A stretch of DNA of 64,000 nucleotides from contig NZ_CATKVU010000006.1 in NCBI RefSeq assembly GCF_949820605.1, positions 2,092,501 through 2,156,500 of the forward strand, given 5' to 3'. How positions within the stretch are numbered: the stretch's first letter is position 1; each line of letters begins with the position of its first letter. A program made the position numbers and the translations under genes. Of this stretch, positions 1 to 64,000 are shown in pieces. The notes under the pieces were generated by a model. It ran no database searches, was not told the DNA's origin, and was given only the letters and a program-made list of their open reading frames with translations. The stretch is from Segatella copri. GTDB taxonomy: Bacteria; Bacteroidota; Bacteroidia; Bacteroidales; Bacteroidaceae.

Positions 1-1588
1 CTTCGCAGAACTCAACCAATACTGGGATAACCTGCTGAACATCTTCACCGTGAAGAGCGGCAACGACAAGTTAGACCGCATGGTGAACATCTGGAACCAG
101 TATCAGTGCATGATTACCTTCTGCATGTCGCGTTCGGCAAGTTTCTTCGAGAGCGGCATCGGTCGAGGCATGGGCTTCCGCGATTCCAACCAGGACCTCG
201 TAGGCTTCGTTCATCAGATTCCTACCCGTGCCCGCCAGCGCATCATCGATATCGCCAGCACCCAGTTCCCTGACGGTGGCTGCTACCACCAGTATCAGCC
301 GCTCACAAAACGCGGCAACAACGATATCGGTGGCGGTTTCAACGACGACCCTTGCTGGCTCATCTTCGGTACCGTAGCCTATATCAAGGAGACGGGCGAC
401 TTCTCTATCCTCGCTGAGCAGGTGCCTTTCGACAACCAGCCAGGCACAGAAGTAAGCCTCTTCGAGCACCTCAAGATTTCAATGAACCATGTTATCAACA
501 ACCTGGGTCCACACAAGTTGCCACTCATCGGAAGAGCCGACTGGAACGACTGTCTGAACCTGAACTGCTTCTCCTGGGACCCTAACGAGAGTTTCCAGAC
601 CACCGAAAACAAGGGCGAAGGAAGCAAGGCAGAGAGTCTGATGATAGCCGGTCTGTTCGTTGTTACCGGCAAGGATTATGTGGCTCTGTGCAAGCAGCTT
701 GCCAAGGAAGCTATGGAAAGCAAGGAGGGCGAAATAGCCGGTCTTGCAGAGGAAGATTATTTGACAGAAGCCGAACGCATGCAGCAGGCTGTAGATGAGA
801 TGAACGAGGCTGTGAAGCAGCATGGATGGGACGGTGAATGGTTCCTCCGCGCTTACGATTTCTTCGGCAACAAGATTGGTAGTGATGAGAACGAGGAAGG
901 CAAAATCTTCATCGAGAGCCAGGGCTGGTGTACGATGGCTGGTATCGGTCTGGAAGAAGGACTCTGCGATAAAGCACTGGACAGCAGCAAGAAACGACTG
1001 GAATGCGAGCACGGACTGGTACTGAACAACCCAGCCTACACTACCTATCATGTAGAAATGGGTGAGATTTCTTCTTATCCTGAAGGCTACAAGGAGAATG
1101 CCGGCATCTTCTGCCACAACAATCCTTGGGTCATCATCGGAGAGACTGTAGCCGGCCGAGGCAACGATGCCTGGAGCCATTATACCAAGATTCTACCTAG
1201 CTATGTAGAGGAAAAATATCAGACACTTCACAAGGTAGAACCTTACGTAAACTGCCAGATGGTAGCCGGTAAGGATGCAGCCAAACCGGGCGAAGGAAAG
1301 AACTCCTGGCTCACCGGTACAGCGGCATGGATGTGGTATACGGTATCAGAATTCATCCTCGGCATCAAGCCAGATTATGAAGGTTTGCTCATCGATCCTT
1401 GTCTCCCAAGCACCGCTAAGGAGTATGAGGTAACCCGCAAGTTCCGTGGTGGCGAATACCATATCACAGTAAAGAATCCTAGCGGAAACCAGAAGGGCGT
1501 GAAGCAGATTACAGTGGATGGCACTCCTATCTCAGGCACCATCATTCCTTGCGCTGAAGGCAAGCATGAAGTAGTGGTTGAGATGTAA
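1..1588 (+). CDS. GH94 glycoside phosphorylase (cellobiose phosphorylase-like), 5' end outside window
   Basis: This is the C-terminal part (about 528 residues) of a protein normally near 800 residues. The frame is open to the window edge from base 2, so the GTG at 50 is not the true start. GH94 enzymes split beta-glucosyl disaccharides or oligosaccharides with phosphate, giving glucose-1-phosphate in the cytoplasm. The (alpha/alpha)6 barrel is recognisable from [12 protein letters not shown] near the start, the GGGFNDDP segment and, at about bases 532-560, RADWNDCLN, the DWND motif that carries the general acid. The C-terminal [15 protein letters not shown] stretch is also typical of the family. 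No signal peptide can be judged because the N-terminus is missing. Cellobiose is the likeliest substrate given the beta-glucan PUL downstream, but laminaribiose or cellodextrins are possible. Two hairpins follow the stop. Confidence 0.85.
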
Positions 1589-1647
1589 AATCAGCCAAAT
1601 CTCATCAAGTTACGATTTGAAAGTTCAATGTAACGAAACTCCTTTTC

Positions 1648-1682
1648 ATACCCATACGTCGTGTTTCACAACGTATGGGTAT
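1648..1682 (+). terminator. Stem-loop downstream of GH94 gene
   Basis: A perfect 12-bp inverted repeat (1648-1659 with 1671-1682) around an 11-nt loop, 60 bp after the stop. It has no long T-run, so it may be an RNA 3'-end stabiliser rather than a terminator. Confidence 0.5.
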
Positions 1683-1693
1683 CACAATAAAAC

Positions 1694-1720
1694 CTTGACG
1701 CCCTATTTTAGGGCGTCAAG
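1694..1720 (+). terminator. Second perfect stem-loop after GH94 gene
   Basis: A 12-bp perfect stem (1694-1705 with 1709-1720) with a TTT loop, followed by TATCTTATCT. It probably terminates the GH94 transcript together with the hairpin just upstream. Confidence 0.6.
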
Positions 1721-1812
1721 TATCTTATCTGTCTGATAATCTACCACTTAACTTTTAATACAAGCACATATTCAACAGTATCAAGAGTAAGATTCTAAGT
1801 CTCTATCATTGA

Positions 1813-2010
1813 CTCAGTTCCTCAGTTCCTCAGTTCCTCAGTTCCTCAGTTTTTTTCTAAGGGGTATATAGCCCTTATAGTTCAAAGTTGTTTAAATTGT
1901 TATATATTATATATTATTATATATATATATTTTTTTTATATATATAATAAACTTCTAAATAAAAGAAAAAGTGAAGGGTCAGAGAAAAACTGAGGAACTG
2001 AGGAACTGAG
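1813..2010. repeat. Tandem-octamer inverted-arm element A
   Basis: The left arm has five consecutive 8-bp units of CTCAGTTC (1813-1852). The right arm has three units of its complement, GAACTGAG (1988-2010). The roughly 135-bp centre is extremely AT-rich, with alternating TA runs at about 1900-1950. The arms could fold into a long cruciform or RNA hairpin. No ORF was seen here. It resembles other elements in this window in architecture, not in sequence. Confidence 0.75.
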
Positions 2011-2084
2011 TTATTGCAGTAAAAACATCATAATCCTCGTAAACACCTGATTTACTGCGTAACTCTATACTTTAAGAGAGCAAA

Positions 2085-2140
2085 GCTATGAGTTGTTACC
2101 CGTAAAACTATGAGTTGTCACCCACAAAACTATGAGTAAG
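2085..2140. repeat. 22-bp direct repeat, about 2.5 copies
   Basis: The unit CTATGAGTTGTYACCC plus a short A-rich linker occurs at about 2086 and 2108, with a partial copy at 2130. It lies in gene-free DNA between GH94 and the small lipoprotein gene. Function unknown. Confidence 0.6.
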
Positions 2141-2201
2141 GAAGTTTAACTACTTTCAATCTGAAAGCACATTTCAAACATTTCCTTATCACGCCCCCAA
2201 A

Positions 2202-2234
2202 TTTGGCAGTATCAGAGAAAAGTTGTATCTTTGC
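2202..2234 (+). promoter_or_regulatory. Bacteroidota-type promoter
   Basis: TTTG (2202) and TATCTTTGC (2226-2234) are separated by about 20 bp, a good match to the -33/-7 consensus. It lies about 255 bp upstream of the lipoprotein gene, so it would give a long leader or a separate small RNA. Confidence 0.5.
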
Positions 2235-2235
2235 A

Positions 2236-2345
2236 CGGAATTCCATCCATTCCACCCATACCTTTCAATTCCTTCCATACCGCTCCTTCCATGCCATCCC
2301 CATAACTTCTTCCATACTATCCCCATAACTCCTCCCGCCCAGTTT
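2236..2345. other. Polypyrimidine tract with CTTCCATAC-like repeats
   Basis: About 110 bp strongly biased to C and T on the plus strand, with recurring TTCCAT/CCATAC and CCCCATAACT words. It lies between two promoter-like sequences. No supported ORF on either strand. Confidence 0.5.
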
Positions 2346-2419
2346 CAGCACACGTCTCTCCATCCGAAGTATTAAAAGGAAAAAGATAAAAAAGGTATGG
2401 CTTTTCGAGTTATTTTTTG

Positions 2420-2428
2420 TACTTTTGC
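2420..2428 (+). promoter_or_regulatory. -7 box of lipoprotein gene promoter
   Basis: TACTTTTGC lies 61 bp upstream of the lipoprotein start and matches the Bacteroidota -7 consensus. Confidence 0.6.
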
Positions 2429-2488
2429 AGCCGATAACGCATTTTGCGAACAAAACAGGATTCTTTAAAGAAAAGAAAGGAAATAACA

Positions 2489-2908
2489 ATGAAGAAAATA
2501 TTATACTTTGTGGCAGCCCTGGCTGCTGCATCCATTATCACTACGACGGGTACCAGCTGCAAGTTTGCACCAGACCAGCATGACGGCGACACGGTAGCTG
2601 CCAGCGAGTTTTATCCGATAGATACCTCTGCGGCTCATGCCAAGAAAATGGCGAAGATTGCTGCCATCAAGAACGGAAAAGACAGTATAGGCATCTATTA
2701 TGTGGGCAGCAATTCTACCAAAGACCTCCTCGAGCTCGTATCCTATCCTTCACGCCGCGACACGATGATGTACAGCAAGACACGACACATAAAGGTGAAG
2801 GGCAATGCCGACATCAACCATGTGGTTCGTGTAGACTTCTATCTGCATAACGGCAAGGATTCACTGGTGAAATATGTGGAGGAAGTGGAGCTCAAAACAA
2901 AAGAATAA
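2489..2908 (+). CDS. Small hypothetical lipoprotein (139 aa)
   Basis: The ATG at 2489 is chosen because it follows AAAGGAAATAACA and begins a clear lipoprotein signal (MKKILYFVAALAAAS, then lipobox TSC). An in-frame ATG at 2444 would place 15 charged residues before the signal. The mature protein (about 110 residues) is polar, with a central segment on amide/disulfide-free beta-like sequence (IGIYYVGSNS, HVVRVDFYLHNGKDSLVKYVEEVEL). No family was recognised. It is probably anchored in the outer or inner membrane facing the periplasm. It is a single-gene unit with its own -7 box and a terminator shared with uxuA. Confidence 0.8.
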   Translation: MKKILYFVAALAAASIITTTGTSCKFAPDQHDGDTVAASEFYPIDTSAAHAKKMAKIAAIKNGKDSIGIYYVGSNSTKDLLELVSYPSRRDTMMYSKTRHIKVKGNADINHVVRVDFYLHNGKDSLVKYVEEVELKTKE

Positions 2909-2931
2909 AGCACCCCAAGCACACAAAAAAA

Positions 2932-2962
2932 GCTAGCATGCAAAAACGCACGCTAGCCTTTT
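2932..2962. terminator. Terminator between convergent lipoprotein and uxuA genes
   Basis: GCTAGCATGC pairs with GCACGCTAGC (one mismatch) and is followed by CTTTTT. A-rich sequence precedes it, so it can serve both strands. Confidence 0.75.
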
Positions 2963-3016
2963 TCGTATTTTATCTAACCTGAATTTCAAATCGCTTAATA
3001 GCCTAATTATTAATCA

Positions 3017-4288
3017 CTAATCATAGAATCCCGGCTGTTTATACTCAATGCCCAGTTCATCATCTACTGTTGCGATGACACCCTGAATCTGACCCATGGC
3101 AAACATACGGCCGAGGAGAGTGTAACCGGCATTGTGACCATGATTGCTCTCATCGAATACGCCACCTGGCTCATCAGTGAAGGTCATACCGTGGTCTACT
3201 CGCATAGGCAATCTGCGGCCGGAATTGCACTTGCCTTCCTGCTCAGCCTTCTCGAAGATGCGGCAAAGTTCAATGAGATGGCCGCGACCACCCAAGTGAG
3301 AAGCCTCTGTAAAGTTGCCGTTAGGGAAGATGTAGCAAGAGCGCAGATGAACAAAATGAGTGCGGTCAGCAAACTGCTTAGCCATTGCCACACAGTCGTT
3401 GTGCTCGCCGGCAGAGAATGAACCTGCACAGAAAGTCAGACCATTGTGCTTGTTTGGCACAGCATCGAGCATCCACTGGATATCCTCGGCACGACCGATG
3501 ATTCTTGGCAAGCCGAATACAGGATAAGGAGGATCGTCTGGGTGAACACACATATTGATATCGTACTCATCGCAGATAGGCATGATAGCCTCCAGCCAGT
3601 ACTTCATGTTCTCCTGCAACTTCTTCTTGTCGATGCCATCATAAAGCTTCAAGAGGTCGCGGAACTTCTGGACAGGAGCTGAATCGCCCTCGCTGAAGTT
3701 ACCCGATACGAAACCCTGGGTCTTGATGATGATATTCTCTACCAGGGCATGATCCTGCTCTGGTGTAGAAGTCTTCTTGATTTCATCAGCCTCAGTCACG
3801 AGGTCTCTGCCCCACTTGTGTTCCTTAGAGAACTCAGTCCAATCCTCACGGGCGCCTTCACGCTGCAGGATATAGATATCAAAGTAGGCAAACTCGCCCC
3901 AGTTCATATAGAGGTTATTGGCTCCGTTAGGATTCTCGTGTGCCAAATCGGTACGTGCCCAGTCCAAGACTGGCATAAAGTTGTAGCAGATGCACTTGAT
4001 GCCTTCCTCGCCCAGGTTGCGGAGACTTTCCTTGTAAACCTCAATCTGATGGTCGCGGTCAGGACCACCATATTTCAGGGTTTCAACCACAGGCAAAGAC
4101 TCTACCACGCTCCATTTCATACCATAAGACTCGATGTACTCCTTGAGTTCATGAATCTTCTCGCGTGTCCAAACTTCACCCAGAGGAACATCGTGCAATG
4201 CGGTAACAATGCCCTCAACACCAATCTGTTTCAACTGTGCAAGTGTAATCTTATCTTTCTTGCCAAACCAGCGCCATGTTCTTTCCAT
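3017..4288 (-). CDS. uxuA: D-mannonate dehydratase UxuA
   Basis: UxuA dehydrates D-mannonate to 2-keto-3-deoxy-D-gluconate (EC 4.2.1.8) in the cytoplasm. It is the last dedicated step of glucuronate breakdown before KDG kinase. The 423-residue protein opens with MERTWRWFGKKDKITL, followed by GVEGIVTALHDVP, typical of the family. Metal and active-site segments are visible as MCVHPDDPP, CAGSFSAGEHND, HLRSC and RVDHGMTF. It is slightly longer than the roughly 394-residue E. coli enzyme. It lies 33 bp downstream of uxuB on the same strand and is almost certainly co-transcribed with it. No kinase or aldolase for KDG lies in the window. Confidence 0.95.
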   Translation of the reverse strand: MERTWRWFGKKDKITLAQLKQIGVEGIVTALHDVPLGEVWTREKIHELKEYIESYGMKWSVVESLPVVETLKYGGPDRDHQIEVYKESLRNLGEEGIKCICYNFMPVLDWARTDLAHENPNGANNLYMNWGEFAYFDIYILQREGAREDWTEFSKEHKWGRDLVTEADEIKKTSTPEQDHALVENIIIKTQGFVSGNFSEGDSAPVQKFRDLLKLYDGIDKKKLQENMKYWLEAIMPICDEYDINMCVHPDDPPYPVFGLPRIIGRAEDIQWMLDAVPNKHNGLTFCAGSFSAGEHNDCVAMAKQFADRTHFVHLRSCYIFPNGNFTEASHLGGRGHLIELCRIFEKAEQEGKCNSGRRLPMRVDHGMTFTDEPGGVFDESNHGHNAGYTLLGRMFAMGQIQGVIATVDDELGIEYKQPGFYD

Positions 4289-4321
4289 ATATATTATATA
4301 ATGTATAAGTTTAAAAATGAA

Positions 4322-5911
4322 TTATCTTGCAGAAACATATTTATGCAATGTCGCTCTTACAGCACCCTTACCTGCAAAGAGTTCCTTTACCATGCCCTCA
4401 ATCTGCTCGCCGAAGCCAGCCTCGTAGAGATCGAGTCCGAATACATCCTTGCGGGAATAGAGATTCTTCAGGCAAGAGTAGTCCTGATCAGCCTTTCCTA
4501 CTTCAAGAGGAGCTACGATAGCCTGGAGTTCTGCCAACAATGGGTCAGAAGATGGCTCGAATGGCTTCAGGTTATCATCCAATGCCTTGAGATAACGGGC
4601 ATAACCTGCCAATACCAAAGGAATCAACACGAGATTGCTCTTGTCGAGACCGCGGTCGATATACTTCTTGATAGTCTCACCGAAACGGATAGAGAGCTTC
4701 TGGCTGGTATCGGTAGCGATACGCTGAGGAGCATCTGGCATGAACGGGTTAGGCAGACGCTTGTTGATAACGGTGCCGATAAACTCGTATGGGTTCAATA
4801 CACCTGGATCTGTAACCACTGGCATTGCCTCGATATAACCGATCTTCTGGATGAAGGCACGAAGGTCCTCATCAGCCATCTCGGCAGAAATCAAGGTATA
4901 GTCGAGCATGCAACCATAGATAGACATCGCTGTATGGAGAGGGTTCAGACAGGTGGTTACCTTCATGGTCTCAACCTCATCTACAGTCTTGCGGGATGTA
5001 TAGAGCGCACCGCCCAACTCCAATGGCGGACGACCGTTGGTATAAGTATCCTCGCAAACGAGATACTGCACTTCCTCGGCATTTACGAAAGGAGCGGTGA
5101 AAGTATGCTTCTCGGTGATAATCGTATTGTTATCCTCGAAACCATCCTCAGCCAGCATAGCCTGTACCTTCTCGTGAGGACGAGGAGTAATCTTATCAAT
5201 CATAGACCAAGGATAGGTAATCTTGCTGCTGTCATTGATATAATCTACGAAACCAGCCTCTACGATACCATCCTGTGCCCAGCGCTCTGCATAAGCCTTT
5301 ACGCCAGCCTTAACATGGTCGCCATTGTGAGAACAGTTGTCGGTAGACTGAAGAGTAAGTGGCAACTTGCCTGCCTTATAACGCTCATAGAGAAGAGCGG
5401 TAAGCTTACCCATAGCAAATACTGCATCAAGACCACGTGCCAGATCTGCATCATTATAAGAATATCCCTTCTCTGTGATGGTGAAAGTTACCATCTGCAG
5501 ACTTGGAGCCTGGAAAATCTGGACCAATCGTGCCCAGTCCTCACCAAACTGCTTATCCGCCTTGAGGCTTTCTGTGATAGAAGCGATGACCTTCTTCTCG
5601 ATGGTTCCGTTGCTCTGGAGGCTGACGAGAAGAGAGAGATTATTGTAAGGACGATAAGCCTTGTCGATAATTTCGTAGTCGAAGCTTTCTGCCACAATAA
5701 CACCACGATCGTACTTGCCGGTGTTAAGTGCATCGTTAAGAATAGCAGCAGGGAACGCACGGAAGATGTTACCTGCACCAAAGTGAACCCAAGTAGGCTC
5801 GTCGTGAGTCTTCTTAGCTACGGCTGCGATGTCATACTTAGGAAGCTCATAACCCTTAGCTTCCCATTCTGCAGCATTAAAGCTGTCAGAAAGAATTTCG
5901 TTTAGTTTCAT
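4322..5911 (-). CDS. uxuB: Fructuronate reductase UxuB (mannitol dehydrogenase family)
   Basis: UxuB reduces D-fructuronate to D-mannonate with NADH (EC 1.1.1.57), supplying UxuA. The 529-residue protein belongs to the polyol/mannitol dehydrogenase family. An N-terminal Rossmann segment is seen at WVHFGAGNIFRAF (about residues 41-53). TDNCSHNGD lies near residue 190. The active-site region KVTTCLNPLHTAM carries the family Lys/Asn/His group near residue 315. The substrate is inferred from linkage to uxuA; an altronate or mannitol dehydrogenase would look similar. It is the first gene of the uxuBA unit, with a -7 box about 80 bp upstream. Confidence 0.92.
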   Translation of the reverse strand: MKLNEILSDSFNAAEWEAKGYELPKYDIAAVAKKTHDEPTWVHFGAGNIFRAFPAAILNDALNTGKYDRGVIVAESFDYEIIDKAYRPYNNLSLLVSLQSNGTIEKKVIASITESLKADKQFGEDWARLVQIFQAPSLQMVTFTITEKGYSYNDADLARGLDAVFAMGKLTALLYERYKAGKLPLTLQSTDNCSHNGDHVKAGVKAYAERWAQDGIVEAGFVDYINDSSKITYPWSMIDKITPRPHEKVQAMLAEDGFEDNNTIITEKHTFTAPFVNAEEVQYLVCEDTYTNGRPPLELGGALYTSRKTVDEVETMKVTTCLNPLHTAMSIYGCMLDYTLISAEMADEDLRAFIQKIGYIEAMPVVTDPGVLNPYEFIGTVINKRLPNPFMPDAPQRIATDTSQKLSIRFGETIKKYIDRGLDKSNLVLIPLVLAGYARYLKALDDNLKPFEPSSDPLLAELQAIVAPLEVGKADQDYSCLKNLYSRKDVFGLDLYEAGFGEQIEGMVKELFAGKGAVRATLHKYVSAR

Positions 5912-5988
5912 GATTATACAGTATTTTTTGATTGTTCTATGTTTTTACTTCGTATATTGCTTCGTAAATTTCCAACGAATTGTCGCCT

Positions 5989-5997
5989 GCAAAAGTA
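5989..5997 (-). promoter_or_regulatory. -7 box of uxuBA promoter
   Basis: TACTTTTGC on the minus strand, about 78 bp upstream of the uxuB ATG. Confidence 0.65.
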
Positions 5998-6082
5998 CAA
6001 AGAAATTCCGAAACATCTGTTCTTTTCGGGCAATATTTTCGGAAAATGAACAATTTGCAAACACATTTGAACAAAAAAGCAA

Positions 6083-6113
6083 ATGCCCAAACAAGTTATT
6101 TCTGCTTGGGCAT
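6083..6113. terminator. Terminator after rmuC
   Basis: ATGCCCAA pairs with TTGGGCAT (8 bp). On the minus strand it is followed by TTTGCTTTTTTG. It lies 9 bp past the rmuC stop. Confidence 0.65.
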
Positions 6114-6121
6114 GATATTTT

Positions 6122-7435
6122 TTATTCTTCCAAAGCTTTAATCTGCTTCTTTGGTGTTACACCGAGCCCTTTCAGGCTCTCTACTCTTCTCATCACATTC
6201 CCACTTCCATCATAGAGTTGCTTCTTTGCCTTATCAAAAGTACCCGAAAGGCGGGTTATCAAATCGCCGATGCCCAGGAAAGTATCTTCGAAGCCAGCCA
6301 CCTTATCATACAGGTCAGCAGCCGTCTTCACGATTTTCTCCACATTCTTGTTCTGCCGGTCATACTGCCAGAGATTATAGGCAAGCTGGAGTGCCATAAG
6401 CAGATTGCTTGGCGAGATGATGATAATCTTCTTCTGGTAAGCATAGCGACTGAGATCAGGCTGCTGCTTCATCGCTGCGATATAGCTGGTCTCGTTAGGG
6501 ATGAACATCAGTACGAAGCCGATAGCATCATCCACCAGTTTGGAATAGTCTTTGGCTGCCAGTTCATCGATGTGCCTTCTTACGCTCAGCGCATGTGCCT
6601 TCATCAGGCGTTCCTGTTCAGCCTCATCTTCAGCTGCCAGAGCATCGGAATAGGCGGTAAGCGAAACCTTGGAATCGATGACCACACTTCTGCCTTCCGG
6701 GAATCTGACGATGACATCCGGACGATAGTTCTTTCCCTCTTCATCTTTCGTATTCTCCTGAATGAAGAATTCCTCATCTTTACGAAGTCCGCTGTTCTCC
6801 AGGATGGTTTCCAGCACCATCTCGCCCCAGTCGCCCTGCATCTTGCTGTCGCCCTTCAATGCCTTGGTCAGGTTGGCAGCATCGGAGCCAATCTTCTCGG
6901 TCTGCTCCTTCAGGTTCAGTACAGCCTGCTGCTGTTCCTGCTGGAAGAGTTTCATCGTCACCTCGAAGGTGTTCTGCAGTTCCTTCTTGTTCACCTCGTT
7001 CTGGGTTTTGCTCTCCTCTACCGATTTCTTGAAATCAGCAAACTGTTCCTTGATAGGTTTCAGGAGTTCATCCATCTGCAGACGGTTGTTTTCCTGCAGA
7101 GCCGACTGCTTGGCAGCCAGCTGCTCAGCCGCCACCTTCTGCTGTTCTATCGTCATTCGCTGCATTTCCTGCTTCAGGCTCTCGAGTTTCTGTGCCCACT
7201 GCTGGTCGCTTTCCGCCCTAAGTTTTGCCGCATACAGCCGCTCGTTCTCCATTTGAGATTTCATTGATTGAACCTCAGAAGCATGATGCAGTTTTATCTG
7301 TTCGATGTTAGCCGTCAGCACCTGAGCCTTCGCTACGAGCTGTGTTTTCTCCTCTCCCGCACTTTTTGCTTCCATCAGTTTCCCTACGAAGAATCCGATG
7401 GCAAGCCCTATGATGATTCCAATTACTATTTCCAT
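6122..7435 (-). CDS. rmuC: RmuC family protein (DNA recombination limiting)
   Basis: RmuC proteins are linked genetically to limiting inversion between short inverted repeats; they carry a PD-(D/E)XK-like nuclease fold. The 437-residue protein has an N-terminal membrane anchor (EIVIGIIIGLAIGFFVG). A long Gln/Glu/Lys-rich coiled coil follows at about residues 25-185. The RmuC domain runs from about 190 to 410 and includes GDWGEMVLETILENSGL, PDVIVRFPEGRSVVIDSKV and FVLMFIPNE. The length is normal for the family. It is a single-gene unit with its own promoter and terminator. Confidence 0.93.
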   Translation of the reverse strand: MEIVIGIIIGLAIGFFVGKLMEAKSAGEEKTQLVAKAQVLTANIEQIKLHHASEVQSMKSQMENERLYAAKLRAESDQQWAQKLESLKQEMQRMTIEQQKVAAEQLAAKQSALQENNRLQMDELLKPIKEQFADFKKSVEESKTQNEVNKKELQNTFEVTMKLFQQEQQQAVLNLKEQTEKIGSDAANLTKALKGDSKMQGDWGEMVLETILENSGLRKDEEFFIQENTKDEEGKNYRPDVIVRFPEGRSVVIDSKVSLTAYSDALAAEDEAEQERLMKAHALSVRRHIDELAAKDYSKLVDDAIGFVLMFIPNETSYIAAMKQQPDLSRYAYQKKIIIISPSNLLMALQLAYNLWQYDRQNKNVEKIVKTAADLYDKVAGFEDTFLGIGDLITRLSGTFDKAKKQLYDGSGNVMRRVESLKGLGVTPKKQIKALEE

Positions 7436-7482
7436 TTATCCTTGTTTTGAATGATTCTGTAAATCTGCAAAAATTATGATTT

Positions 7483-7491
7483 GCAAAAGTA
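7483..7491 (-). promoter_or_regulatory. -7 box of rmuC promoter
   Basis: TACTTTTGC on the minus strand, 48 bp upstream of the rmuC ATG. Confidence 0.6.
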
Positions 7492-7570
7492 ATCATTTCA
7501 AGACATAACACCAAACATCATGGGGGATTCTTGTAGATATTTAACTCTTCTGCATTTTACTATGCAAACA

Positions 7571-7602
7571 AAAAGAGCGCACCACTCTTGGCACGCTCTT
7601 TT
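7571..7602. terminator. Terminator at end of PUL1
   Basis: AAAAGAGCG pairs with CGCTCTTTT around a 14-nt loop, 26 bp past the GH3 stop. On the minus strand it ends in TTTTTGTTTG. Confidence 0.7.
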
Positions 7603-7627
7603 CTTTAAATCATCTTTTAAATATACA

Positions 7628-9946
7628 TTATCGGTTGGCAGTAGGCCACTGATAAGTATCAGTGCAATGGATATCGGCACTCTGGTCGGCAATCATCAAC
7701 TTGAAGTCGCCTTCCTCCAATCTCCATTTGCCATTCCAACCTACGAAGGCCAAATCGTCTGCCTTTAATTCAAATGTCACGGTCTTGGTCTCACCAGGCT
7801 GAAGTTCCACCTTGTCGAAGGCACGGAGACGACGGCCATCAGGCACCATACTAGCGATGAGATCGCTACTGAACAGGAGAACACTCTCCTTGCCTGCCAC
7901 CTTTCCCGTATTCTTCACATCCACGCTCACCTTGATGATGTCGCCGTGGCGGAAATCAGACTGAGAAACCTTCAGGTTGCTATATTTGTAAGAGGTATAA
8001 CTCAAACCATATCCGAAGCCCCACTGCTGGGTAATCTTCGCATTGTAGTCGTAAGCACCTTCCATCGTACCCACCTCCTCACTCTTCTTGAAGTCATAGT
8101 TGGCGAGCGAATTGATTTCCTTAGGATAGGTGTAAGGCATCTTGCCACTGAAGTTTGACTTGCCCGATACCAGGTTTGCCAAGGCATCGCCGCCCATGTT
8201 GCCAGGGATAAGGATATTGATGATGCCCTGTGCCAATGGTTCAATGTCGGCAATGAGACGAGGACGACCTTCATTCAGCACCAAGATGACAGGCTTGCCT
8301 GTCTGAGCCAAAGCCTTGACCAGATTACGCTGGTTCTCTGAGAGCCAAAGGTCGGTCAGATTGCCCGGAGTCTCTGTATAGGAGTTCTCGCCAATGCAAG
8401 CCACGATGACGTCGGCATCCTTCGCTGCAGCCACCGCCCCCTGAATCTGAGGTTCATTCTCCTCCCAGTATTTTCCCTTCTCATTATAGGTAACACCCTG
8501 GTTCAAGATGACATTCTCCTTGCCATACTCATTACAGAATGCCTCATAGATGGTATTGTACTTGCCGGCAAACTCATCGGCACGATGTCCCTGCCAGGTA
8601 TAGCTCCATCCACCGTCCAGACAGCGCATCTGATTGGCATTAGGACCCGTAAGGAGAATCTTCTTGCCATGCTGCAAAGGAAGGATATTACCCTCGTTCT
8701 TCAGGAGCACCATACTCTCGGTAGCTCCCTCCAAGGCGAGCTTGGCAAACTCCTCACCACCAAACTTAGGATAATTCTTCAGTTTCTGGGTTGGGTTCTT
8801 GAAGAGGTCGAGACGGTACTTCATGCGAAGCACACGGCGACAGGCATCGTCGATGCGACTCATCGGAATCTTACCTTCCTTCACCAGTTCTACAAGATAG
8901 CCACAAGCATCGCAAGAATAAGGTTCCATAATCATGTCGATACCGGCATTGATGGCAATGCGGAGCGCATCCTTCTTGTCCTTTGCCACCATCTCACGAG
9001 TATAGAGATTGTTGATGTCTGCCCAGTCGGTGATGAGCACACCATCCCATCCTGTCTCTTCCTTCAGCCATCCTGTCAGGAATTCCTTGTTGGCGTGCAT
9101 CGGCATACCGTTGACGGAAGCGGAATTCACCATCACGGTTAAGGCTCCAGCCTGCAGACCCGCCAGGAAAGGAGCGAAGTGCTTCTCTCGCAAGTCGGCA
9201 GGAGAGATATAGGCTGGCGTACGGTCTTTACCGGTCCAAGGCACACCATAGCCCATGAAGTGCTTCATTGAAGTGGCAATGTGATACTGGTCGATGTTGT
9301 TTGGGTCCTCGCCCTGGAAACCATAGACCATCGCCTTGCCCATCTCTGAACTGAGGTAGCAATCCTCGCCAAAGTTCTCCCATATGCGAGGCCAACGGGC
9401 ATCACGACCGAGATCAACGGTAGGACTGTAAGTCCAAGGTATGCTCACCGCACGAGTCTCATAAGCGGTAGCCTCAGCCGAACGGCGAGCCACCTCACGA
9501 TTGAAAGTGGCAGCCACATTGATGTTCTGCGGGAAGAGGGTTCCGCCCTGTGTATAAGTAGAACCGTGGTTCTGGTCGAGACCGAAGACACAAGGGATGC
9601 CGATGCGCTTCATCGAGATCTTCTGAATCTGAGAGATATACTTCTCCCATTGCTTGGCGGTTGGTGCGCAGGTATTTGGAGCGTTGAGGATAGAGCCAAT
9701 CTTATAGCGGGAAAGGATAGAATCGGTCTTGTGCTCGTCGATATAGAACACACCGTTCTTGTCGTTGGCACCAAAGAGGTCGGTCACCAATTCCATCATC
9801 TGACCTATCTTTTCCTCCAAGGTGAGTTTCTTCAGGGTTTGTTCTACCTGAGCCTCAATCTTAGGGTCGCTCTTGATAACCGGAACATTGGCACTGGCTG
9901 TATAAGTCAATGCCAACAATGAAATAGATAATAAAATTTTCTTCAT
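7628..9946 (-). CDS. bglX: GH3 beta-glucosidase (BglX-like), periplasmic
   Basis: GH3 beta-glucosidases release glucose from the non-reducing ends of beta-gluco-oligosaccharides by a retaining mechanism. The 772-residue protein has a cleavable signal peptide ([20 protein letters not shown]) without a lipobox, so it is probably periplasmic. The TIM-barrel domain (about 30-390) contains the substrate-binding K228-H229-F230 motif and the nucleophile Asp307 in LITDWADI. The second alpha/beta domain spans about 400-620 and a fibronectin III-like tail about 670-765. It is the last gene of PUL1, 51 bp after the binding lipoprotein, where it would finish off oligosaccharides imported by SusC. A beta-xylosidase specificity cannot be excluded from sequence alone. 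Confidence 0.92.
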
Positions 9947-9997
9947 AAATTCAAAGGTTTGACGTTTTATGATAAAAACGGAAATCTTTCTAATATA

Positions 9998-10999
9998 TTA
10001 TTCAATAGTTACTTTCTTTACGGTGTAACCATCACCCACGAGGAGGAAACCATCCTGCTCTGTCAAGAGTTTGATAGAGAGGTCGGTCAGTTCAAACTTC
10101 CATGTAGCAGGACCATTCACCATGATGTCGCCACGCTCAGGGTCCTTCTTACCAGTAAGGATGTTGCTCCACCAGTTGGTAGCAGCAGTACCCTGGCCAT
10201 TTCCATCTACATAGACACGGAGGATGGTGCCAGCCTTCACCTTTGAGAGGAAGGTTTCCCTCAAGGCATCGAAAGGAGTGCCCCATGTTACAGGGAACTC
10301 ACCTTCCCAGAGGGTATTCTCCATAGATGGACGTGGCTCTGTAGTTACCTTGATTTTACCGCAAGGGAACTCTACACCACTGCCATCTACCAATGTAATG
10401 TCGTAATCGCCATTGGCGAGGTCAGAAGGAGCTGTAACTTTCAATGCCTTACCCTCATCGAGAACTTCGAAGGCAGCCTCCTTACCAGCGATGAGTACTT
10501 TCTTAACGTGATCCACCAGGTTCTTGCAGTTGCGGATGGTTGTAGTTTCTCCCGGAGCTACCCAAAGCTCGCTGGCATTGGTACCCAAGGCTGGATCATC
10601 AGCAGCAGGAGTCACGGTAACTTTCAAGGTACGGGATGTGGTCTTATTCTTGGTGGTGGTTGCCACAATCTTCAGTTCATGATCACCTAAAGGCAAAGTC
10701 TGGTCGATAGTATTACCTTCGGCAATCTTAGTGCCGTCGAGCAACCATGTCACAGTGGTGTAGTGAGCAGGAGTCACCTTGATTTCCAACTTATAATTAG
10801 TCTTGCGGTCTATCTTGGAATCAGCCAAGTCGGTGTTCAAGATACGTGGATTGTCATCTTCGCTGACAGTGAAGTATGGTTCATCGTCAGAAGAGCAAGA
10901 AGACAAGGTAGATGTACTAGCCAGTGCGAAACCCACGGCTAAGAGCATCATCATAGCCTTCAAGACTTTTCCCTTATATTGTTTCATTGTCTTATTCAT
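9998..10999 (-). CDS. PUL1 surface glycan-binding lipoprotein (SusE-position)
   Basis: This 333-residue protein occupies the SusE/SGBP position, directly after susD. It has a lipoprotein signal ending in LSSC, then SSDDEP, an acidic stretch of the kind that marks surface export in Bacteroidota. Ig/PKD-like beta domains follow: one at about 55-130 (KLEIKVTPAHYTTVTWLLDGTKI) and one at about 140-220. The C-terminal domain (about 225-333) is rich in Trp and Gly (LWEGEFPVTWG, TNWWSNIL) and is the likely carbohydrate-binding module. The role is inferred from position and fold. A second ATG at codon 5 is an equally good start. It is 60 bp from susD and 51 bp from the GH3 gene. Confidence 0.8.
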   Translation of the reverse strand: MNKTMKQYKGKVLKAMMMLLAVGFALASTSTLSSCSSDDEPYFTVSEDDNPRILNTDLADSKIDRKTNYKLEIKVTPAHYTTVTWLLDGTKIAEGNTIDQTLPLGDHELKIVATTTKNKTTSRTLKVTVTPAADDPALGTNASELWVAPGETTTIRNCKNLVDHVKKVLIAGKEAAFEVLDEGKALKVTAPSDLANGDYDITLVDGSGVEFPCGKIKVTTEPRPSMENTLWEGEFPVTWGTPFDALRETFLSKVKAGTILRVYVDGNGQGTAATNWWSNILTGKKDPERGDIMVNGPATWKFELTDLSIKLLTEQDGFLLVGDGYTVKKVTIE

Positions 11000-11030
11000 A
11001 ATTATTTATTCTATTCTATTGTCCTATAAG

Positions 11031-11061
11031 ACTTAACATTTAACACTTAACATTAAACACT
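11031..11061. repeat. Heptamer array TTAACAY (single arm) between susD and the binding lipoprotein gene
   Basis: Four 7-bp units (TTAACAT, TTAACAC, TTAACAT, TAAACAC) start at the SusD stop. The unit is nearly the same as in the mtnN-luxS spacer, but no opposite arm is present. Confidence 0.6.
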
Positions 11062-12835
11062 ACTTGCTATATCCCTTTCCGAATGGAGGATTGAAGTCTG
11101 ACTGAAGTTTTACATCAGCCTTGTCCCACCAGAGACGCTTGTGCCAGTTGTCGGTACCCCCCATGCGGTCGACGGCAGCCTTGTAGTTGGCATTGTTGTA
11201 CTGAGCTTCCAACTCAGGATACTGCAAGCGGACAGGCATTGACCAATCGGGATCCGTATAAGTGAAACCATTCTTGGTCAAGCGATCACGATTCAAGATG
11301 GCAGGATAGTCTGAGCGGCGCATGTTAGCCCAACCCTCAGAAGGGTTCATCATGTGGAGAATCCAAGCCTGGGTGTTGATGGTCTCCTTAGGATTGTCAC
11401 CCAACTTGTTGTTGGCAATGAACTCATTGATCTCTTCCTTGGAAATCTTGTTGGATGTAAGATAGTAGTTGTTGAGCAACTCCATGCTGGCACGAACACC
11501 AGCCTCGTAGTGACTCTCAGCATCACCACCACCAACATTCCAACCCTTGGTTGCAGCCTCAGCCTTGAGGAACTCTACCTCGGCATAGCTCATCAAGTCG
11601 CCAGGACAAGAAGGCATCTCGAAGTCGATGTTCAGGCAAGGACGACCAGCTCGGGCTATATAATCAGAGCTGGCATAAGTGTTCTCGTCTATCTCTGCAT
11701 ACTTCTTCAAGGTAGGAAGGTCATCCAACGTAGCTGGATTCATCCAGTCTGTGTACCAGGCTGCACCAGGGTTGCAAGGCTCCTCACCGAGTTCCTTGCT
11801 CTTGAAGTAAGCCAGGAAATCATCGGTCAAGTCGATGTTCTGCTCCTTATCTGGCTTCACCTGACTACGCTTGATATTGTAGTAGTGACGGCAGATGCGA
11901 TAGAGACGAGGGTCGTTGGTATTCTGCAACTGATAGAACAAGGTAGAGCATATCATGGTAGGCGATGTAGCATTCTGACTATAGAGAATCTCTCCCAAGG
12001 CATTGGTACGGAAATCATAATCATTGGCACCATCATAATATGTATAAGGTGCATCAGCATACTTGATATAAGCATCATCGGCTGCACTGGCGATAGCACC
12101 GGCAGCCACAGCCTTCTCAAACTCCTCCTTTGCCTTCTGTGGATTAACATCGGAAATGCGCATGGCATAGCGCATACGGAGTGCATTGGCATACTTCTTC
12201 CACTTAGCTACATCACCACCCATGCTGGTGACATCACCAGAAATGTGGTCGGTACCTGTGCCAAGCTGCTTCTCGCAAGCGTCAAGTTCCTCGAAGAACC
12301 AGCTGTAGAGTTCCTCTACGGTATCATACTTAGGGTTGGAGATACCTGAGATATAACCCAGACCTGCCTCCGAACAAGGCACGTCACCGTAGGTATCTGC
12401 CAAAACTGCCGTGAGATAGACACGGTGGATACGAAGTGCCGCATTCAAGTTTGCCTTGTCAGCAGATTTGTGGATGGCATCCACAAGGTTCTTGATACTG
12501 ATTTCATAATAGCGGTCCCAAACTTTACGGGATATATCATCTTCTCTGAAATTAGAACCAGCGTAATTGGTTACATTCCAACCACCAGCGAAATACTGTG
12601 GAAAACCAGATATATAGTTACGGTAGGTATCCATCAGACTGAAGTCACCGTAAGTCTGCAGCAAAGCTGTTGTCAACTGTGCGTTAGGGTCGAGCTCGCT
12701 CACCTTGGTCTTGTCGGTATTGATGTTGCTCAAGGTATCATCAGAGCAAGAAGTCATCGCAGTGCCGGTTGCCATCAGGGCGAAAGCCATCATCAGGCTG
12801 CTCTTACCTATATATTTCTTGATTATATTGTTCAT
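11060..12835 (-). CDS. SusD/RagB-family lipoprotein, PUL1
   Basis: SusD-like proteins form the lid over a SusC channel and bind the glycan at the cell surface. This 591-residue protein has a lipoprotein signal (lipobox MTSC, then SDDTLSNIN). Its helical TPR-type scaffold is recognisable in LRIHRVYLTAVLADTYGDVPCSEA and KWKKYANALRMRYAMRIS. SYAEVEFLKAEAATKGW is the conserved segment seen in the SusD-like-2 group. It lies 58 bp downstream of its SusC partner. The substrate is inferred from the GH5 and GH3 enzymes of the same operon. Confidence 0.95.
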   Translation of the reverse strand: MNNIIKKYIGKSSLMMAFALMATGTAMTSCSDDTLSNINTDKTKVSELDPNAQLTTALLQTYGDFSLMDTYRNYISGFPQYFAGGWNVTNYAGSNFREDDISRKVWDRYYEISIKNLVDAIHKSADKANLNAALRIHRVYLTAVLADTYGDVPCSEAGLGYISGISNPKYDTVEELYSWFFEELDACEKQLGTGTDHISGDVTSMGGDVAKWKKYANALRMRYAMRISDVNPQKAKEEFEKAVAAGAIASAADDAYIKYADAPYTYYDGANDYDFRTNALGEILYSQNATSPTMICSTLFYQLQNTNDPRLYRICRHYYNIKRSQVKPDKEQNIDLTDDFLAYFKSKELGEEPCNPGAAWYTDWMNPATLDDLPTLKKYAEIDENTYASSDYIARAGRPCLNIDFEMPSCPGDLMSYAEVEFLKAEAATKGWNVGGGDAESHYEAGVRASMELLNNYYLTSNKISKEEINEFIANNKLGDNPKETINTQAWILHMMNPSEGWANMRRSDYPAILNRDRLTKNGFTYTDPDWSMPVRLQYPELEAQYNNANYKAAVDRMGGTDNWHKRLWWDKADVKLQSDFNPPFGKGYSK

Positions 12836-12893
12836 TTTCTTACCTTATTATATATTAGAACTCTTCTAAAGAAATTGATTCATTTTTTCGAGA

Positions 12894-15800
12894 CTAGAAC
12901 TTCACGTTCACGTTTAAACCATAACTCTTGCGAGATGGCAGGGAACCATATTCCAGACCGAGACCTGAGGTATTGTAGCTGGAGTCTGGGTCGATGTTAG
13001 GAATGTTCTTCCAAACAATGAATGGGTTACGAGCCACGAAGGATACGGTCAAGCCCTTGACATACTTGCCCAGGATGCTCTCTGGGAAGGTATAGCCGAA
13101 AGTAATCTCACGACACTTCACGTAAGAGTTGTCGTAAACGAAGGCACTCTGCACGCTTTTTGCCACATGCTTCCAGTAATCTTCAGGGTTCACGGCGATG
13201 TCGTTCTTGCGATAAGTACCGTCGCCATTGTCGATGACACCATCTACGACAAATCCCTTGCAGTTACCTGCTTCACGCCATGCGGCAAGGTCCATACCCG
13301 AAGCCTTGCGGGCCTCCTCAGAAGTGTACCACTCCTCACGGCCTGCCAATGTTCCCTTTGCCTTACCTGTCTCGTATGCAGAACGCATGGACATAGAGTA
13401 GATGTCGGCACCTACCTTCACATCGAAGGATGCAGAGAGGCGGAAGTTCTTGTAGCTGAAGGTTGAGTAGAAACCACCTGTCCAGTCCCAAGTAGAGTTG
13501 CCGATGGTCTTAATTTCCTGGTCAACCTTTGGAAGACCAGTAGCTGCATCGACAACCACCTGTCCCTTGTCGTTGTAGAGGAAGTCGTGTCCACGGATAG
13601 CTCCATAGTTCTCACCTACCTTGGCACCTACAGAAACACCGCACCAGTATGCCTTCGCCAACTCGAAGTAGTCCATGCCATCGGTGAGCGACTTCACCTT
13701 GTTGGTATTCTTCGAGAAGTTGACACCCAAGTCCCAAGCGAAGTCCTTGATCTGCAAGGCACGGGCATTGAGGGCAATCTCGACACCCTGGTTCTGAATC
13801 TCACCGGCATTGATGAGGCGGTAAGCATAGCCAGAGGTGGTGGTTGAAGCCAAACTCAAAATCTGGTTCTTGGAGTTCTGGTTGTAATAGGTGGCATCCA
13901 AGCCCAAGCGTCCGTTAAGGAACTTCATCTCCAAACCTACCTCGTAAGAACCTGTCATTGTAGGCTTCAAATCCTTGTTCGGCTGTGTTGAGTTGGCTAT
14001 CATACCGATGGTATAACCAGAGTAGCTGTACTTGCCCGTGGTATAGTTGAGTGCCAACAGGTATGGATCGGTATCGCTACCTACCTTTGCCCAAGATGCG
14101 CGAATCTTACCATAATTGATGAACTTCTTGTTCTTGATAAACTCAGAGAAAACCAAGCTACCCGATACAGATGGATATACGTATGTATTGTTATTTGTAG
14201 GGAGCGTAGACGACTTATCGCCACGGAGGGTTCCCTCCAAATAGTAAGTATGCTTGTAGCCGAGGCTTGCGCTGGCATAGAGAGAGCTGATCTGTTTCTT
14301 GTACATGCTCTCACGAGTGTTCTGTTCCTGATAGTTCATGATGTTCTTGATGCCATTCATCTGCTGATTGAGACCGACGTTGGTAGTGGTCTTGTTGTTC
14401 ACTTTGAAGATGTTACCACCAGCGGTAGCGTTGACATCGAAGTCGCCCCATGAGTTGTTGTAGAGGGCGAGTATCTCGGCGTTGAGTGTGCGGTTGTTGA
14501 AGATTTGGTCGGTAAGCTTTCCGGCAGGAGTTCCTGGAGTTGTCTTGGCGATGAAGTCCTCGAAGTTCATGCTGTTGATGTCGGTACCGATAGTACCCTG
14601 CAACTTGAGGTGCTTGTTGATGTTCCAGATTGCCTTACCCGTAAAACGGAACACGTCCTTGTCGGATGTATTGCTGTTCTTATAGAGATCCCAGTATGGG
14701 TTCTTGTTATACTGATCGTTACCATTCCAGTTGGAGTAGTTGCCGTCGGCATCCTCATAGTGCTTCAGCCAAGCCTGGTCGTAGGTACCCGCCAGGGTCA
14801 TGAGGTTCTTACCCACGTTGCTCTGAGAGTCACCAAGGGCAGGACGGTTCTTTACCTTCTCACGAGTATAGTTGGCGGTGAAGTCGAAGTCAACAGGACC
14901 TGCTGAGGTATTCACACGGAGGTTGAAGTTGTCACGACTCATATTGGTATTTGGCAAGATATCCTTATTGCGCATATCCGTAACAGAGAAACGCATACCC
15001 GTCTTACCGGAATTAACTGAGAGGATGGCAGAGTTCTGGGTGGTGAAACCTGTACGGAAGAAACCAGAAGCATTGTTAGGATGCATCATGAATGGACGCT
15101 CCTCGCCATCGAAATATTTGAACATGAAGTCATCGGCCTTAGGTCCCCAACTGGCATTGGTACCAGAAGTGCTCGCATTAGGAAGCTCGCCATTGTAGCC
15201 AGCACCGTATATCTCCTGGATGTCATCCCATTTAGCCAACTGGGTATCGATAGTATAAGAACCATTGTACTCCACGGAAATTCTATCCTTCTCCGCCTTC
15301 TTGGTCGTAATCAAGATAACACCATGGGAAGCACGGCTACCATAGAGGGCAGAGGCAGCAGGACCTTTCAATACGGTCATCGTCTCGATGTCATCAGGGT
15401 TGATGGCAGAGATACCATCACCGAGGTCATAACCACCAGCTTCACCAGCACTGCCAAAGTTTGTATTATCCAAAGGCACACCATCCACCACGTAAAGAGG
15501 CTGGTTATTGCCTGCCATTTCTGTATTACCACGAAGAAGTACGCGGGTAGAACCAGAAGCACCGCCAGCGGTGTTCTGCACAACGAGACCAGCCACCTTA
15601 CCTGAAAGAGAGTTGATGACGTTGGTTTCCTTCGCCTTGGTGAGTTCCTCACCTTTAACCTCCTCCAAGCCATAGCCCAAAGCCTTGCGGTCGCGCTTGA
15701 TACCAAGGGCGGTAACAACGACCTCATTCAAGGCCTTACCATCCTCTTGCATCGTGATTTTCATGCCATTAGCAGCTTTCACGGTCATCGTCTTGTAACC

Positions 15801-16070
15801 GATGTAGCTCACTTCGAGCGTTACTCCAGGCTTGCAGTTCAACGTAAATTTACCATCCAGATCGGTAACGGCACCATTGGTTGTACCAGCCACCTTCACG
15901 CTAGCGCCAATCAAGGTTTCGCCAGTGGCATCCACCACTGTACCCTTGATGCCTTGGTTCTGCTGAACGCTCATCGCTGCATTGTTCATCTGGGCAGCGA
16001 GAATGGCAGAAGCAGGCATCCACATCAAACCTGCACCGAGCAGGCCGAGAAACATAGTTTTCTTTCTCAT
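12894..16070 (-). CDS. SusC/RagA-family TonB-dependent transporter, PUL1
   Basis: This is the outer-membrane importer of glycan oligosaccharides. The start at 16070 (MRKKTMFLGLLG) is chosen because it begins a normal signal peptide (ASAILAAQ). An ATG at 16139 would add 23 non-signal residues and overlap the GH5 gene. The domain order is: signal; carboxypeptidase-like beta-sandwich (GIKGTVVDATGETLIGASVKV, about 40-115); TonB box region (LNEVVVTALG); plug (about 125-250); then a 22-strand barrel to the C-terminal aromatic residue (NVNVKF). The length, about 1058 residues, is typical. It is the second gene of PUL1, 28 bp after GH5. Confidence 0.95.
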   Translation of the reverse strand: MRKKTMFLGLLGAGLMWMPASAILAAQMNNAAMSVQQNQGIKGTVVDATGETLIGASVKVAGTTNGAVTDLDGKFTLNCKPGVTLEVSYIGYKTMTVKAANGMKITMQEDGKALNEVVVTALGIKRDRKALGYGLEEVKGEELTKAKETNVINSLSGKVAGLVVQNTAGGASGSTRVLLRGNTEMAGNNQPLYVVDGVPLDNTNFGSAGEAGGYDLGDGISAINPDDIETMTVLKGPAASALYGSRASHGVILITTKKAEKDRISVEYNGSYTIDTQLAKWDDIQEIYGAGYNGELPNASTSGTNASWGPKADDFMFKYFDGEERPFMMHPNNASGFFRTGFTTQNSAILSVNSGKTGMRFSVTDMRNKDILPNTNMSRDNFNLRVNTSAGPVDFDFTANYTREKVKNRPALGDSQSNVGKNLMTLAGTYDQAWLKHYEDADGNYSNWNGNDQYNKNPYWDLYKNSNTSDKDVFRFTGKAIWNINKHLKLQGTIGTDINSMNFEDFIAKTTPGTPAGKLTDQIFNNRTLNAEILALYNNSWGDFDVNATAGGNIFKVNNKTTTNVGLNQQMNGIKNIMNYQEQNTRESMYKKQISSLYASASLGYKHTYYLEGTLRGDKSSTLPTNNNTYVYPSVSGSLVFSEFIKNKKFINYGKIRASWAKVGSDTDPYLLALNYTTGKYSYSGYTIGMIANSTQPNKDLKPTMTGSYEVGLEMKFLNGRLGLDATYYNQNSKNQILSLASTTTSGYAYRLINAGEIQNQGVEIALNARALQIKDFAWDLGVNFSKNTNKVKSLTDGMDYFELAKAYWCGVSVGAKVGENYGAIRGHDFLYNDKGQVVVDAATGLPKVDQEIKTIGNSTWDWTGGFYSTFSYKNFRLSASFDVKVGADIYSMSMRSAYETGKAKGTLAGREEWYTSEEARKASGMDLAAWREAGNCKGFVVDGVIDNGDGTYRKNDIAVNPEDYWKHVAKSVQSAFVYDNSYVKCREITFGYTFPESILGKYVKGLTVSFVARNPFIVWKNIPNIDPDSSYNTSGLGLEYGSLPSRKSYGLNVNVKF

Positions 16071-16098
16071 AATTGATATTTTTGTTTTTAGTTTAACA

Positions 16099-17319
16099 TT
16101 ATTCTTTCCCAAAGATTCCTTCGAGAATCCAAGGAGCATTCACCTTCATACTCTTGAAACGGTCAAAGATGCCATACTTCTCAGAGCCGTTGCCGAAGTG
16201 GTTGTTGTCCCAAACGAAAGTAGAGAAGCCTCGTTTGCGAGCCTCCGTAGTCAAGAACTTACAGTAGTAGGTCATGTTTTCATGCACTTTCTCTGAGTTT
16301 GACTTATAGTGATCGGTTACTCCCCACTCTCCTATTACGATACCCAGTCCTTTGTTGCTCCAGGTATTCACCACCTTGTCGAAGAAATCCGTCATCGTCT
16401 TCTCGTTTTCTGCAGGTATCTTGCCAGCATCCTTGTAGGCATCACCCCAGTAATCGTAGGTGCAATCGCCGGCGTAGCTCCATGGCTGATAGTAGTGAAA
16501 TTCCACACTCATATAGTTGTTGTCATTGCCTTCGGCATCCTTCGGAATGATGAAATCTCCATTCTCTATGCCAAACCATGGGTTACAAACGTAAGTCTGT
16601 AAGATGAGGTGGCGCTTGGCATTGTTGCCGCCTGTGGCACGAACCATATCCACGAATATCTGATTGTAAGCATTCTGCACTTCGAGGTTCTCGGCAGTAG
16701 GCTTGCCCCAGTTGTCCCTGATGTGAACCTCATTGGTACCGGCGAAAGCCAAGCGACTGTCATAATTGGCAAACTCAGAGGCGATATTCATCCAGAGGAG
16801 CGCAAGCTTCTGGCAGTTTTCTTCCTTATATTGATAGGTAGGACGACCTTCGAGCCATTTTTCATGATGCACATTGATGATAACCTTCAAACCGTTGTCA
16901 AGGCACCAGCCCACCACCTCCTTGATACGGGCAATCCAAGCCTTGTCGATGCTCATCGCCTGAGCGTTGGTAATGTGGCACTGCCAACGGATAGGAATAC
17001 GGATGGCATTGAAACCAGCCTTCTTCACGGCTTGTATCATCTTCTTGGTAACAACGGGATTGCCCCAGGCTGTCTCTGCATGGATAGAACCATCAGGGTT
17101 ACCAATCTGCATCGACTCACCATCCTGTCCAGGAGCTGAGCACTCGAATTCGTTGCCAAGATTCCACCCCACAACGTCTTTATTCCATTGCTGGGCAGTA
17201 GGTATGGATTCGCCTACACCATCAGAACTGCCGGATGAGGGCAACGTACTTGCTTCGCATGAGAAACATGTGAAGACGCCTATTAAAAAGAGGCTAATTT
17301 TCAAAAAGTTCCTTTTCAT
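16099..17319 (-). CDS. GH5 endo-beta-glycanase lipoprotein (first gene of PUL1)
   Basis: A surface or periplasmic lipoprotein endo-enzyme that would cut a beta-1,4-linked glycan before import. The 406-residue protein has a lipobox with Cys21 (CFSC) and a Ser/Gly linker (about 23-38). A single GH5 barrel follows, opening with GWNLGNEFE. The predicted acid/base is Glu197 (AGTNEVH) and the nucleophile Glu331 (VIGEWG). HH in INVHHEKW and HYYQPW are also GH5 hallmarks. The GWNLGN opening resembles the cellulase/xyloglucanase branch (GH5_4 or GH5_2), but mannanase activity cannot be ruled out. It leads the PUL1 transcript, with a -7 box about 70 bp upstream, and lies directly downstream of the hybrid sensor gene. 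Confidence 0.9.
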   Translation of the reverse strand: MKRNFLKISLFLIGVFTCFSCEASTLPSSGSSDGVGESIPTAQQWNKDVVGWNLGNEFECSAPGQDGESMQIGNPDGSIHAETAWGNPVVTKKMIQAVKKAGFNAIRIPIRWQCHITNAQAMSIDKAWIARIKEVVGWCLDNGLKVIINVHHEKWLEGRPTYQYKEENCQKLALLWMNIASEFANYDSRLAFAGTNEVHIRDNWGKPTAENLEVQNAYNQIFVDMVRATGGNNAKRHLILQTYVCNPWFGIENGDFIIPKDAEGNDNNYMSVEFHYYQPWSYAGDCTYDYWGDAYKDAGKIPAENEKTMTDFFDKVVNTWSNKGLGIVIGEWGVTDHYKSNSEKVHENMTYYCKFLTTEARKRGFSTFVWDNNHFGNGSEKYGIFDRFKSMKVNAPWILEGIFGKE

Positions 17320-17387
17320 TTTTATGTTTATATTGTTATTGTTTCGTTTTTTAAATAACTGTTTGACTTACTTAACAGAATCTGGTT

Positions 17388-17396
17388 GCAAAGATA
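17388..17396 (-). promoter_or_regulatory. PUL1 promoter -7 box
   Basis: TATCTTTGC on the minus strand, 69 bp upstream of the GH5 ATG and downstream of the sensor-gene terminator. It is the expected target of the neighbouring hybrid regulator. Confidence 0.65.
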
Positions 17397-17433
17397 AAGA
17401 AAAGGAACTTTCAGAGGGTTAGATAACAAACAA

Positions 17434-17476
17434 AAAAGGTTTCAATTCAGACATATCGTCTAAACAGAAACCTTTT
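17434..17476. terminator. Terminator of the hybrid sensor gene
   Basis: AAAAGGTTTC pairs with GAAACCTTTT (10 bp), with an inner AGAC/GTCT stem. On the minus strand it is followed by TTTGTTTG. It separates the regulator from PUL1. Confidence 0.7.
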
Positions 17477-17497
17477 CCTTGAATTTAAAACTCTAAT

Positions 17498-20400
17498 TTA
17501 CAGATACTTACTTGGAGAAACCCCAAAGTGCTTTTTAAATACAGTACTAAAGTACTTCACATTTACAAAACCGGCTTTCACAGAGACATCCAGCACACTA
17601 TCCCCCTGTTTCAGGAAGATTGCAGCCTGCTCCAGACGTATCAAACGCATAAAATCCTGCGGACTTTGACCCGTAAGAGTCTTCAGCCTACCATAGAAAA
17701 GCGTTCTGCTCATCGCCATCTCTCTACAGAGTCGGTCGATATTAAAGTCTGTGTCGCTCAGATGAGTCAACACCAAACGGGTAGCTTTATCTACAAAAGC
17801 CTGGTCTTGCGGATCCAGAACAGCTTCTGCCACATTTTCGAATGTCTGGCCTTGCTTATTCAAGACAGTATCATCCTTTTTCTCTTCAGAAGCTCCAGTA
17901 GGTTCCAAGTGTTCATTGGAAGAATCAGAACCCACAATCTGCTCGGAAGAAGCAGACTCAGAAGCAACCTCTCCTCTAACAAGAGCAAGGCTTCTGTCCA
18001 TATAATACAGACTCAACCGGCGACGATTCTTCAAAATACTGGCAACCTTACTCGCAAGAATAGCAGTATCGAATGGCTTGGCTATATAGTCATCAGCACC
18101 AAGTCCGAGTCCCTCTATCATAAAGTCACGACCAGCCTTAGCAGTCAGCAGGATAACAGGCAGCCATGATGTTTCCTTATTTTCCTTGATGCTGCGACAG
18201 AACTCATCTCCGTGCATTCCCGGCATCATGACATCAGAAACAACGATATCACATACCCCACCCTCTTTCAAATATTTCAAGGCAGCCTCTGCACTCTCCA
18301 CAGCAACTACTTGATAAGAATCACCAAAAGTCATTCTGATATATTTGCGAAGATCTTCATTGTCATCGACAAAAAGAAGTGTATCCGTTGAAACATCAGT
18401 ATCCTGCAGAACCGTAGAAGACACAGTCTGGCAAGTTTCATCATGCTTATCTTCAGCTAAAGAAGATTCAGTTGCAACATTTTTCTTTTCTCCTACAAGC
18501 CGGACAGAAGAATCTGTTACATTACCTAATGGCATCTTCACACAGAAAGTAGTACCCTTTCCTTCCTCACTTACGAAACTAAGCTTTCCTCCTAATTTCT
18601 CTACAAGCTTTCGTGTAAGCATCAGTCCTAATCCACTTCCCATTTCCTGAGAATTTATCGCATTAGAAGCCCTGAAGAAGGTCTTGAAGATACTCTTAAT
18701 TTCGGCCTTTGGAATACCTATACCTGTATCACATACATGAATCATAGCCATCTTGCCTTCAACAGAAGCCGACAACGTAACCTTTCCACCTTGAGGTGTA
18801 TATTTGATAGCATTCGAGAGAAGATTTTCCAATATCAGATCCATCATTTTGACATCAGAATGAATCTGTTGCTGCGGACACATTTCAATACACAGTTGAA
18901 TATGCTTCTCCTGAGCTGCCAATACAAACTTTTCCAACTGCACACGTAAAAGCATCGGCAATTCTATATCTTGCAGGCGAACCTGTTCGGCAGACTGCTC
19001 TACCTTTTGGAAGTCAAGCAATTCTGTAACCATCTTCAATAGTTTGTTGCCGTTGCGATGCGCCATATCCAAGAATCCACGACTTTTCTCACTCAAGTTG
19101 GAATCATTAGCCAGATTATCAAGAGGAGCCAACACGAGACTCAAAGGAGTACGTATGTTATGAGCTGTATTAACGAAGAAATTGATTTTCTCATCATAAT
19201 ACTTTCGCTGTAAGCGCTCTTTGTAATACTGCCAGACAAAATATAAGATGGCAGCAAAAATACAGAGATAGATAATCCATGCCCACCAGGTATTCCACCA
19301 AGGTTGGGCTATATGAATTTCCAAAGTTGTTTCTCCCAATTCTCTACCATTACTTCTGCAGATAGCCTTTACATGAAGCACATAGCTGCCCGAAGGCAAA
19401 TTTACAAATCGTGCCAACTGATTAGAAGATGGTTTACTCCAATTACGGTCGTATCCTTCCAAATAATATCGATATTGGATATCATACTGGTATTGATAAT
19501 TAATACTCTCGAAAGAAACAACCAGCGTATTCTCATTATGGCTAAGTTTCAATTTGCCTTCCTTCAACATTTCAAAGAGACATTCATTCCAGTAATCGGA
19601 ACGTTCGACACCTTCAACCTCAACACTATGAATACGAAGTGGAGCGGCATAATTCAAACCTTTGGCAAACATAGGAGTCAAAGCGACAACTCCATCGTTG
19701 CTGCCAAAAAGCACCCTGCCATCTGAAGTACACGCAACAGACATTCGGTTATACTCACGTTCCATTCCCTTAAAGATGTTGAGGTTTACTATCTTCCCCT
19801 GTTTCATGAACGCCAATCCTTTATCCGTACTGATCCACAAATTGCCATTAATACCTTTTATAAGTCCATAAACAGTATTAGAAGGCAAAGCGTCCTGATT
19901 AGTATAACGCTTAAACTTCTTTGTCAGGAAATCATAATCATAGAGTCCTCCTCCATCCGTTCCAATCCAGATATGACGGGAATCCTGAAAAGCCATACTG
20001 TTGACAAACAAATTAATGTCTTTACCGGGATACTGTTCAGGATAAAAGAAACGACGAGGATGCAAAGGTTCGCGCTTATCAATCAAATAGCCTCCATGCG
20101 AAGTTCCTACAGCAATAAAACGCTTATCCGGTGATTCCGTGATGCATTGCACTTCGTTGACAGGCAGATAGAATACCGACTTTCCCGTTCCATTCAAATT
20201 ATATTTATCTGAAGGGAAACAAGCCATATCTCCATCCAAACATCCCACCAAAATATTACCATCGCTATCAGTAAAAAGACTGAATACGTAATCACTCTTC
20301 AACATTCCTGTTTCCACAGAATAAGCAGGCATACTAGTGCCATCAGCATGAACCTGATATACGCCATTACCATAGGTACCAACCAGAATTCTGCCGTCTA

Positions 20401-21631
20401 CAGTCTGACAAATCGTAAGCGCCACCTTATTATATAATCCATGATGCCAAAGACGAGTCTGCGCATCATAAACACTTACTCCTTTATCTGTGGCATACCA
20501 TATTTTCCCATCACGGCTTTGGAAAACATCGTTCACACAATTATCTATCAGTGATTGATTGTTGAGATATTCATGTGTGATATACTCCAATGTATGTTTC
20601 ATCGGTATTGCCAAATCTACTCCTCCCGAGTAAGAGCCTGTCCACAAATCGCCGAAACGATCGCAGCACAAGGTATATAATCCATTACCATTCAGCACGT
20701 TACCCGGACGTCCATCTGTATCAAGCAAGAGCTTGGTTTGTTTATTCGAACTGTCATAAGCATATATTCCAGCTCCATCTACAGCCATCAGAAGAGTCTG
20801 CTTATCATATAAAATGATTGAACGTACTGGAATTTTAGGAATGTTTTGCAAAGATTGGAAATCAGCAGATTTTATCAGCTTCCAAGTACGATCATCCACT
20901 ACTTTAACTCCTTCGTGAAAAGTACCCAGCCAGATACGATGTCCCGCAATATCATGATAAGAGGATACTACAGAACTGCCACTAATCTTCTTTTCTAACT
21001 TCCGGGCAGACATCGAATAGCAATAAACATCTTTAAATGTTCCTATCAAGAGTTTCTGACCTATAAATTGGATATGATTAATATAGGTATTTTTCAATAC
21101 AAACCTACCCTTAGCTGTCTCCCGAACGATCTCCTTTCCATCAGTAGCTGCTGATAAGCAATAAATGCCTCTATCCATAGCTAACCAGAAATTGCCCTTT
21201 TCATCTACCAACAGTTCGTTCAACACGATACTTCCACCTAAAATATTCTGAAGATTACATTTCAAAACAAATGCATCTTTCCTCTTATCATATATATACA
21301 CCTTTCCCTTGTTGTCGTAGGCGTAAATCAGATGTTGCACATCCTTAGTCAGTTTAATACTTCTACCACTAGCATCACTATACGGCATCTCTGTGTATAA
21401 AGTATAATTGGTTACCTGTTGCCCATTATATCGGTCAACTCCACGCTTAGTACTTATCCACATGGCACCATCCTCTGCCTCGACAATAGAATAAACACGA
21501 GGGCTGGAAAGACCATTGTCAGCATTGAGATTGGAAAGCATGAACATATTTCTGGAAATATGCGCATATGCCTGAAGAGCCGATGCCAACAGCAGCAATA
21601 TAATGAGAGTGCAGGATTTATATCGTTTCAT
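17498..21631 (-). CDS. Hybrid two-component system regulator (HTCS) of PUL1
   Basis: A one-protein sensor kinase and DNA-binding regulator in the inner membrane. It usually binds a specific oligosaccharide in the periplasm and activates the adjacent PUL. The start at 21631 (MKRYKSCTLIILLLL) gives a signal peptide and about 1377 residues; a longer ATG at 21688 would run over the divergent promoter region. The order is: periplasmic two-component propeller repeats (about 30-700); Y_Y_Y domain (about 700-775); membrane helix (about 780-803); HisKA with His824; HATPase (GSGLGLMLTRKLVEKLGG); receiver with Asp1133 (VSDVMMPG); AraC-type HTH at the C-terminus (SVLDVSVKAGFVNVKYF). The residue after the phospho-His is Asn (HNIRTPL), not the usual Glu or Asp. 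Confidence 0.95.
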   Translation of the reverse strand: MKRYKSCTLIILLLLASALQAYAHISRNMFMLSNLNADNGLSSPRVYSIVEAEDGAMWISTKRGVDRYNGQQVTNYTLYTEMPYSDASGRSIKLTKDVQHLIYAYDNKGKVYIYDKRKDAFVLKCNLQNILGGSIVLNELLVDEKGNFWLAMDRGIYCLSAATDGKEIVRETAKGRFVLKNTYINHIQFIGQKLLIGTFKDVYCYSMSARKLEKKISGSSVVSSYHDIAGHRIWLGTFHEGVKVVDDRTWKLIKSADFQSLQNIPKIPVRSIILYDKQTLLMAVDGAGIYAYDSSNKQTKLLLDTDGRPGNVLNGNGLYTLCCDRFGDLWTGSYSGGVDLAIPMKHTLEYITHEYLNNQSLIDNCVNDVFQSRDGKIWYATDKGVSVYDAQTRLWHHGLYNKVALTICQTVDGRILVGTYGNGVYQVHADGTSMPAYSVETGMLKSDYVFSLFTDSDGNILVGCLDGDMACFPSDKYNLNGTGKSVFYLPVNEVQCITESPDKRFIAVGTSHGGYLIDKREPLHPRRFFYPEQYPGKDINLFVNSMAFQDSRHIWIGTDGGGLYDYDFLTKKFKRYTNQDALPSNTVYGLIKGINGNLWISTDKGLAFMKQGKIVNLNIFKGMEREYNRMSVACTSDGRVLFGSNDGVVALTPMFAKGLNYAAPLRIHSVEVEGVERSDYWNECLFEMLKEGKLKLSHNENTLVVSFESINYQYQYDIQYRYYLEGYDRNWSKPSSNQLARFVNLPSGSYVLHVKAICRSNGRELGETTLEIHIAQPWWNTWWAWIIYLCIFAAILYFVWQYYKERLQRKYYDEKINFFVNTAHNIRTPLSLVLAPLDNLANDSNLSEKSRGFLDMAHRNGNKLLKMVTELLDFQKVEQSAEQVRLQDIELPMLLRVQLEKFVLAAQEKHIQLCIEMCPQQQIHSDVKMMDLILENLLSNAIKYTPQGGKVTLSASVEGKMAMIHVCDTGIGIPKAEIKSIFKTFFRASNAINSQEMGSGLGLMLTRKLVEKLGGKLSFVSEEGKGTTFCVKMPLGNVTDSSVRLVGEKKNVATESSLAEDKHDETCQTVSSTVLQDTDVSTDTLLFVDDNEDLRKYIRMTFGDSYQVVAVESAEAALKYLKEGGVCDIVVSDVMMPGMHGDEFCRSIKENKETSWLPVILLTAKAGRDFMIEGLGLGADDYIAKPFDTAILASKVASILKNRRRLSLYYMDRSLALVRGEVASESASSEQIVGSDSSNEHLEPTGASEEKKDDTVLNKQGQTFENVAEAVLDPQDQAFVDKATRLVLTHLSDTDFNIDRLCREMAMSRTLFYGRLKTLTGQSPQDFMRLIRLEQAAIFLKQGDSVLDVSVKAGFVNVKYFSTVFKKHFGVSPSKYL

Positions 21632-21658
21632 AATTCTTTCATTGATATTATTTGGGGG

Positions 21659-21667
21659 ACAAAGATA
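21659..21667 (-). promoter_or_regulatory. HTCS promoter -7 box
   Basis: TATCTTTGT on the minus strand, 28 bp from the ATG at 21631. It supports the shorter start. Confidence 0.55.
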
Positions 21668-21721
21668 ATACAAAAAAATGAAAAACAAATAGAATAATGA
21701 GATAAAATGAAAAAAATCTAT

Positions 21722-21730
21722 TATCTTTGC
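21722..21730 (+). promoter_or_regulatory. -7 box of M18 aminopeptidase promoter
   Basis: TATCTTTGC, 27 bp upstream of the ATG. It is divergent from the HTCS promoter about 60 bp away. Confidence 0.65.
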
Positions 21731-21756
21731 AACACATTAATATAAAGATATAGACT

Positions 21757-23043
21757 ATGATCAAAAGATTATTATCCTTTCTAGACGCATCGCCAGTGAA
21801 TTTCCTGGCAGTAAAGAATATCTCCGAGGAATTGGAGAAGAACGGGTTCCGCCGTATGAACCCACAGGAGCCTTTGGGCAAGATTGAAGCGGGTGAAAAG
21901 TTCTTCGTTACCAAGAACGACTCTTCCATCTACGCCTTCCAAATCGGAAAGAAGCCTTTGGCAGATGCCGGTTTCCACATGATCTGCGCCCACTGCGACT
22001 CGCCTACCTTCCGCATCAAACCAAATGCTGAGATGCTTTGCGAGGGCGGTATCGTAAAACTGAATACTGAGGTTTATGGTGGTCCTATCATGTCAACCTG
22101 GTTCGACCGTCCGCTCACCCTGGCAGGTAGAGTTATCGTGAAGGGCGAGAATGCAATGAATCCCCAGACGCTCCTTCTTCATGTGAAGCGCCCATTGCTG
22201 CAGATCAGCAATCTCGCCATCCACTTCAACCGTCAGGTGAATGATGGTGTGAAGTTGAGCAAGCAGAAGGATGTGCTCCCTATCCTCGGCATCATCAATG
22301 ATGAACTGGAGAAGGGTAATCTCCTGATGAATGTGATAACCGGCGAACTGAATATCCAGAAAGAAGATGTTCTCGACTTCGATCTCTATCTGGCTGATGC
22401 CACTCCAGCCTGCACCTTCGGTGTACACGATGAGTTTATCTCTTCAGGCAGACTCGATGACCTGTCTATGTGCTGGGCTGGTGTAGAGGCGATGATTGCA
22501 TCTGATGCCAATGATACCACCCAGGTTCTCGCCATCTTCGATAATGAAGAAACGGGGTCTCAGACCAAACAGGGAGCCGGAAGTCCATTCCTTTCATATA
22601 TGCTCCAGCGCATCGCCCTGGCTCAGAGCCATACAGAAGAGGCTTATTATCAGGCAGTAGAGCGTGCCTTCATGATTTCAGCCGATAATGCGCATGCCTG
22701 GCATCCTAACTATAGCGAAAAGTTCGACCCTACGAATCATCCTAAGTTGGGCGGTGGTCCGGTCATCAAGTTCAATGCAGCCCAGAAGTATGCGAGCGAT
22801 GCTGTATCAGCAGCCATCTTCGCCAACATCTGCGATGCAGCCGGTGTACCATGCCAGCGTTTCGTAAACCACAGCGATGTAGCAGGTGGCAGCACATTGG
22901 GCAATATCCTCGCCTCTTCCATCCCATTGAAGGGTGTGGATATGGGCAATGCCATCCTCGCTATGCACAGTTGCCGCGAAACCGGTAGCGTTATCGACCA
23001 CGAATATTGCGTGAAGGCTTTCACCAAGTTCTATCAGTTGTAA
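21757..23043 (+). CDS. M18 family aminopeptidase
   Basis: A cytoplasmic, probably dodecameric, dinuclear zinc aminopeptidase that removes N-terminal (often acidic) residues from peptides. The 428-residue length is normal for bacterial M18 enzymes. Metal and active-site segments are visible: HMICAHCDSPTFRIKP (about 73-88), SSGRLDDLSM, IFDNEETGS (Glu pair) and, at the C-terminus, LAMHSCRETGSV with the last metal His. There is no signal peptide. It is a monocistronic unit between its own promoter and a strong terminator. Exact substrate preference cannot be read from sequence. Confidence 0.93.
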   Translation: MIKRLLSFLDASPVNFLAVKNISEELEKNGFRRMNPQEPLGKIEAGEKFFVTKNDSSIYAFQIGKKPLADAGFHMICAHCDSPTFRIKPNAEMLCEGGIVKLNTEVYGGPIMSTWFDRPLTLAGRVIVKGENAMNPQTLLLHVKRPLLQISNLAIHFNRQVNDGVKLSKQKDVLPILGIINDELEKGNLLMNVITGELNIQKEDVLDFDLYLADATPACTFGVHDEFISSGRLDDLSMCWAGVEAMIASDANDTTQVLAIFDNEETGSQTKQGAGSPFLSYMLQRIALAQSHTEEAYYQAVERAFMISADNAHAWHPNYSEKFDPTNHPKLGGGPVIKFNAAQKYASDAVSAAIFANICDAAGVPCQRFVNHSDVAGGSTLGNILASSIPLKGVDMGNAILAMHSCRETGSVIDHEYCVKAFTKFYQL

Positions 23044-23050
23044 TAAAAAA

Positions 23051-23091
23051 CAAAGGAGGATGTGTCTGTATTTATGACACACCCTCCTTTG
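23051..23091. terminator. Bidirectional terminator (M18 gene / regulator gene)
   Basis: A long stem: CAAAGGAGG and TGTGTC pair with GACACA and CCTCCTTTG around one mismatch. It lies between convergent genes and is followed by ATTTTAT. Confidence 0.8.
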
Positions 23092-23101
23092 ATTTTATAT
23101 A

Positions 23102-24820
<1,719 letters not shown>

Positions 24821-24846
24821 TTATTGCTGTATAGGACATTCAAGAG

Positions 24847-24855
24847 ACAAAGGTA
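24847..24855 (-). promoter_or_regulatory. -7 box of the TPR regulator gene
   Basis: TACCTTTGT on the minus strand, 39 bp before the longer and 72 bp before the preferred start. Confidence 0.5.
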
Positions 24856-24941
24856 TAGCTTTTTGGGTACATTTCCAAATTTTCAAGCATTTTTTTGATA
24901 TTCTTTTTTACTTTTGTTGTTCTTACATCCTTGCACCTCTC

Positions 24942-24980
24942 AAAAAAAGGCTGCCCCAAAAGGTTTGGAGCAGCCTTAAA
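24942..24980. terminator. Terminator at end of PUL2
   Basis: AAGGCTGC with CCAAA pairs with TTTGG and GCAGCCTT. On the minus strand a run of seven T follows. It ends the PUL2 transcript 70 bp after the last stop. Confidence 0.8.
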
Positions 24981-25047
24981 CAAAGCTTTATACCTAAATT
25001 ATCAAACTAAAACCTAAAATGCTTATGAATGATTATAAACCTACATA

Positions 25048-26403
25048 TTATTTCTTTTCTACTTTAAGAACTGCCTTGTCTACACCGGCAGTCAAGTCTA
25101 CAGTCAGAACGTATGTCTCGCCATCCTTCAGTTCTACTCCATCTTTCAGGTAAACATTGCCGTTGTCGTGACCGTTACCGTCACCGATGCCGAATACCTC
25201 GCTCTCAGTTGAGATGATATGGCTGTTATCCTTACCCTTGAACTCAATACCCCAGTTTGCCTGACCGAAGAACTTGAAGTTTACGTCAGTAGCTCTGAGC
25301 TGCTTGCCTACGGTGAGTGTAACCTGATATACCTTATCCTTGATTGGAGTGAGACAGACATCAGAATCTACACCTGTCCACCAGCCATGATTAACAGCAT
25401 CCCAAGTTGGCTTGTTGACACCTTCATTACCGATGATCCAGAGTGCACCAGTACCATCGCCATTCAGTGACATAGGCTCATTTCCATTCATAGTCCAGAT
25501 GCGGAATGACTTATGGGTAAAGTCTGCCTGAATGGTATATCTGCCGGTAATAGCCTTGAAAGTATAGCTTCCATCCTCTTCTTTCTGGAACCAGTCGCTG
25601 TCATAATACCAGTCATCTGGCAGATTATTGCCGTTGATAGTAAGGTTACAGGTAGCACCTTGCTTGATATCACCCACCCAAGTCTTGCCTGCATCAGAAT
25701 CGGCAAAATCGAGGATAGTAACCGGCAATACATCGGTAGGACCAGCCGTATAGTTCTTGGCATCGAAAGTGACAACTACATCGCTCATATTCTCAGAAGT
25801 GAAGTTGAAGTTGCCTGTTTCTCCCAAACTGATATCCTTACCTGTGCTGGAACCGAAGACAAACTTTCCATCCTTCGTTGCAAAATATCCCTTGAAGGTC
25901 TTCTTGCTACTAGGAAGAACAGCCTGATAAACAAAGGCGCTCTTCTCAGTCATGTCATATTTAATACCGTCAGCACTCACAAACTGCAGATTGTTGAAGT
26001 GAGGGCGCTTGATATCAAACGACAAGGTCTCTGTATTCGATTTGGTTGATACATTCTGCAGAGTAAGTTGAATATCCACCTTTCCATCAGGAACATTCTG
26101 TGCATAAGGCACTTTCAGTTTAACTGTATATTCACCAGCCTCCTTGGTACGGATGGTAGTTTCATCAACACTCTGCCCGCTAAACAGAAGATTTGCCTTC
26201 AAGGTAGAGAGAGCCACTCCTCCGTCATCCTTGCAGTTTACTTTCACCTCCACTTCATCACCCATCCATACAGCTGCAGCAGGAGCCGTATAGCTCATCA
26301 CTGGATTACCGGCAGGAGTAGGCGCACTGTAATCATCATCACCGCAAGATGCCATCAGTGGCAGGGCGAGCAACGCCATGATATAATATCTGATATGTTT
26401 CAT
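25048..26403 (-). CDS. PUL2 surface glycan-binding lipoprotein (SusE/F-like)
   Basis: A 451-residue lipoprotein (lipobox MASC, then acidic GDDDYS, a surface-export-type start) in the SGBP position. The N-terminal half has Ig-like beta domains (about 35-130 and 140-230). The C-terminal half has two SusE/SusF-like starch-module-type segments, marked by GRYTIQADFTHKSFRIW, GALWIIGNEG and VNFKFFGQANWG. It is the last gene of PUL2, 42 bp after GH30. In the described Bacteroides beta-1,6-glucan locus a surface-binding protein follows GH30 in the same order, so beta-1,6-glucan binding is inferred. Confidence 0.82.
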   Translation of the reverse strand: MKHIRYYIMALLALPLMASCGDDDYSAPTPAGNPVMSYTAPAAAVWMGDEVEVKVNCKDDGGVALSTLKANLLFSGQSVDETTIRTKEAGEYTVKLKVPYAQNVPDGKVDIQLTLQNVSTKSNTETLSFDIKRPHFNNLQFVSADGIKYDMTEKSAFVYQAVLPSSKKTFKGYFATKDGKFVFGSSTGKDISLGETGNFNFTSENMSDVVVTFDAKNYTAGPTDVLPVTILDFADSDAGKTWVGDIKQGATCNLTINGNNLPDDWYYDSDWFQKEEDGSYTFKAITGRYTIQADFTHKSFRIWTMNGNEPMSLNGDGTGALWIIGNEGVNKPTWDAVNHGWWTGVDSDVCLTPIKDKVYQVTLTVGKQLRATDVNFKFFGQANWGIEFKGKDNSHIISTESEVFGIGDGNGHDNGNVYLKDGVELKDGETYVLTVDLTAGVDKAVLKVEKK

Positions 26404-26445
26404 AATGGTCGTATCTTTAATGAATCATTTACAATAGTTTATGGA

Positions 26446-27993
26446 TTACTTATTCCACTTGCATGAGATGACACCATTTGCAGGAACCTTGCAGGTAAAA
26501 TTATGAGTTCCATCACTGAGGTTGATTGACTTAGCCTCATCTCCCTCGTTGATGATGACTGCCGCATAACTACCATCAGGATTAACAAACTCAGCATGTG
26601 TAATCTTACTGTCATTAACGGTGCGGGATGTATTACCAACACGAACCGCACCAGGAGCAACGACACTAGACATGTGGTTGATGATGTAATAATGAGAATT
26701 GTAGCTCAACTGGTTGTAACCATTCTGATTGATATCAATAGCACCATAGCAGGTCTGGCATCCGCCATCCAGGTTAGGTCCCATCTTATTGTCAAGCATC
26801 AGATTCCATACAAGTACAGCCTTGCAATACTGGTTTACCGTAGCGAGCGCTACATTCTTCATATCTGCCATCAGTCGTTTACTCAAGTCACGTCCGTTAT
26901 TCCAAGTTCCGATGCTGGTTTCTGAGAATATCAGTTCCTTGTCAGGACGTTGGTTGTGGATATCAGTCAACTCGCTGTTGTTGCCGCCATAATCATGATA
27001 AGCAGCACCGACAACCAACTCTGAACCCTCAAAGTTATCACCGATAGCATTGTAGAGTTTCACAGGATAATCTTCCTGATCGGCAATCTTGTCATAGTTG
27101 TAGTTGTGATCGAAGACATAAATCTTGGTCTGCAGATTATTCTTCTTAAACTGCGCTGCCAATTCCTTTACGAAAGGAGCCTCTTCCTGCCAAGGCATAT
27201 AGAGTGAAGCACAGTTAGCCTTGTTCAAAGGCTCATTCTGAGGACTCACAGCATAGATATTGATGCCTTTCTCCTTCATCACATTGATAAACTTCACGAA
27301 GTACTTGGCATAAGCCTCGCGATAATCCGGATTGAGATGACCATCAGTCCATGAATCCTTTGGCTGCTTAGTGTTGATATCTGTCACCTTCATCCATTTT
27401 GGACAAGTCCAGGGAGCTGCAATAATCTTCAGATTAGGATTGATGGAAAGAATCTCCTTCAATACCGGAATCACATAATCGTTCTCATCGCTATAGAGCG
27501 CAAAGTTGCTGATAGGATCAGCCTCGCTGCCCTTCTTGTCGCAATAGGTATACTCAGTACTAGAAAAGTCGTTGCATCCCAAAGAGATACGGGCATAACT
27601 TACGCCATAACCCTCTGTGGTAGAGTAAATACGCTTCAAAAGAGCCAGGCGCGCCTCTGGGTTCATCTGCATCAGATTATAGCAGGATGAATAAGTGATG
27701 GCATAACCAAATCCATCAATCATCTGATACTTCTTGTTCAAATCGAGTTCGATGGTGGTTGGTGCCATAGATACTCCATTATACAACTTTACCTCACCCT
27801 GTGCCAATGAATAGACTCCATCGGCTGTGGTAATGAAAGTTTTGGCTGTTCCTTGTGCCGGTACTGGATTTGGTGCCTCACTAGGAGTATCAAAGTCTAC
27901 AGGATCTGAGAATGAGTTACTGCTGCTGCAAGCTGTCACAGAGAAAGCTGTTGCGCAGACCAGCATCATCAGTTTACTGCTATAGTATTTCAT
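26446..27993 (-). CDS. GH30 lipoprotein, probable endo-beta-1,6-glucanase (GH30_3-like)
   Basis: A retaining endo-hydrolase, predicted to cut beta-1,6-glucan (pustulan, yeast cell-wall glucan) at the surface. The 515-residue protein has a lipobox at Cys22 (VTAC). A barrel follows with the opening QMIDGFGYAITYSS; the predicted acid/base is Glu254 (VSPQNEP) and the nucleophile Glu358 (FSETSIGTW). A C-terminal beta-sandwich runs from about 430. GH30 also contains glucosylceramidases and xylanases. The beta-1,6-glucan assignment rests on the SusC-SusD-GH30-SGBP order and the GFG...APWTCPKWMK style of subfamily 3. No GH3 partner lies in this PUL; the nearest is in PUL1. Confidence 0.88.
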   Translation of the reverse strand: MKYYSSKLMMLVCATAFSVTACSSSNSFSDPVDFDTPSEAPNPVPAQGTAKTFITTADGVYSLAQGEVKLYNGVSMAPTTIELDLNKKYQMIDGFGYAITYSSCYNLMQMNPEARLALLKRIYSTTEGYGVSYARISLGCNDFSSTEYTYCDKKGSEADPISNFALYSDENDYVIPVLKEILSINPNLKIIAAPWTCPKWMKVTDINTKQPKDSWTDGHLNPDYREAYAKYFVKFINVMKEKGINIYAVSPQNEPLNKANCASLYMPWQEEAPFVKELAAQFKKNNLQTKIYVFDHNYNYDKIADQEDYPVKLYNAIGDNFEGSELVVGAAYHDYGGNNSELTDIHNQRPDKELIFSETSIGTWNNGRDLSKRLMADMKNVALATVNQYCKAVLVWNLMLDNKMGPNLDGGCQTCYGAIDINQNGYNQLSYNSHYYIINHMSSVVAPGAVRVGNTSRTVNDSKITHAEFVNPDGSYAAVIINEGDEAKSINLSDGTHNFTCKVPANGVISCKWNK

Positions 27994-28051
27994 ATTCGTT
28001 TCTTCTATTATTTGTTAATAACGGTTTGAGTTGAAAGCTATCCAGGTTAGC

Positions 28052-29578
28052 TTAGTAACCTGGATTCTGCTCTAGATTGGTATTCTGGTCAAGAGCGGTC
28101 TGTGGAATTGGCAACAGGTATGAATTGCTGTCAAACTGTTTCACCTGTCTGATGCGTCCGCTGTCACGGTTATCTATTCCGTTGAGATACTTCTCGACCT
28201 TGTTGTTGCGGCAGAGGTCGAACCAGCGTTCTCCCTCAAAGGCAAGTTCCAGACGGCGCTCATGGAGAACAGCCTCTATCATAGATTCCTTGCTGCCAGT
28301 CTTGTCGGATGTCAGTTCCTTCAGTTTGGCACGCTTGCGAATCTGGTTCACGAGTTTCGCACTCTCGGCAAGATTTCCCTTATAGGCTTCTGCCTCAGCC
28401 TTCATCAGGATAATATCAGCTAGGCGAACCCAGTAAATATTATTATATGAAGAGCGTAACTTATACATGAACGGATAGTTGGAAGCTGGATAGTAGTTGC
28501 TCCAGGTACAGGCATAATATACGATAGCCTGATTCTTACGGACCTCATCACCCTCCTTGTCAAAGGCATTGATGATGTCTCGTGAAGGAGTAATCCACTT
28601 TGCCCAGGTAAAGTAGTAGTCCCAGTTGTCTAACTGACGGCCGTACATCCAGGTTTCCCAGTTTCCGCTACCGGTTGTCCAATGCACCTCCAGAATACCT
28701 TCTTTGGTATTGCGCTTCATGCAGTCTTTCGCGGTCTCATCATAGCCCCAAAGTGTTTCATAACTGTCTTCCAGTTCAACACCGGTTGTATTCATCACCT
28801 TTTCGGCATAAGCGATTACCTTGTCATAATCCTGCACTTCCTTTTCGGCATAAACCTTGGCAAGCATAGCCTGAGCCACGGTCTTGGTCATCTTGGTGCG
28901 GTCTGAGTTGTCATTATCGGGTGCATACTGCTCAGCATCCGTCAAGTCGGCAATAATCTGCTCATAACATTCCTTCGGAGTCTTGCGAGGAGGATAATAG
29001 GTAGGATATACCTCATTGATATTCTCGGATGTGATGGTCTTTGCGATGGTCGTAATGACTGGGAAAGAACCCCACAGACGAGCCATTCGGAACATCATCA
29101 GGGCACGGAAGATTTCGCCCTGTGCCTTATAGGAATGATATTCTGCTTCTGATATCTGACCGTTCTCCTTCAATTGCTCAACACCATTGATCAGCACATT
29201 TGCCTTGGCGATATCCTCCAGATAGCGGTTCCAGTCACGGCTCAATACCGAGTTGCTGGCATCGATAGAGTTGGTCTCATAAGGTACCACCTCTGCACCG
29301 GTAGTTCCGGCATAAGCATTATCACTATGTGAATCGCCTACCAGAAGATAGTCGAGATGGGTATGCTCCTGGCGGTTGCGGAACAACTCATAGAGCGATT
29401 TGAGCTGTGCATCTGCTGCAGCCTTGTCCTTCAATACGGCAGTTGAGGTCTCTGTCTGACCGCCCTGTGTTATTTCTGATGGCTCTGATAATGGCTCGTA
29501 GTCGAGAGAGCAACTTGCCAAAGAGAACATTGCGATGCCACCGAGCGCCAATGTCTTGATTGTATGATATGTTTTCAT
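28052..29578 (-). CDS. SusD/RagB-family lipoprotein, PUL2
   Basis: Glycan-capturing lid protein paired with the upstream SusC (12 bp spacing). It has 508 residues with lipobox LASC. Family landmarks are AQGEIFRALMMFRMARLWGS, a TPR-like helical core, RLADIILMKAEAEAYKGN, and the C-terminal ERRLELAFEGERWFDLCRNN followed by YLLPIPQTALDQNTNLEQNPGY-type ending. All regions expected of a full-length SusD are present. Confidence 0.95.
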   Translation of the reverse strand: MKTYHTIKTLALGGIAMFSLASCSLDYEPLSEPSEITQGGQTETSTAVLKDKAAADAQLKSLYELFRNRQEHTHLDYLLVGDSHSDNAYAGTTGAEVVPYETNSIDASNSVLSRDWNRYLEDIAKANVLINGVEQLKENGQISEAEYHSYKAQGEIFRALMMFRMARLWGSFPVITTIAKTITSENINEVYPTYYPPRKTPKECYEQIIADLTDAEQYAPDNDNSDRTKMTKTVAQAMLAKVYAEKEVQDYDKVIAYAEKVMNTTGVELEDSYETLWGYDETAKDCMKRNTKEGILEVHWTTGSGNWETWMYGRQLDNWDYYFTWAKWITPSRDIINAFDKEGDEVRKNQAIVYYACTWSNYYPASNYPFMYKLRSSYNNIYWVRLADIILMKAEAEAYKGNLAESAKLVNQIRKRAKLKELTSDKTGSKESMIEAVLHERRLELAFEGERWFDLCRNNKVEKYLNGIDNRDSGRIRQVKQFDSNSYLLPIPQTALDQNTNLEQNPGY

Positions 29579-29590
29579 TGTTGTCGATGT

Positions 29591-32569
29591 TTAGAATTCT
29601 ACTTTTACACCTAATACTACACTCTTATTGAGTGGATAGGTACCCCAGTCAATGCCCTGCACACTACCACTGTTGCCATACTGGTTAACCTCCGGATCCA
29701 TACCGGAATAGTCGGTCAGGGTTAGCAGGTTGGTTGCTGATACGTATGGCTGCAGACGGGTCAGCCCGAAGCGGGAAATCAGTTTGCGAGGCACATCGTA
29801 AGAGAGAGAAATATCCTTTACACGGAGATAACTGCCATCTTCTACGAAGTAGGTTGAGTTGCGGATATCCCACTTAGCCTTTGGCACATCGGTAATCTGC
29901 CCAGGAACTCTCCAGCGAGCAAGCACCTTAGTACTCTGGTTCTTACCATCATACATTCCTTCGGTTTCCATACGTGAAACGTTGTAGATATCGTTGCCAT
30001 AACTTCCCTGGATAAGAATACTGAGATTCAAACCCTTATAAGAGAAGGTATTGGTCAAACCGAAGGTGAAGTCTGGGTTCGGATCACCGATATAAGTACG
30101 GTCACTGGCTGATACCAGACCATCACCGGTCACGTCCTTATATTTCATATCACCGGTCTCGGGATCCACACCTTCTGCTACATATCCCCAGAAACTGCCC
30201 AATGGCTTACCTGGCGTATTGCGAACCACCTGTTCATTGACGAAATCGGTAGTCGTGGCTTCATAATATACCTGAGTCAGAGACAGGCTCTCCAACTTAT
30301 TCTTGTTGAATGAGATGTTGAAATCTGTATTCCACTTCAAGGCGCCTATCAGATTCTGTGAAGAGATGGCAAACTCCCAGCCTTTATTAATCATCGAACC
30401 ACCATTATAGGTCAGGTTTCTTGCTGCTGCACTACCTGCCGGCAAGGTGATGTTCATCAACATATCCTTGGTCTTCTTATAATAGTAATCGGCATAGAAG
30501 GTGAGGCGGTTGCCCAGTACGGTCAAGTCAAGACCAATGTTGGTCTGGGTTGTTGTTTCCCAAGTCAGTTCAGGATTGCTCAGGTTGCCCTGTGAGAAAG
30601 TAGGAGTAGCATTGGCATCATTTCCCTCGCCAAACCACTGCACACGATTGATTTTGTATCTTGCCAGATAGCTGTAATCGCCCAGACCGCTCTGGTTACC
30701 GGTCTGTCCCCAGCCTCCACGAATCTTCAAGTCGTCAATCCACTTGATATCTTTCATAAATTTCTCATTGCTTACGCGCCAGGCACCAGAGAATGATGGG
30801 AAGTAGCCCCAACGGTGATGAGGTGCCAACTTGGAAGAACCATCAGCACGCATGTTGGCAGTTGCCATATAGGTATCATTCCAGTTGTACTGCAAACGGG
30901 CGAATGTTGAGAGAATTGCCCAATCAGAAGCTGATGAACCGGTTCCTGTCCAGGAAATCTTGTTGGCTGCATTCAAGGTTGGGAACAGATCGTTGGCATA
31001 GTTGCTACCGTTGATATAGTTCTGGCTCCACTTGCTCTGTGTCCAGGAACTACCAGCCATCGCATCCAGACTGTGCTTTCCGAATGCCTTCTTATAGTTT
31101 AATACGTTGTCCCATACGATAACGCTACTGATGTTTCTGCCATCATAGCCTGTACCGAATTCCTGACGGCCGATGGTGGTAGATATCGGGTCAAGGAATT
31201 TGGTGGTTGTTCCTTGTGTACGGTCGAACGAGAGAGATGTGTTATAAGTCAGTTCTGGCATAAAGGTGACAGTAGCCTTTCCTGTTGCCAGCAATCGGTT
31301 GTAAGCCGACTTATTATTCTGAGTACGGGCGATATTCTCTGCTGGCGAGGTAATGTTCACGCCATAGAAGTTGTTGTAGAACTGGCTAGGATTCTCCGGG
31401 TTCCATACCGGTGCATAGGTTGGCGTATTGACGATAGCGGTTACTACGCCACCTCGGTTAGAACCGGCACCCGAAATGATACCTGTACCCTTGTTGGTAT
31501 AATCAGAATAAGTTACACTGGCATTGAGTCGCAACCACTTACGTATATCGTTCTCTACAGATGCTCGGAAGTTGTAACGCTGATAGCTTGACTTCTTGAT
31601 AACACCATTTTCGCCTGTATAGCCACCCGAGATAAAGTATCTCAGTTTGTCGGTACCATTGGTAATAGAAAGCTGGTAGTCCTGTACATTACCCGTACGG
31701 AACACCTCGTCTTTCCAGTCGGTCTGGTCTTTCAAGCCTTCAGGCAGTTTCACCAGACCAATCTCATCCATCAGTTCCTTATACTGAGCCGCATTAAGAG
31801 ATTCCTGGTTGTCACGTACAGTATTAAATGCATAATGAGCATTCAGAGAAACCTTGGCTACGCCAGCCTTACCCTGCTTTGTACCGATAATGATGACACC
31901 ATTGGCTGCACGTGATCCATAGATTGCAGCTGAAGAAGCATCCTTCAATACCTGGATATTATCAATATCATCAGCTGCCAGGAAGTCAATATTGGTCATT
32001 GGCACACCATCTACTACATAGAGCGGATCATTACTACCATTTAAAGAGGTGGTACCACGCACACGGATGGTTGGTGAAGCACCTGGCTGACCGTTGGCTT
32101 GCTTAATCTGCAAACCGGCTGCCTTTCCCTGCATACCTGCTGCGGCAGATACGATAGGACGGGTATCAAGGTCTTTGGCTGACACACTGGATACGGCAGT
32201 AGTCACATCCTTACGCTTGACAGAGCCATAACCGATAGCCACCACTTCGTTGAGCATATTAGACTCTTCTTCGAGCATAATCTGTACGCCGTTAGAAGCT
32301 TTCACTTCCTTATTCTTATAACCTATATAAGAAATTTTGAGTCTGGCACCTGGCTGTACTTCGATGGTGAAGTGACCATCCAGGTCAGTAGCAACACCAT
32401 TTTTGGTACCATTCTCCAGAACCGAAGCTCCGATAACGGGTTCATTGGTATTGTCGATTACAGTACCCGTAATCTTCACCTTCTGTCCCCAAGCTGTCGC
32501 CGAGACCATTAGGACGAGTGCTGAGGCTGCTAGTCCTCGCAACATCGCATTACTTTTTGATTTTCTCAT
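29591..32569 (-). CDS. SusC/RagA-family TonB-dependent transporter, PUL2
   Basis: Outer-membrane oligosaccharide importer of 992 residues. The order is: signal peptide (ending TAWGQ); carboxypeptidase-like domain (KITGTVIDNTNEPVIGASV, about 31-110); TonB-box region (LNEVVAIGYGSVKRKDV); plug with SLNGSNDPLYVVDGVPM and DASSAAIYGSRAANGVI; then the barrel, ending in VVLGVKVEF. It is the first gene of PUL2, with a -7 box 82 bp upstream and repeated operator-like words further up. Confidence 0.95.
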   Translation of the reverse strand: MRKSKSNAMLRGLAASALVLMVSATAWGQKVKITGTVIDNTNEPVIGASVLENGTKNGVATDLDGHFTIEVQPGARLKISYIGYKNKEVKASNGVQIMLEEESNMLNEVVAIGYGSVKRKDVTTAVSSVSAKDLDTRPIVSAAAGMQGKAAGLQIKQANGQPGASPTIRVRGTTSLNGSNDPLYVVDGVPMTNIDFLAADDIDNIQVLKDASSAAIYGSRAANGVIIIGTKQGKAGVAKVSLNAHYAFNTVRDNQESLNAAQYKELMDEIGLVKLPEGLKDQTDWKDEVFRTGNVQDYQLSITNGTDKLRYFISGGYTGENGVIKKSSYQRYNFRASVENDIRKWLRLNASVTYSDYTNKGTGIISGAGSNRGGVVTAIVNTPTYAPVWNPENPSQFYNNFYGVNITSPAENIARTQNNKSAYNRLLATGKATVTFMPELTYNTSLSFDRTQGTTTKFLDPISTTIGRQEFGTGYDGRNISSVIVWDNVLNYKKAFGKHSLDAMAGSSWTQSKWSQNYINGSNYANDLFPTLNAANKISWTGTGSSASDWAILSTFARLQYNWNDTYMATANMRADGSSKLAPHHRWGYFPSFSGAWRVSNEKFMKDIKWIDDLKIRGGWGQTGNQSGLGDYSYLARYKINRVQWFGEGNDANATPTFSQGNLSNPELTWETTTQTNIGLDLTVLGNRLTFYADYYYKKTKDMLMNITLPAGSAAARNLTYNGGSMINKGWEFAISSQNLIGALKWNTDFNISFNKNKLESLSLTQVYYEATTTDFVNEQVVRNTPGKPLGSFWGYVAEGVDPETGDMKYKDVTGDGLVSASDRTYIGDPNPDFTFGLTNTFSYKGLNLSILIQGSYGNDIYNVSRMETEGMYDGKNQSTKVLARWRVPGQITDVPKAKWDIRNSTYFVEDGSYLRVKDISLSYDVPRKLISRFGLTRLQPYVSATNLLTLTDYSGMDPEVNQYGNSGSVQGIDWGTYPLNKSVVLGVKVEF

Positions 32570-32650
32570 AATTTAAACTTTAGTTATTATCATTTATGTT
32601 TAAAGTTGTTGTCTGATAGTCGGGAACCCATCCATGATTGGTTTCCGATT

Positions 32651-32659
32651 GCAAAAGTA
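32651..32659 (-). promoter_or_regulatory. PUL2 promoter -7 box
   Basis: TACTTTTGC on the minus strand, 82 bp upstream of susC. Confidence 0.65.
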
Positions 32660-32696
32660 TATAAAATGTCTGATATTTGTTGGTTGATTAAATAAT

Positions 32697-32785
32697 TAAG
32701 TGGTAAAAATGACCACCTGTTTTTACAACTGCATTTGATTATCAGGACTTTACATTTTTCATAGTTTTAAAAATAAGTGGTAGAT
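32697..32785. promoter_or_regulatory. Direct repeat TAAGTGGTARA upstream of PUL2 promoter
   Basis: Two copies of TAAGTGGTA (32697 and 32774), 77 bp apart, lie upstream of the -7 box in an AT-rich stretch. The first copy also forms AGTGGT/ACCAC dyad symmetry with nearby bases. They could be activator sites for PUL2. The rest of this roughly 340-bp gap holds only a terminator. Confidence 0.4.
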
Positions 32786-32851
32786 TTATAATAGTAAAAG
32801 GTACAATTATAGAAGAAATTTGTAATACACTATACGTAATATGGGAATAAC

Positions 32852-32884
32852 AAAGCCCCCGGTGCTATACGCATCGGGGGTTTT
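32852..32884. terminator. Terminator after Rpn-type nuclease gene
   Basis: CCCCCG pairs with CGGGGG around a 13-nt loop, with AAAG/TTTT flanks that extend it. It is usable in both directions. Confidence 0.75.
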
Positions 32885-32909
32885 CCGTATTTATCACCAG
32901 GCATTGTAT

Positions 32910-33785
32910 CTACTGAATCTGCAGTATCTGGTCTTCCGTCAAACCAGTTATTTCCTGGATTGTCGCCTCATCCATACCTTTTGCTAGCATATTCTTAGCA
33001 ATCTCAATACTTCTTTGGCTTTTGCCTACTTCTTCGCCTTTTGCCATGCCTTTTTCCATGCCTTCTTCCATTCCTTTCTGGTACCTGTCATCGAGGAGGG
33101 TTCTTTCAACACTTACCGAATCCCAGAATTTGTCATAGGCACGGAGCTCGGCATCTGTAAAGCCGGAAACTTCAAGATCTTCTACGGCTTTTCCAATCTC
33201 TGGATCATTGAGCAGGTCGGAAGGAATCTCCTTCGTGTTGGAATTGATTTCTGTCAGGAAACGGAGCCACAAGACCATCATGCGCTTGTCAGCGATGGAA
33301 TGTGGAGTGAACTTAGGGAGTTCTATGAAGGTGAAATGCAAGCCCTCGATAACCTTATTGCTGTCCTTATCGTGCACGATGCGGTAGTTGTGGATGAAAT
33401 CCGGAGTATCATGCGCAAAGATATCATTTATCAGGTTGAGAGAATACACGGGTTGCAGTTCGCTGTATCTTCCTCCCTTTTTAGCCTGACTCACATAGAG
33501 CTTGGATGCATTAAACAGTACTCGCTGCTGGAATGCGTCAGACCATTCCATCTGCATTTCCACGCAGAACTTCCTGCCTCTGACGTCGGTGCAGAGTACA
33601 TCAACTATGGTGTTCTTGCCCCCTTCTAGCTGGGGCACAAGTTCCGTTGGCAGATACTCTATCTCGTGTATCTGCTCTTCTTCGCTGAGTGGCAGGAGTG
33701 CGTTCAGGAGACTGATCAGTCTTTTAGGATGATTGCCGAATATCTTCTTGAACGTGAGGTCTGCCTTAGGGTCTAAGTACTTCAT
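32910..33785 (-). CDS. Rpn/PD-(D/E)XK nuclease family protein (putative transposase-type)
   Basis: Members of this family (recombination-promoting nuclease, PDDEXK transposase-like) are annotated widely in gut Bacteroidota; some E. coli Rpn proteins cut DNA and raise recombination. The 291-residue protein starts MKYLDPKADLTFKKIFGNHP, the family signature. The likely catalytic residues are Asp in IVDVLC and Glu/Gln in KFCVEMQMEW (about 60-78). Near the C-terminus is a charged repeat (KGMEEGMEKGMAKGEEVG) often seen in these proteins. A UBA-like helix ends it. No terminal inverted repeats or target duplication flank it, so it is not called a transposon. It is monocistronic with its own promoter. 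Confidence 0.88.
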   Translation of the reverse strand: MKYLDPKADLTFKKIFGNHPKRLISLLNALLPLSEEEQIHEIEYLPTELVPQLEGGKNTIVDVLCTDVRGRKFCVEMQMEWSDAFQQRVLFNASKLYVSQAKKGGRYSELQPVYSLNLINDIFAHDTPDFIHNYRIVHDKDSNKVIEGLHFTFIELPKFTPHSIADKRMMVLWLRFLTEINSNTKEIPSDLLNDPEIGKAVEDLEVSGFTDAELRAYDKFWDSVSVERTLLDDRYQKGMEEGMEKGMAKGEEVGKSQRSIEIAKNMLAKGMDEATIQEITGLTEDQILQIQ

Positions 33786-33810
33786 AACCTTTCTGTTTTA
33801 AAATGATACC

Positions 33811-33819
33811 GCAAAGTTA
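33811..33819 (-). promoter_or_regulatory. -7 box of Rpn-type gene
   Basis: TAACTTTGC on the minus strand, 25 bp upstream of the ATG. Confidence 0.6.
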
Positions 33820-33919
33820 CGATTTTATTTTCATATCAGCAAGAGATTTCTGATAAAAATTAAGAAAAAGCCGCCAAGCATCAGATGTGCTGCCTGGGGG
33901 TACGATAGAGAATCTGGGG

Positions 33920-34087
33920 CTAGTCTGCCCAAATTCCCTTATTTGTTGAATTATCCCAGAAATCCTTCACATTTTCGTCGCTGTAATCCGCTTCTCCCGC
34001 CTTCCGGATAACAGAGCCGGCGAGGATGGCTGTGGTTTCCATTTCCATGACGCTAACAACTGGCTTGATATATCTTTTCTTTTTCAT
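33920..34087 (-). CDS. Small 55-aa protein, MKKKRYIKP type
   Basis: A short ORF in the gap after the BspA-like gene, 24 bp downstream of its stop on the same strand, so probably co-transcribed. It starts MKKKRYIKPVVSVMEME, continues with TTAILAGSV and ends in a charged, Trp-containing tail (KDFWDNSTNKGIWAD). The K-x-Y-I-x-P start followed by a LLA/ILAGS-like word recalls small proteins that are frequent in Prevotella and related genera; this is from memory and unverified. There is no clear signal peptide or membrane helix. Function is unknown; a secreted peptide or precursor peptide is possible. Confidence 0.6.
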   Translation of the reverse strand: MKKKRYIKPVVSVMEMETTAILAGSVIRKAGEADYSDENVKDFWDNSTNKGIWAD

Positions 34088-34111
34088 ATCTGTTTTTATT
34101 ACTATTTTTTA

Positions 34112-35860
34112 TTACTTGATGATAACCTTCATGGTCTTGCCGCCACGCTTCACGATGTTCACACCCTTCTGCAAATTCTGTAGGCGACGGCCCTGGAGAT
34201 CGTAGTATTCTGCCTTGCTATCTGCTGTAGTCTCCAACTGCTCGATGGCTGTGGTGCTGCCGCCGACGCTGATGCTGAACATTCTGGCACCTGCGGCAGG
34301 AGCAGAAGAATTATCTACCATGTAAGCACGGAAAGGCTTGCTGCCCACAGACTCTGTTTTTGTTTCACCCAACAGCTTGGCTGGGTTCATCAGCTTGTCG
34401 CCCTTCACGATGTAGCAGTTGTTATCAGTATCCTTGCTGAACTCCTTTTTGGTGTAGATACCCTGGAGTTTGTAGTTGGCGTCAGCAGTTTCAGCAGTCT
34501 GAACATCTTTTGCTATCGTCTTGTCGGCTTCAGAGATGCTGAGCTTTGTTGCTCCATCCTTCATCTTGATGATAACAGGAGTACCAGCAGCGATGCTTCC
34601 CTCAATCTCTTCGAGTTCTACGGTTTCTGTAACATCATCAGCTGAAAGGAGTTTGAAGGCACGGAAGTTCTTGTCGGCGAGAGATACCTCGAATGGCAGG
34701 CAGAGCGTTGCCCATGTAGTACCTTCCTTCATCTTGCGGCTATAAGATGCAGCCTTGGCTGCGAATGGCTCGTAAGCCACGAAATCCTTATCGTCGTCAA
34801 GTACGAGATTATCCGTAGCAAGAGGTTCTCCCGTTGCTCCTATCTTCTCATCGCCATTCTTGCCTACCAGCTTGGTGAAGTAGCCAGTCTTGTAGTTGGC
34901 AAAGATGTGGTCAGTCTTGTCTGAGTTATTCTTATTATCTATAAAACCTTTGAGGTTTGTGCAATTATCGAACATGTAAGAACCGTTAGTTACCTTGTCT
35001 ATTACAAACTTGTCGTTGACGTAAATGGTTGTGAGAGTTGAGCAATAAGAGAACATAAAGCTCATATTTGTCACCTTCTTTGTATTGAAATTAGAGACAT
35101 CGAGAGAGGTGAGTTTTGAACATTTATAGAACATCCTGTTCATATTAGTCACATTTTCTGAGTTGAAGTTTGTAACGTCAAGAGAGGTGAGAGCTTTGCA
35201 GCCAGCGAACATTTTCATCATATTCTTCACATTCACGGTATTGAAGTTAGTGACGTCGAGAGAGGGGAGTTTTGAACAGGATGAGAACATGCCTTCCATT
35301 GTCGTTACATTCCTCGTATCGAACTTAGTGACGTCGAGAGAGGTGAGAGATTTGCAGCTAGAAAACATGTAGCTCATATCCGTCACCTTTGCGGTATTGA
35401 AGTTGGTAACATCGAGAGAGGTGAGTTTTGAACAGTTATTGAACATGTAGCGCATATCTGTCACCTTCGCTGTATTCAGATATTCCAGGCCTGTAATTGT
35501 TTCCAGTTTTGTGAGACGCTCAAAGAAATAGTACAACGATGTAGGAGTGTATGAGCTAAAGCTCTTATCGAAAACAATGTGCACGATTGTGCCATTTCCT
35601 AATTTTGTATTGATAGCAGCCACCGTCTGTTTATCTTCCACCCAAGCACTATTTTCAGGAAGGGTTTCACCCACAAATTTCTTGAAAGTCAAAGTTTGGG
35701 TAGAGGATTCATACGTTGCTATATACTTAGAACTGGAAGCTGCCTTCTGCGCAACCATGCCGGCTGGCAGAAGCAACAACATGAGCAACATCAATGGGAA
35801 CAGGGCGAATCTACGGATTATCGCCCCCCCCATTGTACATACGGCCGGCTTGCGACCCAT
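34112..35860 (-). CDS. BspA-like leucine-rich-repeat surface protein with G8 tract at its start
   Basis: A probable surface or secreted adhesin-like protein. The open frame gives up to 582 residues. A hydrophobic signal segment (FALFPLMLLMLLLLPAG) is followed by seven 26-residue BspA/DUF285 repeats (about 133-315; consensus VTNMSYMFSSCSKLTSLDVT). A beta-rich region and a C-terminal segment, YYDLQGRRLQNLQKGVNIV, follow, a tail commonly found on exported Prevotella proteins. Starts at 35860 and 35833 are in frame here. The better-looking upstream start (ATGATGAAAAGA, 35888/35885) is in another frame because of a run of eight G at 35824-35831, and it ends at a TAG at 35811. A run of 7 or 10 G would join it to the main frame. 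The gene may therefore be phase-variable, and this copy may be off or using a weaker start. Confidence 0.82.
   Translation of the reverse strand: MGRKPAVCTMGGAIIRRFALFPLMLLMLLLLPAGMVAQKAASSSKYIATYESSTQTLTFKKFVGETLPENSAWVEDKQTVAAINTKLGNGTIVHIVFDKSFSSYTPTSLYYFFERLTKLETITGLEYLNTAKVTDMRYMFNNCSKLTSLDVTNFNTAKVTDMSYMFSSCKSLTSLDVTKFDTRNVTTMEGMFSSCSKLPSLDVTNFNTVNVKNMMKMFAGCKALTSLDVTNFNSENVTNMNRMFYKCSKLTSLDVSNFNTKKVTNMSFMFSYCSTLTTIYVNDKFVIDKVTNGSYMFDNCTNLKGFIDNKNNSDKTDHIFANYKTGYFTKLVGKNGDEKIGATGEPLATDNLVLDDDKDFVAYEPFAAKAASYSRKMKEGTTWATLCLPFEVSLADKNFRAFKLLSADDVTETVELEEIEGSIAAGTPVIIKMKDGATKLSISEADKTIAKDVQTAETADANYKLQGIYTKKEFSKDTDNNCYIVKGDKLMNPAKLLGETKTESVGSKPFRAYMVDNSSAPAAGARMFSISVGGSTTAIEQLETTADSKAEYYDLQGRRLQNLQKGVNIVKRGGKTMKVIIK
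35824..35831. repeat. G8 homopolymer (C8 on plus strand), putative phase-variation tract
   Basis: Eight consecutive G in the minus-strand reading direction, between the upstream ATG pair and the signal peptide of the BspA-like gene. No longer G/C run was noticed in the window. Confidence 0.7.
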
Positions 35861-35924
35861 TGGATTGATTTGTAAATCTTTTCATCATAAATGTTATGTT
35901 TTGTTATTATATTTTATCAAGAAA

Positions 35925-36185
35925 TTACTGAATACTGATTGCCATCAGACTGACTGCCAGACACACGAACGTGATAAACACTACGCCGAGAATGAGGCAG
36001 ATATAGAAACGCCCTCTCCTGATGAAATCACCCAAGCTGAAATGATACATCGGGTAATCATCAAGATAGGTCCTATATTCCCTCACCATGACATTAATCA
36101 TGATGACAACATAAATGAGGAGAAACAAAGCTACTATCAGGATAGCCTGTTCTTCTTTGGCTAATAATTCTATGATACTTTTCAT
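35925..36185 (-). CDS. Small two-helix membrane protein (86 aa)
   Basis: The start at 36185 (MKSIIELLAKEEQ) is chosen because a -7 box ends only 4 bp before it; a longer ATG at 36236 would lie upstream of that promoter. Two membrane helices are clear: AILIVALFLLIYVVIMINVM (about 14-34) and YICLILGVVFITFVCLAVSL (about 60-80). They are joined by a polar loop with several Tyr and Arg (VREYRTYLDDYPMYHF). No family was recognised. It is the gene preceding the BspA-like gene on the same strand, but a 64-bp gap separates them. Confidence 0.65.
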   Translation of the reverse strand: MKSIIELLAKEEQAILIVALFLLIYVVIMINVMVREYRTYLDDYPMYHFSLGDFIRRGRFYICLILGVVFITFVCLAVSLMAISIQ

Positions 36186-36188
36186 GGT

Positions 36189-36197
36189 GCAAATATA
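36189..36197 (-). promoter_or_regulatory. -7 box abutting the small membrane protein start
   Basis: TATATTTGC on the minus strand, separated from the ATG by only 3 bases. If active, the mRNA would be leaderless or nearly so. Confidence 0.5.
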
Positions 36198-36216
36198 GTG
36201 TTTTTCTTTGAAACAA

Positions 36217-36250
36217 GGTGTCGCATTCCCCCACAATGGTGTCGCATTCC
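36217..36250. repeat. Direct repeat GGTGTCGCATTCC
   Basis: Two copies (36217 and 36238), 21 bp apart, lie between the small membrane protein promoter and the next terminator; the terminator stem begins with the same GGTGTC word. They could be an operator for the small gene. Confidence 0.5.
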
Positions 36251-36258
36251 TACAAAAA

Positions 36259-36290
36259 AGGTGTCTCCTTCGTGGGGGAAGGAGACACCT
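36259..36290 (-). terminator. Terminator of 7TM-AraC regulator gene
   Basis: A perfect 12-bp stem, AGGTGTCTCCTT with its complement, around an 8-nt loop. On the minus strand it is followed by TTTTTT. It starts 13 bp past the stop. Confidence 0.85.
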
Positions 36291-36302
36291 AATACATACT
36301 TT

Positions 36303-37454
36303 TTAACAGTTTTTCTCTCTCCAAGCCGTAGGAGAGCAGCCTTCTTTCTCTTTGAACATACGGTAGAGATGGGTACGGGAAGAGAAGCCACACTCGGCAG
36401 AAATGATGTCATTACCGAAGTCGGGGTTATCCAACATCATCTTCTTGGCAGCCTCAAAACGCACCTCGGCAAGCCAGAGGCGGAAGGTGGTATTGAGACA
36501 GGATGAGAGGTAGCGCGACAACTCGTATCTGTTGATATCCAACGAACGTGACAGGGTAATCATATTCAGCGACGTATCCCTATAACCCTTGGCAGCACAC
36601 CATTCATCCAACTTCTCACGGATGATCTTCTGCCGTCTTTCTGAACGCTGCGATTGTAAAGTTTCTTTCTTATCATCAAGTTCTTCATCCTGCAGTTCAG
36701 AATCGGCAGCGTCTCCCCAGATTTTCATTACTGCATTCTCTTCTTCCTCCTTATCCAAGAGTTCTTCGGTAGGCACGTAATTATAGCCCAAAGCCATGAA
36801 ACTGAGCGTGAAGAAAAAGACAGCAAGCAGTCCCAGAGGTCCGATTACATATAGAGATTTGGTGGAAAGAACTGCAAAAGGCAGAGATACTGCAGTAAAG
36901 AAAACGAAGAACACACTGGCTCGCGCATATCTCACGTAAGGCAGGATATCGTAACCAGTCATCACCTCAAGCATCCTCCTGCGCTTTCTGATTTCCACTA
37001 TTATCATATAGATGCAATAGGCTATGTTGATGCCGAACAGGACTATCATCACATAAATCCAGCTGCCGATATGGAAGTTTCCGCTCTGGATAAAGCCGAT
37101 GCAGAAGGCTGCCAATATGGCGGCATAAATGCTGGCGCAGACGATGCTCATCTTCCGGCGGTTGGCATGCGTTGCCTCGATATTGTAAATGCCAATAGAG
37201 ATGAGCGAGAAGCAAGGGGGATAGACCAGAATGTTGAAAACGGCTCCCACAGCAGCGTCTTGAGCCCGGAAGCCCAGAAGCATCTGCATGAGAAATTGTA
37301 TGGCCAATCCTACCATGGCTCCGATAATCAGCCATCGTGAAACTTCATATCGCCGGTTCATCCACTTCATGTGCAGACGGGTAATACCCAGGATGAGGAT
37401 ATTGACGAGCATAAATAGGAAACAGGCGAACTGCAATAAATATAATGTATCCAT
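36303..37454 (-). CDS. Membrane-bound AraC-family transcriptional regulator (7TM-AraC type)
   Basis: An inner-membrane sensor joined to a cytoplasmic AraC-type DNA-binding domain. The start at 37454 (MDTLYLLQF) gives 383 residues; an ATG 11 codons earlier (37487) is possible. The N-terminal half has six to seven membrane helices (for example FACFLFMLVNILILGI, MVGLAIQFLMQMLLG and GPLGLLAVFFFTLSFMALGY). An acidic linker (DKEEEENAVMKIWGDAAD) follows. The AraC domain covers the last 110 residues, with YELSRYLSSCLNTTFRLW and ISAECGFSSRTHLYRMFKEK. The target is unknown; neighbouring candidates are the small membrane protein and the BspA-like gene downstream. Confidence 0.9.
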   Translation of the reverse strand: MDTLYLLQFACFLFMLVNILILGITRLHMKWMNRRYEVSRWLIIGAMVGLAIQFLMQMLLGFRAQDAAVGAVFNILVYPPCFSLISIGIYNIEATHANRRKMSIVCASIYAAILAAFCIGFIQSGNFHIGSWIYVMIVLFGINIAYCIYMIIVEIRKRRRMLEVMTGYDILPYVRYARASVFFVFFTAVSLPFAVLSTKSLYVIGPLGLLAVFFFTLSFMALGYNYVPTEELLDKEEEENAVMKIWGDAADSELQDEELDDKKETLQSQRSERRQKIIREKLDEWCAAKGYRDTSLNMITLSRSLDINRYELSRYLSSCLNTTFRLWLAEVRFEAAKKMMLDNPDFGNDIISAECGFSSRTHLYRMFKEKEGCSPTAWREKNC

Positions 37455-37516
37455 TTCGTTCTTATTTTTGTATTTGGCATCTGCCAAGATTACTGTTTAA
37501 TCGTCTTAATATGCAT

Positions 37517-37525
37517 GCAAAAGTA
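37517..37525 (-). promoter_or_regulatory. -7 box of the 7TM-AraC gene
   Basis: TACTTTTGC on the minus strand, 62 bp upstream of the chosen start. Confidence 0.6.
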
Positions 37526-37617
37526 CAATTTTTATTTTGAAATGAGGGTAAAAATAAGGGAAAAAGTGATATTTTAAAAGAAAAAAATGTTTTATTTATC
37601 GGGGACAGCTGACGAGT

Positions 37618-37658
37618 GAAACTAGAACAGCAGACTGGCGAAACTAGAACAGCAGACT
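37618..37658. repeat. 22-bp direct repeat GAAACTAGAACAGCAGACT
   Basis: Two near-identical copies (37618-37636 and 37640-37658) are followed by looser copies of the AGAACAG/CAGTGGGC words to about 37690. This is gene-free DNA between the AraC gene promoter and the isolated susD. Function unknown. Confidence 0.6.
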
Positions 37659-37787
37659 AGCGATAGGCAGAACAGTGGGCTGTCTGAGCCAAACAGCGAA
37701 TGAAAACCGGTTTGCCAGGTTTTTAAATAACCGAAATATCACACCGGTTCCGGCTGATATCAGAAAAGAAGAAGAAAAATTGATTTT

Positions 37788-37948
37788 ACTCTTCACTCTT
37801 CACCCAATCGCTGGGAATGCCTTTATATAAAGGGGATTCGAGAGGTGAAGAGTGGGTGAAGAGAGGTGAAGAGTTACAAAAAACTCTTCACCCTCCGCAA
37901 CACCTTTATATAAAGGGGATTCGAGCTATCGGGTGAAGAGTGAAGAGT
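37788..37948. repeat. Tandem-repeat inverted-arm element C (GTGAAGA units)
   Basis: The left arm ACTCTTCACTCTTCACCC (37788-37805) and right arm GGGTGAAGAGTGAAGAGT (37931-37948) are perfect inverted copies. Between them lie further GTGAAGAG and CTCTTCACC units around 37843-37893, and two copies of a 23-bp word (37820 and 37903) starting CCTTTATATAAAGG. The element begins 7 bp past the isolated SusD stop. Confidence 0.75.
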
Positions 37949-37954
37949 TTTGGG

Positions 37955-39283
37955 CTATTCCATTGCCTCATATCCTTTATTCTGAACCAACTTGCCATTG
38001 AAGGCAAGGCTTCGCTGAGGTATCGGGAAGACGATGGAACAGAACGTAAGAGCGGACTGAACAGAACGGCGAAGATGCGAGGACTTGAGGAACTTGCCGA
38101 AACGGATAAGGTCCTGACGGTGACAGGTCTCGCCCACCAGCACAACCTGACGGTCTTCCAGAATATTGGCAAGCGAAGACTTGCGCGCAGGCAAACCGGC
38201 ATGCGCACGAACCATATTATACTCTGCCCTGCCATCCCCATCGTTGCGCTCCATCGCCTCAGCCTTCATCAGCAACACATCAGCATAACGGAAACGGAAC
38301 AGAGGTTTGGCTGGCCGGGAATGCAGAACAGAATCAGCCTCATCCATCACCAGCGCATCCTTCGGCATCTGATAACGCGCAGAACTGTTGAAGATTTCAT
38401 CCTCCTCTAAACTGCAGCCCTCATCAGCCAATCTGTTGCAATAGAAGATGCAGGTTTCCCAAGCATTCAATATCCTGCTGCGGTTCTCACTAGCCTTGCC
38501 GCCCGTAATGAGCGAGGCGCCATCGGCAGTACGCACCATAAATTCCAGGTCCCTACCCTTCGGACGCTTCCTGTAACCCTGCGCCCAATCGTTGTACATA
38601 TAGATTTCAGCATTCAGCGCCAGCTTAGCCAGCAGGAAGTTAACCACAGGCTGCGTGATGCGCCCATAATGAGAGCCTTCCTCCAAACTTGACGTCTGAG
38701 GAAGATAAGGCAACACCTGCTGCAATTCGCTGAAGATGAAATGGAAGATTTCGCTCCGTTCGCTCTGAGCCGACAGCTTTTCATCGGTAACCGAAGAGCC
38801 CGAAGCCGGTTCATAGATGAGTGATTCTGCCGAAGACAGGAGTACCGGAATCCTGCCATACAAATCCATCGCCTCATAATACATCATGGCTCTGATGGCA
38901 CGCACCTCAGCCTTGAACTGCGCCTTCTGGTTATCGGTAAGGCGTACAGACTGGAAATCAATCATATCCAGCGACTTGTTGCACATGCCGATAGCCCGAT
39001 AAAGATATTGCCAGGAAGAATAAAGCTGCTCATCATCAGGAGAAAGAGAAAGCAGACTGTCAAGACGCTGAATATTGCGGATGCCTTCCCCATCTATCGC
39101 TCCACCCATAAAATCATATAAAGGAGCTATGGTCGTATCGAATATTTCAGACGCAGAACCATTGCTGCCACCCCCATCGAACTGATCCTTAGGATGCTCA
39201 TTCAAGCACGATGAGAATGCCAACAGGGTCAGGAAAGAGATGACCCACGTGAACAAATGTGAAATATATCGTCTCATAACCAT
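37955..39283 (-). CDS. Isolated, short SusD/RagB-family lipoprotein
   Basis: A SusD-type lipoprotein (lipobox FSSC, then LNEHPKDQF) of only 442 residues against a usual 500-600. The N-terminal TPR half is normal (YLYRAIGMCNKSLDMID, KAEVRAIRAMMYYEAMDLYGRIP), as are FRYADVLLMKAEAM and the C-terminal EDRQVVLVGETCHRQDLIRFG segment. The region between about residues 300 and 330, where SusD proteins carry a long ligand-binding stretch, looks shortened. No susC is adjacent on either side, so the partner transporter is elsewhere or lost. It has its own promoter, divergent from the thiamine operon. Confidence 0.85.
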   Translation of the reverse strand: MVMRRYISHLFTWVISFLTLLAFSSCLNEHPKDQFDGGGSNGSASEIFDTTIAPLYDFMGGAIDGEGIRNIQRLDSLLSLSPDDEQLYSSWQYLYRAIGMCNKSLDMIDFQSVRLTDNQKAQFKAEVRAIRAMMYYEAMDLYGRIPVLLSSAESLIYEPASGSSVTDEKLSAQSERSEIFHFIFSELQQVLPYLPQTSSLEEGSHYGRITQPVVNFLLAKLALNAEIYMYNDWAQGYRKRPKGRDLEFMVRTADGASLITGGKASENRSRILNAWETCIFYCNRLADEGCSLEEDEIFNSSARYQMPKDALVMDEADSVLHSRPAKPLFRFRYADVLLMKAEAMERNDGDGRAEYNMVRAHAGLPARKSSLANILEDRQVVLVGETCHRQDLIRFGKFLKSSHLRRSVQSALTFCSIVFPIPQRSLAFNGKLVQNKGYEAME

Positions 39284-39339
39284 ATCACATGAAGTTTAGG
39301 TTTCAAACTGTCAAGACTGCAAATAACAGCAATCCGACT

Positions 39340-39348
39340 GCAAATATA
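39340..39348 (-). promoter_or_regulatory. -7 box of isolated susD gene
   Basis: TATATTTGC on the minus strand, 56 bp upstream of the ATG. A similar GTTATTTGC lies 20 bp closer. Confidence 0.5.
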
Positions 39349-39397
39349 AGAAAAAAGAATGATAAAAGGACACAAATATAGTAAAAATCTACGTAAA

Positions 39398-39430
39398 TTT
39401 TGCGGGATTAAAATTTATTTGTACCTTTGC
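39398..39430 (+). promoter_or_regulatory. Promoter of thiamine uptake operon
   Basis: TTTTG (39398) and TACCTTTGC (39422-39430) are about 19 bp apart, a good -33/-7 pair just upstream of the TPP riboswitch. Confidence 0.7.
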
Positions 39431-39453
39431 ACCCGGTTAGCAGAGAGCTAACT

Positions 39454-39540
39454 AAGGGGTGCTACCGCCGGAAAAGAGAAAAAAGCGGATGCTGAGAATA
39501 TACCCATCGACCTGAACCAGATAATGCTGGCGTAGGAAAA
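39454..39540 (+). promoter_or_regulatory. TPP (thiamine pyrophosphate) riboswitch
   Basis: The thi-box landmarks occur in order: GGGGTGC, CTGAGA (39492-39497), TACCC (39501), then GAACC, GATAATGCTGGCGTAGG at the 3' side. It lies in the leader of a TonB receptor and PnuT, so TPP binding should repress thiamine import. Downstream, TAAGG/CCTTA with a TTTTTT run (39569-39574) may form the expression platform; that part is inferred. Confidence 0.93.
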
Positions 39541-39585
39541 TAAGGCACATTCCCCCCTTATATAGATGTTTTTTAAATTAAATAA

Positions 39586-41946
39586 ATGAAAAGATTCAAC
39601 GGGATCGCACTCAGTGTAGCGTTTTGCTCTTTGGCAAGCCAGGCTGCACTGGCACAGACAAAAATCGACACCTTGAAGGTGCAGAATTTGAATGAAGTGA
39701 TTGTAAAAGGCGTACGTGCCGCAAAGGAAGCTCCATACGCCGTGGCTAACATCAGGAAATCAGAACTCAAACAATTCTCTTGCTCAGGTCAGGAATTGCC
39801 ATTTCTCCTTTCTCGTACACCGGGCATTCTCGCCTGGAGTGAGAATGGTATCGGCACCGGTACTACCTATATGCGCATTCGTGGCGCTGCCGGAAGTCGC
39901 ATCAATGTAACACTCGACGGAGTGGCTCTCAACTCACCGGAAGACCAGACCGTTTTCTGGGCTAACATGAACAGTTATTCTTCGCTCCTGGGCAGCATCC
40001 AGGTACAGCGCGGCGTAGGTTCTTCTACCAATGGCGACGGTGCTTTCGGTGGAAGCATCTCTATGGCTACAGCTGCTCCTTCGCTCACCCCTACTGCAGA
40101 AGTTACCGGCTCTTTCGGTTCCTACAATACCTATCATACAGGCGCCAGCTTCTCTACAGGTCTGCTCGGCAAGCATCTGATTTTTGACGGTGCTTATCAC
40201 GAGACAGCTACCGACGGTTATGTAGACGGCACAGCAGGCCGCTCAGGTTCTTACTATGGCGGCCTGACCTGGCTGGGCGATAACTTCAAGATAAGCTACA
40301 AGAACATCGGCAACTTCGAGAAGACCGGTCAGGCTTGGAACGGTGTGCTGGGTGGAGATTACAACTCTAACTTCAGCCTCCTTCAGGATGGCATCCGCAC
40401 TTATAAAGATATGTATAAGGCTGGTCTGGATAAGTTTAACGTGCTGACAGGCGATATGGTTCGCAACGACAAGGGCGATTATACCATCACTCCTTATATC
40501 CTGCGCGACGGAAGCAAATGGGACAAGACTACTGATAACTTCTATCAGAACCACAACATCCTTTCGGCTACCTGGACACCAAGCAGCCACTGGAGCCACA
40601 GCCTCTCACTGCATTACACCTATGGCTACGGCTACTACAAGGAGTTTAAGAACAACGCCAAGTTTGCCAAGTTCGGACTCGTCTACAAGGATGCAGAGGG
40701 CAACAAGATTAAGAAGTCTGACTTCATCCGCAAGAAGGGACTCACCCAGCATACCTACGGCATGGTATACAATACCAACTACAAGGATGAGCACTGGGAT
40801 GTTATCGGCGGATTGAACCTGCAGCAGTTCCGCGGCAACCACTGGGGATACCTTACTTATATCGCCAACCAGGATGCCGAGAAGAAATTCTTCGGCAACA
40901 ACGGAAAGTATAAGTACTATGATTCTGATGCCCATAAGTATGACTACAGCGCCTTCGTCAAGGCAAGCTATCGCTTTGCAGACTACTGGAATGCCTTCGC
41001 TGACCTGCAGTATCGCCGTGTAGAATACAAGACCGACGGTATCAACGATAAGTTTATCACCCAGGCAGATGGCAGCTACAAGAACCAGGAGCTGAACATC
41101 AACGAGAAGTACAACTTCTTCAACCCTAAGGCAGGTATCAGCTTCAACAAGGATGGCCACAAGGCATACGCATCTGTAGCCTACAGCAACCGCGAGCCAG
41201 AGCGCAATAACTTTACCGACAACTTCAACTATCCATTCCCTAAAGAGGAGAAGCTGCTCGATGTAGAGTTCGGCTATCAGTATCAGGGCGACAACTGGCA
41301 TGCAGGCGCCAACTTCTACTATATGGATTATGACAACCAGCTGGCTCAGACCGGACAGTTGAGTGACATCGGCGAGGCGCTGACCACCAACATCAAGGAT
41401 TCTTACCGTATGGGCGTAGAGCTGACAGCCGGCTGGGCACCATTGTCATGGTTGTCTGTAGAAGGAAATGCCGCTTTGAGCAAGAACAAGATCAAGGACT
41501 TTGATGAGTATGTAAGCAACTGGGATGATGAAACGAAGCCAGGCGTAGTACATTACGACAACTCAACCCTGTCTTATTCTCCATCAGCTATCCTGAACGG
41601 ATTCATCGACATCCACTATGCCGGTTTCTCAGCTACCTGGCACACCAACTTTGTAAGTCGCCAGTATATTACCAACACAGAAGACCGCGACTTCTCGCTG
41701 CCATGCTATTCACAGAGCGACCTGAGCCTGAACTACAGTGCTAAGGTAACTAAGGCACTCGGCATCAAGGAGGTAAACTTCGGTGTGGACATCAACAATA
41801 TCTTCAACCGCCACTATGCAGCCAGCGCATTCACCTGGGGCAATGCTATCGGTTACGGATATACATTGGACAACCGATTCAAGCAGATAGCCTACATCCC
41901 GATGGCAGATACCACCTGGATGACGCATCTTACATTGAAGTTCTAA
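39586..41946 (+). CDS. TonB-dependent receptor for thiamine (outer membrane)
   Basis: An outer-membrane active importer of 786 residues. It has a signal peptide (ending AALAQ), a TonB-box region (LNEVIVKGVRAAKEAPY), a plug (about 45-150, with YMRIRGAAGSRINVTLDG and GDGAFGGSI) and a beta-barrel ending in MTHLTLKF. Unlike the SusC proteins here it lacks the carboxypeptidase-like domain and the long SusC insertions, as expected for a vitamin receptor. The thiamine substrate is inferred from the TPP riboswitch in its leader and from pnuT 12 bp downstream. Confidence 0.92.
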   Translation: MKRFNGIALSVAFCSLASQAALAQTKIDTLKVQNLNEVIVKGVRAAKEAPYAVANIRKSELKQFSCSGQELPFLLSRTPGILAWSENGIGTGTTYMRIRGAAGSRINVTLDGVALNSPEDQTVFWANMNSYSSLLGSIQVQRGVGSSTNGDGAFGGSISMATAAPSLTPTAEVTGSFGSYNTYHTGASFSTGLLGKHLIFDGAYHETATDGYVDGTAGRSGSYYGGLTWLGDNFKISYKNIGNFEKTGQAWNGVLGGDYNSNFSLLQDGIRTYKDMYKAGLDKFNVLTGDMVRNDKGDYTITPYILRDGSKWDKTTDNFYQNHNILSATWTPSSHWSHSLSLHYTYGYGYYKEFKNNAKFAKFGLVYKDAEGNKIKKSDFIRKKGLTQHTYGMVYNTNYKDEHWDVIGGLNLQQFRGNHWGYLTYIANQDAEKKFFGNNGKYKYYDSDAHKYDYSAFVKASYRFADYWNAFADLQYRRVEYKTDGINDKFITQADGSYKNQELNINEKYNFFNPKAGISFNKDGHKAYASVAYSNREPERNNFTDNFNYPFPKEEKLLDVEFGYQYQGDNWHAGANFYYMDYDNQLAQTGQLSDIGEALTTNIKDSYRMGVELTAGWAPLSWLSVEGNAALSKNKIKDFDEYVSNWDDETKPGVVHYDNSTLSYSPSAILNGFIDIHYAGFSATWHTNFVSRQYITNTEDRDFSLPCYSQSDLSLNYSAKVTKALGIKEVNFGVDINNIFNRHYAASAFTWGNAIGYGYTLDNRFKQIAYIPMADTTWMTHLTLKF

Positions 41947-41958
41947 TCAGAAATCATC

Positions 41959-42552
41959 ATGATGGATTATATTGCATCACATGGTTTAGACATCTTTACC
42001 ACGGTACTCGGACTGGTTTATATCCTGTTGGAGTACCGTGCCAGTATCTGGCTCTGGCTGGTAGGCATCATCATGCCTGCCCTGGACGTATGGCTCTATT
42101 GGAGTCATGGTCTTTACGGCGATGCGGGTATGGCGGTCTACTATACGATAGCCGGTATATATGGTTATGCCGTATGGAAATATGGCAAGAAGCACAACCA
42201 GAAGGAGAAAGAAGAACTTCCGATTACCTATATGAAGAAGTCGCTCTATCTCCCTACTCTTCTGTTCTTCCTGGCAGCCTGGGGCATCACCTATTATATA
42301 CTGATAACTTTCACCAACTCTACGGTTCCTCTGCAAGACAGTTTCACCAATGCCCTGAGCTTTGTGGGTCTCTGGGCGCTGGCACGCAAATATATCGAGC
42401 AGTGGTTCTTCTGGATTATCGTAGATGCCGTTTGCTTCTATCTCTATATCATCAAAGGCATCCCATTCAAGGCAGGACTTTACGGTCTCTACGTCATCAT
42501 CGCCGTAGCCGGATACTTTAAATGGAAGAAGATGATAAAAAAGGATTGCTAG
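41959..42552 (+). CDS. pnuT: PnuT-type thiamine transporter (PnuC family)
   Basis: An inner-membrane facilitator that moves the vitamin into the cytoplasm, where phosphorylation traps it. The 197-residue protein has about seven membrane helices, starting LDIFTTVLGLVYILLEYRA, with the family segments IIMPALDVWLYW, YGYAVWKYG and a C-terminal ALARKYIEQWFFWIIVDAV. PnuC homologues take up nicotinamide riboside; the thiamine assignment comes from the TPP riboswitch and the TonB receptor upstream. No thiamine pyrophosphokinase follows, unlike some Bacteroides operons. Two ATG codons in tandem (41959, 41962) are equally likely starts. Confidence 0.9.
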   Translation: MMDYIASHGLDIFTTVLGLVYILLEYRASIWLWLVGIIMPALDVWLYWSHGLYGDAGMAVYYTIAGIYGYAVWKYGKKHNQKEKEELPITYMKKSLYLPTLLFFLAAWGITYYILITFTNSTVPLQDSFTNALSFVGLWALARKYIEQWFFWIIVDAVCFYLYIIKGIPFKAGLYGLYVIIAVAGYFKWKKMIKKDC

Positions 42553-42579
42553 TTAATAGTTCAGATATTATAGACGTAA

Positions 42580-42620
42580 AAAGGAAGCCAAGGCAAAAAC
42601 AAACTTGCCAGGCTTCCTTT
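42580..42620. terminator. Bidirectional terminator between pnuT and dnaA
   Basis: AAAGGAAGCC pairs with GGCTTCCTTT, with an inner GGCAA/TTGCC stem. T-rich sequence follows on both strands. Confidence 0.85.
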
Positions 42621-42697
42621 ATTTCATTTATATAAACAAGAACCACTATACCAAGGTTCCGCGCTTAAACTTATCCTATCAGCGAAAAGCACATCCT

Positions 42698-44113
42698 TTA
42701 TGCCCTTTTCACCTTTAATCCGTTTTCGATACTAACCAGTTCATCGCTGAATCCAGCATCAATCTTCAGTCTTTCTTCCACTTTTGTACAACTGTGGATA
42801 ACTGTGCTATGATCACGATTACCAACGAGTTTGCCGATTCTCGAAGCAGGCATTTTGGTATATTTCTGTGCCAGATACATCGTTACCTGTCTTGCCACGA
42901 CATAATCACGCTTACGGCTCTTGCTGTTCACGGCAGTAACCGTTACATTATAATGATGGCAAACCGTTTCAACGATGTCATCGATGGTGAGCGGCTTATC
43001 ATCGACCTTCACCGCACGCTTGATGACGCGCTCGGCAAGCCGGATATCAATACTGCTGTTATAAACGATGCTGTAAGCCAGAAGACCATTGATGGCTCCC
43101 TGCAAATCGCGCACACTTCCGTTACAGGTCTGGGCGATGAAAGAGATGACATCTACCGGAATCTTCAAACCGTCACGACGGATCTTATTGCTCAGGATAT
43201 CCACACACAACTGGATATTCGGCTTCTCCAACTCGCAGACCAGACCGCAAGAGAAACGGGTGAGCAGACGGTCTGGCATATCCTTCAACTCTACCGGAGG
43301 GCGGTCGCACGCCAGGATAATACGCTTTCCGTTGCGGAAGAGGTGGTTGAAGATATGGAAGAAGGTGTTCAGCGTCTTCGCCTTACCAGCCCACTCCTGG
43401 ATATCATCCACAATCAGCATATCGATAGACTGATAGAAGTTGATGAAATCATTGCTCGCATTATGGAGCACGGCATCAGTATACTGGGTCTGGAAAAGAC
43501 GGGCACTCACATAGAGCACACGCTTCTGAGGATACATCTGCTTCGCTTTCAGGCCGATGGCATTCACCAGATGCGTCTTACCGCTACCCGAAGGTCCGTA
43601 AATGAACATTGGGTTAAACTGGGTGGTGTTTGGATGCTCGGCAATAGACAATCCTACGGAACGAGGCAGTTTATTGCTGTCACCCTCCATATAATTGTTG
43701 AAAGTAAGCTTCGGGTCTAACTGTGTATCAATGTCTTCCTGCTGCTGGGGAGCGGCAGGCTGGGCAGCCGTCTGCTGGGCACGCTCACGAGTTTGCTTTG
43801 CCATATCAGCATCGTCTGGATCTGCCTCTATATCTTGAGAAAGCTTATGCTCCTTATCGGTTACAACACGATAAGTGAGACGGATTCCTTCACCAAAATT
43901 ACGATGCAGCACCTTACTTAACAAGTCAACAAAGTTCTGTTCCAAGTACTCGTATACGAACGGACTCGGAACCTGCACCAACAAAGTCTTTGTCGACGGC
44001 TTGTACGATTCAAAGACGATTGGCTTGAACCATGTGTTATATTGCTGCTCTGTTACACTGTCCTTTATGAGCAAAAGACTGTTGTCCCAGAGGGCTTTTG
44101 GACTTGCTAACAT
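42698..44113 (-). CDS. dnaA: Chromosomal replication initiator DnaA
   Basis: An AAA+ ATPase that binds DnaA boxes and melts oriC. The 471-residue protein has all four domains. The N-terminal interaction domain starts ALWDNSLLLIKDSVTEQQYNTWFKPI, and a Gln/Ala-rich linker runs from about 100 to 130. The ATPase has Walker A GPSGSGKTH and Walker B LIVDDIQ, with RLLTRFSCGL as sensor region. The C-terminal DNA-binding helix carries the signature VGNRDHSTVIHSC. A perfect TTATCCACA box is embedded in the coding sequence at 42793-42801. It is monocistronic, with a -7 box 69 bp upstream. Confidence 0.97.
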   Translation of the reverse strand: MLASPKALWDNSLLLIKDSVTEQQYNTWFKPIVFESYKPSTKTLLVQVPSPFVYEYLEQNFVDLLSKVLHRNFGEGIRLTYRVVTDKEHKLSQDIEADPDDADMAKQTRERAQQTAAQPAAPQQQEDIDTQLDPKLTFNNYMEGDSNKLPRSVGLSIAEHPNTTQFNPMFIYGPSGSGKTHLVNAIGLKAKQMYPQKRVLYVSARLFQTQYTDAVLHNASNDFINFYQSIDMLIVDDIQEWAGKAKTLNTFFHIFNHLFRNGKRIILACDRPPVELKDMPDRLLTRFSCGLVCELEKPNIQLCVDILSNKIRRDGLKIPVDVISFIAQTCNGSVRDLQGAINGLLAYSIVYNSSIDIRLAERVIKRAVKVDDKPLTIDDIVETVCHHYNVTVTAVNSKSRKRDYVVARQVTMYLAQKYTKMPASRIGKLVGNRDHSTVIHSCTKVEERLKIDAGFSDELVSIENGLKVKRA

Positions 44114-44181
44114 TGATTACTTATATTATTAATACTTTAATTCACAAATGACGGGACGCACCAAAAGATGCGAAATCATGT

Positions 44182-44190
44182 GCAAAGTTA
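44182..44190 (-). promoter_or_regulatory. -7 box of dnaA promoter
   Basis: TAACTTTGC on the minus strand, 69 bp upstream of the ATG. The surrounding 310-bp gap (44114-44423) is AT-rich; no cluster of DnaA boxes was seen in it. Confidence 0.6.
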
Positions 44191-44322
44191 CAAAAAAAAT
44201 AGGAGAAATGCAAATCTCCTTATTTAAAACATTTTAATAGATAGACTTTAAATTACTGAATACCAAACACTTGTCTAAAATACAAATATAGCAGACTGAA
44301 ATTCAGTGAAACAATAATGTAA

Positions 44323-44372
44323 CGTCCCCGAAACGGCTAACAAACAAACAGTTTGCGAGTCATTTCGGGGCG
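44323..44372. terminator. Stem-loop after MCE gene
   Basis: CGTCCCCGAAA pairs with TTTCGGGGCG around a roughly 29-nt loop. There is no T-run on the minus strand, so its role as terminator is uncertain. Confidence 0.4.
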
Positions 44373-44423
44373 TGAAACATACCGAATCTTATTTAGACTA
44401 AATTTATTTAGCTCGGACTCTTT

Positions 44424-45323
44424 TTACTTGTCTTTTCTGCCGAAAACAGAGAAATGGACATAGCGTTTCGGATGTGCCTTCAAGTCGATAACCAGAGAGT
44501 CGGCATGACTCATGGTTGACGTCAGATTGTCGTACAGCTTGGTATCGTTCATCAGCAATCCGAGGCTGCCCTGGTTACTGTTCAGCTTCTCAGTAAACTG
44601 ATGAGCACTCTCCAAAGTCTGGTTCACCTTGTTCAAAGTGCCCTGCACATCAAGACTGGCCAGATTAGCTGTGAGGCGGTTGGTATTATCCAGCACGCCA
44701 TTTGCCTTTCCTATCATACCCGGAACCTGTTTGTTGAGTCCTGCCATCAGGGTATTCAGTTCACGTGTAGAAACGGTGAGGTTGCTTGTAATGGTTTCCA
44801 CATTATGCAGCGAAGCAGCCAGAGCCGGGTCAGCCAGCAGCGCATTCACGCTGGTAAGGATAGAATCCAACTTAGGCAACATCTTTTCCACTACCGGAAC
44901 CAGGTTGGCAGCCTTATCCATCATGCCTCCGTTTACAGCACCCGGAATGATACCACCCGGTTCTACTCTTTCGCGCGGATTGTTTGCCAGAAGCAGATTC
45001 ACCTGCAGGTTACCCATCAGGTCTTTTACTATTTCGGCTTTACTGCCCTGCGGGATTCTCAAATCCTTGATAATATCCACCTTTACTTTGATAGGACCAT
45101 TCTCCTTGTAATCATATTCCAAACCATCCACGGTACCTACCTTATAACCATCCGCATAAATAGGCGTAGAGGCACCCAGTCCCTGGATGTCATCAAACGT
45201 CATATAGTAGGCGTTGTTGGTAGAAAACAGATTCATGCCTTTCAGAAAATTGATTCCGAAATACATAACCAAAATACCGACAATAGCTACAAGAGCTATC
45301 TTGATTTCTTTTGTTAGCTTCAT
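44424..45323 (-). CDS. MCE/MlaD-family lipid transport protein
   Basis: A periplasmic, inner-membrane-anchored protein of the type that moves phospholipids or other lipids between membranes. The 299-residue protein has one N-terminal membrane helix (IALVAIVGILVMYFGINFL). A single MCE domain follows (about 38-125; YYMTFDDIQGLGASTPIYADG, VGTVDGLEY, GNLQVNLLLAN). A long helical region (about 140-270) rich in Asn, Leu and Ser would form a hexameric tube. It is 51 bp after the amidase gene on the same strand. The partner ATPase and permease are not in the window. Confidence 0.92.
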   Translation of the reverse strand: MKLTKEIKIALVAIVGILVMYFGINFLKGMNLFSTNNAYYMTFDDIQGLGASTPIYADGYKVGTVDGLEYDYKENGPIKVKVDIIKDLRIPQGSKAEIVKDLMGNLQVNLLLANNPRERVEPGGIIPGAVNGGMMDKAANLVPVVEKMLPKLDSILTSVNALLADPALAASLHNVETITSNLTVSTRELNTLMAGLNKQVPGMIGKANGVLDNTNRLTANLASLDVQGTLNKVNQTLESAHQFTEKLNSNQGSLGLLMNDTKLYDNLTSTMSHADSLVIDLKAHPKRYVHFSVFGRKDK

Positions 45324-45373
45324 ATTTATCTCTTTATATATTCGTGCTTATATCTTATCCTTACTCAGGTCAA

Positions 45374-46675
45374 TCAGCGGTTTCTGTTCTGTTTGAACTC
45401 ACGTATCGCCTGATTCACATCATATTTCTTTCCATTCTTGAAAGCTATGATGAAAGCTTCCGGGAACTTCTCGGCAAGCGTCTTGCGCAAGCGGAAAATC
45501 TCATTATAGTTGGTAGAGGCTCCCATCGTATATTTCACCATATTGCCTTCCTGAAAACTGTCATAACCGGTTTCGCCCTTGAAATGGGCATCGCCCTTGC
45601 GGAGCGTGCGGTTGCTGACAAATATCTGAAGCTTGAAGACAGGCGCATCGGCTACATTGGCTTTCTGCTGTGCCGGCTTGTTCTGAGCTACAGTTCTGTT
45701 CTGCTGCGTCTGTCTGCTCCGCTGCGCCTGTCTGCTCTGCTGAGCCGTTTTAGCCTTTGTTGCTCTGGTTTCCACCTGCTTCACCGTTCTTCCCGGCGCA
45801 GTATCCGTCTCCTCAGCACGGCGCTCGTCCTTCTCCTGCTTCGTATCAGAAACTATCTTGGCAACCGGCACCGATTCTGTATCCGCAGCTCGATAAGGAA
45901 CCGAGATGGATTTATCGTATTTATTGCGATATTGCGCAAAACCTTCGTAGATACCTCGGGCGATATCATCCACCCTGCTGGCATCGTTGAGCAGTCTTTC
46001 TTCATCGGCAGTAGTGATGAAACCGAGCTCTATCAGACAGCTAGGCATCGAGGTTTCTCTGAGAACCAGGAATCCAGCCTGATGCACGCCCTTATCCGGA
46101 CGGTTGGCACCGGAACATACCTTTCGCTGGATATTGCGCGCCAGTTCTACGCTTCTCTCCATATTCTTACCCTGTATGAACTCGAAGATGATGTAGCTTT
46201 CAGAAGATCTTGGGTTGAAACCCTGATAGGTCTGCTGATAGCCCTTCTCCATCGAGATAACGGAGTTCTCTCGCATAGCCACATCGAGATTATCCTTGGC
46301 ACGGTGCATACCGAGCGTATAGGTTTCAAAACCGCGGGCTATCTTACCGGCTGGCAGCGCATTGGTATGTACCGAGATAAACAGGTCGGCATTGGCGCGG
46401 TTAGCAATGTTGGCACGCTGTTTCAGAGGAATAAAGACATCCGTCTTGCGGGTATAGATGACTCTCACATCCGGCATATTGCGCTCAACATATTTGCCAA
46501 ACTGCAATGCCACAGAGAGATTGATATTCTTTTCTTTGGAAATAGCACCAAGTGCACCCGCATCATGACCGCCATGACCTGGGTCGATAACGAGCGTGAA
46601 ACGGCGGTTGGCACCTGTCGCTGTCAGCACCAACATACACAATAGGGTCAATATGAGTGTTATTTTCTTCAACAT
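45374..46675 (-). CDS. N-acetylmuramoyl-L-alanine amidase (Amidase_3)
   Basis: A zinc amidase that cuts the bond between MurNAc and the stem peptide in peptidoglycan, used in cell separation. The start at 46675 (MLKKITLILTLLCMLV) begins the signal peptide; a longer frame from 46747 would overlap folB. Amidase_3 spans about 28-240: VIDPGHGGHDAG (zinc His), SKEKNIN (zinc Glu), FISVHTNA (zinc His) and CLIELGF (catalytic Glu). A low-complexity Gln/Ala/Arg linker (about 285-345) leads to a C-terminal SPOR-like domain (VFKLQIFVSN...NEIFRLRKTLAEKFPEAFIIAF). It has its own -7 box. Confidence 0.93.
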   Translation of the reverse strand: MLKKITLILTLLCMLVLTATGANRRFTLVIDPGHGGHDAGALGAISKEKNINLSVALQFGKYVERNMPDVRVIYTRKTDVFIPLKQRANIANRANADLFISVHTNALPAGKIARGFETYTLGMHRAKDNLDVAMRENSVISMEKGYQQTYQGFNPRSSESYIIFEFIQGKNMERSVELARNIQRKVCSGANRPDKGVHQAGFLVLRETSMPSCLIELGFITTADEERLLNDASRVDDIARGIYEGFAQYRNKYDKSISVPYRAADTESVPVAKIVSDTKQEKDERRAEETDTAPGRTVKQVETRATKAKTAQQSRQAQRSRQTQQNRTVAQNKPAQQKANVADAPVFKLQIFVSNRTLRKGDAHFKGETGYDSFQEGNMVKYTMGASTNYNEIFRLRKTLAEKFPEAFIIAFKNGKKYDVNQAIREFKQNRNR

Positions 46676-46692
46676 ATCTTTCTGATGATTTT

Positions 46693-46701
46693 GCAAAATT
46701 A
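46693..46701 (-). promoter_or_regulatory. -7 box of amidase gene
   Basis: TAATTTTGC on the minus strand, 17 bp upstream of the ATG at 46675. It supports the shorter start. Confidence 0.5.
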
Positions 46702-46730
46702 CTACTTTTGTATCAGAAAACCTAAATCTA

Positions 46731-47108
46731 CTATAAAGTTTTATCATTTGTTAATACAACTTCTACCCCTGCGCCGTCACAGTCAGCTCCAAAAGGAGGA
46801 TTAACTTTGGTAATGGCGAGTTGTATTTTCTGAATAGTCGGATATTCTGCAAAGAGTCGCTTTCCTATCCTTCCGGCTACATGTTCCAGCAGTTTGCTAG
46901 GTATCTCCATCTCCTGTTTCACGAGTTCATAGAGTTCTGCATAGTTGAGGGTTCCAGCCAGTTCATCGGTTTCCATGGCTCTGGAGAAATCATAGCTCAC
47001 ATCCAGATTCACCACATAGTCGTTGCCCACCTGGGTTTCCTGTGGCAGAACGCCGTGATATGCATGAAAACGGACATTCTTCAAGTATATCTTACTACGG
47101 AAAAGCAT
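46731..47108 (-). CDS. folB: Dihydroneopterin aldolase FolB
   Basis: It converts 7,8-dihydroneopterin to 6-hydroxymethyl-dihydropterin and glycolaldehyde (EC 4.1.2.25) in folate synthesis, in the cytoplasm. The 125-residue length fits. Landmarks are IYLKNVRFHAYHGVLPQE (N-terminal strand and active-site Tyr/His), TLNYAELYELV, LLEHVAGRI and the C-terminal KVNPPFGADCDGAGVEV. It is 27 bp downstream of the preceding gene and probably shares its transcript. Confidence 0.95.
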   Translation of the reverse strand: MLFRSKIYLKNVRFHAYHGVLPQETQVGNDYVVNLDVSYDFSRAMETDELAGTLNYAELYELVKQEMEIPSKLLEHVAGRIGKRLFAEYPTIQKIQLAITKVNPPFGADCDGAGVEVVLTNDKTL

Positions 47109-47135
47109 AGTTTATATCAGTTTCTATCTTGGGGA

Positions 47136-47804
47136 TTAGGATTCGGAATCGCTATCATCGTAAAGTTTCATCAGGCTACCATCCTTCAGATATCTCTTCA
47201 GGGCTGTCACAACACCTTTCTTCCAGGTATTGATGTTATCTGAAGTAAGCTGGAGCTGATAAACGAGCTTGATGACATGTTCGATAGGCATACGGTAGCG
47301 CAGCACACCGGAAATCAGCTTGGCATAGTTCCAGTATTCAGGATTAAACTTCTCGCTCAATCCCTCAACCGTAATCTTATAGCCTCGCTTGTTCACAAAC
47401 TGGAAGTCGTATCGCTTCAAGCCTCCATCCAGAATGGTCTTCACAATCTTGCCTTTGCTTACAGATTTAGGCAGCATGATACCCTCGTCCTCATCCTGCA
47501 AACCCGTGAAGATTTCGTATGGATGACCATCGAGCAGTCCTACCAGAGCCACCCATTTCTCCTTATTATTCTGGAATCGCACCACATCGCATTCCAGTTC
47601 TCGAGGTCGCACCTCCATCACTTCAGGAGAGAAAACAGGAAGATGAGTTTCCTCTGAAACAACATTGGCTATCTGATCATAGAGTTTATTCCAATCAGAC
47701 TGTTCTACATGATAATTCTGATGAAGTGTTGCCAGATTAGCATTCAATTCATCTATAAGAGCCTTGGAAGCCTCTTCAAAAGTCATATTTTCAGTATATT
47801 TCAT
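47136..47804 (-). CDS. Stand-alone protein resembling the C-terminal region of class II ribonucleotide reductase
   Basis: A 222-residue soluble protein. Its middle, PRELECDVVRFQNNKEKWVALVG, then GHPYEIFTGLQDED and the GYKITVEGLSEKFNPE segment, resembles the accessory C-terminal part of B12-dependent NrdJ proteins. It has no catalytic barrel, radical-site Cys pair or zinc cysteines. Its role could be a regulatory or binding domain, but no function is established from this sequence. The start ATG at 47804 lies 21 bp from a -7 box. It leads an apparent unit with folB. Confidence 0.65.
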   Translation of the reverse strand: MKYTENMTFEEASKALIDELNANLATLHQNYHVEQSDWNKLYDQIANVVSEETHLPVFSPEVMEVRPRELECDVVRFQNNKEKWVALVGLLDGHPYEIFTGLQDEDEGIMLPKSVSKGKIVKTILDGGLKRYDFQFVNKRGYKITVEGLSEKFNPEYWNYAKLISGVLRYRMPIEHVIKLVYQLQLTSDNINTWKKGVVTALKRYLKDGSLMKLYDDSDSES

Positions 47805-47805
47805 A

Positions 47806-47865
47806 TCAAACGTTTCATATTTTGGTGCAAAATTAAACTTTTATTTCTAAAATCTGAAACGTTTT
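47806..47865 (-). promoter_or_regulatory. Promoter flanked by two AAACGTTT palindromes
   Basis: The -7 box TAATTTTGC (47826-47834, minus strand) lies between two copies of the 8-bp palindrome AAACGTTT (47808-47815 and 47857-47864), each with a GAAACGTTT extension. This arrangement fits a repressor operator pair. Confidence 0.5.
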
Positions 47866-47920
47866 GGCATATATTTCACTAAAAAAGCGAAAGAAAGACA
47901 ACTTTTTGGGAAACTTTCAC

Positions 47921-47929
47921 TAACTTTGC
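47921..47929 (+). promoter_or_regulatory. -7 box of nitroreductase gene
   Basis: TAACTTTGC, 74 bp upstream of the ATG. Confidence 0.6.
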
Positions 47930-48003
47930 AGCAAAAATAGGGTTCTGAAATGGAACAGAACTCCTATATATATAATAAGGTATAATGATAAAATAAAAAA
48001 GAT

Positions 48004-48741
48004 ATGGAATCGATTAAGAACAGAACAAGCATCAGAAAATATGCAGAGAAGGAAGTATCTGAAGAACTCCTGAACCGCCTTTTGGAAGAGGCAGAGCGCA
48101 CCCCGACAATGGGAAACCTGCAGCTTTACAGCGTTGTGGTAACAAGAAGTGAAGAAGGAAAGAAGGCGCTGGCACCAGCCCACTTCAACCAGCCGATGGT
48201 AACAGAAGCCTCTGTCGTCCTCACCATCTGTGCCGATTATCGCCGCACAACCCTCTGGGCAGAGAACCGCAAGGGAACCCCGGGCTATGACAACATTCTC
48301 TCTTTTATGAATGCAGCTACCGATGCCCTTCTCTTTACCCAGACCTTTACCAATCTGGCAGAAGAAGCCGGTTTAGGCACCTGTTTCCTGGGAACTACGG
48401 TTTATATGCCAAAGATGATCATCGACACCCTGAAGCTCCCTAAGCTCGTAATGCCAGTAGCCACATTGACCATCGGCTGGCCGGCAGAACATCCAGCCCT
48501 GAGCGACCGTCTCCCTCTGCGCAGCATCATCCACCACGAGCATTTCGAGGATTATACCCTAGAGAAGATTGACGACTTCTATGCAGAGAAGGAAGCTCTT
48601 GAAGAGAACAAGGAGTTCGTTCGCATCAACAACGTAGAGACCCTAGCCCAGGTTTTCACCGACATCCGATACACGAAGAAGGATTGCGAGGCGATGAGCC
48701 AAGGTTTCCTCGAAGCCCTCAAACAACAAGGATTTATTTAA
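48004..48741 (+). CDS. Nitroreductase-family FMN oxidoreductase
   Basis: A cytoplasmic FMN enzyme that uses NAD(P)H to reduce nitro compounds, quinones or flavins; the natural substrate is unknown. The 245-residue protein has the FMN-binding start IKNRTSIRKYAEKEVSEELL and TPTMGNLQLY (about 33-42). FLNAATDALL-like helices and AEEAGLGTCFLGTT (about 118-131) follow, as in NfsA/Frp-type members. A C-terminal extension of about 45 residues is rich in charged helices. It is a single gene, convergent with the ExuT-like gene, with repeat element D starting on its stop codon. Confidence 0.9.
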   Translation: MESIKNRTSIRKYAEKEVSEELLNRLLEEAERTPTMGNLQLYSVVVTRSEEGKKALAPAHFNQPMVTEASVVLTICADYRRTTLWAENRKGTPGYDNILSFMNAATDALLFTQTFTNLAEEAGLGTCFLGTTVYMPKMIIDTLKLPKLVMPVATLTIGWPAEHPALSDRLPLRSIIHHEHFEDYTLEKIDDFYAEKEALEENKEFVRINNVETLAQVFTDIRYTKKDCEAMSQGFLEALKQQGFI

Positions 48742-48843
48742 AGGTAAAATAGTAAAAAGATAAAAAAGTAAAAAGGTAAAAAGGGCACCTCGCTGGTTAA
48801 CATTCCGCTAGGCTTTTTTACCTTTTTACTTTTTTACCTTTTC
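48739..48843. repeat. Tandem-repeat inverted-arm element D (GTAAAAAG units)
   Basis: The left arm (48742-48784) is built of GTAAAAA/GTAAAAAG units. The right arm (48812-48843) is built of the complement CTTTTTAC. A 28-bp GC-richer centre separates them. It begins at the nitroreductase stop and ends 1 bp before the ExuT-like stop, so it fills the whole spacer between convergent genes and may terminate both. Confidence 0.75.
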
Positions 48844-48844
48844 A

Positions 48845-50308
48845 TTATTCTACAACGATTGGCTTGTACTTAGGAACCAATGCCTTCATGATGCACCAGC
48901 CTACGAGGTAAGCAACACTACAGATGCAGAATACAATCATGTAGGCACCTGGCTTGCCATCGAAGCCCATGAAGCTGAAGGCGGAACCCTGACCATCTGC
49001 ATAGGTGAAGAGCATACCGGAACCCTTGTTGATCAGGAAGGAACCGATACCACCTGCCATTGCACCAATACCGGTGATAGTAGCTACAGTTGACTTAGGG
49101 AACATATCACCGATAGTAGAATAAAGGTTGGCAGACCAAGCCTGATGACCTGCACCGAGCAAACCGATGATGATAGCTGGCCACCATGCACTGTACTCAC
49201 CCATAGGCTGGGCAATCAGACCGAGCAATGGGAAGCAAGCGAAAATCAACATCGCACGCATTCTACCGATATATGGATTCATACCCTTCTTGTCTACAAA
49301 GTACGTTGGCAAGTAACCACCACCAATACTCAATACGGTTACAATAGCATAGAGAGTGAAGATGAGGGCGATACCCATACCTGAATCTGAAGAATAACCA
49401 TACTGGTCAGAGAAGTAAGCTGGTGCCCAGAAGAGGAAGAACCACCAAACGCCATCAGTCATCAACTTACCTACGATGAATGACCAGGTCTGACGGTAGC
49501 TGAAGCACTTCAGGAAGCCGATAGTTTTCTCCTCAGCGGCAGTTTCTGTCTCTTTCTCAGCCTCAACCTTTTCGAGGTCCTCATCCTGCTCAATATAAGT
49601 AAGCTCAGCCTTGTTTACATGCTTGCTCTTAGATGGTTTGTCATAGAGCCATACCCAGAGGCCCATCCATACGTAACCGAGCACACCGATGATAATGAAT
49701 GCCCACTCCCAACCCATGCTGCGAGCCAACAATGGAATGGTAGCTGGAGCTGCCAAAGCACCTACAGATGCACCACTGTTGAAGATAGCGGTAGAGAAAG
49801 CACGATCTTTCTTAGGGAAATACTCTGCTGTTACCTTGATGGCTGCTGGGAAGTTACCAGCCTCACCCACAGCAAGAATCAAACGGCAAGAGAGAAAGAG
49901 CCATACACTGATTGTAGCAATCGCTACAGCTGCATCACTACCTGCCTGTACCATGCGGAGTGCCTCGATAGAATCATAACCTTCCATCTGCATAGCTACC
50001 CAACCGCAACCGGCGTGCATCACAGCACCTGTTGACCATACGAAGATGGCAATGAGATAACCTTTCTTGGTGCCCATCCAGTCAACAAACTTACCTGCGA
50101 AGAGGTTGGCGATGGCATAGAAGATTGAGAAAAGACCGGTGATGGTACCATAGTGATCATCTGTCCAGTGGAATTCTGGAGCAATAAAGTCTTTCCATGT
50201 TAAAGAGAGAACCTGACGGTCCATGTAATTGACTGTGGTTGCGATGAAGAGCAGTGCACAGATTACCCAACGGAAGTTGGACATTTTGCTTGTTGTAATA
50301 GGACTCAT
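48845..50308 (-). CDS. MFS hexuronate permease (ExuT-like)
   Basis: An inner-membrane proton-coupled sugar-acid transporter of the anion:cation symporter branch (ExuT/GudP type). The 487-residue protein has 12 predicted helices, starting FRWVICALLFIATTVNYMDRQVLSL. The MFS loop GKFVDWMGTKKGYL follows helix 2, and VGEAGNFPAAIKVTAEYFPKK is the typical motif of this branch. A charged cytoplasmic loop of about 45 residues (KSKHVNKAELTYIEQDEDLE...) joins helices 6 and 7. The hexuronate substrate is inferred from family and from kduI upstream. It is the third gene of the EIIC-kduI-exuT unit. Confidence 0.88.
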   Translation of the reverse strand: MSPITTSKMSNFRWVICALLFIATTVNYMDRQVLSLTWKDFIAPEFHWTDDHYGTITGLFSIFYAIANLFAGKFVDWMGTKKGYLIAIFVWSTGAVMHAGCGWVAMQMEGYDSIEALRMVQAGSDAAVAIATISVWLFLSCRLILAVGEAGNFPAAIKVTAEYFPKKDRAFSTAIFNSGASVGALAAPATIPLLARSMGWEWAFIIIGVLGYVWMGLWVWLYDKPSKSKHVNKAELTYIEQDEDLEKVEAEKETETAAEEKTIGFLKCFSYRQTWSFIVGKLMTDGVWWFFLFWAPAYFSDQYGYSSDSGMGIALIFTLYAIVTVLSIGGGYLPTYFVDKKGMNPYIGRMRAMLIFACFPLLGLIAQPMGEYSAWWPAIIIGLLGAGHQAWSANLYSTIGDMFPKSTVATITGIGAMAGGIGSFLINKGSGMLFTYADGQGSAFSFMGFDGKPGAYMIVFCICSVAYLVGWCIMKALVPKYKPIVVE

Positions 50309-50365
50309 TTTGCAAAAAGTTTTTAAGCGTTATACTTTTTTTTTATTTTAGATTACTATTTAGAC

Positions 50366-50404
50366 GGCAAAGCCTGGCTCATATTAATCATAAGCCAGGT
50401 TGCC
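50366..50404 (-). terminator. Intercistronic stem-loop between kduI and the permease gene
   Basis: GGCAA and CCTGGCT pair with AGCCAGG and TTGCC (one bulge) around an AT-rich loop. There is no T-run on the minus strand, so it may be a processing or attenuation hairpin rather than a full stop. Confidence 0.5.
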
Positions 50405-50419
50405 ATATCATGTATCTTA

Positions 50420-51385
50420 TTATTCCAATGTAGGAATCTTTACTACCTGCATATCGTTGTAGATCAGATTCTCACCTGCCATACCCCAGATAAAGGTATA
50501 GTTGCTGGTACCTGCTGCACAGTGGATAGACCACTCTGGAGCAATCACAGCCTGCTCGTTGTTCAACCAGATAGGACGTGTCTCCTGTGGTTCACCCATT
50601 ACGTGGAGAATCTTCTGACCCTCTGGTACATTATAATAGAGGTAAGTCTCCATACGGCGGAGATGAGTATGAGCTGGCATGGTGTTCCATACAGAACCCT
50701 CCTTCAACTCAGTAACACCCATCTGCAACTGGCAGGTACGAACACCGGCTACACCATCGATAATCAACTGGTGGATTACGCGGTCGTTGCTCTCCTTCAG
50801 GCTACCAGCCTTAATGTTGTTGGCATCCTTCAGGGTAACCTTCTTGGTAGGATATGTCTGATGAGCACAAGCGCTGTTCATATAGAACTTAGCTGGCTTA
50901 GCTGCATCCTTGCTGCTTACCTCGATGTTCTTGGCACCACGACCTACGTAGAGAGCCTCCTGGAAACCGAGTGTATACTTCTTGCCGTCAACGGTAACAG
51001 TACCCTCGCCACCGATGTTGATGATACCCAACTCGCGGTTGTCGAGCAGATTCTTCTGATCGTTTGGCTTGTCTGTATAGAGAGGAGCGATAGAAGTCAG
51101 CTTCAGAGGAGCGGTTGTTGGCTCAGCACCACCGATGAGGAAGCGGTCGAACATGGTGTATGTCCAGTTTACCTCGCCTGGAGCAAACACCTTCTCGATA
51201 GCGAATTCACCGCGAAGACGGTCTGTTGTATAGTGCTTTGCATCCATCGGATTGCTTGCATAACGAACGTTGTAGTTAGTGTAGGCATTTTCCGCCTTCA
51301 CTTCATAACCACATTTTCCACACTGGCCAAAAGCCTGACTTGCTGTTAATACCATTGCTGCTAATATTAATGTTAATTTCTTCAT
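50420..51385 (-). CDS. kduI: 5-keto-4-deoxyuronate isomerase KduI with a predicted signal peptide
   Basis: KduI isomerises 5-keto-4-deoxyuronate (from unsaturated uronates released by pectin or glycosaminoglycan lyases) to 2,5-diketo-3-deoxygluconate (EC 5.3.1.17). The 321-residue protein is about 43 residues longer than E. coli KduI, and the extra is N-terminal. A signal peptide ([20 protein letters not shown]) is followed by QCGKCG and a short linker before the cupin domain at about residue 50. All four metal ligands are present: His239, His241, Glu246 and His288. This predicts a periplasmic enzyme, where the known enzyme is cytoplasmic. It lies 27 bp after the EIIC-type transporter gene and upstream of the ExuT-like permease. 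Confidence 0.9.
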
Positions 51386-51412
51386 AATTATCTTGTTTTA
51401 TTTTTTACCTTT

Positions 51413-52768
51413 TTACTTTTTTTCTTCCTTCACGATGCGCTGACGGTTGATAACCATCATGGCTACTGTGATGACTGCGAGAACACCCATACCTACGTAT
51501 GAAAGCTTCACACCGCGATAGATAACCCATCCGAAGAGAGAGGATGCGAAATCGAGTGCACCGCCAGAGAATCCGTCAGGGATATGAGCGGCATTATCGC
51601 CTGTAGCTGCATAAACCTGGTTGGCTGCCAGCGTAAAGTCTGGTGCCATATCGGTAACGAAATAGAGACCGATGACGAGAGTTACCAGACCAATGATAAG
51701 CGTCTTCACCACATTACCTCTTGTAAACGGCAGAATCATTGGGAAGAGGTAGAACATACCTGCCAACGATGCCAAAGGCAAGAACTGGTTGCCTGGCAGG
51801 AAGACTGCGATAGCCAGGATAACCGGAATCAGAATCACAGATGCTACCAGGGTAGTAGGATGACCGATTACCAGGGCAGGACTCATACCGATATGAACCT
51901 TCTTGCCGTTAAACTTGGTCTTCACCAACTCCTGTGTCTTCTCTGAGATAGGTTTCAAACCATCGATAAACAGGGCTGTAATACGAGGAATCAGCTCCAT
52001 CACGGCTCCCATCGTTACACCCAGGAAGAGAATCTTCTTGATATCGAGCTGGGCTGCCCAACCTATCAGGGCACCTACGATAACACCGAGTACCAGTGGC
52101 TCACCGAGCACACCAAACTTCTTCTTCAGTCCCTCTGCATCGATATCGAGCTTAGAGAAGCCCGGAATCATATCGAAGAGTTTATTGAAAACGATTGCGA
52201 ATGGCATGAAACTCTGGCAGAATGGCTGCGGAATTGAGATACCATCCAAATCGTAATATTTCTGGAATCTATCGGCTGTCAGGTCTGCACAAACCAGCGT
52301 ATTGATGTAGCAGACGATAGCTGCGAAATAGCCCCAAAGCAAACTCTGGCCCATCACGAAGTAAGCCACTGCACCGATAAAGGCGAAGTGCCAGTAGTTC
52401 CAGAGGTCGATATTTACGGTACGTGTTGTCTTGGTAATCAACATCAGAAAGTTGACACCCAGACAGATTGGGATAATCAATGCGCCCACTGCTGTATTGT
52501 AAGCTACAGCTGCAGCTGCAGGCCATCCCATGTCAAAAACGTTTAACTGTAGGTGGTAGATGTCAGAAATAGCCTTCAATGGGTCGTTGAAGTTGGTAGT
52601 CAGCAATGCTGTTACCACGCCCAAGCCTACGAAACCCACGCCTACGAAGAGTCCCGACTTCAAAGCCTTTCCGAATTTCATGCCAATACACAGACCGATA
52701 ACCGTGAAGATGATAGGCATCATCACGCTCGCACCGAGACTGATAATATAGCTAAATACTTGTTCCAT
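51413..52768 (-). CDS. PTS EIIC-type transporter (galactitol family), orphan
   Basis: An inner-membrane protein of 451 residues with about 11 helices, resembling the membrane component of the galactitol phosphotransferase system (GatC). Recognisable segments are LGASVMMPIIFTVIGLCIG, VGFVGLGVVTALL and IGHPTTLVASVILIPVIL. No EIIA, EIIB, HPr or EI gene is in the window, and most Bacteroidota lack a working sugar PTS. It therefore probably acts as a secondary carrier. Its operon partners (exported KduI, ExuT-like permease) suggest a uronate-derived substrate. The C-terminal codons (KEEKK and stop) form a short GTAAAAAG-type array. It is first in the operon, with a -7 box 80 bp upstream. Confidence 0.85.
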   Translation of the reverse strand: MEQVFSYIISLGASVMMPIIFTVIGLCIGMKFGKALKSGLFVGVGFVGLGVVTALLTTNFNDPLKAISDIYHLQLNVFDMGWPAAAAVAYNTAVGALIIPICLGVNFLMLITKTTRTVNIDLWNYWHFAFIGAVAYFVMGQSLLWGYFAAIVCYINTLVCADLTADRFQKYYDLDGISIPQPFCQSFMPFAIVFNKLFDMIPGFSKLDIDAEGLKKKFGVLGEPLVLGVIVGALIGWAAQLDIKKILFLGVTMGAVMELIPRITALFIDGLKPISEKTQELVKTKFNGKKVHIGMSPALVIGHPTTLVASVILIPVILAIAVFLPGNQFLPLASLAGMFYLFPMILPFTRGNVVKTLIIGLVTLVIGLYFVTDMAPDFTLAANQVYAATGDNAAHIPDGFSGGALDFASSLFGWVIYRGVKLSYVGMGVLAVITVAMMVINRQRIVKEEKK

Positions 52769-52848
52769 TTTAATTTGTAGTATTGTTTAATTGTTAGAAA
52801 ATACACGACAAAGAGCACCCTCTTTTGTCTTTTAATGATTTGTTGTGT

Positions 52849-52857
52849 GCAAAGATA
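52849..52857 (-). promoter_or_regulatory. Promoter -7 box of the EIIC-kduI-exuT operon
   Basis: TATCTTTGC on the minus strand, 80 bp upstream of the first ATG. Confidence 0.65.
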
Positions 52858-52908
52858 CACTTTTTTCTTCAATTACAATACGTTTTGATGGAAAAATTTA
52901 CGCAAAAA

Positions 52909-52939
52909 AAATCCTATCAGAACATTTCTGATAGGATTT
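52909..52939 (-). terminator. Strong terminator after murF-alr
   Basis: A perfect 14-bp stem (52909-52922 with 52926-52939) with a 3-nt loop. On the minus strand a run of eight T follows. It ends the yfhO-GSCFA-murF/alr unit. Confidence 0.92.
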
Positions 52940-53004
52940 CTCTATTTTATACGTTTTAAAATGATTTTTTACCGAATCGGTCTTCATTCTTCCCTCTTCA
53001 CTTC

Positions 53005-55482
53005 CTAGTCCTGGAAGTAAACTCTCTTCACACGGTTGCTGATGGTGGTCAGCACCTCGTAAGGGATGGTCTCAAGGATGTCGCTCAGTGTCTGGACAGG
53101 CAGATGCTCGCCGAAGATTTCTACCGAATCTCCTTCCTTGCAAGGGATGTCGGTCACGTCTATCATAGCCACATCCATACAGATGTTGCCCACATAATCT
53201 GCCTTCTGACCGTTCACCAGACAGTAGGCATGACGGTTGCCCAGACGGCGGTTCAGTCCGTCAGCATATCCGATAGGGATGGCTGCGATGACGCTGTCTC
53301 TGTCGAGAATTGTCTTGCGGCTGTAGCCCACACTGTCACCTGCCTTCACGTTGTGCATCTGCAGAATGGTTGTCTTCAGGGTGCTCACGCAGTTGATGGT
53401 CTTGTTGTTGCGCGAATTGATGCCATAGAGTCCGAGTCCCAGACGACACATATCCAGCTGGCGCTCCGGGAAGTGCTCGATACCTGCCGAATTGCAGATA
53501 TGGCGCAATATCTTATGGTCGAAGGCTGCCTGCAACTGCTTGCTGCCCTTGTCGAAGAGTTCAAACTGATGAGCTGAGAAATCATCGAAACTGTCGTCAT
53601 CGCTGCCCACGAAGTGAGAGAACACAGAACGTGGTATGATGGCATTCTGGTGCTTCAGCTTGCCGATGAGTTCCTCCATATCGTTCTCCGGGTCGAAGCC
53701 CATGCGGTGCATGCCGGTATCCAGCTTGATATGGACAGGGAAACCGGTTACTCCCTCTTTCTCAGCTGCCTTGATGAGCGCATCGAGCAGACGGAAAGAG
53801 TAAACCTCCGGCTCCAGGTCGTAATCGAACATGGTCTTGAAGGCGGTCATCTCCGGATTCATGATCATGATGTTGCTGGTGATGCCGTTCTTGCGCAGCG
53901 TAACGCCCTCATCGGCTACAGCCACAGCCAGATAGTCTACACGATGATCCTGCAGGGTCTTGGCTATCTCCACGGCACCTGCACCGTAGCCGTCTGCCTT
54001 GATCATGCATACCAGCTTGGTTTCCGGCTTCATAAACGCACGGTAGTAGTTCAGATTGGCTACCACGGCGTTCAGATTCACCTCTAGCGTAGTCTCGTGT
54101 ACCTTCTGTACCAGCAGTTCGGTGAGCTGGTCGAAGCCAAACTGACGGGCGCCCTTCAGCAGAATCACCTCATCGCGCAGGGAAGCAAACACCTCGCTGG
54201 CGATGAATTCCTCTACATTCGGGAAGAAGAACTTCTCTGAAATCTGAATCACATCGTGCTGCTTGCAGAGCTCAGGACCGATACCGATGAACTTTACCAC
54301 GCCACGTTTACGGGCTAAATCGCTCACCTCTTTATATAATGCCTCCGGTTCCTGACCGCTCTGGTAGATGTCGCTCAATATCAGCGTATGGCGACGACCG
54401 CGATGGTCTGGACGGCGGTTCATGAAGTCGAGGGCGATATCAAGCGAATTGATATCACTGTTGTAGCTGTCGTTGATCAGCGTACATCCGTGCTGTCCTA
54501 CCTTCACCTCCAGTCTCATTGCCACAGGTTCGAGCTGTGCCATGCGCTTGTCGATATCTTCAGCCGAAAGACCAAGTTTCGATGCCACGACGGCAGAGAT
54601 GATGGCATTCTGTACAGATGCATCGTCGATGAACGGGATAGAGAAGCTGTCTTCCTCACCTTTATATATATAGGTAATCACGCTCACGCTCTGCTGCTTC
54701 TCGATGTTCTTCACATAGAAAGGAGCCTCCGCATTCTTGAGCGACCAGAAGAGTTTCTCGCCCTTATAGTCGGGATATTCGGCCATCACCTTGTTGATAA
54801 CCTCGTCATCGCCATCATAGATTACGGTCTCTGCATCATGGAAGAGGATGAGTTTCTCCCGGCATTTTTCCTCCATGGAAGAGAAATTCTCCTGATGCGC
54901 AGCACCCAGATTGGTCAGTACGGCGACGGTTGGCTGGATGATGTCACGCAGGGCAAGCATTTCGCCAGGCATACTGATACCTGCCTCGAAAACGCCCACC
55001 TGGGTCTGCTCGTTCATCAGCCATACCGACAATGGCACACCTATCTGAGAGTTGTAACTGCGCGGACTGCGGGTAACAAACATACTTGGCGAGAGCAGCT
55101 GGTAGAGCCACTCCTTGACCATGGTCTTTCCGTTTGAACCCGTGATGCCTACGATAGGGATGTTAAACTCGTCACGGTGGCGCTCAGCCAGACGCTGGAG
55201 AGCCTCGAGCGTGTTTACTACCTTCAGGAAGTTGGCTCCCGGATAATCAGAAGCATAGCCCTTAGGCACATTCGTTACAACAAAGTTTTTCACACCTCTG
55301 CGATACAGCTCAGGGATGTAGTTATGACCATCATTGCGCTCCGACTTGAGCGCAAAGAACAGAGTTTCCTCTGGGAAACAAAGTGAACGACTATCGGTCA
55401 GGATAAAACCGATGTTGGTATCATTGTCTCCATAGCGACGCGCACCTATCAGTGTGGTTACCTTTTCAATAGTATATGTCAT
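53005..55482 (-). CDS. Bifunctional MurF - alanine racemase fusion
   Basis: Two cell-wall enzymes in one 825-residue polypeptide, a fusion known from Bacteroidota. The N-terminal part (about 1-455) is MurF, which ligates D-Ala-D-Ala to UDP-MurNAc-tripeptide: ATP site GITGSNGKTMVK, then VFEAGISMPGEM and LINDSYNS. The C-terminal part (about 460-825) is a PLP alanine racemase: the PLP lysine is in MIKADGYGAGA, and HIKLDTGMHRMGF and RLGLGLYG are also present. The catalytic Tyr of the partner site is in SVGYSRK. Linking racemisation to ligation supplies D-Ala for the same pathway. It lies 27 bp after the GSCFA gene. Confidence 0.96.
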   Translation of the reverse strand: MTYTIEKVTTLIGARRYGDNDTNIGFILTDSRSLCFPEETLFFALKSERNDGHNYIPELYRRGVKNFVVTNVPKGYASDYPGANFLKVVNTLEALQRLAERHRDEFNIPIVGITGSNGKTMVKEWLYQLLSPSMFVTRSPRSYNSQIGVPLSVWLMNEQTQVGVFEAGISMPGEMLALRDIIQPTVAVLTNLGAAHQENFSSMEEKCREKLILFHDAETVIYDGDDEVINKVMAEYPDYKGEKLFWSLKNAEAPFYVKNIEKQQSVSVITYIYKGEEDSFSIPFIDDASVQNAIISAVVASKLGLSAEDIDKRMAQLEPVAMRLEVKVGQHGCTLINDSYNSDINSLDIALDFMNRRPDHRGRRHTLILSDIYQSGQEPEALYKEVSDLARKRGVVKFIGIGPELCKQHDVIQISEKFFFPNVEEFIASEVFASLRDEVILLKGARQFGFDQLTELLVQKVHETTLEVNLNAVVANLNYYRAFMKPETKLVCMIKADGYGAGAVEIAKTLQDHRVDYLAVAVADEGVTLRKNGITSNIMIMNPEMTAFKTMFDYDLEPEVYSFRLLDALIKAAEKEGVTGFPVHIKLDTGMHRMGFDPENDMEELIGKLKHQNAIIPRSVFSHFVGSDDDSFDDFSAHQFELFDKGSKQLQAAFDHKILRHICNSAGIEHFPERQLDMCRLGLGLYGINSRNNKTINCVSTLKTTILQMHNVKAGDSVGYSRKTILDRDSVIAAIPIGYADGLNRRLGNRHAYCLVNGQKADYVGNICMDVAMIDVTDIPCKEGDSVEIFGEHLPVQTLSDILETIPYEVLTTISNRVKRVYFQD

Positions 55483-55509
55483 TGTCTTGTTATTTAAATA
55501 TTCTTTATT

Positions 55510-56331
55510 TTATAAGAGATGATATTTCTCCTCAAATTGTCTTTTCTTCTCTTCCGTCCTGGCGATGAACTTCTGGTGTTCCTCACTCTCGGAATGGAAG
55601 GGCTTATGGCCGAGTGCTTCGCGGATAGGCCGCCAGTCTTCCAGAAACTGCTCCGCTGCCTTGCCGAAGTAAGTTGCCCGGAACCGCTCCCAGATATAGT
55701 CTACAGCCTGCTGGCTCGGGTGCAGCATGTCTTCCTTGTAGAAGCGATAGTCACGAAGTTCATCGTTCATGATCTCGTAAGCCGGAAAATAGCTCACCAC
55801 TCCGGGATTCTCCTTCACCAGCTTATCGGCTGCCAGCAGGAGCGTAGCCTTCGAAAGCTGACTCCCGTGATAGCCGTATTTCGCATAGCGGATAGGACTT
55901 ACCGTGATGATGACCTTCAGCGAGTCTTCACTGCCATCAGATGCTGCGGTCTGCGATTTCAGCAGATTGATAGCCTTCTGCAGATAGCCGGCACATTCGT
56001 CCACGCTCAGTTCCCGCTCTTCGAAGAGGCGCTGCGGGCGTTTCTGGCAGTTGTCCACTATCTCGCCCGTCTCCTTCAGGATATACACATGGTTGGTACC
56101 CAGCGTAAAGACAGCCACCCGGGGACGCACCTCGGAACATTTCTCTACCGTATGGAGAATGCTTGCCGGATTATACATCACCCCGAAGGGATTCACCGTA
56201 GCCCGGAAGCGGTTCTCCACAAAACGCCTACCCAGATTGTCGGCAAAGCAACTGCCCACAAAGAGCATCCGCTCTGCCGCCCCTATCTCGAAGTCGGCCT
56301 TCGGAATATCTATTTCTGTGCGAAACAGCAT
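55510..56331 (-). CDS. GSCFA-domain protein
   Basis: A 273-residue protein with the defining motif FVGSCFADNLG (about residues 25-35), NPFGVMYNPASI and a TLGTNHVY block. This fold is related to SGNH hydrolases; the Ser in GSCFA is the presumed nucleophile and the C-terminal DMLHPSQQAVDYIW supplies a Asp/His-type pair. The substrate is not established; an envelope glycan or lipid esterase is a guess. There is no signal peptide. It sits 15 bp after yfhO and 27 bp before murF/alr, so it is probably part of one envelope operon. Confidence 0.9.
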   Translation of the reverse strand: MLFRTEIDIPKADFEIGAAERMLFVGSCFADNLGRRFVENRFRATVNPFGVMYNPASILHTVEKCSEVRPRVAVFTLGTNHVYILKETGEIVDNCQKRPQRLFEERELSVDECAGYLQKAINLLKSQTAASDGSEDSLKVIITVSPIRYAKYGYHGSQLSKATLLLAADKLVKENPGVVSYFPAYEIMNDELRDYRFYKEDMLHPSQQAVDYIWERFRATYFGKAAEQFLEDWRPIREALGHKPFHSESEEHQKFIARTEEKKRQFEEKYHLL

Positions 56332-56346
56332 AAGTCTTTCTCTTTT

Positions 56347-58854
56347 TTATTCATTCACTTCCGGAGAAGCCTTCTTGCGTTTTCTCACCTCAACCACTAT
56401 ACCTATTATAATAAGGAGAGCCAGAACACCATAACCGATGTAAGCCACCGTCTCGGTATTCTTGAGCGACTGAGGATGGAAATCGAGCACAACCTTATGG
56501 CTGCCTGCTTTCACGTTCAGCGCACGCAGAATATAGTTCACTCTGCCCAGCTCAGCCGGCTGTCCGTCTACCGTAGCCGTCCAGCCCGGATAGTAAATCT
56601 CAGAGAATACGATCACGCCACCCTTGCTCGACTTCACCTCGTAAGTCAGGTTGTTCGGCTTATACTGCGTCATCTTCACCACCGAAGTATCATCCTGCTT
56701 CACGCTCTGCGCCAGCTGTTCCTTAAACTTGGCATCAGCCACAGCCACATGTCGGAGGTTCACCTTGCCCACGCCATCGATTTCCTCGTTGGCATTGTTC
56801 ACATACTTCACCTCGTCTACGAACCATGCATTGCCGTAGGCATACGGATTCTGAACCGGAACGGTCTGTCCGCCCTTCAGCGGCATGATGAAGTATTTGG
56901 TATTCAGCATGTTCAATACTGGATAGATACTGTCGCCGTTCACCTTGGTCATATCGCCGCCCGCAGCAGCTACCGCCTGCATCGTTTTCTGCATCTCAGG
57001 AGCGATATGTGCATCAATCATCTCCTGGTAGCGACGGAGCTTGGCTGGATGATAACCGCCGATGCTCTTGTGGTAGTAAGAGGTCTCGTTCTCATTGAAT
57101 GTATTCGATGCCAGATTCAGCACACGGTAGTCGAGTGACTTGTCACGGCAGATAATCTTATCGGTCTCGGTCATCTGCTGCGGTGTATCGCGCTGCGCCT
57201 TGTCTACGAACATATCATCGTAGAGATAGCGCTTGTTCACCATCCACATATCCACCAGACAGAGCACGGCGATACCGGCAATCATATATTCCTTGCCCAG
57301 CTTCTTCATCTTGAAGAGCATCAGCAGTGCCGAACCGATGAGGATGATCCAGAACGAACGCCAGCAGTCGGATGTGAAGATGCCCTTACGGATATCCGTC
57401 AGATTGCTCATGATTGGAGAGATATACTCCTGAGGCAACTGCTGCAGCGCCTGTGTCTCCTGTACCGATACGAAATCAGAGAAAAATACGCCCGGCATGA
57501 TGGCGAAGAGCAGACAGAAACCTGCTGTCAGACCGAAACTGGCATATACATATTTTATCTTCTCTGTCAGAATCTCCGGCTCATCCACAATCTTCTTCAG
57601 CGCCATCATCGCCAGGAGCGGGATGGTGAATTCTGCGATAACCAGGATAGATGCCACCGTGCGGAACTTGGCATACATCGGCACATAATCGAGGAAGAAA
57701 TTGGTAAACGGCATGAAGTTTCTACCCCAGGCGAGCAGGATGCTCAGGATGGTGGCTGCAAGCAGCGCCCACTTCATCGGACCCTTCACGATAAACAGAC
57801 CCAGGATAAAGAGCATGCAGACGAAGGCGCCTACATATACCGGTCCGCTCGTTCCCGGCTGGTTGCCCCAGTACTGTCCCAGCTGCTGGTAAATCTGAAC
57901 GAAGTTAGGATCCGCCTTCTCCATCGCCTGATGGTTCTGCGCCAGCGGCACGGAGGCACCGCCCTTGGCATCCGGAATCATCAGCGTCCAGGTTTCGTCG
58001 ATACCATAGCTCCACTGTGTGATATAGTCTCTATCCAGACCGCTGCTGGTCTGGTTAGCCGCATTTTTCTTTACGAGTTCGCTCTTTCCACGCATGGTTT
58101 CCTGACCGTACTGCCAGGTATGATAAAGGTTCGAGAGGTTGAGCGAGATACCGATAAGGGCACCCACCACGCATACCGCCGTAGCCTTTCCGAAACGTGC
58201 GAGTTCACCTTTCTTGATGGCATCTGCCAGGAAGGCAATCACCATGAAGAGGATGATAAAGAGATAGTAATAAGTCATCTGCACGTGGTTAGCCTGCACC
58301 TCGAAAGCCGAGAAGATGGCAGTAAGGAGCAGTCCCTTGAGATACTTGCCCCGATAGGCAAGCACCACGCCCGCAATCATCGGAGGCAGATAAGCCAGCG
58401 CCCATACCTTCCAGATATGTCCGGCAGCGATGATGATGAAAAAGTAGGACGAGAATGCCCAGATGATACTTCCCAGCGCCGCCAGCGACTGTCTGAAGTT
58501 GAAGGCACGCAGCATGATATAGAAGCCCAGAAGGTATACAAAGACATACCATACATAGTCTGGCAACCACAGATGATATGCCTTCACAATCTGGCTGAGC
58601 ACCTGATTACTGTCATACGAAGGCGACATCTGATAGGTAGGCATACCGCCAAACACCGAGTTCGTCCATCGTGTAGTTTCTCCCGTCTGTTGCTGGAAGA
58701 GTTCCTTTTCATGTCCCAGTCCCTTTCCTGCCGCTGCATCATGTTGGAAGAGGATTCGTCCGTCCATATCGGCTGGCATAAAGTAGACGAAGGAGATGAT
58801 TGCAAATGCAATAACTACCAGAATATCCAGTAGATACTTCTTCAAAAATTTCAT
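56347..58854 (-). CDS. YfhO-family multi-pass membrane protein
   Basis: A large inner-membrane protein of about 835 residues. The start at 58854 (MKFLKKYLLDILVVIAF) begins the first membrane helix; an ATG 24 codons upstream lies beyond the -7 box. It has 12 or more helices over the first 550 residues. A soluble periplasmic C-terminal region and a last helix (VAYIGYGVLALLIIIGIVV) follow. The YfhO/GT-C-like fold suggests sugar or lipid-linked glycan transfer, as seen in lipoteichoic acid glycosylation in Gram-positive relatives; its role here is unproven. It is the first gene of the unit with GSCFA and murF/alr. Confidence 0.88.
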   Translation of the reverse strand: MKFLKKYLLDILVVIAFAIISFVYFMPADMDGRILFQHDAAAGKGLGHEKELFQQQTGETTRWTNSVFGGMPTYQMSPSYDSNQVLSQIVKAYHLWLPDYVWYVFVYLLGFYIMLRAFNFRQSLAALGSIIWAFSSYFFIIIAAGHIWKVWALAYLPPMIAGVVLAYRGKYLKGLLLTAIFSAFEVQANHVQMTYYYLFIILFMVIAFLADAIKKGELARFGKATAVCVVGALIGISLNLSNLYHTWQYGQETMRGKSELVKKNAANQTSSGLDRDYITQWSYGIDETWTLMIPDAKGGASVPLAQNHQAMEKADPNFVQIYQQLGQYWGNQPGTSGPVYVGAFVCMLFILGLFIVKGPMKWALLAATILSILLAWGRNFMPFTNFFLDYVPMYAKFRTVASILVIAEFTIPLLAMMALKKIVDEPEILTEKIKYVYASFGLTAGFCLLFAIMPGVFFSDFVSVQETQALQQLPQEYISPIMSNLTDIRKGIFTSDCWRSFWIILIGSALLMLFKMKKLGKEYMIAGIAVLCLVDMWMVNKRYLYDDMFVDKAQRDTPQQMTETDKIICRDKSLDYRVLNLASNTFNENETSYYHKSIGGYHPAKLRRYQEMIDAHIAPEMQKTMQAVAAAGGDMTKVNGDSIYPVLNMLNTKYFIMPLKGGQTVPVQNPYAYGNAWFVDEVKYVNNANEEIDGVGKVNLRHVAVADAKFKEQLAQSVKQDDTSVVKMTQYKPNNLTYEVKSSKGGVIVFSEIYYPGWTATVDGQPAELGRVNYILRALNVKAGSHKVVLDFHPQSLKNTETVAYIGYGVLALLIIIGIVVEVRKRKKASPEVNE

Positions 58855-58883
58855 ATTTCTATATAAACGTTTATAATTTGAAG

Positions 58884-58892
58884 GCAAAGATA
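58884..58892 (-). promoter_or_regulatory. -7 box of yfhO operon
   Basis: TATCTTTGC on the minus strand, 29 bp upstream of the chosen yfhO start. It rules out the longer ORF start. Confidence 0.65.
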
Positions 58893-59027
58893 GCATAAAT
58901 TGGAGACAAAACAAAAAATATAGCAAAAATTTATATTTTTTTTGTTGAGAAAGTTGTATTAGGTCAGAAATAGGGGTTCCCCTCTATCATTTAGGGAAAC
59001 ACTCGCTGCCGTTGCGTTTTTTATCCG

Positions 59028-59036
59028 TACCTTTGC
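59028..59036 (+). promoter_or_regulatory. -7 box of beta-barrel protein gene
   Basis: TACCTTTGC, 56 bp upstream of the ATG at 59093. Confidence 0.6.
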
Positions 59037-59092
59037 ATTGTAAAACAAGTTTCTTCAAACAGAATATATTAATGTATAAAAGAATAAGAATT

Positions 59093-59770
59093 ATGAAAAG
59101 ATTAGCATTCATCATGATGGCATTGCTTCTGGCTCTGATGCCGGCAGCAGCACAGAATTATCGTGACAGCAGATATTACAACAGCAAGACAGACCGTCTC
59201 GACTACCATTACAACCACAACTACGGCAGCCCGTATTACGGATTCCGCATCGGTCCTGCCTTCACCTTTGTCAATTCCGACGATTCCCGTCTGGATGGTG
59301 GCGACTGGCAGACCGGTCTGAATGTGGGCGTAGTAGCCGGCATCCCATTGACCGACAGCGCCCCACTCTATCTCGAGACCGGACTTTCGTATATAGAGAA
59401 AGGTGGCAAGAAGGATCTTCCTGAAGGCAAGAAGATGACCTACGACCTCAATTATCTTGAGATTCCAGCCGTACTGAAGTACAAGTACGAAGTAGACGAT
59501 CACTTCTCCATCCAGCCTCAGGTAGGCGGCTATTTTGCCGTTGGTGTAGGAGGCAAGATCAAGAACTTTGCCGAGCGTGAAGCAGAGAGCTCATTCAAGG
59601 ATGCAAACTTCCGCCGCCTTGATGGTGGTATCCGCATCGGCTGCGGCATCGGCTACGACATGTTCTATGCCGATCTCACCTACGACATCGGTCTTGCCAA
59701 CATCTGCCACGACAGTTTCGACAAATCGCGCAATGGAGCCCTCCAGCTCAATTTCGGAGTTAACTTCTAG
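59093..59770 (+). CDS. Outer-membrane beta-barrel protein (PorT-like family)
   Basis: A 225-residue secreted protein. The start at 59093 (MKRLAFIMMALLLALMPAAAQ) begins a clean signal peptide; an ATG at 59072 would add MYKRIRI. After a short Tyr/Asn-rich segment, the mature part has alternating strands typical of an eight-stranded barrel: YGFRIGPAFTFVNS, TGLNVGVVAGIPL, LYLETGLSYIEKGGKK, YLEIPAVLKYKY and FSIQPQVGGYFAVGVGG. It ends in LQLNFGVNF with the aromatic C-terminal residue used for barrel insertion. Function is unknown. It is a single gene followed by repeat element E. Confidence 0.85.
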   Translation: MKRLAFIMMALLLALMPAAAQNYRDSRYYNSKTDRLDYHYNHNYGSPYYGFRIGPAFTFVNSDDSRLDGGDWQTGLNVGVVAGIPLTDSAPLYLETGLSYIEKGGKKDLPEGKKMTYDLNYLEIPAVLKYKYEVDDHFSIQPQVGGYFAVGVGGKIKNFAEREAESSFKDANFRRLDGGIRIGCGIGYDMFYADLTYDIGLANICHDSFDKSRNGALQLNFGVNF

Positions 59771-59775
59771 AAACG

Positions 59776-59981
59776 TTTAAAGGTAAAAAAGTAAAAAGAG
59801 CCTTACCCCCTTCGCGCCCCCGTCCCCAGCGATTCCATCGCTGGTCCCCCGTAATGTTAAAAGCCCCTGATGCAAAAACACACCAGGGGCTATATAAATT
59901 TACGAGGGAATGGGGTTATAAAGAGTTAAGGCTCTTTTTACCTTTTTTACTTTTTTACTTTTTTACCTTTTTACCTTTAAA
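59776..59981. repeat. Tandem-repeat inverted-arm element E (GTAAAAAA units)
   Basis: The left arm (59776-59805) has two units. The right arm (59926-59981) has five or six CTTTTTTAC units. Both carry the GAGCCTTA/TAAGGCTC core that pairs the inner ends. It begins 6 bp past the beta-barrel gene stop. The unit sequence matches element D, but the unpaired surplus in the right arm shows copy-number change on one side. Confidence 0.75.
59862..59891 (+). terminator. Hairpin inside element E
   Basis: AGCCCCTG pairs with CAGGGGCT around a 14-nt A-rich loop, followed by ATATAAATTT. A second small hairpin, CCAGCGA/TCGCTGG, lies at 59826-59844. Confidence 0.5.
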
Positions 59982-60035
59982 TGCCTTTTTCCTTAAAAAC
60001 TCCTTAAACTTTGCTACTCTCTGCAATATTTTTAG

Positions 60036-60044
60036 TAACTTTGC
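60036..60044 (+). promoter_or_regulatory. -7 box of mtnN-luxS operon
   Basis: TAACTTTGC, 21 bp upstream of the mtnN ATG. Confidence 0.65.
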
Positions 60045-60065
60045 ACCCAAAAGTTAGTATACAAT

Positions 60066-60764
60066 ATGAAAATAGGAATTATCGTTGCGATGGACAAGGA
60101 GTTCGCGCAACTCAAAACATTATTGACCGAATCGCAGGTTGAGAGAAAAAACTATAAGGACTTCGTTATCGGAAAGATAGGCTATAACGAGGTGGTGATG
60201 CAACAATGCGGCATCGGTAAGGTGAACAGTACCATAGGTGCCGTGGAAATGATTGACAACTATCACCCAGACCTTGTTATCTCTTCTGGCGTGGCTGGAG
60301 GCGCTGATATCAACCTCAACGTGACTGAGGTGGTAGTGGCTACCAATTGCGTTTACCACGATGCCTACTGCGGCGAGGAATGCGAATTCGGACAGATTCT
60401 GGGCATGCCTGCTTCCTTCAAAACACCTAAGGAATATGTGGAGAAGGCACTCGCCATCAATAACCTGCCGGGCAATAGGCACCCGAAGATCCACGCCGGA
60501 CAGATTGTGAGCGGCGAATGGTTTGTAGACAGCAAGGAGAAGATGCGCTCTATCCTGGAACACTTCCCTCAGGCGATGGCGGTGGATATGGAGAGCTGCT
60601 CTATCGCCCAGACCTGCCACATCTACAAGACGCCTTTCATCTCCTTCCGCATCATCAGCGATGTACCGCTGAAAGATACCAAGGCACAGCAGTATTTCGA
60701 CTTCTGGGCTAAAATGGCTGAAGGCTCTTTCTATGTTACCAAGGCTTTCCTCGAAAGTCTTTAG
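60066..60764 (+). CDS. mtnN: 5'-methylthioadenosine/S-adenosylhomocysteine nucleosidase
   Basis: It removes adenine from S-adenosylhomocysteine and methylthioadenosine (EC 3.2.2.9), detoxifying SAM by-products in the cytoplasm and giving S-ribosylhomocysteine, the LuxS substrate. The 232-residue protein starts MKIGIIVAMDKEF, with catalytic Glu12. The ribose/base site GVAGGAD, VDMESCSIAQ and the catalytic Asp in IISDVPLKD are all present. It is co-directional with luxS, about 100 bp apart, with repeat element F between them. Confidence 0.95.
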   Translation: MKIGIIVAMDKEFAQLKTLLTESQVERKNYKDFVIGKIGYNEVVMQQCGIGKVNSTIGAVEMIDNYHPDLVISSGVAGGADINLNVTEVVVATNCVYHDAYCGEECEFGQILGMPASFKTPKEYVEKALAINNLPGNRHPKIHAGQIVSGEWFVDSKEKMRSILEHFPQAMAVDMESCSIAQTCHIYKTPFISFRIISDVPLKDTKAQQYFDFWAKMAEGSFYVTKAFLESL

Positions 60765-60766
60765 AA

Positions 60767-60859
60767 GTGTTGAATGTTGAGTGTTGAATGTTGAATGATT
60801 CTTCACTCAATATTTAACACTCAACATTCAACACTCAACACTCAACATTCAACATTATA
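60767..60859. repeat. Tandem-heptamer inverted-arm element F (RTGTTGA units)
   Basis: The left arm (60767-60797) has four to five GTGTTGA/ATGTTGA units. The right arm (60804-60857) has about seven TCAACAC/TCAACAT units. A very short loop separates them. It starts 3 bp after the mtnN stop and ends 7 bp before luxS, so the whole operon spacer is this element. Confidence 0.8.
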
Positions 60860-60865
60860 AAAAAG

Positions 60866-61351
60866 ATGAATAAGATTCCAAGTTTTACAATCAATCACAA
60901 TAAGCTGCTCCGCGGCATCTACGTGAGCCGTAAGGACGAAGTAGGCGGAGAAGTCATCACAACATTCGATATCCGCATGAAGGTGCCTAACCAGGAGCCT
61001 TGTCTGCACAACGGCGCCATCCATACCATTGAGCACCTGGCTGCCACCTATTTGCGCAACGACGAGGAGTGGAAGGACCGCATCATCTACTGGGGACCGA
61101 TGGGATGCCTCACGGGCAACTATCTCCTTATCAAGGGCGACGTGGAGAGCAAGGACATCGTGGAACTGATGAAGCGCACCTTTCAGTTTATCGCCGATTT
61201 CGAGGGTGAGATTCCGGGACAGGCGGCAAAGGACTGCGGCAACTACCTGCTCCACGACCTGCCTATGGCGAAATATGAAGCCAGGAAATATCTGGATGAG
61301 GTGCTCTGCTGCATCAGGGAAGAAAACCTCATCTACCCTACCCAGGATTAG
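60866..61351 (+). CDS. luxS: S-ribosylhomocysteine lyase LuxS
   Basis: It cleaves S-ribosylhomocysteine to homocysteine and DPD, the precursor of autoinducer-2 (EC 4.4.1.21), in the cytoplasm. The 161-residue length is normal. The metal ligands His53 and His57 (AIHTIEHL), catalytic Glu56 and Cys81 (GCLTG), and the third metal ligand Cys124 (AKDCGNY) are all present, so it should be active. It follows mtnN and completes the two-step SAH recycling route. A strong terminator follows. Confidence 0.97.
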   Translation: MNKIPSFTINHNKLLRGIYVSRKDEVGGEVITTFDIRMKVPNQEPCLHNGAIHTIEHLAATYLRNDEEWKDRIIYWGPMGCLTGNYLLIKGDVESKDIVELMKRTFQFIADFEGEIPGQAAKDCGNYLLHDLPMAKYEARKYLDEVLCCIREENLIYPTQD

Positions 61352-61357
61352 AAACAA

Positions 61358-61398
61358 AAAAATATGGCAAGCTTACCACTTAAGCTTGCCATATTTTT
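61358..61398. terminator. Bidirectional terminator overlapping the BASS gene 3' end
   Basis: A perfect 18-bp stem (61358-61375 with 61381-61398) around a 5-nt loop, with A and T runs at the ends serving both strands. The BASS transporter stop codon at 61373-61375 lies inside the stem. Confidence 0.9.
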
Positions 61399-62335
61399 CT
61401 TTATACCAAAGTTGCCAGCCATTGACCAGATTCTGCCATACTACATAGGCACCCGGTGCTACGGCAGCAAGAGGATTCAGGAAAGTGAGGGTGAGCCAGA
61501 TGCCCACTACCGTATTCTTCTGTCCCAACGCCTGACCGGCACTGATACTCGCACCGAAATGCCTGCCTACCGCCTTGCCGATGGCAAACTGGAGGAGACA
61601 TACCAGCAGCGGCACAAAGAGCAGCAGAAGCATCGTTACGCCCGATACCTCGGCATGGAGCATGTTGCGAACCGTTTCGCCCATCAGTATCGTGAGGTTG
61701 AAACACCACATATAAAAGCCCAGATCCTTTACATTCTTCACCTTATCCACCCATTTTGGAAGAAACCTGCGGCTCAGCAAGGCAAGCAGCAGAGGCACCA
61801 CCAGCACGGTAGTAACATTGCGGAACACCATCGCACTCATCATGAGGAACGATACGTCTGCCCCTTTCTCTACCATCGGGAAAAGACTCGGAATGATAAT
61901 CATCGTAAAAATGTTGGCGATGACCGTATAGGTGGTCAGCGAACCGATACTACCGCCCAACTTCTCCGTAACCACAGCCACGGCGGCTGCCGTAGGACAG
62001 ATGAAGCAGATGAAGGCACCCTCGAGAATCAGTTTGGTACTGTAATCAGAACCGAACTCGAAGAGGAGCACTACCATCGCCAATGCCAGCGAGGTGCGGA
62101 TGAGCTGGAGGATGAAATGCCACGCCTTAGGCTTCATCTCCTTGATTTCTATCTTACAGAAAGTAACATAGAGCAGGGAGAACAGCACTACCGGCATCAG
62201 ACTTACCAACCTCGGACCACAATAATCGCCAATGGGCACCAGAAAGGGCACATTGGCGAATATCAGGTAGCCCAATGCTCCCAGAACCAGGGAGCAGGGC
62301 AATGAAAACTTTCTAAAAAATCTCCACAAAAACAT
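61373..62335 (-). CDS. Bile acid:sodium symporter family (BASS-type) transporter
   Basis: A 320-residue inner-membrane protein with about 9-10 helices. It has the family segments ICPTAAAVAVVTEKLGGS, LTTYTVIANIFTMIIIPS and GQALGQKNTVVGIW, with polar residues at the two crossing helices that hold sodium. The substrate is unknown: family members carry bile acids, pantothenate, pyruvate or other organic anions. It starts 6 bp downstream of typA and probably shares its transcript. Its last codons form half of the terminator stem. Confidence 0.88.
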   Translation of the reverse strand: MFLWRFFRKFSLPCSLVLGALGYLIFANVPFLVPIGDYCGPRLVSLMPVVLFSLLYVTFCKIEIKEMKPKAWHFILQLIRTSLALAMVVLLFEFGSDYSTKLILEGAFICFICPTAAAVAVVTEKLGGSIGSLTTYTVIANIFTMIIIPSLFPMVEKGADVSFLMMSAMVFRNVTTVLVVPLLLALLSRRFLPKWVDKVKNVKDLGFYMWCFNLTILMGETVRNMLHAEVSGVTMLLLLFVPLLVCLLQFAIGKAVGRHFGASISAGQALGQKNTVVGIWLTLTFLNPLAAVAPGAYVVWQNLVNGWQLWYKEKYGKLKW

Positions 62336-62341
62336 ATCTGT

Positions 62342-64000
62342 TTAGTCTTTGTTGCTGCGCTTGCGCTTCAGGTGATCGAGCTCGATCTTGCGCATACGCA
62401 TGTTCTTTGGAGTTACCTCTACGTACTCGTCCTCACGGATATACTCCAGGCACTCCTCAAGACTCATCACGGTCTTAGGAATGACGCGGGCCTTATCGTC
62501 AGAACCGGAAGCACGCACGTTGGTAAGCTGCTTAGCCTTGGTTACGTTCACTACCAGATCGTTTTCGTGAACATGCTCACCAACAACCTCGCCGCCGTAA
62601 ACCTCCTCACCCGGGTCGATGAAGAACTTACCACGATCCTGCAGCTTATCGATGGCGTAAGCAAAGGCAGTACCGGTTTCGAGCGCAATCATGCTACCGT
62701 TAGAACGACGGCTGATTTCACCCTTGTATGGCTGATACTCCTTGAAGCGGTGAGCCATGATAGCCTCGCCCTGAGAAGCGGTAAGCACGTTGGTACGCAG
62801 ACCGATGATACCACGTGATGGGATATCAAACTCGATGTCTACACGCTCGCCCATGTTCAGCATAGAGGTCATATCACCCTTGCGGCGGGTTACCATATCA
62901 ATCATCTTAGAAGCAAACTCCTCTGGTACGTTGATGGTCAACTCCTCTACAGGCTCGCACTTCACACCGTCAATCTCCTTATAGATAACCTGAGGCTGAC
63001 CTACCTGGAGTTCATAGCCCTCGCGGCGCATGGTCTCGATGAGTACAGAGAGATGGAGCACACCACGGCCTGATACAATCCACTTATCGGTAGAATCCTC
63101 GTAAGGCTGTACGCGGAGAGCGAGGTTCTTCTCGAGCTCCTTGTTCAAGCGCTCCTGGATGTGGCGTGATGTACAGAACTTGCCTTCCTTACCGAAGAAT
63201 GGTGAATCGTTGATGGTGAAGAGCATGCTCATGGTAGGCTCATCGACAGCGATTGGAGGCAGTGGCTCAGGATTCTCGAAGTCGCAGATGGTATCACCAA
63301 TCTCGAACTTCTCCAAGCCGATAACGGCACAGATATCGCCAGAATCTACATGATCGGTCTTCTTGTGGCCCATACCTTCGAAGGTGTGGAGCTCCTTGAT
63401 CTTGGTCTTCTCCTGGGTTCCGTCGCGGTGGCAGATGGTAACATTCATGCCGTCCTTCAATGTACCACGGTGAACACGACCTACGGCGATACGACCAGTA
63501 TAAGAGCTGTAATCGAGCGATGTGATAAGGAGCTGTGGAGTACCCTCGAGCTGCTTAGGAGCAGGGATAACCTCAATAATCTTATCGAGCAGATAATCGA
63601 TATTGTCTGTTGGATGATTATAGTCCTCGCCCATCCAGCCGTTCTTGGCAGAACCGTAAACTACTGGGAAGTCGAGCTGGTCTTCTGTAGCATCAAGGTC
63701 GCACATCAGGTCGAACACCATCTCGTACACCTCTTCTGGGCGACAGTTAGGCTTATCTACCTTATTAACAACAACGATAGGCTTCAGTCCGAGCTGCAAT
63801 GCCTTCTGGAGCACGAAACGGGTCTGAGGCATCGGACCCTCAAAAGCATCGACGAGGAGGAGGCATCCATCAGCCATGTTGAGCACGCGCTCAACCTCAC
63901 CACCGAAGTCAGAGTGTCCAGGAGTATCGAGGATATTAATCTTAGTACCTTTCCAATTGATAGATACATTCTTTGAGAGAATGGTTATACCACGCTCGCG
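62342..64000 (-). CDS. typA: Translational GTPase TypA/BipA, 5' end outside window
   Basis: A ribosome-associated GTPase needed for 50S assembly at low temperature and under stress. 552 residues are visible of a usual length near 600; the frame is open to base 64000, so the ATG at 63886 is internal. Just inside the edge are RERGITI (switch I) and [16 protein letters not shown] (G3), then NKVDKPNC (G4) and VYGSAKNGW (G5). Domain II, the EF-G-like domains and the TypA-specific C-terminal domain ([17 protein letters not shown], [27 protein letters not shown]) follow. It lies 6 bp upstream of the BASS transporter gene. Confidence 0.96.

Follow-up and report, generated by a model that had tools for sequence, protein, structure and literature searches.

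In this study, we report a tract of eight G residues in the 5' coding part of a gene for an exported PARCEL/DUF285 repeat protein of the Segatella copri group, and we consider it likely that this is a slippage-prone contingency tract. The G8 tract is located at positions 35824..35831 on the minus strand of the window, by which the whole 64-kb stretch of DNA analysed is meant. Its variability was seen in the reading frames of homologous predicted proteins and in the DNA of a related sequence, L078, which carries 7 G. Together, these frames and L078 make it very probable that the tract truly varies in length within the population, and it probably serves as a random switch or dimmer for a surface protein.

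The G tract, its reading frames and the encoded protein

All elements of the gene are read on the minus strand. A tandem upstream start, ATGATG (35883..35888, with ATGs at 35888 and 35885), opens a leader reading frame of 25 residues (35811..35888), the tract-proximal portion of which is common to the leader-frame homologues. With eight G the ATGATG-started frame is out of register with the long frame and ends at the TAG at 35811 after 25 codons. The long frame of the 8-G state (34112..35860; 582 aa, P0001) comprises a signal-peptide-like stretch, recognised by eye in the sequence after the tract, and the PARCEL/DUF285 repeats. It starts at an internal ATG usable with 8 G (35858..35860), and a second internal ATG in the same frame (35831..35833) contributes its G as the first base of the tract. 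The coordinates and frame arithmetic of the sequence-only reading (ATGATG at 35888/35885, the G8, the TAG at 35811 and the ATGs at 35860 and 35833) were borne out from the sequence. Its further claim, that with 8 G the long frame can be read only from 35860 or 35833, was too strong, since in-frame ATGs at 35791, 35782 and 35758 follow 3' of the tract; a start at any of these would cost part or all of the signal-peptide-like stretch.

This tract is the sole G8 in the 64-kb window, and dinucleotide shuffles expect 1.15, so that its length by itself is uninformative; the case for more than chance comes from its relatives, which differ in frame as described below.

The contexts of the candidate starts were compared with those of 35 ORF starts in the window, a reference set which includes the start of the long frame itself. 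The 20 bases preceding the upstream ATGATG are 85% A+T (80th percentile), those preceding ATG 35860 are 75% A+T (51st percentile) and those preceding ATG 35833 are 40% A+T (3rd percentile). By folding energy the surroundings of the upstream start were more open (80th versus 26th percentile), and the predicted unpaired probability did not favour the upstream ATG (0.50 versus 0.55 for 35860). Initiation in Bacteroidota tends towards A+T-rich, weakly structured leaders, and the two states would therefore be expected to differ in output, one being high and the other lower. A promoter scan gave six promoter-like sites against 4.8 expected; one of these (9 of 12) lies immediately 5' of the ATGATG, and the result is at chance level.

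The 582-aa protein matched the 26-residue PARCEL repeat TIGR02167 (5.5e-60, 198.4 bits against a curated cut-off of 30) and DUF285 (PF03382; 1.5e-41, 141.4 bits against a curated cut-off of 25), and contains six repeat motifs spaced at exactly 26 residues. The BspA-type leucine-rich repeat LRR_5 (PF13306) also matched, more weakly than DUF285 (39.2 bits against a cut-off of 27.7). PARCEL/DUF285 (BspA-type) repeat protein is therefore the most fitting name for it. Its earlier description as a leucine-rich-repeat adhesin is a label, the strongest matches being to TIGR02167 and DUF285. Among solved structures, no match to the protein was found.

Frame states among homologous proteins and in related DNA

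A homologue search with the 582-aa protein gave at least 7,997 matches, of which the best 120 were listed; where an organism is given for homologues (P0104, P0135, P0227) it is Segatella copri or Segatella sp. Leader-frame starts, mostly MMKRFTNQSNGSQAGRMYNGGA..., were found in 58 of these best 120, and window-frame starts in 49, made up of 32 MGR-type proteins with MGRKPAVCTMGGA-like N-termini and 17 MGGA-type proteins. The remainder consisted of three proteins in which another indel fuses the leader to the window's frame, seven with post-tract starts, one with a leader-frame start just before the tract (MYNGGA) and two others. If the upstream bases are as in the window, YNGGA and CTMGGA are the same bases read with a tract one base longer or shorter.

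Two more searches, directed at the classes, used N-terminal stretches of 47 and 42 residues that include the signal peptide, and the best 120 of 5,043 and of 4,708 matches, respectively, were taken. The resulting 354 proteins comprised 172 leader-frame, 128 MGR, 27 fused and 17 MGGA proteins, eight starting after or just before the tract, and two others; these class counts are not frequencies, two of the searches having been aimed at classes. Among them, six pairs of a leader-frame and a window-frame protein (P0205/P0339, P0178/P0335, P0135/P0246, P0133/P0248, P0125/P0240 and P0037/P0057) are 100% identical over mature sequences of 513 to 929 aa, with a length difference of exactly 9 residues in each pair. 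A seventh pair, P0085/P0079, sets a leader start against an MGGA start, and an eighth, P0024/P0044, an MGGA start against a post-tract start. When the alleles were clustered at 98% identity or more, 15 of 40 clusters contained both main states. Leader-frame members of the pairs were found on up to 17 contigs (P0135 on 17, P0205 on 17, P0057 on 9) and window-frame members on several (P0246 on 6, P0037 on 4, P0240 on 3); P0178, P0248 and P0339 are on a single contig each, so errors are possible in those pairs. At the level of sequence, the anatomy of the leader is as described and, judged by predicted proteins, otherwise identical alleles in the population differ in frame by one base.

Tract lengths themselves were taken from the DNA of three non-identical sequences, namely the window, L078 and L079; the other states come from predicted proteins, the starts of which are the choices of gene callers. 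L078 (MT838635.1) is an unverified 5.4-kb record from human faeces in Mexico, filed as 'Bacteriophage sp.'. Its upstream gene is the same as that of the window, with 87.6% identity over 299 bases reaching into the leader, and it has a related leader with 7 G, from the start of which the frame is open for 1,180 codons. L079 (MT839659.1), a diverged relative, has an interrupted G run; its leader-start frame is open for 189 codons through the signal peptide and then meets a stop, and its repeat part falls in other frames. The MGR-type internal start stops after 7 codons in L078 and after 22 in L079, and both have a mature N-terminus unlike that of the window. With a frame that is open when entered at the leader start and soon stopped when entered at the internal MGR-type ATG, these two sequences suggest that the upstream start would be the original one and the 8-G state a departure from it. 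It was also observed that L078, despite its filing as phage, looks like Segatella chromosomal DNA. It starts inside the small upstream gene, continues through a repeat-protein gene and closes with an AraC-type gene and the beginning of a small upstream gene, an order that would fit a tandem array, a circle or a misassembly.

The 27 leader-fused proteins among the 354 owe the joining of the leader to the 8-G-type frame to another indel. They have essentially one N-terminus (MMKRFQINP in 26, MKRFQINP in one) and so may represent a single event, spread by descent or recombination; fused leaders of this kind fit selection for keeping upstream initiation. Among the 354 proteins, the allele group of the window was represented by 8-G-type frames only: the closest to the window allele is P0272 (leader fused, 97.6%), then P0267 (same frame, 97.4%), followed by P0270, P0266 and P0273 (fused, 95.6 to 96.1%). 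In the plain leader frame, the nearest of the 354 is P0139 at 90.8%, and the allele of the window itself was not found. A tract fixed at 8 in all strains, the outcome named beforehand as contrary to a switch, did not occur, as alleles with identical mature sequence were found in both frames and L078 has 7 G. Of the phase-variable switch proposed earlier, the polymorphism of the tract at population level thus stands, on predicted proteins, whereas the switching of expression is what we infer.

Genomic setting and distribution of the leader

Upstream of the repeat-protein gene is a small membrane-protein-like gene of 86 aa (35925..36185, minus strand), which is kept in G001, the nearest relative genome compared, and present in L078, and which had no match in NCBIfam. 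The repeat-protein gene follows 36 bases 3' of it on the same strand, and the two may be co-transcribed. A terminator-like hairpin (36259..36290, minus strand) separates the AraC-type gene from the small gene and lies upstream of both the small gene and the repeat-protein gene.

The stretch 34073..35895 (minus strand), which contains the repeat-protein gene, is absent at the corresponding place of G001, where the site is L046 9425-9436. As both flanks of 34073-35895 match there at about 93%, the gene is also a presence/absence cassette. At the same site G001 is also without the start of the next small ORF. Directly downstream of the repeat-protein gene is a PD-(D/E)XK transposase-like gene (32910-33785; PF12784), in place of which G001 has, besides a hydrolase-like gene, a GNAT-like ORF and a small partner ORF that together resemble a toxin-antitoxin pair by eye. 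On the other side, a 66-nt inverted repeat, 80% complementary with its arms 29 nt apart, was observed at 37788-37948 beside the end of a SusD-like gene (37955-39283), most of which (38033-38932) is missing at this place in G001. Pieces of 37788-37948 match G001 elsewhere (L046 7344-7504 and 10701-10803), and this may be a small mobile or invertible element.

Inversion of a promoter was considered and rejected, there being no convincing flanking inverted repeats within 33000-40000. Nine inverted-repeat pairs were found in that interval, one of which, a 14-nt pair (34563/36054), spans the start of the gene and looks like chance, while the 66-nt pair at 37788-37948 is another of the nine and is situated away from the gene; within 35700-36350 the terminator-like hairpin and an adjoining 76% pair were the only ones.

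A general poly-G habit was likewise rejected. The 3.3-Mb G001 genome has five overlapping G8 matches that form three tracts (L160, L162 and L164), fewer than shuffles would suggest, and in none of the three does the run of at least eight G separate an ATG from the remainder of its frame, as the tract in the window does. Two of these tracts precede the first ATG of an open frame, by 82 and 63 nt as read by eye, and a related role is conceivable there. The ORF at 82 nt is lipoprotein-like. Two of the three tracts abut copies of one repeated element, one of them being 63 nt upstream of a membrane-protein-like ORF and the other at the upstream edge of a SusC-like frame (all by eye).

Searches with the leader DNA gave matches in 4 of 60 relatives (weak ones with E values of 5.0e-4 to 7.1e-4) and in 17 of 398 genus genomes, two candidates per genome being scored (weak ones with E values of 8.5e-5 to 9.8e-4). 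The match in G001 ends upstream of the gene, and the other genome matches are short and weak. The first 100 residues matched none of the 398 genus genomes, in a search that had no positive control and is hence weak, and the leader pattern occurred in none of 399 family genomes. In the phage collection, DNA searches with the leader and with the rest of the gene retrieved the same two records, and L078 as query retrieved these two and two weak matches; the first 100 residues matched none there. Three patterns were absent from the viral contigs, in which protein alignment gave 283 relatives; in the 80 of these that were taken, the top identity was 58% and the matches began at query residue 51 at the least. 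Plasmids gave no match by DNA and, by protein, 81 records with relatives below 60% identity. Genome contigs yielded 11 further, more distant loci.

The whole protein was matched in 133 of 150 genus genomes, at about 53% identity for the best-scoring match. In 19 bspA-like ORFs from 16 matched genus regions, the leader of the window was not seen by eye; most have ordinary-looking signal peptides, L068 and L073 are without one at the first ATG, and one ORF has a G6 near its start. In one region (L072, genome G085), three neighbouring bspA-like genes have another pre-signal leader in common, with G runs of 6, of 5 and interrupted, and this is possibly a similar slippage site.

Slippage, its alternatives and related systems

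In the mechanism that we propose, replication slippage would add or remove one G, and the long frame would thereby be aligned with the ATGATG or lose that alignment. When the two are aligned, as in the leader-frame state, translation begun at the A+T-rich upstream ATGATG would run on into the signal peptide and repeats, giving high output. In the 8-G state, ribosomes from the upstream start would stop after 25 codons, and protein would be made only from internal starts (35860, 35833 or post-tract), giving low or no output. Slippage as the cause, its reversibility and the difference in output are what we infer from the frames. As the open frame keeps the full signal-peptide-like stretch, the 8-G state may be low and not off, and to call it low rather than fully off is a guess at about even chances. 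As both states yield an identical mature protein, the variation would be silent if expression did not differ.

A neutral polymorphism of just this kind, in which the internal ATG 35860 (or 35833) starts the 8-G alleles, the upstream ATG starts the others, the tract would drift in a pre-signal region that tolerates it and expression is about equal, appears rather unlikely to us. It would agree with the fact that neither frame loses any of the signal-peptide-like stretch or alters the mature protein, with the ordinary A+T-rich context of ATG 35860 (51st percentile) and an unpaired probability no worse than that of the upstream start, and with the balance of the best 120 homologues (49 window-frame, 58 leader-frame and 7 post-tract), which looks as if the 8-G frame were tolerated but not the third. 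However, in L078 and L079 the long frame is reached only from the leader start, or from later starts in the same frame, and not from the MGR-type start; 17 of the best 120 homologues are called from MGGA, and the MGR start may be missing in some; and the alleles with a fused leader point to a role for the upstream start. Homopolymer errors in sequencing or assembly, which would make two frames out of a tract of one true length, are an improbable source of the difference. Among indel errors, the gain or loss of a single base in a G run is common, most of the homologues come from assemblies, and three of the 12 proteins in the identical pairs are on one contig, but several states have the support of 3 to 17 contigs, the two frames occur almost equally often and the third is rare, and a run of 7 to 8 G would be short for errors of short-read sequencing.

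In other bacteria the ribosome or RNA polymerase is known to slip on runs of G or A, and the tract does join the leader frame to the long frame. A programmed slip site of this type would produce both frames from one DNA length, and thus a leader-started protein from 8 G too, yet the length of the DNA itself differs between L078 and the window, and the predicted proteins in two frames reflect differences in DNA; we regard this as very improbable. Hardly any credence is given to decay, with the 8-G allele as a frameshift on the way to a pseudogene. The stop 25 codons after the upstream start, the absence of the gene at this place in G001 and the relative in L079, broken after 189 codons, would be in keeping with it, but the 582-aa frame is intact, close relatives are of the same length, and 49 of the best 120 homologues combine the same frame type with long repeat regions. 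The reading we prefer remains that of a slippage-prone contingency tract, weakened slightly by the L079 frame, open for 189 codons only, and by the predicted unpaired probability at the upstream start.

Contingency genes with simple repeats are a kind already known. In the lic genes of Haemophilus influenzae, which are LPS genes, tetranucleotide repeats are followed by starts in different frames and expression is graded; the window gene resembles them in having a repeat tract and starts in different frames. In Mycoplasma, passages of two papers describe poly-G or poly-A length variation in the 5' coding parts of DUF285/PARCEL and other lipoproteins (PMC2996958, PMC2824730). The PARCEL/DUF285 lipoproteins of M. 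agalactiae (MAG1330 and MAG3260; drp family) belong, as presented there, to the same repeat family as the window protein. They are Mollicute lipoproteins, whereas the window gene is from Bacteroidales, encodes a signal-peptide-like stretch, has a leader common to alleles and can be read in its second frame from an internal start. The M. bovis P68 / M. agalactiae P48-like lipoprotein is described as having a 5' coding poly-G of 8 to 10, one length of which gives the complete protein (PMC2824730); it shares the 5' coding poly-G with the window gene, and the protein family (by name) and the phylum differ. For BspA-like proteins of Ca. Mycoplasma girerdii, the length of simple repeats is predicted to switch the proteins and was followed in metagenome reads, according to the relevant part of PMC5476646; the repeats there are dinucleotides and variants were measured in reads, whereas in the window a G tract is concerned and variants come from predicted proteins.

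A gut commensal, Bifidobacterium breve, is described in sections of PMC9187656 as joining and separating frames of its pili by slippage in a G tract, as determined by deep sequencing. That switch concerns sortase pili in another phylum and is proved by experiment. Within Bacteroidota, a putative phase variation mechanism is mentioned, without being named, for the FSD adhesins of Ornithobacterium hominis in a portion of PMC13183296; the domain of these adhesins differs from that of the window protein. A 2025 review of gut Bacteroidales, in the part consulted, presents phase variation of surface structures as DNA inversion (PMC12632263), and 'homopolymer' and 'slipped' are absent from its main text. 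Those invertible switches are from the same order as the window, where no convincing inverted repeats were found around the repeat-protein gene within 33000-40000. In streptococcal mga, a change from eight to seven C was reverted during animal infection, as cited in a passage of a review (PMC11868660), so that a tract of 7-8 is not too short. None of four Bacteroidetes names looked for appeared in PMC2831843, and no report of homopolymer phase variation in Prevotella or Segatella was found in the open-licence literature among the entries listed. As far as that literature tells, the genus, the leader common to many alleles and the readable second frame are new.

If the tract acts as proposed, the genes of a large surface-protein family of a gut commensal would be preceded by a homopolymer switch of a type missed by inversion finders, and its state could be scored from existing metagenome reads. 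N-termini and expression state are also easy to misread, since alleles that are otherwise identical have different predicted starts. More tentatively, and possible rather than probable in our estimate, the tract may belong to a group-wide contingency system in which PARCEL alleles, perhaps thousands, have one slippery leader with high, low and off settings, two of the three tract frames give exportable protein, and gut cells would differ in their surface repertoire. If this group-wide reading is true, it would place a slippage system in an order described mainly for DNA inversion.
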